In this document: piece after piece, positions 1-38,226 of the stretch
Layout: the number at the start of each line of letters is the position of its first letter
Numbering within the stretch: the first letter of the stretch is position 1
Origin: Phycisphaerales bacterium
GTDB lineage: Bacteria > Planctomycetota > Phycisphaerae > Phycisphaerales > UBA1924
NCBI GenBank assembly: GCA_020831775.1
Contig: JAFIFZ010000084.1
Span: 1-38,226 of the forward strand
Length of the DNA stretch: 38,226 nt
Reading direction: 5' to 3'
Notes under the pieces: model-generated
What the model was told of the DNA's origin: nothing
Databases searched by the model: none
The model's input: the letters and a program-made list of their open reading frames with translations, nothing else
Made by a program: the position numbers and the translations under genes

Positions 1-59
1 CCCGTCTGTGCCGGGGCCCCGCGGGTTGGTGCGTCCTCATTGTTCTGGGGGTAACCCGT

Positions 60-354
60 CCCGGGCCGCGCGGGGGGGCGGCCCGGGGCGTCGCCGCTGG
101 CGCGGCGAACGAAGCGCGCACAGTTGGTTACGCGCGCCATAGGTCACCCGTAGCGACGACGCGATGCACGCGGGTCGCCCCGGAGTGACCCATGCCACGA
201 GCGAGCGACGACAGCCGGCGCAGCGGAACTCTCGTCACACTCGAGGAGAGTCTCCCGCTCGGCAAGTCGAGCGGAATGGGATCTTCCTCATTGGAAGGGT
301 TCCGATCGGGGAGCTTGAAAGGCCCGCGTCCACAGGACGCGGGCCTGTTTGTTT
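60..354 (+). ncRNA. candidate structured non-coding RNA ending in a terminator
   Basis: No convincing reading frame crosses this stretch, yet it folds into a chain of hairpins. Stems I can pair by eye are 60-68/79-87 (9 bp), 91-97/102-108 (7 bp), 114-118/131-135, and a long interrupted arm at 138-194. That arm comprises 138-140/192-194, 142-147/185-190, 153-157/174-178 and 160-163/169-172. Further stems are 228-233/246-251, 255-261/268-274 and 283-287/293-297, and the last is the terminator at 320-346. I looked for RNase P, tmRNA, SRP and 6S hallmarks and did not find a convincing match. It could instead be a long structured 3' untranslated region of a gene left of the window. The promoter and true 5' end are unknown. 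Confidence 0.35.
320..354 (+). terminator. Rho-independent terminator
   Basis: A perfect 12-bp stem (320-331 with 335-346) closes a 3-base ACA loop and is followed by GTTTGTTT. It terminates the structured stretch upstream and insulates the gene starting at 539. Confidence 0.8.
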
Positions 355-538
355 GGCTGGCGGGGATCGCTGAGGCTCGGGGCGGATAGGTGGCTTTTGT
401 TAGCATATGCGATCTCGGCGGCTTTCGGGTGGTCGATGCTGCTCGTGGGTGTGCTCGCGCGGCGGACCTAACACGCGATCGGCTGTCGGCGGTATTCTGC
501 ATCCGGGCCGATCTGACTTACCAGCCCGGAGGATGCTG

Positions 539-1474
539 ATGTCCGTGGTTCGTTGTCTCGTTGCGTTGTTTGTTGTCTGCGTTGCGTTGCCGGCGGCCCA
601 CGCCCGGCCCAAGCCCGCGTTTCTGCTCGACTCGATGCTCGACCAGATCTACTTCGACGACGAGAGCGGGCTGATCAGGTTTTCGGATATGAACCTGGCG
701 TTCGCGCCGGAAGACGGGCTGAACGCGTCGGTCGTGGTTGTGAACGCTGAGAACACCGTGGTGCAGCGCTTCGAGTTCTTCCCCGACTACCGGCTCCACG
801 ACGGGGTGTTCGCGACGGCGATGGTCAGGGGCCCCGCGGAGGTGACGCTGACCGAGCCGGGCGTGTACAACATCGTCTGCTTGGTCGACGGCGAGATGGC
901 GACGCGTCTGCCCGTTGTGCTCGAACAGGTTTCCGAGGGTGACGACCCGTTCGATCCCGTGAAGAAGTACGAGTTCTTCGGGCTCTGGCGGACATACGGG
1001 TATCTCACGATCGACGAGAACGACGCCGGGAAATTCCCGAAGCTTTCGTTCTGGGCCGGCGGGCGAGACCTGGCCGAGGGCGAGCAGAGCGACAGGTTCC
1101 GCGTCGTGCTGAAGCGTGACGGCGAGGTCGTCGCGCATTCCAGGCACACGCAGGGGCACATCGCAAAGGGGCACTACAAGCGAGTGGAGATCACGATCCA
1201 CAAGCCGCACGAGGAAAGGGATGTGACTAACGCCCCGCGCTCGCCGCTGTCGGACTGGACCCAGGACGGCGAGTACGAGCTGCTGGTGACCCGCAACTCC
1301 GACGGGCGGCTGATCCGGCGGTTCCGGTTTACCGCCAAGGACGGCGAGATCGAGGAGCTGCCAAACACCAAGCTCGGCTACGAGCCGCGGATCGATTACA
1401 TCGTGCCGCGGGTGCCTGTCCGGGGCGTCACCACTTTCAGGCTCGAAAGCGCGATCTGGATCAGGTCGGACTGA
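539..1474 (+). CDS. secreted protein of unknown function
   Basis: The gene encodes a 311-residue protein with a clear Sec signal peptide: a short Arg-containing N-terminus, the hydrophobic stretch LVALFVVCVALP, then an AHA-type cleavage site near residue 21. I chose the ATG at 539 because GGAGG lies 6 bases upstream (528-532). The open frame extends to 407, but that extension has no signal-like start. The mature part is charged and beta-strand-like, with no transmembrane segment and no cysteine motif. I do not recognise a family. It could be a periplasmic or surface protein with an immunoglobulin-like fold, but that is only an impression. It stands alone: the next element downstream is a broken small gene 23 bases later. 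Confidence 0.7.
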   Translation: MSVVRCLVALFVVCVALPAAHARPKPAFLLDSMLDQIYFDDESGLIRFSDMNLAFAPEDGLNASVVVVNAENTVVQRFEFFPDYRLHDGVFATAMVRGPAEVTLTEPGVYNIVCLVDGEMATRLPVVLEQVSEGDDPFDPVKKYEFFGLWRTYGYLTIDENDAGKFPKLSFWAGGRDLAEGEQSDRFRVVLKRDGEVVAHSRHTQGHIAKGHYKRVEITIHKPHEERDVTNAPRSPLSDWTQDGEYELLVTRNSDGRLIRRFRFTAKDGEIEELPNTKLGYEPRIDYIVPRVPVRGVTTFRLESAIWIRSD

Positions 1475-1497
1475 CACCCGGCGGGAAGGACGCAGCG

Positions 1498-1602
1498 ATG
1501 GGGTACTCCAAACGCGATCTGCGTGCGGCGGACATGCTGGCCTTGGTCTTCGTCGGGCTGGGCATCGCGATCGTTGCGTAGGGCGTCGCCGGATGGGTGA
1601 GG
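1498..1602 (+). pseudogene. truncated copy of the small membrane protein gene at 3909
   Basis: This begins with an ATG and matches the first 27 codons of the gene at 3909-4265 almost perfectly at protein level, with only silent differences such as TAC/TAT and CTG/CTC. At codon 28 it has TAG (1579-1581) where the intact copy has TAC. Similarity continues about 20 more bases past the stop and then ends, so the C-terminal two-thirds is missing. No GGAGG-type ribosome binding site is obvious. It is best read as a partial duplication that decayed, although a 27-residue peptide containing the start of the membrane segment could still be made. Confidence 0.8.
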
Positions 1603-1832
1603 GATCGAGAACCGCATCGCCGTCGCGGTGGGGGGGCTGACCGCCCAAGGTCCGGGTCGGCACTTGCGTGTCTCGGTCGTTCCGTGGCGTCGGTTCGGGT
1701 GTCTCGCAGGGGCGGTGTTGGGCGGCTGGACGTTGCTGTGCTATGGCGCGGGGCTATTCTGACGGGCTGCCCGAGCGGTCGGAACGGGCCGCTGTTTCAG
1801 AACCCGGCCCGTCACCGCTGACCAGACTATCC

Positions 1833-3779
1833 ATGAATACAGAGCTTGCGATTGTGCTCGGCCTTCTTTGTGCGGCGATCGTCATGTTCGCGATGAACAA
1901 GCCGCGGATGGACATGGTCGCGCTGATCATGATGATCGCGCTGCCGTTCACAGGCGTGATCAGCATGGGCGAGTCGCTGGCGGGCTTTGCGGATTCGAAC
2001 ATCGTGCTGATCGCAGCGCTGTTCGTGATCGGCGAGGGCTTTGTCCGCACGGGCGTCGCGCGGATGGTCGGCGATCTCATCATCGCGAGGACGGGCAACA
2101 GCGAGGTCCGGGTGATCGTGATGCTCATGGTCAGCGTGTGCCTGCTGGGCTCGCTGATGAGTTCCACGGCTGTCACCGCGATCTTCATCCCCATCGCGTT
2201 CCGCATCGCGTACTCGACCGGCTGCTCGCCCGGGCAGCTCATGATGCCTCTGAGCATGGCGGCCTTGATCAGCGGCATGATCACCCTTGTCGCCACGGCG
2301 CCCAACCTCGTCATCTCCAGCGAGCTTCAACGCCAGGGCTTCGAGGGGTTCGGCTTCTTTGAGATCACGCCCTTCGGCGTTCCGGTGCTCGTGCTCGCGA
2401 TCGCGTACATGCTCTTCGCCCGGCGCTGGCTGCCCGGCGCGAAGAAGAGCGCCGACGCCGGGAGAGCTGTGGCGCGCCCCAGCCTCAAGGACTGGATCCG
2501 GATGTACAACCTCGCCAGCCGCGAGCACCGCCTGCGCATCCCGGCGGGCTCGCCGCTCGTCGGTAAAGCGCTGAGCGAGCTCGATCTCCGGGGCTCGACG
2601 GGCGTGAACATTCTGGCGATCGAGCGGGCGCGGCGTTTCGGCAGGAACCTGCTGAACCCGACGCGCGAGACCGTGCTCCAGGCCAACGACATCCTGCTCA
2701 TCGACCTTCTCCAAAGCTGCCCGAGCGTCGAGGGCGTGCGCGAGCGGTTCGGGCTCGTATCGCTTCCCTTGGGCGGCGCGTACTTCGACGACCGCTCGCA
2801 GGATATCGGGATGGCGCAGGTCATCGTCCCCGCCGAGTCGAGGCTGGTCGGCAAGTCGGTTGTTGAAGCCGGTTTCCGCACACGGACCGGGCTCACGGTC
2901 ATCGGCTTGCGGCGGGGCGCCGATGCGTTCAGCGAGGAGTTTGTCTCCGAGAAGATCCGCGTCGGCGATACGCTGCTCGTCGTCGGCCCTTGGAAGCAGA
3001 TCGAACGCGTTAAGCTCGACGACACCGGCGTCATCCTCATGCAGATGCCGTCCGATGTCGAAGAGGTGCTCCCGGCCCCGGGCAAGGCCCCGCACGCGCT
3101 GTTTGCGCTCGGCGTCGTTGTGGTGCTCATGATCACCGGCGTCATCCCGAATGTGCAGGCGGCGCTCATCGGCTGCCTCATCATGGGCGCGACAGGTTGC
3201 ATCGGCATCAACGGCTCGTACAGCGCGATCAACTGGAAGACCATCGTGCTGATCGTCGGCATGCTGCCGTTCTCGCTCGCGCTGCAGCGGACCGGCGGCG
3301 TCGAGCTCGCCGCGGCGGGGCTCACCGGGCTGACCGGCGGGGCCGGGCAGCATGTCGTGCTGGCGACGCTCTTTGCGCTGACGATGGTGCTCAGCATGTT
3401 CATGTCCAACACCGCGACGGCCGTCCTGCTCGCGCCCGTCGCGATCGCGGTCGCCGTGGAGATGGGCGTGTCGCCGTACCCGTTTGCGATGATCGTCGCC
3501 CTGGCGGCGTCGACGGCCTTCGTGACGCCGGTTTCCTCGCCGGTGAACACGCTGGTGGTGACGCCGGGGAACTACAAGTTTTCCGACTTCGTGCGCATCG
3601 GCGGCCCGTTCGCGGTCATCACGATGATCGTTTCGGTGATTCTCGTGCCGATCGTCATGCCGCTGGCCCCGCTCGCGGGCGAGGCGGTCGATGCCGCGCT
3701 CGTCGAGCCGGCGCCCGAGGCCACGGCAGCCCCGGCCTCTGAGCCCGCCGATCCGTCGCCCGAACGATCGGGCCCTTGA
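1833..3779 (+). CDS. SLC13/DASS-family anion permease with two RCK_C (TrkA-C) domains
   Basis: The protein of 648 residues looks like a sodium- or proton-coupled symporter for dicarboxylates, sulfate or related anions in the inner membrane. Residues 1-200 and about 420-625 are hydrophobic membrane halves. The first carries an SSTAVTA motif (residues 110-116) and TAPNLVISS. The second carries SNTATAVLLAP and TPVSSPVNTLV, the paired Ser-Asn-Thr-type substrate/ion motifs of the family. Between the halves are two RCK_C domains, about residues 220-292 and 325-395 (each with a P-A-x-S-x-L-V-G-K element), which in relatives sense ligands and gate transport. A Pro/Ala/Glu tail ends the protein. The start at 1833 puts the first membrane helix at the N-terminus; a longer frame from 1668 adds 55 unlikely residues. 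The substrate cannot be read from the sequence. Confidence 0.88.
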   Translation: MNTELAIVLGLLCAAIVMFAMNKPRMDMVALIMMIALPFTGVISMGESLAGFADSNIVLIAALFVIGEGFVRTGVARMVGDLIIARTGNSEVRVIVMLMVSVCLLGSLMSSTAVTAIFIPIAFRIAYSTGCSPGQLMMPLSMAALISGMITLVATAPNLVISSELQRQGFEGFGFFEITPFGVPVLVLAIAYMLFARRWLPGAKKSADAGRAVARPSLKDWIRMYNLASREHRLRIPAGSPLVGKALSELDLRGSTGVNILAIERARRFGRNLLNPTRETVLQANDILLIDLLQSCPSVEGVRERFGLVSLPLGGAYFDDRSQDIGMAQVIVPAESRLVGKSVVEAGFRTRTGLTVIGLRRGADAFSEEFVSEKIRVGDTLLVVGPWKQIERVKLDDTGVILMQMPSDVEEVLPAPGKAPHALFALGVVVVLMITGVIPNVQAALIGCLIMGATGCIGINGSYSAINWKTIVLIVGMLPFSLALQRTGGVELAAAGLTGLTGGAGQHVVLATLFALTMVLSMFMSNTATAVLLAPVAIAVAVEMGVSPYPFAMIVALAASTAFVTPVSSPVNTLVVTPGNYKFSDFVRIGGPFAVITMIVSVILVPIVMPLAPLAGEAVDAALVEPAPEATAAPASEPADPSPERSGP

Positions 3780-3908
3780 CCCGGCCTGGGGTCGCCGCCT
3801 CGGCTCTGCGGCGAAAGTTGCGTCTCAGGGGCGGTATCCCTTACATTGCCCTCGCTGCCCGTGGTCTCTGGCTTGGAGTCGGGTCCGCGGGCGGGGAGGG
3901 CATGACCG

Positions 3909-4265
3909 ATGGGGTATTCCAAACGCGATCTCCGTGCGGCCGACATGCTGGCCCTGGTCTTCGTCGGGCTGGGCATCGCGATCGTTGCGTACGGCGTCGT
4001 TGGATGGGTGGGGGGCGTGGGGGGTGCCAAGCCGCAGGATGGGAAGGACGGGGAGAAGATCGTCGCGCCGGATCAGGCCGCAGCGCCGGCCGGCGCCGAT
4101 GAGAAGAAGAAGGCTTCGGAAGGGTCCGATCCGCCGGATCTGGTGCCGCTCATCTTCGGCGCCGTGTTTCTGGCGCTTGGCGGCGCTCTGCACTTCAAGG
4201 TGAGGCAGTTGCAGCGGAACGGGGGCGTGGAGCCGTCGGAGGACGAGGGGGCGGTGGGGGCGTAG
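3909..4265 (+). CDS. small single-pass membrane protein, unknown function
   Basis: This is a 118-residue protein with one predicted membrane helix (about residues 14-38), a Lys/Asp/Ala-rich linker, a possible second hydrophobic helix (about 79-93, LIFGAVFLALGGALH), and an acidic tail. A GGGGAGGG tract at about 3893-3900 can serve the ATG at 3909; an ATG at 3902 lies in another frame. The 5' third has a decayed duplicate at 1498-1602 on the other side of the transporter gene. The same N-terminal sequence therefore flanks the transporter on both sides in direct orientation. I do not recognise the family. Confidence 0.65.
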   Translation: MGYSKRDLRAADMLALVFVGLGIAIVAYGVVGWVGGVGGAKPQDGKDGEKIVAPDQAAAPAGADEKKKASEGSDPPDLVPLIFGAVFLALGGALHFKVRQLQRNGGVEPSEDEGAVGA

Positions 4266-4748
4266 CACCATGCCGTAGCCGCCAGGGGAATGAGTTGGGC
4301 AAGATGGGCCGGGCACGGGGTCTCTCTCCGGCCAATGGCCCCGGCGTAGCGGCCGTCGGGGATCCGCGGCGTCGTTTGTCGTTGATGCGGCAGAGGCCTT
4401 CGGCCTAGGGAATCGGAAGCGCCAGGAGTTGAGTTGCCAGCAGTTTCGCCATACATTACCCGGATGGCTCAAGAACTAGGGCTAGAAGCCGTAGCATTGA
4501 TACGCGCCTGGTCCAGATGGCAGGCCAGGCCATGTTCCAAGCTGATTTGGCTGCTGATACAGCGAGACAACGGATTCCAATGGAACGCGGTGATCGCTCG
4601 CATGTTGACCAAAAAACGACGGCTAATGCTGGCTTTGGTAGAGTTTCCGCGGATTCTCCATGATGTAGGTAGGTGTTCCCGTGCATGCTCAATGGGTAGT
4701 TGGGGTGACCCGAACACTCGTGTGCGAGAGTGGAGGCGCTGAGGATTG
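4266..4748. other. gene-free left flank of the low-GC island
   Basis: I see no supported gene. GC content begins to drop near 4390. A short frame at 4434-4742 and its antisense counterpart show no recognisable motif and may be remnants of something that came with the island. A GGAGG (4732-4736) and GAGG (4741-4744) lie just before the next gene. No insertion-sequence ends, tRNA or clear direct repeat marks the border. Confidence 0.5.
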
Positions 4749-5699
4749 ATGGCGATGTTCAATCTCTATTCCAAGCGCCAAAAGGCACTGAGAGGCGAGG
4801 TGCCGGATGTCTACTCATACGACGATTTGCCGCATGCGTTGAAAGTGCAGATTATACACATCTGGGCGGATACATTGGGAAGCGAACAGGATTACAACGA
4901 CACATATGGTTGCGCACCCAAAGTAGTGAAATTGTACAAGTTTATTGTCGACACTCTGTGCCGGGAGTACGGATTGTTTTCGCTTACAGCAGTGAGAGAT
5001 AGACGAGATCAGGATTACCTAAACGAGCTCAAAGACTTTCTGCTTCAGACTAATGAAGTTGAGAAACAGTTGGATGTCGTGGAGTTAACTTTCGTGTACA
5101 TAGATCGCGTGACACGCGATTCTGAGCACCTTGGACGCTATGGCGCATCTTCCCGCGCTGACGCTGCGATAGGCGAGCTTAATTCGCGATTTAGGGAACA
5201 TGGCGTCGGCTACCAATTCCTCGAAGGTGAGATTGTAAGGGTAGACTCGGAACTGATCCATGTCGAGGCTGTGAAGCCAGCCCTGAGGTTGTTAAATGAA
5301 GAGGGGTATAAAGGCGCCCAAGATGAGTTTTTAAGTGCTTACGAACACTACAGGCACGGAAAACACAAAGAGGCGTTGAATGAGTGTCTTAAAGCATTTG
5401 AAAGCGTCATGAAAGCCATTTGCGATAAGCGGGGGTGGTCATATGCACCTAACGCTACTTCGAAGTCGCTCATTCAAGTGTGTTTCGACAACCAGCTCGT
5501 TCCGCAAATGTGGCAACAGCAATTCGTTTCGTTGCGTAGTCTGTTGGAAAGCGGCATTCCAGCGGCTAGGAATAAGCTTAGTGGCCATGGTCAGGGGGCG
5601 ACTCCAACGGTAGTGCCTGATTACTTGGTCGCCTATATGCTCCATATGACGGCATCGACTCTTGTTTTTCTGGCGTCAGCGGAGAAGAATCCGGCATAA
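4749..5699 (+). CDS. AbiJ/STM4504-CBY_0614-like protein with C-terminal HEPN-type motif, candidate defence effector
   Basis: The 316-residue soluble protein begins MAMFNLYSKRQ, followed by KALRGEVPDVY. I associate this opening with the STM4504/CBY_0614 group, which carries an AbiJ-type N-terminal domain. Residues 1-170 would be that domain. Residues 190-316 are helical and resemble the abortive-infection C-terminal (Abi_C) domain: a KHKEALNECLKAFESVMKAI helix, then R274-NKLSG-H280 in the context ARNKLSGHG. This fits the R-x4-6-H catalytic motif of HEPN ribonucleases. Relatives are linked to phage resistance by abortive infection, so an RNA-cutting role is plausible but inferred. The first codon could be TTG 4746, ATG 4749 or ATG 4755; I chose 4749. 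The gene is far richer in A+T than its surroundings (43% GC at 5281-5340), which points to horizontal transfer. A membrane-protein gene follows 80 bases later on the same strand. Confidence 0.72.
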   Translation: MAMFNLYSKRQKALRGEVPDVYSYDDLPHALKVQIIHIWADTLGSEQDYNDTYGCAPKVVKLYKFIVDTLCREYGLFSLTAVRDRRDQDYLNELKDFLLQTNEVEKQLDVVELTFVYIDRVTRDSEHLGRYGASSRADAAIGELNSRFREHGVGYQFLEGEIVRVDSELIHVEAVKPALRLLNEEGYKGAQDEFLSAYEHYRHGKHKEALNECLKAFESVMKAICDKRGWSYAPNATSKSLIQVCFDNQLVPQMWQQQFVSLRSLLESGIPAARNKLSGHGQGATPTVVPDYLVAYMLHMTASTLVFLASAEKNPA

Positions 5700-5779
5700 A
5701 GGGTAGTGTGTCGAGCAAGGCTATGTCTCGACTTCTTTGGTGAATGAGTGGGCTGGATTGTACAAAGGGCTGTTTAGGC

Positions 5780-6556
5780 ATGAGTGATTTCATAAGGGAT
5801 TATGCGCTTTGGACATTTGTCGCGGCGGTCTTGGGGGCGATGGCTATTGTGGTCATGGTCTTGATATATGTTGCGCAGAGAAAGAATAAGCGGCTGAGTT
5901 ATGAAGTTGTTTCAAGCACTCAGCTTCTTGGCGTGCATGCTAAGATTCAAGGCAAGGTTAAGGTTTTGTATGAAAATAGTGAAGTGAAAAATATTCATCT
6001 GTTAATATTGAAATTCGTGAACAGTGGAAATCAGTCGATTTCGTCAAGCGATTTTGAGCAGCCTCTGAGTATTGCGATGAATAGCGGGGCGACCATTCTT
6101 ACATACGAGGTTGTCGGCGAAAGTCCGGAGAATCTGGAGGCGATGTTTGTGCAGAAAGAGAATGCTATGGTCTTGAGTCCTTTGTTGCTTAATCCCGGAG
6201 ACTCATTTTCTGTCACAGCTCTAGTCAGTGATTTAGAAGGCCAGCCCGTGGTGTGCGGCCGCATTAATGGTGTGAAAGCTATTTTAAATGCCGATGAAGG
6301 CCATTGGCCATCTCTTGTCTATGTGGCCAGTTCCTGCGTGTTCGCCGCAGTGGGTGTGGTTTTTGCGGCTGTCGGCAAAGACGAGGTGTTATTCTCGTTG
6401 TTCGGTCGAGCGGTATCTGTGAGAGGTGTCGGTGTGATTCTTATTGGGGCTGGGTATGTAATGATGTGTGCGGCGGCATTGAGGAGTAGTCGTACGAGGA
6501 ATTTGATGCAAGAAATCTTGAGTGTTACGGCGGGCTTTTATATCAGAAAATTGTAG
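5780..6556 (+). CDS. three-TM membrane protein of unknown function, partner gene in the low-GC island
   Basis: The protein has 258 residues. One membrane helix lies near the N-terminus (about 9-32), then a beta-rich soluble domain (about 38-170, with NIHLLILKFVNSGNQSIS suggesting an immunoglobulin-like sheet). A pair of helices follows (about 178-198 and 215-235), and a short basic tail ends the chain. I do not recognise a named family. The ATG at 5780 starts directly before the first helix; an in-frame ATG at 5744 would add 12 residues including two cysteines. The DNA is the most AT-rich in the window (28% GC over 5941-6000), matching the preceding Abi-like gene in composition and direction. 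The two probably arrived together. A membrane-anchored sensor or pore partner is a guess from position only. Confidence 0.65.
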   Translation: MSDFIRDYALWTFVAAVLGAMAIVVMVLIYVAQRKNKRLSYEVVSSTQLLGVHAKIQGKVKVLYENSEVKNIHLLILKFVNSGNQSISSSDFEQPLSIAMNSGATILTYEVVGESPENLEAMFVQKENAMVLSPLLLNPGDSFSVTALVSDLEGQPVVCGRINGVKAILNADEGHWPSLVYVASSCVFAAVGVVFAAVGKDEVLFSLFGRAVSVRGVGVILIGAGYVMMCAAALRSSRTRNLMQEILSVTAGFYIRKL

Positions 6557-6998
6557 GGTGCCTTGGGTGGCATGTCGATTTCTCGCGCATTGATAGATGG
6601 CCTGGCCTCATTCGCCGCATGGCTTGTCGATGAGTCTGGCTTGTGCTGTTAGGCGAGCGAGCGTAAGCAGATGCCGTGTCGCAGCTGTGGTGTCGCGGAT
6701 TCATGAAATGTGCATAGGCATGCCATTGCCGCTGGTGCGGAGAATTACTGTTTGGTAGGTGCGGCCAGTTAATGTCGGCGCCAAGAGCACGTTGTTGCAA
6801 AATCGCTGTCCTATGCGAAAGGCCGTGCAGGATTGCAAAGAAGTAACAGTTGACTAGTAGATCTGTTCTCGCTTCACGAAGCCAAGCACACCGAGCCCAA
6901 CCCTTTGCACCGCCGCCGCGACGCCAGCGATCAGGCTCGGTGTGGAAGATTGCGCGGCGCCAAGGGCGGGCGAGATGGGTACGGGCTTGCCGGAGCCC
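6557..6998. other. right flank of the low-GC island
   Basis: No complete gene is visible. Composition climbs back toward the genomic level from about 6850. The right part holds an 11-bp perfect inverted repeat (6887-6897 with 6934-6944, 36-base spacer) and, on the minus strand, a stretch resembling the 3' end of crcB (6854-6937). No terminator with a T-tract is evident for the hydrolase gene that ends at 6999 on the minus strand. Confidence 0.5.
6854..6937 (-). pseudogene. crcB 3'-end-like fragment
   Basis: Read on the minus strand, this frame gives SLIAGVAAA followed by a VGLGVLG segment and stops at TAG (6854-6856). The intact CrcB ending at 12962 has SLIAGVAAA followed by VGIGVVLG at its C-terminus. 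A 22-base stretch of DNA matches between the two sites with one mismatch. It may be a decayed relic of a fluoride-channel gene at the island edge. Chance similarity in Ala/Gly-rich, GC-rich DNA cannot be excluded. Confidence 0.25.
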
Positions 6999-7619
6999 CT
7001 ACTTCGCCAACGCGTTGTAGCTGGTGATGAGGTTGCGGTAGGAGGGGAGGTGGCTAGAGAAGAGTTGGCCGAGGCCTTCGATGTCGTTGCGCCAGTCGCG
7101 GTGCAGTTCGCAGGCCGCGCCGAACCATGTCATCAGTTGGACGCCTGCCGCCTGCATGCGGAGCCACGCGGCTTCGCGGGTGGTCTTGTTGAAGGTACCC
7201 GAGGCGTCGGTGATGACGAAGACTTCGTAGCCCTCTTCGATCGCCGAGAGCGCGGGGAAGGCGACGCAGACTTCCGTCACCACGCCGGCGATGATGAGCT
7301 GCTTCTTGCCGGTGTCCTTGACGGCCTGGAGGAACTCGTCGTTGTCCCAGGCGTTGATCTGTCCCGGGCGTGCGATGTACGGCGATTCGGGGAACATCTC
7401 CTTCAACTCCGGCACGAGCGGGCCGTTGGGGCCGTTCTCAAAGCTGGTCGTCAGGATCGTGGGGAGCTTGAAGTACCTCGCCGCGGCCGCGAGCGCCAGC
7501 ACGCTGTTCTTGAAATCGTCCGGCGTCGAGTCTTGCACGAGGTTGCACAGGCCGGACTGGTGGTCGACCAGCAGCACGGCGGCGTTGTTCTTGTCGAGTC
7601 TGCGGTACTTGAACGACAT
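6999..7619 (-). CDS. ycaC: YcaC-type cysteine hydrolase (isochorismatase fold)
   Basis: This 206-residue cytoplasmic protein closely follows E. coli YcaC as I remember it along its whole length: RLDKNNAAVLLVDHQSGL (Asp of the triad), LPTILTTSFENGPNGPLVPE, ARPGQINAWDND, TGKKQLIIAG then VVTEVCV (nucleophile Cys and preceding cis-peptide), and LMTWFGAACELHRDWRND near the end. YcaC forms an octameric ring stack and its physiological substrate is not firmly known. I chose the ATG at 7619 because it gives the family's N-terminus and has GGAG about 8 bases upstream; the frame runs further upstream to 7694 without similarity. It is divergent from an HxlR-type regulator at 7807, so repression or induction by that regulator is likely. 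Confidence 0.93.
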   Translation of the reverse strand: MSFKYRRLDKNNAAVLLVDHQSGLCNLVQDSTPDDFKNSVLALAAAARYFKLPTILTTSFENGPNGPLVPELKEMFPESPYIARPGQINAWDNDEFLQAVKDTGKKQLIIAGVVTEVCVAFPALSAIEEGYEVFVITDASGTFNKTTREAAWLRMQAAGVQLMTWFGAACELHRDWRNDIEGLGQLFSSHLPSYRNLITSYNALAK

Positions 7620-7745
7620 GGTCTGCTCCGATCGGCACTCGCCGCCTCTGTGACGGCCCGCCAGCGCCCGGGACGGCGGCCGGGCTCGGGCCATGGACCC
7701 GTGAGGGGAGCGCCGCGCGGCTCTGTTCCCTCACGCCTTGCGTCC

Positions 7746-7755
7746 ATGGTACCAT
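7746..7755. promoter_or_regulatory. palindrome in the ycaC/HxlR divergent promoter region
   Basis: ATGGTACCAT is a perfect 10-bp palindrome midway between the hydrolase start (7619, minus) and the regulator start (7807, plus). HxlR regulators bind short dyads between divergent genes, so this is a reasonable operator candidate. No -10/-35 pair is clear enough to call. Confidence 0.35.
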
Positions 7756-7806
7756 TGCCCAGTACGCACTTTCCCGCCCAGTAGTAACCCTGAGGATAGT
7801 GAACGG

Positions 7807-8154
7807 ATGGCGAGGTCCCGGAAAGCCGTGAGCTGCCCCGTGGAGACGACCATCCGCGTTGTCGGGGGGCGGTGGAAGGTGCTGGTGATCCACTACCTGC
7901 TCGAAGGGGACAGGCGGTTCAACGAGCTGCAGCGGCTGCTGCAGGGCATCTCTCCGCGGACGCTGACCAAGCAGCTTCGCGAGCTGGAGGACGACGGCAT
8001 CGTGAGCCGCGAGGCCTTCCCGGAGATCCCGCCGCGGGTGGTGTACTCGCTGACGGCGCTCGGGCGCAGCCTGGAGCCGGTCCTGCTCGCGATGGCGAGT
8101 TGGGGCGAGGGTTACGCGCCGGAGCAGACGGCAGGGCGGTCGGGCTCTCGGTAA
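7807..8154 (+). CDS. HxlR-family transcriptional regulator
   Basis: This 115-residue winged-helix regulator matches the HxlR/MarR-like family: CPVETTIRVVGGRWKVLVIHYLLEGDRRFNEL with the family Cys at residue 9, then LLQGISPRTLTKQLRELEDDGIVSRE (recognition helix and wing) and the PRVVYSLTALGRSL signature. In relatives the N-terminal Cys senses electrophiles such as aldehydes or quinones. The start at 7807 has GAGGA (7792-7796) upstream and gives a normal family N-terminus. It is divergent from the ycaC-like hydrolase, which it probably controls together with its own expression. A small gene converges on it 50 bases downstream. Confidence 0.92.
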   Translation: MARSRKAVSCPVETTIRVVGGRWKVLVIHYLLEGDRRFNELQRLLQGISPRTLTKQLRELEDDGIVSREAFPEIPPRVVYSLTALGRSLEPVLLAMASWGEGYAPEQTAGRSGSR

Positions 8155-8204
8155 ATGTTGGATGTTGTTTTGCGGCGCCGGGTGGGGCGTGGCTAGCCGC
8201 GTGT

Positions 8205-8417
8205 CTATCGGGGGGGCGAAGCGTCCGGGGCGGGCGATCTTGATGCGCGCACTGTCACGGATGGGCGGCGTGGCGCCTCGGGCTGGGTCGGCCGGGCGTC
8301 TTTGGGCGGGGTCGCGTTCTCGATGTCGCGGAGAAGGCGCTGGTCGACTTTGCGGCGTTTGCCGGTCAGCAGTTCGTCGTAGCGATCGGCCCGCTCGGAT
8401 TTGCTTTTGCTCGTCAC
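8205..8417 (-). CDS. small hypothetical protein
   Basis: This possible 70-residue protein starts at a GTG (8415-8417) preceded by AAAGGGG with a 7-base spacer. The first half is charged and helical (KSERADRYDELLTGKRRKVDQRLL); the second is Pro/Arg/Ser-rich and probably disordered. No family is recognised. The frame continues open upstream to 8600, but that part reads as arginine-rich noise. It is convergent with the HxlR gene. It may be a chance frame. Confidence 0.35.
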   Translation of the reverse strand: MTSKSKSERADRYDELLTGKRRKVDQRLLRDIENATPPKDARPTQPEAPRRPSVTVRASRSPAPDASPPR

Positions 8418-8556
8418 GCCGGATCCCCTTTCGTTCCTCGCGTCGCGGCGTGCTTGCGCCGCTCGGCGGGTCCGCAGAAGGCGGAACAAGCCATCATCAC
8501 GCATCCGGCGCGGCGGCACCATAGGGTGAATCCTGTAGGGCGTGCGTCCCTCTGAC

Positions 8557-8601
8557 CCTAGCAGATTTTCACTAGGTCCTGATAAGCGCGTCGGATACAA
8601 T
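8557..8601 (+). promoter_or_regulatory. inverted repeat and possible -10 upstream of the two-component genes
   Basis: CCTAG (8557-8561) and CTAGG (8572-8576) form an inverted repeat with a 10-base spacer. A TACAAT hexamer (8596-8601) suitable as a -10 element follows, about 80 bases before the kinase start. The repeat is where an activator or the cognate LuxR-type response regulator could bind. No consensus -35 is visible. Confidence 0.3.
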
Positions 8602-8679
8602 GCGAGAGTACGGTTTGTATGGGTGGACGGAAAAGGCCGGTGAACGACTGGCTGGCTATCTCAATCAACAGGTGGGGCT

Positions 8680-9762
8680 GTGACGCCGCAAGATCTGCAT
8701 CAACTCGCTGAGACTTTCGTCTCGCTGCTCGACTGGCCTTCGGCGGTCGTTGCCGGCGCCGACGAGATCGTCGTGTGCAACGAGCCTTGGTCGAAGCTGA
8801 CGGGCGCCGGCCCATCAAGCGAGTTGGAGAGCAGCCTCCGCGGGTTCTCTTCGATCGAGCCGCTGATCGGGTCGCTCCGCGCGGGATCACCGACGGTCGG
8901 CTCCATCACGACGGCGCGTACGCCGGATGTGGCCTCGATGGCCGAGATGCTCCCGGTCGAGTACACGATCCGCTGGCGTCGGCTGTACATGAGCCCGGAT
9001 GATCGGGCGCTGGCGCTCATTGTCCTTCAGGACCATTCGGAGGTCGAGCACCTCGCCTCGGTGATTTCCTCGCAGCGGCTGCGGATCAACCAGTTGTTGG
9101 TCCGCCAGACGATCATCGAGGAAACCGAACGCCGGCGGCTCGGGCGTGCGCTGCACGATGTGGTGTCGCAGAACCTCGGTCGGATCCGCATGGATGTCAA
9201 GCGTCTGGTCGCCGCGGGAGTCGATGCGGACGAGCTGCTCGCCACGATCGACCGCGTGATCGAGGACACGCGGACGCTCGCGTTCGAGCTGAGCCCGCCG
9301 GTGCTGGAAGACCTGGGCGTCATCCCGGCCGTGCAATGGCTCGCCGAGCACCTGAACAAGCGCTACCGCTCGAAGATCACGGTCGACGAAGTCGATCGGG
9401 AGCCGAGGCTCTCGCACGAGACACGAACGATCGTCTTCCGCGCGATCCGCGAGCTGGCGATCAACGCGGCCAAGCACGCCGAGGGCTCGGAGGTCGTTAT
9501 CTCGTGCTCCTTTGGCGATCGCGTCGTCAGCTTCACGGTGAGCGACAGCGGGCCGGGCTTCGATGTCGCGACGGCCTTCGGCGGCGCCGACGGGGTCCAG
9601 CGGTTCGGGCTGCTCAGCGTCGAGCAGCAGATCCGCGGGATCGGCGGCGTGTTCGAGCTTGTGAGCAATGTCGGGGAGGGAACCAGGGCGACCGTGACGG
9701 TCGCCCTCCAACCGGAGAAGGGTGGGTCCCATGACGAACCCGACGACCGTCGTCGTCGTTGA
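8680..9762 (+). CDS. cytoplasmic NarL-type sensor histidine kinase (HisKA_3)
   Basis: The 360-residue kinase has no membrane segment. Residues 10-125 form a PAS-like sensor domain. A coiled linker follows, then the HisKA_3 dimerisation domain, where H159 in GRALHDVVSQ is the phosphorylation site. The HATPase domain has an N-box RELAINAAKHA (N262) and a G1 box DSGPGFD (289-295). It would autophosphorylate and pass phosphate to the response regulator encoded immediately downstream. The start is a GTG at 8680 with AGGTGGGG just upstream. Its last 32 bases overlap the regulator start at 9731, so the two are translationally coupled. The signal sensed is unknown and must be cytoplasmic or diffusible. 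Confidence 0.92.
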   Translation: MTPQDLHQLAETFVSLLDWPSAVVAGADEIVVCNEPWSKLTGAGPSSELESSLRGFSSIEPLIGSLRAGSPTVGSITTARTPDVASMAEMLPVEYTIRWRRLYMSPDDRALALIVLQDHSEVEHLASVISSQRLRINQLLVRQTIIEETERRRLGRALHDVVSQNLGRIRMDVKRLVAAGVDADELLATIDRVIEDTRTLAFELSPPVLEDLGVIPAVQWLAEHLNKRYRSKITVDEVDREPRLSHETRTIVFRAIRELAINAAKHAEGSEVVISCSFGDRVVSFTVSDSGPGFDVATAFGGADGVQRFGLLSVEQQIRGIGGVFELVSNVGEGTRATVTVALQPEKGGSHDEPDDRRRR

Positions 9763-10402
9763 CGACCACGCGTTGATGCGTGGCGGCATCTGTTCGATCC
9801 TTGAGCACGACGAGAGTGTCTCTGTCATCGGCGAGGCGAACAACGGCCGCGAGGCCGTCGCCATCGCATCGAAGCAGGCGCCAGATGTGATGCTCGTGGA
9901 CATCGGGATGCCGGATCTCAACGGCATGGAGGCGACCCGCAAGATCCTGGCGGCCGACCCGAAGATCAAGATCATCGGGCTCTCGATGCACTCAGACGCT
10001 CGGTATGTCACGGGGATGCTCGACGCCGGGGCGAGGGGCTACATCCTGAAGACCTGCGACTCCGATGAGCTGCTCCGCGCGATCGACTCCGTCTGCCGCG
10101 GCAGGATCTATGTGACCAGCGAGCTCACCCATGTGCTCATGGATCGTTCAAAGAAAAGAAGCGTCGGCGAGGGCCACGGCAAGGGCACGCCGCCGCCGGA
10201 CAGTCTGACCCCCCGCGAGCGCGAGATCCTCCAGCTCATCGCCGAAGGGCTGACGAGCAAGGAGATCGGCGTGCGCCTGGGGGTGGCGGTCAAAACGGTC
10301 GAGACCCACCGGACGAATGTGATCCGCAAGCTCGATCTGCACTCGATCGCCGAATTGACCAAGTACGCGATCCGTGAGGGCATGACAAACCTCACTAACT
10401 GA
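9731..10402 (+). CDS. NarL/FixJ-family response regulator
   Basis: This 223-residue protein pairs a receiver domain with a LuxR-type DNA-binding domain. The acidic pair is D11/D12, the phosphoacceptor is D57 (in LVDIGMPDLNG), and S85 and K107 complete the switch residues. Residues 158-215 are the helix-turn-helix, with LTPREREILQLIAEGLTSKEI and VKTVETHRTNVIRKL. The start at 9731 gives a normal REC N-terminus and lies inside the kinase gene; a GTG at 9722 in the same frame is an alternative. It is the cognate partner of the kinase upstream. Targets cannot be told from the window. Confidence 0.93.
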   Translation: MTNPTTVVVVDDHALMRGGICSILEHDESVSVIGEANNGREAVAIASKQAPDVMLVDIGMPDLNGMEATRKILAADPKIKIIGLSMHSDARYVTGMLDAGARGYILKTCDSDELLRAIDSVCRGRIYVTSELTHVLMDRSKKRSVGEGHGKGTPPPDSLTPREREILQLIAEGLTSKEIGVRLGVAVKTVETHRTNVIRKLDLHSIAELTKYAIREGMTNLTN

Positions 10403-10557
10403 CTCAGACCGGGCCATCGGGTGAGCGCGGCTCGGCCTCTCATGGTTTTTCCCGATACCAATCGGTCCCCGGGACGCCCATACTGCTTGCGTGAATGGTG
10501 GACGCCTTCCAACGGGGAGAAACGCGTTTTACCCCGTTCACGGAAGGGCGTGCCATT

Positions 10558-11055
10558 ATGGACCGCAATGACATCAGAAAACTCTCGCCGCTGGCGGTGG
10601 CGTCTCGCGACTTGGTCGTGCAGCTCGCCAACGGCGCCGACCCGGCGGTTGTCGAGGCCGGGTGCCGCGACCTTTTGACGAACAACACCAACGGGCTGGG
10701 GTCAGCCGACACGAAGGTTGTCGAGGTCGCCAGCGAGATCGTTCGTGGCGTGCTCTCGGCGGTGTATCTGCTCCGGACGCCGGCGATCGTGGCCGCGACC
10801 AAGGGCGTCGCCGAGACGGGCCATCCGGGCGAAGCGGGCGACGCGGAACGACTGGCGATCTCGGAACGAGCCTGCCGCGATGTCCGCGACAGCGAGGACG
10901 CATCCAATTCCGACTACACCTCGGCCCTTGAAGGGGCCGCCTTCGCGGCGAGGATGACCGCCGACGAACTCCGCGAACGCATCGGAAGCGGGGCTTCATC
11001 GACGAACGACCAGAAGCCGAAGAGAGACCCGCCGGCGGTCGCTGCGGACGATTGA
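10558..11055 (+). CDS. hypothetical protein
   Basis: The 165-residue protein is helical and acidic, with no signal peptide, membrane helix or cysteine pattern I recognise. The middle (VASEIVRGVLSAVYLL) is amphipathic, and the last 25 residues are charged and probably disordered. The ATG at 10558 has GGAAGGG a short distance upstream; an in-frame GTG at 10495 would add 21 residues. It lies 155 bases after the response regulator in the same direction, so it might be a target or a separate unit. GC at third codon positions is high, as in its neighbours, which supports it being real. Confidence 0.6.
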   Translation: MDRNDIRKLSPLAVASRDLVVQLANGADPAVVEAGCRDLLTNNTNGLGSADTKVVEVASEIVRGVLSAVYLLRTPAIVAATKGVAETGHPGEAGDAERLAISERACRDVRDSEDASNSDYTSALEGAAFAARMTADELRERIGSGASSTNDQKPKRDPPAVAADD

Positions 11056-11179
11056 CAAGTAAAGAGATCCACGCGGCGCATGCCGGAGCCGACGGCTCAG
11101 CCTCCGGACCGGCGCGCTGCCACGACGGCTTTCGAGCGTTGACGCCCACGCGTGTGCGACGGGCGCTAATCGCTAGACC

Positions 11180-11196
11180 GTGGCTCCCGGAGCCAC
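11180..11196 (+). promoter_or_regulatory. hairpin in the leader of the Gln-rich small gene
   Basis: GTGGCTC (11180-11186) and GAGCCAC (11190-11196) form a perfect 7-bp stem with a 3-base loop. It ends 8 bases before the GGAG (11205-11208) that serves the ATG at 11217. No T-tract follows, so it is more likely a leader structure than a terminator. Confidence 0.4.
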
Positions 11197-11216
11197 TTAC
11201 CAACGGAGTGTTCTTC

Positions 11217-11447
11217 ATGAATCCCGAAAAGCAGAATCAGCAGAATCCGCAGGCTCAGCAGAACCAGCGCGATGAGCAGAACAAGACGCCCGGCAACAAA
11301 CGCGAGACCGACCAGGAACGCCAGGCCGGACGCAACGCCGACGACCAGGGCAAGAAGCCCGACCGGGTCGGTCAGGTCGCCCAGGCCCAGCAGACCGGCA
11401 AGCCCGGCGAGCATCAGGCCAAGCAGGCGAATCCCGGCAAGAAGTAA
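11217..11447 (+). CDS. small Gln/Asn/Lys-rich hydrophilic protein
   Basis: This is a 76-residue, almost entirely polar protein rich in Gln, Asn, Lys, Asp and Gly. It has no Cys, Trp, Tyr, Leu or Ile that I can see, and so is probably intrinsically disordered. The ATG at 11217 has GGAG 8 bases upstream, and a hairpin sits just before that site. Such hydrophilic peptides occur among stress- or desiccation-related proteins, but nothing in the sequence proves this. It follows the previous unknown gene by about 160 bases. Confidence 0.6.
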   Translation: MNPEKQNQQNPQAQQNQRDEQNKTPGNKRETDQERQAGRNADDQGKKPDRVGQVAQAQQTGKPGEHQAKQANPGKK

Positions 11448-12089
11448 TTCTTCCGTGCTACCTACAGGACGGGAGAGCGAGTAGAGGAGCGCCGCTCGGC
11501 AGGGTGAGAGCCTTCCGAGCGGCTTAAAAACGGCCCGCACGACCTTCGTGCGACATTCAGCCGCGGCGATAGAAGTCATCGGCGACAACAGCGATGACGC
11601 ATCGGTTCGGACTCCTCAGGACCCCCGATGCCTCTGGCGGTCGCGCATTTGTTTGGTGGCCATGTCTGTTTCACGCCGGGCTTTTTTTCGCCTGAGTGAT
11701 CCGGACTGGCCATCCGCGACCGCCGGGGCTCGGGTCCTGATTTATTGCTGCGCTACGCGGCCGCGCCACCGAGCGCCATCCCCAGCACGACACCAATGCC
11801 AACCCCTCCTGCCGCAGCCGCGCCGCCGGCAACGGCGGCCGGGATGAGTGGGGGCTTGCCGCAACCGCCTGCCCTCGTTCTGGGGGATCTCGCTCAGGAC
11901 TGCTTCGATGATCGCTCGGCCGGGCTTCGTCTGCTTGCCGGTCGTGTCGGGGATGGCTTCGGCCTGCCGTGCGGAAAAAATCGTACACGCAGCGGGTGAT
12001 TCCGTGTATTCTGCTTCCTCCCGACACGGGAGTCGCAATCCATGCCCGGCACATCGTCGGGCGCAGACACCAAAGCGGAGGACGACCTG
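11448..12089. other. gap without a supported gene
   Basis: The left part holds a 9-bp perfect inverted repeat (11491-11499 with 11515-11523) followed by TTAAAAA, a possible terminator or attenuator of the small gene. The right part has a minus-strand frame with good GC3 (about 11850-11990) that is broken before a crcB-like hydrophobic tail (11753-11851). No complete gene can be supported. Confidence 0.5.
11753..11851 (-). pseudogene. second crcB 3'-end-like fragment
   Basis: A minus-strand frame reads PPLIPAAVAGG, then AAAAGGVGIGVVLG, and ends at TAG (11753-11755). The CrcB gene ending at 12962 has AAAAGGVGIGVVLG at its own C-terminus. About 60 bases align without gaps at roughly 80% identity by eye. 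An upstream TGA and the lack of a start codon mean it is not an intact gene. It could be a relic or an unrelated glycine-zipper segment. Confidence 0.3.
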
Positions 12090-12809
12090 ATGGCGAGCAA
12101 AGACAACTGCAGCGGTACGTGGGCGAGGAAGGCCGGGGCGATTGTCGTCATCGTGGGCGCCGTGGCGGCCACATCGTTCGCGGTGGTCGGCGGCGACCAG
12201 GGCCAGCGGGACCGTCGTTCGGCACAAACGCAACAAGAGTACACGATCGAGAACTTCTTCACCCGCGACCTGACCTACGCGGCGACCGCCAACGAAACCA
12301 ACGACAAGCGTTGGGAGAGGATCCAGAGCCAGATCGGCAAGCGGGCCCCGGAGTTCAGGGTCGGAGAGTGGAAGAGCGGCGACAAAGACCTCAAGGGCGG
12401 CTCCATCGAGTCGATGCGCGGTGAGATCGTCGTCATCAACTTCTGGGGCACCTGGTGCCCGCCCTGCCGCGCCGCCATGCCCAGGAACACCGAGATCGCC
12501 CGCAAGTATTTGAGCCAGAAGGTCCGCCTCGTGGGTGTGTGCAACACCCGCGGCAGCGAGACCATGATGGAAACGGCTGAAAGGCACGGCGGGCTTTTCG
12601 CTACCGCAGCCGACAGCGACGACGCGACCAGGACCGCCTACGGCGTGCAGTGGTGGCCTTACTACATCATCGTCGACCGCGAAGGCATCGTCCGTGCCGC
12701 GGGCCTGAGACCCAACAAGCTCGAAGAGGCGATCGATCGCATCCTGGCCATCCAGCCCTATGTGCCTGAAGACGAAACCACCGCAGTAGGCGCCGCCAGC
12801 AGCGGCTGA
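12090..12809 (+). CDS. TlpA/ResA-like membrane-anchored thioredoxin-fold protein
   Basis: The 239-residue protein has an N-terminal membrane anchor (about residues 14-34), then a linker, and a thioredoxin domain from about residue 85. The redox motif is WCPPC (C123, C126) in WGTWCPPCRAAMP, as in TlpA/ResA-type reductases. The cis-proline region is WWPYYIIVDREG (residues 188-199). It should face the periplasm and reduce or exchange disulfides. The start at 12090 has GGAGG 8 bases upstream (12077-12081); the frame is open to 12042 without a signal-like sequence. It is convergent with the crcB genes, with a strong terminator between. Confidence 0.87.
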   Translation: MASKDNCSGTWARKAGAIVVIVGAVAATSFAVVGGDQGQRDRRSAQTQQEYTIENFFTRDLTYAATANETNDKRWERIQSQIGKRAPEFRVGEWKSGDKDLKGGSIESMRGEIVVINFWGTWCPPCRAAMPRNTEIARKYLSQKVRLVGVCNTRGSETMMETAERHGGLFATAADSDDATRTAYGVQWWPYYIIVDREGIVRAAGLRPNKLEEAIDRILAIQPYVPEDETTAVGAASSG

Positions 12810-12830
12810 GCGATCCCGCACAACACCCAC

Positions 12831-12887
12831 GCGCCCGCCCGGCGGCCTCTCTGCGCTTGCGCACGGGGCAGACCGGGCGGGCGCTTT
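12831..12887 (+). terminator. terminator of the TlpA-like gene
   Basis: A perfect 12-bp GC-rich stem (12831-12842 with 12873-12884) encloses a smaller hairpin TGCGC-TT-GCGCA and is followed by TTT. It sits just after the stop at 12809. Confidence 0.7.
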
Positions 12888-12903
12888 GCTTGGGCTCGCG
12901 CAG

Positions 12904-12947
12904 GGCGCATCGCTTGTAGCAGCGGCGTCAGGGGTGATCGATGCGCC
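12904..12947. repeat. 9-bp inverted repeat downstream of crcB
   Basis: GGCGCATCG (12904-12912) is the exact reverse complement of CGATGCGCC (12939-12947). It lies 15 bases beyond the crcB stop codon on the minus strand and could stabilise that transcript's 3' end. There is no T-tract. Confidence 0.35.
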
Positions 12948-12961
12948 GCGATCGATGCTGT

Positions 12962-13351
12962 CTACACCCCGCCCCCCAGCACGACCCCGATCCCGACACC
13001 TCCGGCCGCAGCCGCGACGCCGGCGATCAGGCTGCCCAGCACATGCAGGGTTGCGAGCCTCCACGCCCGCTCTTCGCAGAGGCGTACGGCTTCGTACATC
13101 CAGGTCGAGAAGGTCGTGTACGCGCCGAGGAACCCGCCGCCGAGGGTGAGCGTGAGCGCCGGCGGGAGATCGGTCTGGCTGGCGTAGCCGACGAGGATGC
13201 CGAGAAAGAGCGAGCCGCTGAGGTTCACCGCCCAGGTGCCCAGGGGGAGGACGGTGCGGAGGCGTTGGGAGACGGCGAAGTCGACGAGATAGCGTGCGAT
13301 CGCCCCGGCGCCGCCTGCGAGGGAGGCCAGGATGAAGAGCGTGGGGGTCAT
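12962..13351 (-). CDS. crcB: fluoride channel subunit CrcB/FluC (first of a pair)
   Basis: This 129-residue, four-helix protein belongs to the Fluc fluoride exporters of the inner membrane. It shows GGAGAIARYLVDF at the N-terminus, GTWAVNLSGSLFLG (conserved Asn in helix 2) and GFLGAYTTFSTWMYE, the TTFS segment that lines the pore. Fluc works as an antiparallel dimer. Organisms with two adjacent genes usually make a heterodimer in which each subunit has a fixed topology. Its ATG (13349-13351) overlaps the stop of the other crcB by 4 bases, indicating coupled translation. It is the last gene of the operon starting at 18039. Confidence 0.93.
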   Translation of the reverse strand: MTPTLFILASLAGGAGAIARYLVDFAVSQRLRTVLPLGTWAVNLSGSLFLGILVGYASQTDLPPALTLTLGGGFLGAYTTFSTWMYEAVRLCEERAWRLATLHVLGSLIAGVAAAAGGVGIGVVLGGGV

Positions 13352-13863
13352 GGCGAACCCCCCGTGCTGTTCGGTTGGCGGGCGTCCCTCGGGCGGAAGA
13401 GGCGCCGGCCGATGAGGATGCCGCAGACCGCGGCGGCGAGGCCGAGGACGACGCTCAGCAAGGCGTAGAAGACCGCGACGCCGATCTCGCCCCGCGTGAC
13501 GATCTCGACGGTGTAGTTCGAGAATGTCGTGAACGAGCCGAGCACCCCGGTGGCGAGGAAGGGGCGGAGGTGCGGCTTGCTGGTCCAGCGCTCCAGGATC
13601 GCGACGAGAACGAGCCCGAGCAGGAACGCCCCGACGACATTCTCCGCAAGCGTGGTCCAGGGGACGCCTCGGGCTTGGTTGGGAAAGAGCTCGACGAAGC
13701 CGAGGCGTGCCGCGGCGCCGATCACGCCTCCGGCGCCGACGGCGAGGATCGCGTCGGGCGGGGGCAGCGTCGGAGGCTCCGGCCGGGACCGCTCCGACTC
13801 CGGTCGCGGCGCCTCGGGAGGGGCGGGTGTTGTCTCGCGGTCGACGCGTGAGGGCGAGGGCAT
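13348..13863 (-). CDS. crcB: fluoride channel subunit CrcB/FluC (second of a pair), N-terminally extended
   Basis: The 171-residue protein has a Pro/Glu/Arg-rich cytoplasmic-looking extension of about 40 residues before the usual channel body. The body shows GAGGVIGAAARLGF, TLAENVVGAFLLG with the helix-2 Asn, and GVLGSFTTFSNYTVEIV with the TTFS pore segment. It should pair with the subunit encoded directly downstream (ATGA overlap at 13348-13351). The start at 13863 is the first Met close to the body; the open frame extends to 13953 into the preceding gene. A 34-base gap separates it from the AsmA-like gene, which is too short for a fluoride riboswitch of the usual size. Expression therefore probably follows the operon promoter. 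Confidence 0.9.
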   Translation of the reverse strand: MPSPSRVDRETTPAPPEAPRPESERSRPEPPTLPPPDAILAVGAGGVIGAAARLGFVELFPNQARGVPWTTLAENVVGAFLLGLVLVAILERWTSKPHLRPFLATGVLGSFTTFSNYTVEIVTRGEIGVAVFYALLSVVLGLAAAVCGILIGRRLFRPRDARQPNSTGGSP

Positions 13864-13897
13864 CGGTGCGGCAGGGTAGTGCGGGCGGGTCGTGCGT

Positions 13898-16800
13898 CTA
13901 TCGCTCTTCCGCCGGCTGGCGGTCGCGTCCGAGGATGCCCGACAGCCCCTCAAACGCTTCGCTGAAGGGAACGACGCGGATCGAGCGGTCTTCCAGCGTG
14001 CCCCCGATCCGGACCGTCACCGCGTCGGCCTGGGCCGAGGTGAGCATGCGGTCGATCGTCGCGGCGAAGGGGAGGCCGAGGTCGCGGAGGGGGCGGACGC
14101 GTCCTCCGGCGTAGCCGTCCAGCGGGCTCTCGCCGAGGGCCATGACCTGGCCGAGGCGGAGGCTCGCGAAGATGTCGACGCCGCGGTTGAAGTACTCGAA
14201 CCGCGTGACATCGAGGGCCTCGCCTTCGAGGCGGACATTGGCGAAGCCGCGTCCTGTTGGGTCGCGGTCGCCGATCCTGACATTCATCGCGTCGTAGAGC
14301 GTGGCGATGACGCCGACATTGGCGAGGTCTGAATCTTCGATGATGATGGTGGATTCGCCGAAGAGGCGGTGGGGGCGATGCATGTACCCGCCGACAACCA
14401 CGCTCCCCGAGAGCCTTCCGGGCACGGGGTCCATCGTGGGGTCGGCGGTGCGCGCGATGCGGTCGAGGTCGAGCGTTCCGAGGGTCGCGTTCAGGCGGAC
14501 GAAGCGCTCGCTCCCGTGCATGGTGGAGGTGCCCCACGCCTCGATCGAGCCGTCCGCGACGGTCAGGCGCGCGTGTTCGAGCACGACGCGCTCGGGGCCT
14601 GCCCAGAGGCGGATGTCGTAGGCGTCCAGATCGACCTCGCGGAAGCCGCCCCGATCGACGCTGCCCCGCAGATCGACAAGCAGGGGGCCGAACGAGCCGG
14701 GGCCGCGGCTCGGGCTCACGCTCAGCTCGCCGTCGACCAGGCCCCGCAGGTCGTCGAGCAGTTCGTCCGCGTCGGGCGGGGCGAAGCGACGCGCGATCGA
14801 GACGGCGTCGAGGCCCTCGATCCGGGCCTGCAGCTCCGTCTCGGTCCAGTCGTTCAGGGGCAGGCGGCCCCTGGCGTTGATGCGTCCGTCGCCCGCGATG
14901 ATCTCGGCGTCGCCGATCTCAAGCGTTTGTCCGCGGACGGCGCCGTCGAAGTCGGCGCTGCCGATCGGGTTCTGCTGGTAGGACGCTTCGGCCCGGCCCT
15001 TGACGAGCATGTCGGCGGTCATCGATTCGATGTCGACGGATCCGGCGAGCTCTGCGTCGAGTACCGCGTCGAACTCGGCGTAGCGGACGGGCCACCGGCG
15101 AGCTTCGAGATCGACCCGGAGCCCCGCCTCGGTGATGAGGTCGTAGGCGATCGTGCCGGAGACATGCCCATCGCCCTGGCGGAGCAGAATGTCCTGGAGC
15201 CTTGCCTCCGCCCGGTCGGCCTCGATCCGACCCGACGCCTGGGCGATCTCGATCGGATCAAGCACGAGGTTGCGCCCGGACCACTCGCCCGTGAGCGTTG
15301 CGCGACCCGCGTCGCCTTCGGGGATCTTCGCGACGAGCTCGAACCCTGCAACGCCGGCAAGCCTGGCGCCCACGCCGACCGCCTCAGAGAGCTGATCGAA
15401 CGCGAGCCCGTCGGCCCCGATGCGGACATCGATGCTGGCGTCGGGGTCGATCAGGGCGACGATGCCCGCCTCGCCTCCGAGGAGTTCGAAGCGTTCGGAG
15501 GTGTAGACGATTCCGTCGGCGTCGACTTCCGCGAGCCCCCGCATGGTGACGGGTTCGAGCGGCTCGCCGCGCAGGCGCAGGTCGGCCAGCGCGAGCGAAC
15601 CCTCACCCGCGAGCTCGACGGGGTTCAACGTGCCCCCGAGCTCCAGCTCTGCGAACACGCTGCCGGCGATGAGCGCGGGCGCGGCCCCGTCTTCGGTCTC
15701 GTCGGCGATGCGGAGCGCGACCGTCGTGCGAGCGAGCAGGGGTGTCTGGCGGTAAGGGTCGTAGGAGCCGGAGGCCTGCACGCTGGCGAGCTTGCTCTGG
15801 AGCGACAGATCCCACTCGTCGGCGGCGGCGCCGCGTCCGCTGGCTTGAGCGGCGAGCGAGAGTTGGTCGAGCGCGTCCAGCCCCGGGACCAACCAGTCCT
15901 CGACGCCGATGTCGATGTTCCACGCGCCGGTGTCGATCGCGTACTCGGCCCTCGCCGCTCTGAGCCGGGCTTGGGGGAGGTTGAGGTTGCTCAGGCTCAC
16001 GAGCCCGGGCTCGTAGGCGACCCTCGCGCCCAGGCGCGACAGGTCGATCACGCCCCCGTCGGCGTCCCAGATTTCGAGCCGGCTGAACGAGAAGCCCGCC
16101 GACGCCCGGTCGGGCAGGTTGCCCGAAGCGTCGAAGTCGATCGCGGCGCGGACGGCGTTCGGCCCGGCGTCCAGCACCGACTCGCCGGAGCCTGTCAGGA
16201 CGGTGCGCCCCGCTTCAGAGAGCAGCACGCGCAGGTTCACGCTCCCGTGGTGGGCGTCGATCGGGCCCGCCTGCCCGCCGCTCCAAACGATCGAAAACTG
16301 GCCGGTCTCGCGCCCCAGACGCCAGGCGCCCTCGATGTCGGCGGTCACGCCCAGGGACTTGGCCCTGAGCTTCTCGAAGCCGACAGAGCCGTTGGCGTAG
16401 CGCACGGCGCCGCCCGTGAGCTGCGCCTCGCCGATGTCGTCGGCGAGGATGCGGATCGAACGGGGTTCGATTCCGAACTCGCCGGCGCCGGCGAAGAGCA
16501 GCGCACCGCCGGAAGCGTGTAGCGGGCCGAGATCCGCGTGATCGAGCTGCAGCCTCCCCTTGAGCCCGCCGCCGGAGACCTGCCCGGACCACCGCCCCGA
16601 GGCGTTGACGGCCCGAGCCTCCCGCCTGAAGTCCTCGGGCAGAAAGTCGACCAGCGGCCCGAGGGAATCGAGCTGGAAGCTGACGCGGTGCGCCCAGTCG
16701 GCGCCGACCCCGATACGCCCCCTCGCGCTGCCAAGCGTCGCCTCGGAGACCTCGAAGGCGTAGGCCACCGATGTTTCTGGATCGCCCGTCAGATTGACGC

Positions 16801-17416
16801 GGAGCTCGCCGACATCACGCCCGGTGTCGCGGAGCACGATGGTCACGCTCTCGGCCCGGAGTTCGGGGAGGCCGGGCACGCCCCCTCCGCCGCCGTCGCG
16901 TCCGCCCAGCGCCGCGCCGACACGCGCGAGGGCTTCTGCGATGTTCCAGCCGCCCGCGGCGTCGCGCTCGACGATGACCCGCACCTCTTCGAGTTCGAGC
17001 CGGCGCAGGCCCGGGTCTCGCAGCAGGCCGATCAGCCCGACATGGCGGTGGGTCGCGCCGACGCGCCCGACCTCGATCATCACTTGCTCTTCCAGCGGCA
17101 GGCGGACGGTGATCCCCCGGACCACCGTCTCCCCGCTCCACGCCAGTTCGACCTCAGCGATCTCGACGCGCAGCCCGAGCGTCCGCGAGGCGACGCTTTC
17201 GGCGATCGAGCGGGGCAGGTCGCCCTTCCGGACCGCTTCGGCGCCGAGGTACACGCCTACCGCGATCGCCGCGAGGATCAGCAGCCAGATCAGCCGACGC
17301 AGCCAGCGTCGGCGGCGGACCTCGACCATGACCACGCGCCGGCGGGCGCGCCGTTTCGGCCTGCGCCGGAGCTCACGCGCCGGGCGTTCGGGCTTCTTCG
17401 ATTCCGGTTCCGTCAC
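13898..17416 (-). CDS. very large AsmA/TamB-like envelope protein
   Basis: The 1172-residue protein has a highly basic N-terminus (about 40 residues of Arg/Lys-rich sequence) and one membrane helix (about 40-58). The rest is a long repetitive beta-strand region in the periplasm. The stretch after the helix (residues 70-130, RTLGLRVEIAEVELAWSGETVVRGI) is typical of AsmA-like N-terminal domains. The alternating short strands further on (LRLRGEPLEPVTMRGLAEVDADG and similar) fit the beta-taco fold of AsmA, YhdP and TamB, proteins linked to lipid transport between membranes. It starts with GTG (17414-17416), overlapping the stop of the lipoprotein gene by 4 bases. Which member of the superfamily it is cannot be decided by eye. 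Confidence 0.75.
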   Translation of the reverse strand: MTEPESKKPERPARELRRRPKRRARRRVVMVEVRRRRWLRRLIWLLILAAIAVGVYLGAEAVRKGDLPRSIAESVASRTLGLRVEIAEVELAWSGETVVRGITVRLPLEEQVMIEVGRVGATHRHVGLIGLLRDPGLRRLELEEVRVIVERDAAGGWNIAEALARVGAALGGRDGGGGGVPGLPELRAESVTIVLRDTGRDVGELRVNLTGDPETSVAYAFEVSEATLGSARGRIGVGADWAHRVSFQLDSLGPLVDFLPEDFRREARAVNASGRWSGQVSGGGLKGRLQLDHADLGPLHASGGALLFAGAGEFGIEPRSIRILADDIGEAQLTGGAVRYANGSVGFEKLRAKSLGVTADIEGAWRLGRETGQFSIVWSGGQAGPIDAHHGSVNLRVLLSEAGRTVLTGSGESVLDAGPNAVRAAIDFDASGNLPDRASAGFSFSRLEIWDADGGVIDLSRLGARVAYEPGLVSLSNLNLPQARLRAARAEYAIDTGAWNIDIGVEDWLVPGLDALDQLSLAAQASGRGAAADEWDLSLQSKLASVQASGSYDPYRQTPLLARTTVALRIADETEDGAAPALIAGSVFAELELGGTLNPVELAGEGSLALADLRLRGEPLEPVTMRGLAEVDADGIVYTSERFELLGGEAGIVALIDPDASIDVRIGADGLAFDQLSEAVGVGARLAGVAGFELVAKIPEGDAGRATLTGEWSGRNLVLDPIEIAQASGRIEADRAEARLQDILLRQGDGHVSGTIAYDLITEAGLRVDLEARRWPVRYAEFDAVLDAELAGSVDIESMTADMLVKGRAEASYQQNPIGSADFDGAVRGQTLEIGDAEIIAGDGRINARGRLPLNDWTETELQARIEGLDAVSIARRFAPPDADELLDDLRGLVDGELSVSPSRGPGSFGPLLVDLRGSVDRGGFREVDLDAYDIRLWAGPERVVLEHARLTVADGSIEAWGTSTMHGSERFVRLNATLGTLDLDRIARTADPTMDPVPGRLSGSVVVGGYMHRPHRLFGESTIIIEDSDLANVGVIATLYDAMNVRIGDRDPTGRGFANVRLEGEALDVTRFEYFNRGVDIFASLRLGQVMALGESPLDGYAGGRVRPLRDLGLPFAATIDRMLTSAQADAVTVRIGGTLEDRSIRVVPFSEAFEGLSGILGRDRQPAEER

Positions 17417-18039
17417 CGAGGGTCACGATCGGCGGGGGCGATGTCGCCGGTTGTCCGCGGGCCGAGACCGAAGAACCACCAGTCGTCGCGTGTCGAGCGG
17501 CCGACGGATGGGCCCGAAGCCGCGACGACATCCCCCGTCTCACGCCAGTACGCGACATAGGCGACGCTGGCGAACCCGCGTTGGCGCTGGTTCTTGGCGA
17601 TCGCCAGTTCCGGTGAGACCAACGGCGCGCCCCCCGCGCTCTCCACGGGGCTCGTGATGAACACGGGCGGCAGGCCGGCCAGCGAGTCGTAGCGGTCGAT
17701 GCCGACGCCACCGCTGCGGACCTCGACGACCACATCGCAGAGGTCCCGATCGGGCACGAGACGGACGCCCGCCAAGAGCAGCCGGGCTCGGAGTTGCCCG
17801 AGCACAAACGACGCCTCGGATGCCGCGAAGTATCGGTCGTCGAGCCAGACCTGGCGCCCGCGGAGGTTCTCGAAGGAGAGCCCTTCCACCGCCTCGGTCG
17901 CGGCCGTGGAGAGCATGAACTGTTCCGTCGCGGTCCGAGGCGGATCTGTCACCCGGATCGAGGAGCAGCCGGCGCTCGCCATTGCGGCGCTGAGGATCAG
18001 TATCCATCGGATCCAGCGGTGTGTGTAGTCGCAAAGCAT
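17413..18039 (-). CDS. DUF6655-like lipoprotein
   Basis: The 208-residue protein carries a lipoprotein signal peptide: IRWILILSAAMASAGC with the lipobox Cys at about residue 25. The mature part opens with SSIRVTDPPRTATEQFMLSTAA, which matches the planctomycete family of unknown function DUF6655 as I recall it. It should be anchored in the envelope. ATG 18039 is chosen; an in-frame GTG at 18045 is possible and neither has a good ribosome binding site. It is the first gene of the minus-strand operon and overlaps the AsmA-like gene by 4 bases. This suggests it assists that protein at the envelope. Confidence 0.75.
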   Translation of the reverse strand: MLCDYTHRWIRWILILSAAMASAGCSSIRVTDPPRTATEQFMLSTAATEAVEGLSFENLRGRQVWLDDRYFAASEASFVLGQLRARLLLAGVRLVPDRDLCDVVVEVRSGGVGIDRYDSLAGLPPVFITSPVESAGGAPLVSPELAIAKNQRQRGFASVAYVAYWRETGDVVAASGPSVGRSTRDDWWFFGLGPRTTGDIAPADRDPR

Positions 18040-18495
18040 GGACACAGGGTACCGCTCTTGCCTGTGGCCCCGCCACCCGCTTTATCGGAGTATTCCCCGG
18101 GTGGTCCGCGACGGTCTGCTGGGGCGCGATGTGCGCCTGAACCGCCAGCCATGCGTGTCATGGTTTGGCTGTTTGCGTCCCGATTCTTCGGCGAGTGGCC
18201 GACCCGCCCAAAATCCGATATCGACAGGAAGCAGATGGGCCGAGTGGTCGCGGGCCGCCGCAGATGGCCACTAATTGAGGCCATAGCGGACTTTCAGAGA
18301 GACTGCTCGGTTATTGGACTGTTCTGGAACCTGGGGCTCTTCGCCGCGTATGTGCTTTTCCGGGTGTTCTCCGTCCCGGAATCTGTTATGTTGTTTGCCA
18401 GTTCAGTGTCGAAGTCTCACTGACGCAGGCGGCGGGCCGTTGGGGCGGGCCGTCACAGTCCCGCCAGGGTGTCTCCAAGATTGGGGTATGAGTTT
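18040..18495. other. divergent intergenic region
   Basis: This stretch separates the minus-strand envelope operon from the large protease gene and should carry promoters for both. A frame at 18151-18423 could give a 90-residue protein with one hydrophobic helix. Its third-position GC is low for this genome and it lacks a ribosome binding site, so I do not call it. No dyad or terminator stands out. Confidence 0.5.
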
Positions 18496-21400
18496 ATGAA
18501 CAAGAAGAGCGTGAATTGGACGGTCTGGGCGTGCTCGCTCGGAATCGGAGCTGGGGCCTTTGGGGCCGACAGCGCAGCCGGGCTCGAGCTCGTCAGCGAC
18601 GGCACCATCCACAGCCTGTCGATGCAGGGCCAGCCTGCGTTCCACAGGACCACCCAGCCGATCAGCAATCAGCGCCTGATCGAGGTCGCGGGCACCACCG
18701 CGGCTGTCGCGATGTGGGATGAAGGGCCAGCCCGGGCGCAGCGGTACGCGATCTCGCTCGACGGCCGGTCGTTCACCCGCCCGTTCGAGCGCAGGCAGCT
18801 CATCCGTCTGCACAACGGCTTCTTCGACCCGACGGTCGGCACGCCCCCGGTCGCGCCGGATCTGCGGGCAGGGCCCGAGGCCGAGTTGTTCATCGTGCAG
18901 TTCAAGACCCGGCCGATCGAGGCGTACCGCCAGGCGGTGCGTGAGGCGGGCGGGACGGTGCATCAGTTCATGGCCGACCAGGCTCACCTGGTCCGCATGA
19001 GCCCCGACGCCCGCGAGGCCATCGAGGCGATGCCCTTCGTCCGCTGGGTCGGGCCCGTGCACCCGGCGTACAAGATCGAGCACGAAGTCCTTCAGGAGCT
19101 CAACGCGGCCGACTTCATCCCCGCTCGCCGCTATCACATCAAGGTGCTCGAGTCCGACAACGCGATGAAGCAGATCGTCGCGGACGAAGTCGCCCGCGTC
19201 GGCGGCGTCATCGACCAGCTCAACCCCAACGGGTTCCTGGTCGACGCGACGCTCGACGGGCAGCAGCTCCGACAGATCCTGCGCCTCAACGAGGTCCAGT
19301 TCGTCGACCGCTGGGGCGCGCCAGAAGAGGACATGGACATCGCCCGTGAGATCAGCGGCGCCAACCTGATCGAGACTGTCGGCGGGTTCACCGGCGCAGG
19401 CGTCCGAGGCGAGGTCATGGACGGGGGCCTCCGCACCAGCCATGTCGAGTTCGCCGGCAAGTCGATCCTCATCCACGGCGGCAACACGAACAGCTTCGGC
19501 CACGGCACGCCCGTGACCGGCATCATCTTCGCGACCGGCAACAACCCGCAGGCCCGAGGGCTGCTGCCCGACGCCGACACCATCATCTTCAGCGCGTACC
19601 AGCAGCTCGGCGACCGCTACGCCCACACGGCGAATCTTGTCGATCCCAACGGGCCGTACCGCGCCGTCTTCCAGACCAACAGCTGGGGCTCGCCGCGCAA
19701 CCTCGTCTATTCGAACATCACAGCCGAGATGGACGAGCTGCTCTTCGACCACAACATCCTGATCACCCAGTCGCAGTCCAACGCGGGCAACCGCCAGTCC
19801 CGCCCGCAGGCTTGGGCGAAGAACATCGTCTCCGTCGGCGGCGTGCAGCACCAGAACACGCTGAGCAAGCACGACGACTGCTGGTGCGGCGGCGCGAGCA
19901 TCGGCCCCGCCGACGACGGACGCATCAAGCCAGACCTGACCCACTTCTACCACAACATCGCCACAACCGGCGGCAGCAACGACTCGAACTACACCAGCTT
20001 CGGCGGCACCAGCGGCGCCACCCCGATCACCGCCGGGTACTTCGGCCTGCTCTTCCAGATGTGGTCGCAGGGCGTCTTCGGCAACGATGTCTCCGGCGGC
20101 GATGTCTTCGACGAGCGACCCGCGGCCAGCACCGCCAAAGCGATCGCGATCAACAGCGCCTCGCAGTACTCGTTCAACAGCCCCAGCGCCGACCTGTCCC
20201 GCGTCAAGCAGGGCTGGGGCCTGATCGACATGGGCATCGCCTACCAGGAGCGCGATCGGATGTTCGTGATCGACGAGAGCGAGATCCTCGGCGAGTTCGA
20301 GGACTACGCCCGCAATGTGATCATCTCCCCCGACGATCCTGACCTGCGCGTCACGATGGTCTTCCGCGATCCCGCGGGCAACCCCGCCTCCTCGGTCGCC
20401 CGCATCAACGACCTCAGCCTCCGCGTCGTCTCGCCCTCGGGCGTTGAGTACTGGGGCAATAACGGCCTGCTTGACGGCAACTGGTCGACCTCCGGCGGCG
20501 ATTCGAACACCGTGGACACTGTCGAGAATGTGTTCATCCAGAATCCCGAGGCCGGTGCCTGGCGTGTCGAGGTCATCGCAGACGAGATCAACCAGGACAT
20601 CGTTCCGTCAGAGCCCGGCGCTCAGGCGCTCTTCTCGCTGGTGATCGCAGGCGGCGAGGTCCTCCCCGACGCCTTCACCTTCGACCTGCCGGCCGATCCG
20701 CCCGTCGCGGCGGCCCCGGGCGACAGGATCTCCTTCCCCGTCGAGATCGTCCCCGGCGGCGAGACGGTCGACCCGAGCAATGTCTTCCTGAACTACCGCT
20801 TCGACGACGGCGCCTTCACCGCGATCCCGCTGACCTACCTCGGCGACGATATGTACGAAGCCGAGCTGCCCGTCGTCCGCTGCGGCGACCGGCCCGAGTT
20901 CTTCATCAGCGCCGTCGGTGACGGGGGCGCTGGCACCGAGCTGACCATGCCGGTCAACGCGCCGCAGACGGTCTACAAGGCGGATGTCGGCGCGTTCGAG
21001 ATCATCTTCAGCGACGACTTCGAGAACGATGCTGGCTGGACCGTCGTCAATGAAGACCTCGTCAGCGGCGCCTGGGTTCGGGAAGTTCCTCAGGGCGTGC
21101 TGTTCCGTGGCGGACCGGCCGCGGACTTTGACGGCTCCGGAAGGTGCTGGATCACCGGCAACGGTTCGGGCCGAACCGATGTCAGCGGCGGACCTACGCG
21201 GCTTGTCACGGCTCCGTTCGAGTTGCCGGAGGGCACGATGATCGGAGAGCTGAGCTACGCAGAGTGGTACTACAACCTCGTCAATCCCAACCCCTTCTGG
21301 GTCGAGATCTCAGACGACGACGGCCAGACCTGGCACGAGATCCGGAGATACATCAGCGGTGATGGCGGCTGGACGGTTCGTGAGATCCCGTTCCGACACG

Positions 21401-21687
21401 AGGTCGACCTGACCAACCCCATCCGGTTCCGCTTCAGCGCGATCGATGTTCAGGGCGACTCGGTCGTGCGTGCCGCCATCGATGCGTTCGCGATCCGTGC
21501 GTTCGTCTGCGAGGACACCTGCCGCGCCGACATCAACGGCGACGGGGTCGTCGATGCCGACGACTTCTTCGAGTTCCTCTCCCTCTTCGCGGCGGGCGAC
21601 CCGATCGCCGACTTCAACGGTGACGGCGTCATCGACGCAGACGACTTCTTCGAGTTCCTGGCGGTCTTCGCCGCCGGCTGCCCGTAA
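18496..21687 (+). CDS. large secreted S8 (subtilisin-like) serine protease with GC-type dockerin tail
   Basis: The protein has 1063 residues. The order is signal peptide (about 1-25), an N-terminal region, then two successive propeptide-like segments (about 129-190 and 212-275). The S8 catalytic domain follows (about 285-590), with D309 in GEVMDGGLRTSH, H336 in FGHGTPVTG and S506 in GGTSGATPITAG. After it come a proprotein-convertase-like beta domain (about 610-720), a jelly-roll-like segment starting IIFSDDFENDAGW, and a C-terminal pair of EF-hand repeats. These read DINGDGVVDADDFFEFL and DFNGDGVIDADDFFEFL, and the chain ends AAGCP. The tail is the GC-type dockerin that I associate with Phycisphaerae and may anchor the enzyme outside the cell. 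The ATG 18496 follows TTGGGG (18481-18486). A strong terminator lies 36 bases after the stop. Confidence 0.88.
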   Translation: MNKKSVNWTVWACSLGIGAGAFGADSAAGLELVSDGTIHSLSMQGQPAFHRTTQPISNQRLIEVAGTTAAVAMWDEGPARAQRYAISLDGRSFTRPFERRQLIRLHNGFFDPTVGTPPVAPDLRAGPEAELFIVQFKTRPIEAYRQAVREAGGTVHQFMADQAHLVRMSPDAREAIEAMPFVRWVGPVHPAYKIEHEVLQELNAADFIPARRYHIKVLESDNAMKQIVADEVARVGGVIDQLNPNGFLVDATLDGQQLRQILRLNEVQFVDRWGAPEEDMDIAREISGANLIETVGGFTGAGVRGEVMDGGLRTSHVEFAGKSILIHGGNTNSFGHGTPVTGIIFATGNNPQARGLLPDADTIIFSAYQQLGDRYAHTANLVDPNGPYRAVFQTNSWGSPRNLVYSNITAEMDELLFDHNILITQSQSNAGNRQSRPQAWAKNIVSVGGVQHQNTLSKHDDCWCGGASIGPADDGRIKPDLTHFYHNIATTGGSNDSNYTSFGGTSGATPITAGYFGLLFQMWSQGVFGNDVSGGDVFDERPAASTAKAIAINSASQYSFNSPSADLSRVKQGWGLIDMGIAYQERDRMFVIDESEILGEFEDYARNVIISPDDPDLRVTMVFRDPAGNPASSVARINDLSLRVVSPSGVEYWGNNGLLDGNWSTSGGDSNTVDTVENVFIQNPEAGAWRVEVIADEINQDIVPSEPGAQALFSLVIAGGEVLPDAFTFDLPADPPVAAAPGDRISFPVEIVPGGETVDPSNVFLNYRFDDGAFTAIPLTYLGDDMYEAELPVVRCGDRPEFFISAVGDGGAGTELTMPVNAPQTVYKADVGAFEIIFSDDFENDAGWTVVNEDLVSGAWVREVPQGVLFRGGPAADFDGSGRCWITGNGSGRTDVSGGPTRLVTAPFELPEGTMIGELSYAEWYYNLVNPNPFWVEISDDDGQTWHEIRRYISGDGGWTVREIPFRHEVDLTNPIRFRFSAIDVQGDSVVRAAIDAFAIRAFVCEDTCRADINGDGVVDADDFFEFLSLFAAGDPIADFNGDGVIDADDFFEFLAVFAAGCP

Positions 21688-21723
21688 TCGAGCCGCCGCA
21701 AGTCCAATCTCGATAAGACTCCG

Positions 21724-21760
21724 ATCGCCCGTCGCCCAGTGCGGCGGGCGATTTTTCTTT
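21724..21760 (+). terminator. terminator of the large protease gene
   Basis: A 12-bp stem with one G-T pair (21724-21735 with 21741-21752) closes a 5-base loop and runs into TTTTTCTTTT. It is the clearest terminator in the window. Confidence 0.9.
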
Positions 21761-21946
21761 TGCCCGACCTTCCGGTTATGCGTTCTGCGCCGAGGGCGCC
21801 GATCGCGCGAGATGCGGCGCGCCGGATCGCCCCGGCAAACCCCACGCGGGTGGTTTTACGCATCGGCGAATCGCAGACTTGGATGGTGAGACGGCGCCGC
21901 AGCGGCGTCGGGCTCTGATCCTCCTTGAAGCGAAGGAACGCCAGAA

Positions 21947-22777
21947 ATGACCATCAGGACCGTGACCTTCTGTTCGGCCGTCTTTGTCGCTGCCGGCGCG
22001 CACGCCCACCCCGCATGGTCGTTCTCGACCGACGGGTTTGCGATCAGGTCGGGCGGAGACATCCTGATGGGGCACCGGGCCGAGGTCATCGGGGGGGATG
22101 TATTCACCGCCGGCAGGCTCCACATGCAGCACGACTCATGGACCAGCGGGGCCGGGTACTACGGCACAAGCCTGCAGGCGAAACACGCCACGGGCGCCGG
22201 TGGCGGCTTCGAGCAGTCCTCCGCCCCGTTCGGCGGCGCTCCATGGTCGATCCCCGACATCGGTTCGTCGAACATCAGCGTCGGCCACGACGGCGCTTGG
22301 ACCGTCGGCGCCGGCGCGTACCGGAACCTCGACGCGAAGCACCGCGCCTCGGTCGGTCTCTCGGCGGGTGAGTATGTCTTCCGCTCGATCAGCCTGGGCC
22401 ACGACGCGGTGCTGAATGTCGACACCTCGCTCGGCGATGTGTTCATCTTCACCGAGCGCGATGTCACGCTCGGGGAGCGGGCGAGGATCAATGTCGCCGG
22501 CGAGGGCGGCGTCTACCTCGTGGCGGGCGACAGGGTCAGCTTCGGCCACGACTCGGTCGCAGAGGCGGCGGTCTTCAGCCTCGCGGGGCGCGTCGACATG
22601 GGCCAGCGCGCCGAACTGACCGGCTCGATCGAGGCGCAGGGCAAGGTCACGCTCGCCCACGACGCGTCGTTGCTCCATCGCGCGTTCGGTCCCTCGGTGC
22701 AGGCGGTGATCCCCGCCCCGGCGACCGCCGCGTTGCTCGGCCCCGGGCTGTTGCTGCTCGGGCGCCGTCGCCGCTGA
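21947..22777 (+). CDS. secreted PEP-CTERM-type protein, function unknown
   Basis: The 276-residue protein has a signal peptide (about 1-20, ending AHAHP). Its body repeats short motifs such as LGHDAVLN, LGERARIN, FGHDSVAE and MGQRAELT, which suggests a beta-helix or other repetitive strand fold. The C-terminus reads VIPAPATAALLG, then GLLLLGRRRR: a PAP-type variant of the PEP-CTERM sorting signal (motif, hydrophobic helix, arginine cluster). An exosortase would process it; none is in the window. AAGGA about 10 bases upstream supports the ATG at 21947. It converges on the hybrid kinase gene and the two share a terminator. Confidence 0.8.
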   Translation: MTIRTVTFCSAVFVAAGAHAHPAWSFSTDGFAIRSGGDILMGHRAEVIGGDVFTAGRLHMQHDSWTSGAGYYGTSLQAKHATGAGGGFEQSSAPFGGAPWSIPDIGSSNISVGHDGAWTVGAGAYRNLDAKHRASVGLSAGEYVFRSISLGHDAVLNVDTSLGDVFIFTERDVTLGERARINVAGEGGVYLVAGDRVSFGHDSVAEAAVFSLAGRVDMGQRAELTGSIEAQGKVTLAHDASLLHRAFGPSVQAVIPAPATAALLGPGLLLLGRRRR

Positions 22778-22815
22778 TCGCTCCTTGCCGGTGTGTCGCC
22801 GGTCGCTGCTTCCGC

Positions 22816-22845
22816 GAACGGGGCGGCCTTCAGGCCGCCTCGTTC
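22816..22845. terminator. bidirectional terminator between convergent genes, overlapping the kinase stop codon
   Basis: A 13-bp stem with one G-T pair (22816-22828 with 22833-22845) closes a TTCA loop. Read on the minus strand, that loop contains the TGA stop codon (22830-22832) of the hybrid kinase, so the last codons of that gene form one arm. T-rich sequence is weak on both sides. Confidence 0.6.
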
Positions 22846-25800
22846 TCATTGCGCGCCGCGGCGGACTTCCGGCCGATCCAGGCGAAGCAGACGCCGAGCA
22901 ACCGAGGGCCGTCGATCGGCTTCGATGTGTAGTCGTCGCAGCCGGCGTCGAGGCAGCGCTGTCGGTCTTCGGCCATCGCGTGGGCCGTGATGGCGATGAT
23001 CGGCGTCGCCGCGTTCTCGGCCCGCAACGCCCGTGCAAGCTCCAGCCCGTCCATCTCCGGCATCTGGATGTCGGTCAGCACAATGTCGTAGGGCTTTCCA
23101 GAGGCCACGGCCTCGCGGAACTTCTGCAGAGCTTCCCGCCCGTTCTCGGCGATGTCGACCTCCGCGCCCGCCCGCCTGAGGTGGAAGCCGATCAGGCGCT
23201 GGTTGTCGACGCCGTCTTCGGCGAGCAGGATCCGGCCCGAGATCGCCATACGGGACGCCGACCGGGGCTGCTCGGTCTGGGTCGACTCCTCAAGCGACGA
23301 CGCGAGTGCCGAGCCGGGGAGCACTTCGATGGGCAGGCGGATGCGGAAGCACGAGCCGCGTCCGGGCTCTGACCAGACGAGGTCGACTTCGCCCCCCATC
23401 AGCTCTGTGCAGCGCCTGCTGATGACCAGGCCCAGTCCTGTGCCGCCGTGCCGGCGCCGGATGCTGTTGTCCGCCTGCGTGAATGTCGTGAAGAGGCGTT
23501 CCTGCTGCTCGGGCGTGAGCCCCGGCCCGGTGTCGGTGATGTCGATGGTCAGGTCGAGCCTCGCGTCGTCCCTCGGCGTCGTGTCGATCGTGACCGAGAC
23601 CGACCCGCGGTCTGTGAACTTGACCGCGTTGCCCACGAGGTTCAGCAGGGTCTGGCGCAGGCGGGTCGGATCGACGCGCACACGCGTTGGGACGGGCTTC
23701 TCCAGCCGCCACTTCAGCTCGACGCCTTTGCCCTGGCCTCGGACGCTCATCAGCCGCAGCGCGTCGCGCAGGAGCAGGGGGAGGTCGGTCTCGACCGGCT
23801 CGATCTGCATGCGCCCGGCCTCGATCTTGGAGATGTCAAGGATGTCGTTGATGATCGTCAGCAGGTGCTCGCCCGCGGAGACGATCGTCTCGACCGCTTC
23901 GCGCCTGGCCTTGGGATTTTCGATCGCGCCCTCTTCGCCGAGGAGTTCGGTGTATCCCAGGATCGCCGTCAGCGGCGTCCGGATCTCGTGGCTCATGTTC
24001 GCGATGAACTCGCTCTTGGCCCGGTTGGCCGATTCGGCGGCGTCGCGGAGATCCTCGAGCTCCTCGGCGCGACGAGCCAGCTCCCGGCGAGCGAGGTACT
24101 GCTCGGTGATGTCGTGCATGATCCCGTGAATCCGCACGACGCGCGCGTTCTCGCACACCGGATGGCCCTGGATGCGGACCCAGGTCTGCTTGCCGTGGAC
24201 CGGAGAGAGGGGGACTTCGAGGTCCCACGGCTCGGCGTACTCAAGCCCGCGGTGCACGGACTGCTCGACCAACTCTCGGATCTGAGGCGGGTAGAACTTC
24301 AGCCCATCCCCGAGCCCCATTCTCGTACCCGGGGGAAGCCCGCAGATGCGGCAGATCTCGTCGGTGACGAACAGGTCCTGCGTCTCGGCATCGAGCTCCC
24401 ACCCGCCGACGCGTGCGATGGCGTTGGTCTGTTCCAGCAGCGTGGCGAGCCGGTGCATCCGCTCTTCGTCGGCCTTGCGGTCGGTGATGTCGGAGATCAT
24501 CCCATGCCACATGATCGAGCCGTCGGGATGGGCGGACGGCACCGACTGCCCTCTGATCCACCGGAGCGAGCCATCGGTATGCCTGATCCGGAACTCGAAC
24601 CGCCAGGTCTTCATGGTCTGCGCGGATTCGATGATCGACGCTTCCATTGCCTCGGCGTCTTCAGCTTCGACCATCGACATGATCAGCGACGGATCTGCTG
24701 CAAGTTGATCGTGGGAGATGCCGCAGAGTTCCTCGATCCCCTCGCTGATGTACAGGAAGTCTCTGTCCCCGTCTGGCTTCATCCGGTACTGGTAGACGGC
24801 GCCGGGGATCTGGCGGGTGATGTCGCGGAGCCTGGCCTCGCTCTCTGCGAGGCGCTGCTCGACGAGCTTGCGCTCGGTGATGTCCAGCACCATGCCGTGA
24901 AGCACAACGACCTCGCCCGTTTCGTCACGCTCGACGACAGTTCTGTCGTAGATCCAGCGTTCGGATCCGTCGCTGCAGACGAGCCGGTATTCCTGCTCGT
25001 AGCGTTCCAGGCCCGCCGCGAGATACCCGGCCACCTCAGCGCCGACGCGTTCGAGGTCGTCGGGGTGGACTATTTGGGCGAACGGGATCTTGCCGCTGAG
25101 CAGGTCCTCGGCCTTGTACCCGAACTGGTCGATGTTTTTGGAGACGAGCGAGACCGGCCAGCCGGGCTCGGACAGCCACTGGAAGAGCACGACATTGGAG
25201 ACCTCCAGCACGAGGTTGTGCCGCCGGAGCAGGCGGTTCGATTCCCGGTCTGCCGTCAGGTCTCTGAAGAACCACACCCGAGCGAGCGGGCGCTCGCCCG
25301 CCTCGGCGATCGGCTCGCTCCGGACCTCCATGGCTCGACCGTCGTGGAACTCGACTTCCAGGCGCAGCGGCGCGGCACGGCCGTCAAACGCCCTCTGGAC
25401 ATCGCCGAGCGCATCGTCCGCGTTGTGGGCGTTCTGGATGATCCGGCCGACGGCTCGCACGCCCGAATCGCCGGGGCGGACTCCGGCCTCTCCGAGCATC
25501 GATGCGAACGCGCCGTTGAAGCGGAGGATTCCGCCCTCGCTGTCGGTCACCAGGATCGCGTCCGACGAGGCCTCGGCCTGCGCTTCAAGGAGCGACTTCT
25601 GGAACTCGATCTGGCTCGCCGCGTTCTGGCGGGCGGTCAGATCGATCGCCGCGCCGACGACGCGCACCGCCTTGCCAGACTCGTCGCGGATGATGTATGC
25701 GCGGTCGAGGACATTCGCGTACTGCCCGTTCGCCCTGAGGAATCGGTACTCCCCGGACCAGTGGGATTCGCCCCCCTCGACCGCCTTCTCGAAGCCTTCA

Positions 25801-27275
25801 ACGATCATTGCCCTGTCGTCGGGGTGGACCGCCGAGACCCACCAGTCGATGTCCTCGCCGATCTGGTCGGGCTCCCAGCCCAGGGCCGAACGAAGGTTTT
25901 CGTTCCACCAGATCGTCCCCGTCGAGATGTCATAATCCCAGACGACATCTTCGGTCGCTCTGCTGAGCAGGCGGAAGCGGTCGTGGCTCAGGGCGAGCTC
26001 CGTCTCGGCGCGTTTGCGGTCCTCGATGCTCCGAAATGTCACCGCGACGCCTTCTCCGACGCGAGCGGCGGAGATTTCGAACCAGCCCCGCAGCGAGCCC
26101 GATTCGTAGAAGATCTCCTCGCGGAACGCCTCCCCGCTCTCGGCGACGCGGATGTACCGCTCCAGGATGCCGCTGTCGGTCACACCGGGGAACGCCTCGG
26201 TCAGGAGCATTCCTTTGAGACGGTCGGCGTCGGTGTCGAGAATGTCCTGCGCGGCGCGGTTCAGCATCGTCAGGCGGAAGTCACTGAGGACACCGTCTTC
26301 GTCGCGCACAGTCTCCAGCGCAAGCACGCCGTCAAGCGAAGCTTCGAGCACGCCGGACAGCAGCTTGCGCTGCGAGCTGAGCTGTTCGCTTCGGTCCTTC
26401 TCTTCTGTAATGTCGCGCTCGATCGCGATAAAGTGGGTCAACCGCCCTTCGTCGTCGACGATCGGTTGCACATCGATCGCGAGCCAATATCGCCGTCCCG
26501 ACTTGCTGTAGTTGACGACCTCCGTGCTGAAGCCCTCCGCCGACGCGATCTTCTCGCGCATCATTGCGACGGTCCCGGGGTCGGTGTCGGGCCCCTGCAG
26601 CACTCCGCCGGGTCTTCGGCCCGCCACCTCGTCGAGCGTGTACTCGGTGATGCGCGTGAACCCCTCGTTCACCCAGCAGATCCTGCCGGTTTCATCGGTG
26701 ATCACCACCGCGTTGTCGGTCTCGGCGGCGACATGCGACAGCAGCGTCAGACGCTCGTGCTTCTCCGCCAGCTCCTCGGTCGCCCGGTGCAGGTGTTCGC
26801 TGAGCTCAGACAGCGTGGCCAGGTCGGTCACGAACGAGGCCAGCTCTGAAAGGAGCTGCACATGTTCTTCCGGCACGCTACGCGCCTCGGTCCCGAACAC
26901 ACAGAGCGCCGCGGCCACCCGCCCGCTCTGGTCACGGACAGGCACGCCCGCGTAGAAGCCGATCGGAAGAGCCTGCACCGCCCCGAGATCCTTGAACCGG
27001 GGGTCGGCGAGAGCGTTCGGAACCACCAGCGGCCGTTCCCCGTCCACACACTGTGCGCAGATCGCGTCCTTCCGCGGGAGCTCGGCGAGGTCGAAGCCGT
27101 GCGTCGCGGCGAAGACGGTCCGGTCTCCGGAGCTGACAGACACCGCCGCCATCGGCGAGCCCGTCAGCCGGGCGGCCAGCCTGACCACACGCTGCAACGC
27201 TTCGCGGCCGGAGTCCTTCGGCAAGGACTGGCTGCCATGAAGACTTCCGACAGTTTCGGGGGGTGGTTTGGACAT
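22830..27275 (-). CDS. hybrid sensor histidine kinase: GAF, seven PAS, HisKA, HATPase, receiver
   Basis: The 1481-residue protein has no signal peptide or membrane helix. A GAF domain (about 15-165, with FAATHGFDLAELPRKDAICAQC) is followed by seven PAS/PAC units. Most of them end in the usual D-I-T or equivalent element (IERDITEEK, RSIEDRK, AIDLTAR, FRDLTAD, VLDITER, ISDITDRK, MHDITEQ). The HisKA box has H1096 in ANMSHEIRTPL, then an HATPase domain with DTGPGLTPEQ and GGTGLGL. The C-terminal receiver domain has D1402 in LTDIQMPEMDG. It would sense intracellular or diffusible cues and phosphorylate its own receiver, then an external phosphotransfer partner not seen here. ATG 27275 is the only reasonable start but lacks a ribosome binding site. 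It shares a 400-base divergent region with the protease gene at 27676. Confidence 0.92.
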   Translation of the reverse strand: MSKPPPETVGSLHGSQSLPKDSGREALQRVVRLAARLTGSPMAAVSVSSGDRTVFAATHGFDLAELPRKDAICAQCVDGERPLVVPNALADPRFKDLGAVQALPIGFYAGVPVRDQSGRVAAALCVFGTEARSVPEEHVQLLSELASFVTDLATLSELSEHLHRATEELAEKHERLTLLSHVAAETDNAVVITDETGRICWVNEGFTRITEYTLDEVAGRRPGGVLQGPDTDPGTVAMMREKIASAEGFSTEVVNYSKSGRRYWLAIDVQPIVDDEGRLTHFIAIERDITEEKDRSEQLSSQRKLLSGVLEASLDGVLALETVRDEDGVLSDFRLTMLNRAAQDILDTDADRLKGMLLTEAFPGVTDSGILERYIRVAESGEAFREEIFYESGSLRGWFEISAARVGEGVAVTFRSIEDRKRAETELALSHDRFRLLSRATEDVVWDYDISTGTIWWNENLRSALGWEPDQIGEDIDWWVSAVHPDDRAMIVEGFEKAVEGGESHWSGEYRFLRANGQYANVLDRAYIIRDESGKAVRVVGAAIDLTARQNAASQIEFQKSLLEAQAEASSDAILVTDSEGGILRFNGAFASMLGEAGVRPGDSGVRAVGRIIQNAHNADDALGDVQRAFDGRAAPLRLEVEFHDGRAMEVRSEPIAEAGERPLARVWFFRDLTADRESNRLLRRHNLVLEVSNVVLFQWLSEPGWPVSLVSKNIDQFGYKAEDLLSGKIPFAQIVHPDDLERVGAEVAGYLAAGLERYEQEYRLVCSDGSERWIYDRTVVERDETGEVVVLHGMVLDITERKLVEQRLAESEARLRDITRQIPGAVYQYRMKPDGDRDFLYISEGIEELCGISHDQLAADPSLIMSMVEAEDAEAMEASIIESAQTMKTWRFEFRIRHTDGSLRWIRGQSVPSAHPDGSIMWHGMISDITDRKADEERMHRLATLLEQTNAIARVGGWELDAETQDLFVTDEICRICGLPPGTRMGLGDGLKFYPPQIRELVEQSVHRGLEYAEPWDLEVPLSPVHGKQTWVRIQGHPVCENARVVRIHGIMHDITEQYLARRELARRAEELEDLRDAAESANRAKSEFIANMSHEIRTPLTAILGYTELLGEEGAIENPKARREAVETIVSAGEHLLTIINDILDISKIEAGRMQIEPVETDLPLLLRDALRLMSVRGQGKGVELKWRLEKPVPTRVRVDPTRLRQTLLNLVGNAVKFTDRGSVSVTIDTTPRDDARLDLTIDITDTGPGLTPEQQERLFTTFTQADNSIRRRHGGTGLGLVISRRCTELMGGEVDLVWSEPGRGSCFRIRLPIEVLPGSALASSLEESTQTEQPRSASRMAISGRILLAEDGVDNQRLIGFHLRRAGAEVDIAENGREALQKFREAVASGKPYDIVLTDIQMPEMDGLELARALRAENAATPIIAITAHAMAEDRQRCLDAGCDDYTSKPIDGPRLLGVCFAWIGRKSAAARNENEAA

Positions 27276-27675
27276 CGCTGGGAGGCCGGTTCTGTAAACG
27301 CAGCACTGGCATCGACGCGCGCCGGCGTGGGGTTCATGCTCCCGGTCTGTCCGATGCGCAAAGACCGTACTTTGCACGAGTCGGCGTCCCAGATGACCCG
27401 GGCAAAGCCGCGTCCGTTGCCCGCAACCGGTTGCTCCGCCATCGGCCCCGATGCCCGGTCCGGGCGCTGCCCCGGCAGGATCGGAATCGGCTTGGCGGCG
27501 AAACGCGTCCGGGGCCACTCGGGTTCCGGCGGTCCGTTATGGGACGACACGACTCCGCTGCAATCGCCGGGGCGGAACTCCCAAGGAGTGCTCTGCGGAA
27601 CGAGGGGAGCGTGCGCGCTCCTGAACCGGGGTGCGGTGGTGGGTTCACATGCTGCGGAAATGACGGAGAAATCAC
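27276..27675. other. divergent intergenic region with an inverted repeat
   Basis: This 400-base stretch separates the hybrid kinase from the second protease. Long chance frames exist but none has a start site or family resemblance. GCAAAG (27358-27363) and CTTTGC (27370-27375) form a perfect inverted repeat with a 6-base spacer, a possible operator. GGAG (27665-27668) serves the protease start. Confidence 0.45.
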
Positions 27676-29247
27676 ATGATGAGGTCATACTCGGGGGATC
27701 TGGGCGGGGTGCTGCGCTGCGCGGCCGCCGGCGGGCTTGTTGTCGCGATGCTGGGGGCGTCCGCCTTCGCCGACGCACCCGCATGGGAGCCGTACCGCGG
27801 CCCCGTCAACGCGCCTGATGTCATGGGGGGGTACATGTCGACCGAGATCATCGTCCGCGTCGCGCCCGGGGCGGCGCCGATGCAAGCCGATGAGGGACAC
27901 TGGAGCTTCGGCCCGACGCCCCAGACCGCCGCCATCGCCGGCGTGCTCGCCGAGTTCGGCGCCGCCTCCGTCTCACCCTCGATCAACCCCGCGCCCGCCA
28001 ACGCCGAGCTCGCCGCCAGCATCGGGCTCGACCGCTACTACACGATCACGCTCCCGGCCGGCACGGACACACCAACGCTCGTCGAACGCCTGAACGCCAT
28101 CGGCGGCGCGATCGAGTCCGCCGAGCTCAACGGGATCGGCGGCGTCCTGACCATGCCCAACGACCCCTCGTTCAACCTCCAGTATGGCCTGCTCAACACC
28201 GGCCAGACCATCAGCGGCAACACCGGCATCGCCGGCGCCGACATCGACGCGATGGGCGCCTGGGCGATCACCACCGGCTCGAGCGATGTCATCGTCGCCG
28301 TCCTTGACACCGGCATCAGCACCAGCCACCCAGACCTGCAGGCCAACCTCGTCCCCGGCTGGAATGTCCAGGCCAACAACGCCAACACCAACGACAGCTG
28401 GCTGATCAGCCACGGCACCCACTGCGCCGGCATCATCGGCGCCGTCGGCAACAACAGCGTCGGCGTCACCGGTGTCGCGTGGGAGGTCTCCCTCATGCCG
28501 CTCCTCGTGCTCGGGACCTTCGGCACCGGCAGCGAGGCGGACATCTCCAACGGCCTCACATGGAGCACCGACAACGGCGCCCACATCGCCAGCATGAGCC
28601 TCGGATTCCCGGGAAGCAGCAGCCTGATCGCCGCCGCCGCGACCTACGCCCATGAGTCCGGCGTCCTGCTCGTCGCGGCGACCGGCAACACGCCGACCGA
28701 CCCCGTCGCCATCCCCGCGGCGTTGCCCGAAGTCGTCGCGGTGGGGGCCACAGACAACCGCGACCAGATCGGCTCGTTCGTCTCGACCGGGCCCCAGATG
28801 TCCGTCGTCGCTCCGGGCGTCGATGTCTACTCGACCTGGGACACGCTCTTCAGCGCCAACACCTACAGCTACCAGACCGGCACCTCGATGGCCTGCCCCC
28901 ATGTCGCAGGCGTCGCGGCACTGATGCTCTCGGTCAACCCCGATCTCACCAACACACAACTCCGAGACCTGCTCGAGTCCACCGCCGACGACCTCGGCAC
29001 GCCCGGGTGGAACCCGACCTACGGGCACGGGCGGGTCAATGCCGCGGCCGCCGTCCAAGCCGCCCGCGACGCCGGCCAGCCCTGCATCGCCGACCTCAAC
29101 AACGACGGCGTCGTCGACGCCGATGACTTCTTCCTCTTCCTCAACCTCTTCGCCGACGGGGATCCGATCGCCGACATAAACGGTGACGGCGTGATCGACG
29201 CCGACGACTTTTTCCTCTACCTCAACCTCTTCGCCCAAGGCTGCTGA
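27676..29247 (+). CDS. secreted S8 (subtilisin-like) serine protease with GC-type dockerin tail
   Basis: This 523-residue protein has a signal peptide (about 1-33, ending ASAFADA), a propeptide-like region (about 55-155) and a classic subtilisin domain. The triad is D211 in VAVLDTGISTSHPDL, H246 in SHGTHCAGIIG and S404 in GTSMACPHVAGVAALM. The C-terminal 55 residues carry two EF-hand repeats, DLNNDGVVDADDFFLFL and DINGDGVIDADDFFLYL, ending AQGC. This is the same GC-type dockerin tail as three other proteins in the window. Its catalytic motifs are much more canonical than those of the larger S8 protease. GGAG with a 7-base spacer supports ATG 27676; an ATG at 27679 follows at once. A terminator follows 28 bases after the stop. 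Confidence 0.93.
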   Translation: MMRSYSGDLGGVLRCAAAGGLVVAMLGASAFADAPAWEPYRGPVNAPDVMGGYMSTEIIVRVAPGAAPMQADEGHWSFGPTPQTAAIAGVLAEFGAASVSPSINPAPANAELAASIGLDRYYTITLPAGTDTPTLVERLNAIGGAIESAELNGIGGVLTMPNDPSFNLQYGLLNTGQTISGNTGIAGADIDAMGAWAITTGSSDVIVAVLDTGISTSHPDLQANLVPGWNVQANNANTNDSWLISHGTHCAGIIGAVGNNSVGVTGVAWEVSLMPLLVLGTFGTGSEADISNGLTWSTDNGAHIASMSLGFPGSSSLIAAAATYAHESGVLLVAATGNTPTDPVAIPAALPEVVAVGATDNRDQIGSFVSTGPQMSVVAPGVDVYSTWDTLFSANTYSYQTGTSMACPHVAGVAALMLSVNPDLTNTQLRDLLESTADDLGTPGWNPTYGHGRVNAAAAVQAARDAGQPCIADLNNDGVVDADDFFLFLNLFADGDPIADINGDGVIDADDFFLYLNLFAQGC

Positions 29248-29275
29248 ACGAACCAAAGCGATCAATGAATGAAAC

Positions 29276-29315
29276 AACGCCGCCCCTGGCATTCATCAAG
29301 CCGGGGGCGGCGTTT
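29276..29315 (+). terminator. terminator of the second protease gene
   Basis: A 14-bp stem with one G-T pair (29276-29289 with 29301-29314) has an 11-base loop and ends in TTT. It lies between convergent genes and may act for both. Confidence 0.75.
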
Positions 29316-29346
29316 CGCATCTCTCACACCAAGCTGACTTGCCCGA

Positions 29347-30216
29347 TCAGTCGGTGGCTTCGTCCCGCTCAACAGGCTCGATCTGGATCTGCACTTCCCA
29401 CCACTGGTTCCCGGTTCGGACATTCGGCCCGTTGTACCCGAGCGTCCTGGCCCGCATCGGCCCGGCCCGCTTCCAGCCCGGGTTCTCCTCCAGCCACGCG
29501 TCGAGCTGCGCCGAGAGCCTGTTCACGCCCGTCCAACCGGTGCGCCCGCGCACGCCGATCGACAGGAAGGTTTTCGGCTCGGTGTCGACGATCAGGATCC
29601 GCCCGTCGTTGCCCGTCGGCCCGTCATCGGGCGTGTGGTACAGAAACGCCATCGTCCACCGCGCGAGATCGGGGTCCGTCTCCACATCGGCGTACTCCAT
29701 CTCGACAGGCGCCGTCATCGCGATGTCGTTCCGCGAGATGTGCTGAAACAGCGGCCAGAACCCGTTCTGTCCCATCATGCCCACCCGAGCATCGCTCGAA
29801 AACTCCGCGCGACGCACCTCGGGGTAGTGCTTGATCTCGATCGCGCCGGGCGGCGTTGGGGGCGCGTAGCCCACAGGCAGCTTGGTGTCGGTCATCACCA
29901 CGCCCGCCCGAAACAGCGGCCCATCACGCCCTTCCCGCCATGAGAGCTCCTCCACGGCCTCGCCTCCGACACGCAGCACCCAAGCCCCTGACGAAAACAC
30001 CCTGGCGCCCTGCGGGACACCCGCAGGCGTCTCTCCGCCCGAAACCTCGTCGGGGAGGAGCGACGCCTTCTCGTCGACGGCCGCATCGCTCGCAGCAGCG
30101 GATCGCTCGCCCTCAGGCCTCTCGCCCGCCCCCGCGTGGGCCGATGCGATCGACGCCAGCCCGACAACAAACGCCCCGGCCAAACCCACACCCGTTCGGA
30201 TTGTGTATTCCTGCAT
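29347..30216 (-). CDS. secreted SOUL-domain (heme-binding family) protein
   Basis: The protein of 289 residues has a signal peptide (about 1-27, ending ASAHAG) and a variable acidic linker. The SOUL/HBP domain follows from about residue 110: AIEIKHYPEVRRAEF, then NGFWPLFQHISRNDIAMTAPVEMEY (the family's I-x-MT-x-PV motif) and a C-terminal LSAQLDAWLEEN helix. SOUL proteins bind heme or tetrapyrroles weakly in eukaryotes; bacterial functions are mostly unknown. ATG 30216 has GGAGG with a 5-base spacer, which settles the start. It is divergent from a secreted thioredoxin gene 127 bases away, which hints at shared control or a shared redox/heme role. Confidence 0.85.
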   Translation of the reverse strand: MQEYTIRTGVGLAGAFVVGLASIASAHAGAGERPEGERSAAASDAAVDEKASLLPDEVSGGETPAGVPQGARVFSSGAWVLRVGGEAVEELSWREGRDGPLFRAGVVMTDTKLPVGYAPPTPPGAIEIKHYPEVRRAEFSSDARVGMMGQNGFWPLFQHISRNDIAMTAPVEMEYADVETDPDLARWTMAFLYHTPDDGPTGNDGRILIVDTEPKTFLSIGVRGRTGWTGVNRLSAQLDAWLEENPGWKRAGPMRARTLGYNGPNVRTGNQWWEVQIQIEPVERDEATD

Positions 30217-30343
30217 GCAGACCTCCGTTGCAGGTGGCTTCGCCCGCAGACGATCCCCGGATGCCGAAGGCCTTTCGCTCGGCTTCGGCTCCGCTTCACC
30301 GAAAGCGGCCCGCCAAGGGTTGAAAATCTGGTAGGCTCTGGGG

Positions 30344-31645
30344 ATGAAAACGCTCACCATCGCCGCAGCCGTGACGCTCGCCGCCGGATCCGTGCTCGCC
30401 GGTGAGCCGTCGAAGCAGCCCGCAGACCGTTCCGCCGCAGCAAAGGCCCCGATCGAGCTCCGCCCGGTGCTCCCCTCCGAGGCCGGCCGCAGCCTGCCCT
30501 GGTCGCCCCGCGGCACGCAGATGCAGTGGTCCGACCAACTGCCAGACCACTGGCCAGAGCAGATCCGCTCGTTCGCCTCGAGCCTGATCGACCCGGTCTA
30601 CGGCGAGATGGCGATCGGCCCTGACCACGCCGCCAAGCGCCCCTTCATCCTCGCACGAACCAGCGACGCCAACCCGCACCGCGAGATCCTCGTGATCGAC
30701 GCCAATGCCGACGGCAGGATCGACACCGACCGCGAGGTCTTCACCGCCGAGGCCCGCGATGTCCGCGGCCGCATGTGGGTGACGCACGCGCCCGTCACGC
30801 TCGCCATCGACTACACGCCCAAGCCTGAGGAAAAGGACGAAGAGCGGGATCGGCGCGCCGAGCGCCGAGACCTCGTCGAGCACGAGTTCAGCTTCTGGCA
30901 CACCTACCCGCGCGAGGGCGACGAAGAGTCGAACATCCTGCGATACACGCGCCGCTCGTGGATGGAGGGCGAGGTCTCGCTCCTTGGGCGATCCTTCCGC
31001 CTCCAAGTGATCGACGCCAACAACGACGCGCTCTACACCACAAGCGCCCGGTGGACGCTCGCGCCTGTCGGCCCCGCGCCGGAGCGACCCGACGAAGCCG
31101 ATGATCCGGCCGCGACATTCACCACCGAGGCCCGCACCGGCATCGGCATCAACGACCCATTCTTCATCGACGGGCAGGCGTACCGGCTATCGAGCATCTG
31201 CATGTCCGGTAGAACAGGCGCGTTCAAAGCAGCCGACGACGCCCCGGTCATCCCCGACCGTCCCGCCGAGCCCGATCGCCCCAAGTCCGAGCACGAACTC
31301 GCCTGGATCGGCGACCTCGACGAGGCGCAGCGCGAAGCCCAAAGGCTCGGCAAGCCGCTGCTGGTCAAGTGGACCGCAGTCTGGTGCGGGCCCTGCCGCA
31401 CGATGGACCGCGAGGCGTACAGGGACAAGGCCGTTGTGGAGACGCTGCGCGGCTCATTCGTCATCGCCTCGATCGACTTCGACGAGCAGCACCAGCTCGC
31501 AAGGCAACACTCGGTCCGCGCCCTGCCGACGATCCAGATCTTCGACCCCTCGGGCGAGGAGGTCGACCGACGCGTCGGCCTGCAGACCCCGGTCCGCATG
31601 GAAGCCTGGCTCGACGAACACAAGGGCAGGGCGAGGGGCTCGTAA
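30344..31645 (+). CDS. secreted protein with C-terminal thioredoxin domain
   Basis: The 433-residue protein has a signal peptide (about 1-20, ending VLAG) and a 290-residue N-terminal region of unknown fold. That region includes an EF-hand-like loop, DANADGRIDTD (about 119-129). The thioredoxin domain starts at about residue 320, with WCGPC (C348, C351) in WTAVWCGPCRTMDREAY and the cis-Pro in RALPTIQIF. It likely works as an extracytoplasmic disulfide reductase or thiol-based redox sensor. The ATG at 30344 begins the signal peptide; its ribosome binding site is weak. It is divergent from the SOUL gene and convergent with the FG-GAP gene. Confidence 0.87.
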   Translation: MKTLTIAAAVTLAAGSVLAGEPSKQPADRSAAAKAPIELRPVLPSEAGRSLPWSPRGTQMQWSDQLPDHWPEQIRSFASSLIDPVYGEMAIGPDHAAKRPFILARTSDANPHREILVIDANADGRIDTDREVFTAEARDVRGRMWVTHAPVTLAIDYTPKPEEKDEERDRRAERRDLVEHEFSFWHTYPREGDEESNILRYTRRSWMEGEVSLLGRSFRLQVIDANNDALYTTSARWTLAPVGPAPERPDEADDPAATFTTEARTGIGINDPFFIDGQAYRLSSICMSGRTGAFKAADDAPVIPDRPAEPDRPKSEHELAWIGDLDEAQREAQRLGKPLLVKWTAVWCGPCRTMDREAYRDKAVVETLRGSFVIASIDFDEQHQLARQHSVRALPTIQIFDPSGEEVDRRVGLQTPVRMEAWLDEHKGRARGS

Positions 31646-31669
31646 CGCTCCCCTCGGCGCTGGTGGCGT

Positions 31670-31694
31670 AAGGCGGGGCGCCCTCAGCCGCCTT
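31670..31694. terminator. hairpin between convergent genes overlapping a stop codon
   Basis: AAGGCGG (31670-31676) and CCGCCTT (31688-31694) form a perfect 7-bp stem. The TGA of the minus-strand FG-GAP gene (31684-31686) lies in the loop. Without a clear T-tract on either side, its activity as a terminator is uncertain. Confidence 0.4.
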
Positions 31695-33492
31695 CGTCCG
31701 ATTCGAACCGGACCGTGTGCCGCCCGGCATCAACCCCGGTCAGCACCGTGACGCTGCCCGAAGCGTCCGGCCAACGGATCTCGACCCGTTCGGCGGGGTC
31801 CGGGCCGAGCGCAAAGTGCAATTCCAGCGACTGCTGCTTGCCCTGATGGCCTCCGGGCCCGACGACCATCCGCGTCTGCGTCACCGACCGGCCGTCGATC
31901 TCCGCCGTGACGCGGACCACCGCGCCGATCGCCGGACGGTTGACGCCGCGCCCCGGATCGCCCTCCAGCCGCAGCGACAGGGCGCGTCGATCGGCGCTCT
32001 GCGGCGTCGCGTTCTGAAAGAGCCTCAGCCTCGGCGTGCGTCCGGCCCGCTGCGCCGCGTTCAGCCGGTTAAAACTCTGCCCCACGGCGATGTCCGGCCG
32101 CCCGCTGCCGTCAAAGTCGAGCAGCGCCGGCTGCCCCGCGCCGATGTGATCGATGCCGATCCAACTCGTCACATCGACGAGCGAGCCGTCGTCCTGCTGA
32201 CGCCAGATCCGCAGCCGCTGGTTGTCGGGGTAATCGCTCGAACAGACCATTACATCGAGGCGGCCGTCAAGGTCAAAGTCGGCGAGGGCCCCGTAGATGT
32301 CGCCCTGGTTCCAGCTCTGGATCGTCGGGTCTCGCGGGCTCCGGTCCAATGAAAGCGAATCCCGCTCAACAAACCGCGGCCCGGCGTCGGTGTCGGTGCG
32401 CACAAGCACCCGCGTCGGATCGCTGCTCTCGCCGGCCCACCCGTGCGTGATCTCTGTGAGCAGCACATCGAACCGCCCGTCGCCGGTGATGTCGCCGATC
32501 GCGGCGTCGAAGGTATTGCCGTTGGCCCGGAACGGCCGCTCGTCGGACCGATCGAAGCGGGGATCGGTCTTCGCCCGCTCCTTCAGCCACTCGGGATGGC
32601 GCCCGTGGCGGATCTCGTCGCCGTCGAGCCCGACCTCCGGCGCCACATCCCGCCACTCGCCGCCTGAGTCGAGCATCCAGTGCCGGTTCCAGCGTCGCCC
32701 GTAGTTCAGTTCGAGGATCTGGGGATGGTTGCCCGGCGCCGCGTCGCCGAGCAGGTCGGCGATCACCACGCCGTAGGTCGGCCTGCCGCCCGCGTCGGTC
32801 TCGGGGTCGAACTCCACACCGTCGGTCGGCCAAGCCACACGCTCGAAGGTGATCCCGCCGTCGTCGCCGACCCGCTGGAGCAGCACATCGCTCGGCAGCC
32901 CGGCGAAGCTCCGCCCGTAGTGCTCGTACCAATGCCCGACAACGATGTCGAGCCTGCCGTCGAGGTCGAGGTCACCGACCGCGATCGCGCACGCCGTCCC
33001 GCCCCGAGCCGCCTCGATCTCATGAAACGAGCCGAGCGGGCTGCCGAAAGTCCCGTCCCCGTTGCCCTTCAGCCACGCGACCCGCTGCGGCGTCCCCTCC
33101 GCCGGCGGCTCGAAGCGTTCGTTGTGCACATCCAGATAGCGGGCGAGGATCGCATCGGGGATGCCATCGCCATCGACATCGGCGAACACGATCAGATCCC
33201 CGCGTCCCAGCTCGGGAAGCCCCGTCTGCACGACCTCCACAAACACGCGCCCGCTCCCGTCTTCCGCGGGCCTGTTCAGGAACACACGAGACCGGCCGAC
33301 GACAAGGTCATCAAACCCGTCCCCGTCGAGGTCAACGGCGGCGACATGCCCCGCACCGATCGGCCCGTCGCTGTCTTCAAGCCCGACACTCGCCGTGACA
33401 TCCACAAACCGAAGCTGGGCCTGTGCGGCAGCGCAAGCAAAGGCCGAAGCCAGAGCGCAGATGGAAACGGCAAATCGCTGACAGCAATGCAT
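31684..33492 (-). CDS. secreted FG-GAP/VCBS repeat protein with ASPIC/UnbV domain (CRTAC1-like)
   Basis: The 602-residue protein has a signal peptide (about 1-26, ending AAAQAQ) followed by FVDVTASVGLEDSD, a typical CRTAC1 opening. At least five Asp-rich FG-GAP/VCBS blades are visible, with DLDGDGFDDLVVG, DVDGDGIPDAILA, DLDLDGRLDIVVG, DITGDGRFDVLLT and DFDLDGRLDVMVC, as in calcium-binding beta-propellers. The last 90 residues carry the ASPIC/UnbV element (GAVVRVTAEIDGRSVTQTRMV, then VEIRWPDASG). It is probably extracellular or envelope-bound with an adhesive or binding role. ATG 33492 has AGGA upstream and starts the signal peptide; the frame is open much further upstream through the tRNA, which is not meaningful. 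Confidence 0.9.
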   Translation of the reverse strand: MHCCQRFAVSICALASAFACAAAQAQLRFVDVTASVGLEDSDGPIGAGHVAAVDLDGDGFDDLVVGRSRVFLNRPAEDGSGRVFVEVVQTGLPELGRGDLIVFADVDGDGIPDAILARYLDVHNERFEPPAEGTPQRVAWLKGNGDGTFGSPLGSFHEIEAARGGTACAIAVGDLDLDGRLDIVVGHWYEHYGRSFAGLPSDVLLQRVGDDGGITFERVAWPTDGVEFDPETDAGGRPTYGVVIADLLGDAAPGNHPQILELNYGRRWNRHWMLDSGGEWRDVAPEVGLDGDEIRHGRHPEWLKERAKTDPRFDRSDERPFRANGNTFDAAIGDITGDGRFDVLLTEITHGWAGESSDPTRVLVRTDTDAGPRFVERDSLSLDRSPRDPTIQSWNQGDIYGALADFDLDGRLDVMVCSSDYPDNQRLRIWRQQDDGSLVDVTSWIGIDHIGAGQPALLDFDGSGRPDIAVGQSFNRLNAAQRAGRTPRLRLFQNATPQSADRRALSLRLEGDPGRGVNRPAIGAVVRVTAEIDGRSVTQTRMVVGPGGHQGKQQSLELHFALGPDPAERVEIRWPDASGSVTVLTGVDAGRHTVRFESDEGG

Positions 33493-33562
33493 ACCCGATC
33501 CTAATCGATCGGGCCGCGATGCGGGCTCGCACAGATCGCTCGCGATGAGACAGGGAGGAAAG

Positions 33563-33636
33563 TGGGCGCAACAGGACTCGAACCTGTGACCTCTGCCATG
33601 TGACGGCAGCGCTCTAGCCAACTGAGCTATGCGCCC
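33563..33636 (-). tRNA. tRNA-Val (anticodon CAC)
   Basis: Read on the minus strand, the acceptor GGGCGCA pairs with TGCGCCC over 7 bp. The D-arm is GCTC/GAGC with a GG-containing loop, and the anticodon stem is CTGCC/GGCAG with the loop GTCACAT. The T-arm is ACAGG/CCTGT with TTCGAGT. U33 precedes CAC, giving valine, which reads GUG codons. The discriminator is A and CCA is not encoded. Position 32 is a G, which is uncommon. It lies between the FG-GAP gene and the gene at 33942. Confidence 0.95.
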
Positions 33637-33941
33637 GGCTCGTTCGCCGCCCCGCGGCGGCTCGGGGCGATGATACGCCGCCACCGGACGCTGCGGCAAT
33701 CCGTCGGCGCGGCATCCTCGCCTCCACGCCCCCCCGCGGAGCCACCTCACCTCGCAAACGCCGCCCGCGAGCGATGTTCCGACAGGCCGCACGCCACGAG
33801 GCGCGAACCCGAAACCCTCCGCCCCGCTCCTGCGGCGGCACTCGGCGGAACTTGCACGCCGAGGTGTGAATCTGGGCGGTCCGGCGTGCGTCGGCCGTCC
33901 ACGATGCTGTATAGTGCTGCTGCAAACCACGGGAGCCGTTC
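33637..33941. other. gap between tRNA-Val and the next gene
   Basis: No gene is supported. GCCGCC (33646-33651) pairs with GGCGGC (33656-33661) just upstream of the tRNA. A TATAGT hexamer (33910-33915) could be the -10 of the plus-strand gene, whose ribosome binding site GGGAG is at 33931-33935; no good -35 is visible. Confidence 0.5.
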
Positions 33942-34931
33942 ATGGACGATCAGACCACCCGCACCGCCCAATCCGCCAACGACGGCACCGGGCTCTGGGA
34001 CAGACAGCAAGAGCAGCGCCAGGCCAAAGGCCGGCAGCCCGCAGCGTCCCCGCGCGTCCAGACGCCCGCTCCCGAGGCGCCCGTTCCCCAAGCGTCGGGC
34101 CAGCCCGCGTCCAAGGCCGCTCCGGCGAAGCCGGCGCCCTCCCGCCAGCCCCGAAACGCGCCAGTTCAAGTCACGGAAGAGGGCGACGCCCCGGAAGTGG
34201 TGGTTCGCCCTGTCGCCGTGCCCGAGCCGCAGACCGACCGCGCCGGCAACTTCCGCCCCGTTCTGCTCACCAGCGAGATGGTCGAGGCGGGGGACCGTAT
34301 CTATCGGCGGCTGCCCGAGCAGTGCGAGGGCGAGGCGGCGCTCTTCCACCTCGCCGAACGCTGTCCCGGCTTCGGGCGTGAAGAGATCCTCGTGAAGGTC
34401 GTCTCGCTCAACGCGCTCGCCGGGCCCCATGTGCTCTCGCGGGCCGTCGCCGTGCGTCACCTCCAGCGTGTCATGGCCAAGGCCGACCCCGCCGACCCGA
34501 TGATCGTCGACCGCCTCGCCGACATCCCGATGGCCTCTGGCAAGCCCTCCAAGCGCAAGCAGCACGGCTTCGCCTCCAAGTTCGCCCATTACTTCATCGA
34601 CGCCGAGCGCTTCCCCGTCATGGACGCCCACGCCGCGAAGATGCTCCGCTTCCACCTGGGCGGTCGTTCGTATGTCGTCGACGAGTCGAGCCGCTACCGC
34701 GAGTTCGAGTCCAACTCGCGGCGTCTGCGCGGGCTCTCGGGCCACAAGGGCTCTCGCCGCGCCATGGGCCGCTACCTCTGGGTCGCCGGCCAGTACCTCG
34801 AGTGGTCCAGATCCCCGAGGGCCAAGATCAACCGCCAGCTCGCGGCGATCTTCAACAGCCCCGCCCCCGACGCCGCCGAAGACATCAAGACCATGATGCC
34901 CCAGAACCGGCCAGCCTGCCCCTGGCTCTGA
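33942..34931 (+). CDS. conserved hypothetical protein with a glycosylase-like FASKF...FPVMD motif
   Basis: The 329-residue cytoplasmic protein has a disordered N-terminal third (about 1-105, rich in Pro, Ala, Gln and Arg). A helical domain follows (about 110-300). Within it, VVSLNALAGPHVLSRAVAV (153-171) and FASKFAHYFIDAERFPVMDAHA (210-231) resemble a widespread group of proteins with a SFASKY...FPIYD pattern, which I associate with helix-hairpin-helix, OGG-like DNA repair folds. I cannot confirm that link or a catalytic Lys from the sequence alone. ATG 33942 has GGGAG 6 bases upstream and a TATAGT -10 candidate at 33910. It is convergent with the tandem propeller genes. Confidence 0.65.
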   Translation: MDDQTTRTAQSANDGTGLWDRQQEQRQAKGRQPAASPRVQTPAPEAPVPQASGQPASKAAPAKPAPSRQPRNAPVQVTEEGDAPEVVVRPVAVPEPQTDRAGNFRPVLLTSEMVEAGDRIYRRLPEQCEGEAALFHLAERCPGFGREEILVKVVSLNALAGPHVLSRAVAVRHLQRVMAKADPADPMIVDRLADIPMASGKPSKRKQHGFASKFAHYFIDAERFPVMDAHAAKMLRFHLGGRSYVVDESSRYREFESNSRRLRGLSGHKGSRRAMGRYLWVAGQYLEWSRSPRAKINRQLAAIFNSPAPDAAEDIKTMMPQNRPACPWL

Positions 34932-34977
34932 TCCGGGCTCTGACCGCGCTCTCTGGATCCGCATCTTCCCATCAACG

Positions 34978-35010
34978 AAAAAGGCCGCGACCGTCACGGG
35001 GCGCGGCCTT
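34978..35010 (-). terminator. terminator of the tandem propeller-gene operon
   Basis: A perfect 9-bp stem (34981-34989 with 35002-35010) is followed, on the minus strand, by a T-run with the hexamer TTTTTC. It lies beyond the stop at 35063. The same hairpin may serve the convergent plus-strand gene. Confidence 0.75.
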
Positions 35011-35062
35011 GCTCATTGAGTGTTCGGCGTCGAACGCAGCAACCCTCGCCGCTCACGCGCGC

Positions 35063-35279
35063 TCAGCACCCCGCGGCAAACAGCGCCAAGTACTCGAAGA
35101 AGTCGTCGGCGTCGAGCACGCCGTCGCCGTTGATGTCGGCGATCGGGTCGCCGACGGCGAACAGGTCCAGATAGAGGAAGAAGTCATCGGCGTCGACGAC
35201 GCAGTCGCCGTTCAGATCCGCCCTGCATGGCGGGCGAGGCACCCATCGCGCGATGTTGCTCGCCGGATTCCCGCCCGCT
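35063..35279. repeat. 217-bp direct repeat, copy 1 (3' ends of the tandem genes)
   Basis: This segment aligns without gaps to 36434-36650 at roughly 90-95% identity by eye. It encodes the dockerin tail and the end of the seventh repeat. Confidence 0.85.
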
Positions 35280-36403
35280 TCCGCGAACCGGCCGGCGGCG
35301 TACAGCGCCGGCCCCGTTCCGTCGTCGAAAACCGCCAGATCAGTGACGACGTTGTAGGGGTGCCCCCCGGTCAACCCCGACCCCAGGGCCGACCACGAGG
35401 ATCCGTCCCAACGGGCGATGCCGCTGGCCGGGTTCCCGCCCGCTTCCGTGAACCAACCACCCGCATAAAGCGCCGGTCCCGTGCCGTCGTCAAAGGCCGT
35501 CAGGACCTCGACAGCTCCGTTCACGCCTTCTCCCAGCGCTGACCACGCCGAGCCGTTCCAGCGGGCGATGCGGTTGACCGATCTCCCCCCCGCCTGCGTG
35601 AAGCCGCCGCCCGCGTACAGCGCCAGCCCCGTGCCATCGTTGAAGACCCTGAGGGCATAGACGCTTCCGGTTACTCCCGACTCCAGCGGCAACCATGAGG
35701 AGCCGTTCCATTGGGCGATGTTGTTGGCTGGACTTCCTCCCGCACGCGTGAACCGGCCGCCAGCAAAGACGGAGTGGCCCCACCCGGCCAGAGCGTACGC
35801 CCATGTGTCCTCGACCGAGTGGTGGTTAGTCAGTCCCTGCCCGAGTGCCGACCACGACGAGCCGTTCCATTGGGCGATACAGTTTCCGGGGGCGTGGTAG
35901 ATGTATTCTCTGAAATTGCCGCCAACATACAGCGACGACCCAGACACCGTCATCGCCGTAACCATCGGCGACCCCCCCCAGCCCAGCCCGGTCCCGACCG
36001 GACGCCATGCTGTGCCGTCCCAGCGGGCGATCCCCAAGGTCGAGCCCAAAAAAATGACGCCGCCCGCGTAGAGTTCCGACTCGAACACCGTGAGCGAAAA
36101 GATGCCCCAAGTGTTGAGGAAACTGCCTAGCTGCGACCATGCCGTGCCGTCCCATCGGGCGATGAATGCGGCTGGGCTCCCGCCAATCTGTTCTTCGAAG
36201 TAGCCGCCCGCGTAGAGCGCTGGGCCCGTCCCGTCGTCGAACACCGCCAAGGCGCGAATATCGTCATCGGTCACCCCCGTTCCCACCGGCTCCCAGTCCC
36301 CGCACTGGGCGTGCGCGTTGGCCGCGACACCGCCCAACGCAGCGAGCAGACACGCGACGCGCACGCGCCTCAGAAGCGCACGATTCGTCTCAAAGTCAGT
36401 CAT
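35063..36403 (-). CDS. secreted seven-repeat beta-propeller-like protein with GC-type dockerin (downstream paralogue)
   Basis: The 446-residue protein has a signal peptide (about 1-34, ending ANAHAQ) and then seven repeats of about 45-55 residues. The repeat pattern is VxALxVFDDGTGPALYAGGxFxxAGGxPAxxIARWDGxxWxxLGxG. Seven such units suggest a closed seven-bladed propeller. The C-terminal 55 residues are two EF-hands, DLNGDCVVDADDFFLYL and DINGDGVLDADDFFEYL, ending AAGC. GGGAG with a 7-base spacer supports ATG 36403. It begins only 30 bases after the stop of its paralogue at 36434, so both are probably co-transcribed. First and last segments are nearly identical between the two copies. Its role is probably extracellular, but binding partners are unknown. 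Confidence 0.88.
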   Translation of the reverse strand: MTDFETNRALLRRVRVACLLAALGGVAANAHAQCGDWEPVGTGVTDDDIRALAVFDDGTGPALYAGGYFEEQIGGSPAAFIARWDGTAWSQLGSFLNTWGIFSLTVFESELYAGGVIFLGSTLGIARWDGTAWRPVGTGLGWGGSPMVTAMTVSGSSLYVGGNFREYIYHAPGNCIAQWNGSSWSALGQGLTNHHSVEDTWAYALAGWGHSVFAGGRFTRAGGSPANNIAQWNGSSWLPLESGVTGSVYALRVFNDGTGLALYAGGGFTQAGGRSVNRIARWNGSAWSALGEGVNGAVEVLTAFDDGTGPALYAGGWFTEAGGNPASGIARWDGSSWSALGSGLTGGHPYNVVTDLAVFDDGTGPALYAAGRFAEAGGNPASNIARWVPRPPCRADLNGDCVVDADDFFLYLDLFAVGDPIADINGDGVLDADDFFEYLALFAAGC

Positions 36404-36415
36404 CGGAATTCTCCC
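36275..36415. repeat. 141-bp direct repeat, copy 1 (5' ends of the tandem genes)
   Basis: It aligns without gaps to 37688-37828 with about 10 differences. It covers the ribosome binding site, signal peptide and first residues of the mature protein. Confidence 0.85.
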
Positions 36416-36433
36416 GTACATCCAAGTGCCAGA

Positions 36434-36650
36434 TCAGCACCCTGCGGCAAACAGCACCAAGTACTCAAAGAAGTCGTCGGCGTCGATCACGCCGTCGCCG
36501 TTGATGTCGGCGATCGGGTCGCTGTCGGCGAACAGGTCCAAGTAGAGGAAGAAGTCATCCGCGTCGATGACGCAGTCGCTGTTCAGATCCGCCCTGCATG
36601 GCGGGCGAGGCACCCATCGCGCGATGTTGCTCGCCGGACTCCCGCCCGCT
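36434..36650. repeat. 217-bp direct repeat, copy 2
   Basis: Partner of 35063-35279; see the note there. The two copies are 1371 bases apart in the same orientation. Confidence 0.85.
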
Positions 36651-37816
36651 GCCTCGAACCGGCCGCCGGCGTACAGCGCCGGTCCTGTCCCGTCGTCGAA
36701 CACCGTCATTGCGAAGACAATCGGGGTCCACTGTCCGCCGCTCACCCCTGCGCCCAGCGGCGACCACGCCGCGCCGTCCCAGCGTGCGATGTTGCTTGCC
36801 GGGTTCCCGCCTGCCTCCGTGAACACGCCCCCCGCGTAGAGCGCCGGCCCCGTCCCGTCGTCGAAGACTTCCAGGGCGTAGACCTCCGCAAACTGCCCGC
36901 CGCCTACCCCTGTCCCCAGCGGCGTCCACGCCGTGCCGTCCCAACGGGCGATGCCGCTGGCCGGGTTCCCGCCCGCCTCGGAGAACTCGCCCCCCGCGTA
37001 GAGCGCCGGCCCCGTGCCGTCGTCGAAGACCTTGAGGGCAAAGACACTCCCGCCGCTCACCCCCGTTCCCACGGGCCACCACGAGGCGCCGTCCCAGCGT
37101 TCGATGAAGTCGGAAGGCCAAGACGAGTGCCCCACATACAGCGCCGGTCCGGAGCCGTCGTTGAACACCTCAAGGGCAAAGGTCGAGTCGAAATTGCCGC
37201 CTACACCCCAACCCAAACGCGACCACGCCGAACCGCTCCATCGGGCGATGTTGTTGCCCGGGTTCCCGAATCTCTCGTCGAAGTGGCCTCCCGCATACAG
37301 CCACGCGCCGAGTGACGCAAAGGCACGGACCTCCTCCTGCTCGCGATAGCTGCCGATCCCATCGCCCAGCGGCGCCCACCCTGTCGAGGCAGTCCTGCGG
37401 GCGATGTTTCTCGCCGACACCCCGCCCAAAATCTCGAACTGGCCTCCCGCATACAGCGCCGGACCCGTCCCGTGGTCCAGCACCTCCAGGGCGTAGACAG
37501 CGGGGCTGAATTCACCGACCCCTCCACCAGACGACCACGCCGTGCCGTTCCAGCGGGCAAGGTGGGAGACAACAAGCCCGCCAGCGCGCGTGAACCGGCC
37601 GCCCGCGTAGAGCACCGGGCCCGTGCCGTCGTCAAAGGCCGCCAGTGCGTAGACCGCGGTGTCCCACGAGGGTGAGGTGTGTGTAATCCCCGTTCCCACC
37701 GGCTCCCAGTCCCCGCACTGCGCGTGCGCGTTGACCGCGACACCGCCCAGCGCAGCGAGCAGACACGCGACGCGCACGCGCCTCAGAAGCGCACGGCTCG
37801 GTTCAAAGTCAGTCAT
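36434..37816 (-). CDS. secreted seven-repeat beta-propeller-like protein with GC-type dockerin (upstream paralogue)
   Basis: The 460-residue protein has the same plan as the gene downstream: signal peptide ending VNAHAQ, seven FDDGTGPALYAGG...IARW repeats, and a two-EF-hand tail ending AAGC. Repeats 5-7 are the most regular; repeat 4 (LYVGHSSWPSDFIERW) and repeat 3 are divergent. The first EF-hand has DLNSDCVIDADDFF, where Ser replaces Gly. GGGAG just upstream sets ATG 37816. It is the first gene of the pair, with a long palindrome in its leader (37832-37857). The central repeats of the two paralogues differ much more than their ends. Confidence 0.88.
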   Translation of the reverse strand: MTDFEPSRALLRRVRVACLLAALGGVAVNAHAQCGDWEPVGTGITHTSPSWDTAVYALAAFDDGTGPVLYAGGRFTRAGGLVVSHLARWNGTAWSSGGGVGEFSPAVYALEVLDHGTGPALYAGGQFEILGGVSARNIARRTASTGWAPLGDGIGSYREQEEVRAFASLGAWLYAGGHFDERFGNPGNNIARWSGSAWSRLGWGVGGNFDSTFALEVFNDGSGPALYVGHSSWPSDFIERWDGASWWPVGTGVSGGSVFALKVFDDGTGPALYAGGEFSEAGGNPASGIARWDGTAWTPLGTGVGGGQFAEVYALEVFDDGTGPALYAGGVFTEAGGNPASNIARWDGAAWSPLGAGVSGGQWTPIVFAMTVFDDGTGPALYAGGRFEAAGGSPASNIARWVPRPPCRADLNSDCVIDADDFFLYLDLFADSDPIADINGDGVIDADDFFEYLVLFAAGC

Positions 37817-37828
37817 CGGGGTTCTCCC
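37688..37828. repeat. 141-bp direct repeat, copy 2
   Basis: Partner of 36275-36415, offset by 1413 bases in the same orientation. Confidence 0.85.
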
Positions 37829-38197
37829 TATTCGCTCAAGGCCGATCGGCCTAGCGAGTAGTGCGCGCAGTCTAACCGCGCACGCCGGTCCGACGACCAA
37901 CGATTTCCTCGTTTACCAGTTAAACCCGAAAGAGTGGAGCTAAGCCCAGTGCTTCCCCGTGGACCGCAATGCGAATCACACGAGCCCCGTCAACCGGCGA
38001 TGCACAAGAGGGCCTTCTGGGTCGGCCCAGTGATCGAACCGCTCATGGTGAAAATACGGTGTACAGCCGCTTGCTCAACGGGCCGCTAGAGCGTCCTCAC
38101 CGATTTCGTAGCGCCGTTCGGCGCGTGTCCGGTTGCGCCTTGGTGATGTTTGTTGTAGCTTCGAGCCTCGACCCTCGGGGTCGGGAAGGAGCCACGG
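37817..38197. other. right-end intergenic region
   Basis: This stretch holds the palindrome above, then about 230 bases with no visible gene, then the presumed left end of an IS630-type element. GCGCCG-TT-CGGCGC (38111-38124) and CGACCC-TCG-GGGTCG (38169-38183) are hairpins shortly before the transposase start. A TA dinucleotide at 38087-38088 could be the target site of the insertion, but the inverted-repeat end cannot be verified without the right end. Confidence 0.4.
37832..37857. promoter_or_regulatory. long palindrome in the leader of the propeller operon
   Basis: AGGCCGATCGGCCT (37839-37852) is a perfect 14-bp palindrome. It is flanked by complementary TCGCT (37832-37836) and AGCGA (37853-37857) with a 2-base bulge. 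It starts 16 bases upstream of the ATG on the minus strand and could be an operator or a leader hairpin. The second gene of the pair has no such element in its 30-base leader. Confidence 0.4.
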
Positions 38198-38226
38198 ATG
38201 GCGTCGCCGTACTCGCAGGATCTCAG
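38198..38226 (+). CDS. 5' end of a probable IS630-type transposase (cut by window edge)
   Basis: Only nine codons are present: MASPYSQDL. This matches the usual opening of IS630-family transposases, whose N-terminal helix-turn-helix begins with a short Met-to-Tyr-Ser-x-Asp-Leu-Arg segment. AAGGAG (38186-38191) lies 6 bases before the ATG at 38198. The assignment rests on a very short peptide. Confidence 0.5.

Follow-up and report, generated by a model that had tools for sequence, protein, structure and literature searches.

The locus described here raises the question of why two neighbouring genes should be nearly identical at both ends and strongly divergent in between: either gene conversion keeps their signal peptides and dockerins alike, or the middle evolves fast. 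Both genes lie in the window, the 38,226-nt stretch of DNA analyzed (contig JAFIFZ010000084.1 of assembly GCA_020831775.1, Phycisphaerales bacterium), and their features are collected in Table 1. The genus is represented by three genomes, all draft: that of the window (G000) and those of two congeners, G001 and G002; the G001 contig carrying the locus is identical to REET01000061.1 of Phycisphaerales bacterium PLM2.Bin57. The motif found ahead of gene 1 also precedes the start codon of gene 2 and is likely the ribosome site of both genes, which would form an operon. A GC-rich inverted repeat and a T run were noticed by eye, unscored, downstream of gene 1. The signal-peptide-like start of both proteins was likewise judged by eye, and both end in LFAAGC. 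In the gene 1 dockerin, two Ca-loop-like motifs were seen by eye, together with the terminal AAGC.

Table 1. Coordinates of the paralogous dockerin genes and of their parts in the window.
Feature	Position	Strand	Description
Gene 2, 460 aa	36434..37816	minus	First transcribed; signal-peptide-like start, seven blades, GC-type dockerin
Gene 1, 446 aa	35063..36403	minus	Second transcribed; architecture as gene 2
Intergenic gap, 30 nt	36404..36433	minus	GGGAGAA before the ATG of gene 1
Gene 1 5' tract, probably homogenised, 129 nt	36275..36403	minus	Covers the signal peptide and the start of blade 1; 122/129 nt shared with gene 2
Gene 2 5' tract, probably homogenised	37688..37816	minus	126/129 identical to G001 gene 2
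Gene 1 3' tract, probably homogenised	35063..35322	minus	Dockerin with the end of blade 7; 242/260 nt shared with gene 2
Gene 2 3' tract, probably homogenised	36434..36693	minus	Counterpart of gene 1 35063..35322
Gene 1 propeller, seven blades	35243..36295	minus	HMM repeats and AlphaFold2 model
Gene 2 propeller, seven blades	36614..37708	minus	HMM repeats and AlphaFold2 model
Gene 2 variable segment, most of blades 1-2	37402..37687	minus	38-78% per window against G001, flanks conserved
Gene 2 blades 3-4	37082..37378	minus	Conserved between species; all gene 1 blades at most 62%
Gene 1 GC-type dockerin	35063..35227	minus	NF041540, 59.7 bits (cut-off 29)
Gene 2 GC-type dockerin	36434..36598	minus	NF041540, 55.6 bits (cut-off 29)

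Alignment of the two genes bore out the sequence-only reading that their ends are near-identical and free of gaps, with 127 of 141 nt alike at the 5' end (90.1%) and 205 of 217 at the 3' end (94.5%), both ungapped. In a 60-nt sliding profile, the check proposed with that reading, identity is 93-97% in the first windows, falls at about nt 129, ranges between 35 and 83% with many gaps through the middle, climbs back at about nt 1094 of gene 1 and stays at 92-98% over the last 240 nt or so. This stepped profile rules out a smooth fall of identity along the genes. The likeness of the paralogues stops at the stop codon, only 8 of the following 40 nt being alike. It also exceeds what the same protein and codon bias would give: identity in the first 43 codons is 0.946 against an expected 0.785 ± 0.026 (maximum of 500 draws, 0.860), and in the last 74 codons 0.937 against 0.783 ± 0.020 (maximum 0.851). 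The 20 codons preceding the dockerin, which fall outside the general likeness of dockerins in this genome, reach 95% where 74% is expected.

The repeats between these ends are compatible with a closed seven-bladed propeller, as had been proposed from their number. HMM analysis detected seven repeats of 44-57 residues in each protein, and the AlphaFold2 models (alignments of 16 sequences; pLDDT 84.4 and 86.4, pTM 0.81 and 0.83) each list 28 strands, which make seven groups of four when sorted by position in the strand lists rather than from coordinates; in both models the strands are followed by two helices in the dockerin. When 37 complete related ORFs were searched with a blade profile built from the pair's own 14 blades, 10 proved to contain 7 repeats and 7 to contain 14; both the profile and the loci are biased towards this pair. 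Restricted to the 22 contiguous arrays (no gap above 25 residues), the count is 10 arrays of 7 blades and 6 of 14, the others having 4, 6, 6, 11, 13 and 13, and it includes the pair itself and the G002 orthologue. Structural comparison of the gene 1 model by VIA gave, in 24 of the top 25 rows, Z values of 26-27 and, across 271-292 residues, rmsd of 2.5-3.6 (19.4 in the remaining row); many of the matched chains are seven-bladed. Foldseek returned WD40 chains mixed with kelch and SAKe6 chains, the latter two six-bladed, with query TM values of 0.34-0.50 in the rows shown, so that fold search alone does not settle the number seven. Two Pfam propeller models gave matches, the Rax2 C-terminal propeller (PF12768; 32.6 bits for gene 1 against a cut-off of 28.8, no match for gene 2) and DUF5122 (PF17164; 30.2 bits for gene 1 and 22.2 for gene 2, cut-off 27). 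Across 24 aligned blades (28 minus four blade 7s), the strand 1-2 connection shows the greatest variation in length (s.d. 2.4 residues, against 1.6 in both the 3-4 connection and the 2-3 turn), and differences between orthologues in blades 3-6 amount to 45/107 in the 1-2 connection, 16/48 in the 4-1 turn and 23/111 in the 3-4 connection.

The congener loci give the age of the pair. In G002, the gene 2 orthologue is complete (L062:3603-4946) and is followed after 27 nt by the start of gene 1, of which the first 60 codons are present (L062:4974-5153) before the contig ends. After codon 43 this second gene reads VTDDYVFALAVFDDGTG and gene 1 reads VTDDDIRALAVFDDGTG, with 44 of 51 nt alike over codons 44-60, gene 2 being unlike. 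The G001 orthologue of gene 2 (L064:3586-4720) ends with its contig inside the last blade, within the tract shared at the 3' end, and the matches listed include no gene 1 from this genome. Since a gene 1-type start stands behind gene 2 in G002, the tandem pair is, on the sequences compared, ancestral and older than the split of G000 and G002. Gene 1 being cut at codon 60 in G002 and not seen in G001, its core has no orthologue for comparison, and the core comparisons below are those of gene 2.

Relationships differ between the parts of these old genes. Over the first 129 nt, the paralogues share 122 positions in G000 and 111 in G002, against 107 (gene 1) and 103 (gene 2) shared by the G000 and G002 orthologues. 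Synonymous divergence in the first 43 codons, calculated from few sites (34-36), follows the same order, with dS of 0.13 between the paralogues of either genome and of 0.35 (gene 1) and 0.27 (gene 2) between orthologues. Quartet patterns in these codons group 11 sites by species, one by gene and none crossed, compared with 1, 4 and 1 after codon 43 (Fisher 0.0099). The two 5' ends of G002 are alike at only 32 of 43 residues (dN 0.16). The 5' end of gene 2 in G000 is nearer to that of G001 gene 2 (126/129, dS 0.06) than to that of gene 1 (122/129), although only a few sites make the difference. In the G000 lineage, the 5' exchange is therefore probably no younger than the G000-G001 split and would have taken place before or about that split. 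At the other end, where the comparison relies on three sequences, dS over the last 88 codons is 0.14 between the G000 paralogues, against 0.70 (gene 2) and 0.57 (gene 1) to G002 gene 2. Blades 3-4 present the opposite picture: paralogues differ by a dS of 1.5 (49% DNA identity) and gene 2 orthologues by 0.16 (G000-G001), 0.41 (G000-G002) and 0.46 (G001-G002), with 81-88% identity.

The same contrast emerges from site patterns, counted as positions at which only gene 1 and gene 2, only gene 2 and G002, or only gene 1 and G002 agree (G002 being represented by its gene 2). The counts are 22/5/1 in the 5' end, 28/42/29 in blades 1-2, 17/113/14 in blades 3-4, 29/31/21 in blades 5-6, 13/14/5 in the start of blade 7 and 35/2/12 in the 3' end. 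Comparing the first two classes, the ends give 57 against 7 and the middle 87 against 200 (Fisher 1.5e-18, treating sites as independent). As blades 5-6 and the start of blade 7 are near-even, it is chiefly blades 3-4 that carry the signal of orthology in the middle. The 5' ends are thus shown, on the sequences available, to group by genome and blades 3-4 by gene, with sharp tract edges. Tracts grouping by genome within genes that otherwise group by orthology, the mark of gene conversion, were found with the three genomes. The G002 locus is more diverged in blades 3-4 (dS 0.41) than eight chosen G000-G002 gene pairs (median body dS 0.22), and import of this locus may add to the contrast between ends and core.

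Grouping of the 5' ends by genome together with grouping of blades 3-4 by gene is the pattern that gene conversion of the ends predicts, and we consider it likely that gene conversion has homogenised both ends of an old propeller pair, the inner blades keeping separate histories. According to this explanation, an old tandem pair would have encoded secreted seven-bladed propeller proteins, and the DNA of their common frame (signal peptide with the start of blade 1, and dockerin with the end of blade 7) would have been homogenised by homologous recombination, in the G000 lineage after its split from G002, the G002 5' ends seeming to have been homogenised separately. Recombination between the two 5' ends and between the two 3' ends would hold the frame in common, and the core, too diverged for pairing, would escape exchange; separate histories would thereby be retained in the inner blades, most clearly in blades 3-4. 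In functional terms, the like signal peptides would export both proteins, the like dockerins would attach or sort both to a partner, and the differing inner blades would bind different ligands, giving each protein its own.

The two possibilities offered by the sequence-only reading fared unevenly. Conversion of the ends is favoured by the comparison with the two congeners, and a fast-evolving middle, likened in that reading to diversifying recognition proteins, fits blades 1-2 of gene 2 but not blades 3-4 with their conservation among orthologues. Comparison of gene 2 with G001 in 45-nt windows gave 84-100% identity from 280 nt upstream of the gene to nt 125, then 38-78% with gaps until about nt 415, and 73-98% from there to the contig end, except for one window of 56%. 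Between these two genomes, blades 1-2 have a dS of 0.55 and a dN of 0.54, with gaps, the corresponding values for blades 3-4 being 0.16 and 0.12. This sharp drop in identity indicates that some 290 nt within blades 1-2 of gene 2 are, as far as their sequence tells, either replaced or fast-evolving, and blades 1-2 may be the diversifying part of the protein. No likely donor was found at the examined loci, the nearest other blades being 63-64% identical to those of gene 2 and 58-68% to those of G001. A target of a diversity-generating retroelement was considered and rejected, as no reverse transcriptase (PF00078) was found in the window's own genome (95% complete) by a search whose control was positive in 3 of 14. 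Elsewhere in the core, gene 2 blades 3, 4 and 5 are 80-89% identical to those of the orthologues, with the exception of blade 5 in G002 (75%), and none of the gene 1 blades exceeds 62% against gene 2 blades 3 or 4.

The replaced-looking segment, lying between conserved flanks in G000 and G001, together with the low dS at the ends, would also suit a recent duplication after which one copy had its inner blades replaced from an unsampled donor. We regard this as unlikely. The pair is already present in G002, where the sequence past codon 43 is of the gene 1 type, and two lineages would therefore have to have duplicated the gene separately; beyond the pair and the orthologues of gene 2, the 516 blades of the examined loci yielded none above 73% identity. 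Still less probable is an origin without any exchange, in which the signal peptide and the dockerin are strongly constrained and the middle simply diverged faster. Dockerins are indeed generally alike in this genome and share more codons than expected (0.71 against 0.56 over 1,327 pairs), but the dS of the ends is lower between paralogues than between G000 and G002. In addition, the first 43 residues do vary freely from one species to the other: G000 and G002 differ at 11 of them in gene 1 and at 14 in gene 2, the G000 paralogues at 3; protein constraint therefore does not account for the likeness of the paralogues, which already contradicts this reading. Finally, an assembly artefact, through which repeats common to both genes were merged or crossed in the draft assemblies, is very unlikely: contigs do stop in the 3' shared tract of G001 and in gene 1 of G002, and assemblers may halt at repeats, but both genes of the window are intact, their ends differ by scattered substitutions and their longest exact match is 58 nt.

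Among known systems, the pair is close to the Tpr family of Treponema, surface-protein paralogues with conserved ends, a variable centre and recombination. The pair resembles that family in its like termini, its unlike centre and its probable recombination, and differs from it in fold. Searches of the literature, judged by title and start of abstract, returned no relevant paper on dockerin gene conversion, or on gene conversion with beta-propeller, paralog or blade; no paper on the GC-type dockerin was found in the literature search either. Ongoing amplification of blades within propellers has been described (Pereira and Lupas, 2022; PMC9218822), and the 80% DNA identity between gene 2 blades 5 and 6 is a possible likeness to such blade copying within a gene; unlike that amplification, the notable exchange of the pair is between the ends of neighbouring paralogues. 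For freshwater Planctomycetes, a cohesin-dockerin 'planctosome' has been proposed (PMC6461901). Its proteins are, like the probably exported proteins of the pair, secreted dockerin proteins without link to cellulose; the proposal rests on cohesins, whereas none of the 3 genomes of the pair's genus yielded a match to the Pfam cohesin. If conversion of the ends is correct, the pair would be a clean natural case of a common export and docking frame with a diverging region that presumably faces the ligand; the genome concerned has 120 matches to the dockerin model, and no cohesin was detected there. The docking partner of such orphan dockerins would become testable, as would blades 1-2 as a diversifying binding surface. 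Taken from sequence, the pair points to two specificities on one export-and-docking frame.

The dockerins themselves belong to a large set. Matches to NF041540, the model of GC-type dockerin-anchored proteins, number 120 in the window genome, 77 in G001 and 64 in G002; both proteins of the pair score above its cut-off and conform to it in the extreme C-terminal placement and the GC ending, and the model's name gives neither ligand nor partner. Type I dockerin (PF00404) had no match in either protein at E values up to 1, and EF-hand models matched below cut-off only. Cohesin PF00963 was searched in the three genomes of the genus at E ≤ 0.001, with a control positive in 1 of 14, a threshold that a diverged cohesin could escape; in a family sample of 31 genomes, the window genome included, it was found in 2. 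Dockerin DNA is alike throughout the genome (median 80%, 95th percentile 90% over 168 nt in 54 ORFs), several pairs on different contigs reaching 95%, above the 93% of this pair, which calls for caution in interpreting the likeness of the 3' ends.

A search for more paralogues with the same ends, also proposed with the sequence-only reading, established no other pair with signal-peptide DNA this alike among the 96 dockerin ORFs examined in the genome. Many pairs showed an apparent sharing of 5' ends, which was traced, in all three of the pairs aligned, to the dockerin end of the upstream neighbour; as this stretch lies inside the stop-to-stop frame, such 5'-end matches were left uncounted. Further matches lie within tandem arrays (e.g., L038 and L162). 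At the 3' end, dockerins were recognised by a pattern that passed 96 ORFs in the window genome, 23 in G001 and 28 in G002, against 120, 77 and 64 NF041540 matches, and 49 reciprocal-best pairs were compared overall. Among the 37 with body dS below 0.45, dockerin dS exceeds body dS in 21, and at p < 0.01 it is higher in 7 (five gene groups, hence non-independent rows) and lower in 1; in the 12 pairs with body dS of at least 0.45, it is lower at p < 0.01 in 3. For gene 2, body and dockerin dS are 0.56 and 0.85 (p 0.2, non-significant), and its dockerin is nearer to that of its paralogue (0.932) than to that of its orthologue (0.809), the largest excess of the 49 rows bar one that is out of register. 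Among the dockerins examined, the nearest one from the other genome is the orthologue's in 36 of the 49 pairs. Given these 36 pairs and the p value of gene 2, the evidence for genome-wide dockerin exchange, and hence for recombination through dockerin DNA beyond the propeller pair, is suggestive only, with draft assemblies as a caveat. It is doubtful that dockerin 3' ends form a genome-wide exchange platform by which about a hundred secreted proteins would reassort bodies and docking ends, the pair exchanging its 5' end as well and blades 1-2 being a hypervariable recognition module. The strongest case is a 312-aa protein (C35 in G000 and C371 in G002), with a body dS of 0.01: nine 40-nt windows before the last 120 nt are identical, the dockerin differs, and the downstream sequence is 50% alike.

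The window genome carries 120 GC-type dockerin (NCBIfam NF041540) matches and its two congeners 77 and 64, and Pfam cohesin (PF00963, E <= 0.001) was absent from all three genomes; this abundance of dockerins together with the lack of Pfam cohesin puts the docking partner in question. The window also codes two subtilase-family (S8) proteins, each with a C-terminal GC-type dockerin. The tandem propeller pair likewise contributes to the window's dockerin matches.

Within gene 2 of the tandem propeller pair, blades 5 and 6 share 80% DNA identity, a likeness exceeding that between blade 6 and its counterpart in the congener G001 (73%), hinting, on these sequence comparisons, at intragenic blade copying. 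Fourteen repeats occur in the relatives at loci L080-L085, L090 and L091, in records from Planctomycetota, Acidobacteriota, Thermoanaerobaculia and Hymenobacter; do these proteins each hold two consecutive propellers?

A 312-aa dockerin protein is found in two species, at L157 (C35 of the window genome, G000) and at L137 (C371 of the other congener, G002). Between them, dS is 0.01 in the body and 0.29 in the dockerin, and the DNA downstream of the gene is just 50% alike, a contrast that may reflect either recent transfer with a breakpoint inside the dockerin or mixed bins.

Coordinates of features in the window
Feature	Position	Strand
S8 protein, C-terminal GC-type dockerin	18469-21687	
GC-type dockerin	21520-21681	
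S8 protein, C-terminal GC-type dockerin	27676-29247	
GC-type dockerin	29083-29244	
Long ORF, FG-GAP, UnbV/ASPIC	31684-33930	
tRNA-Val (cac)	33562-33636	minus
Gene 2, blades 5 and 6	36767-37081	

Since the tRNA-Val (cac) lies within the first part of the long FG-GAP ORF, the true start of the latter is likely downstream.
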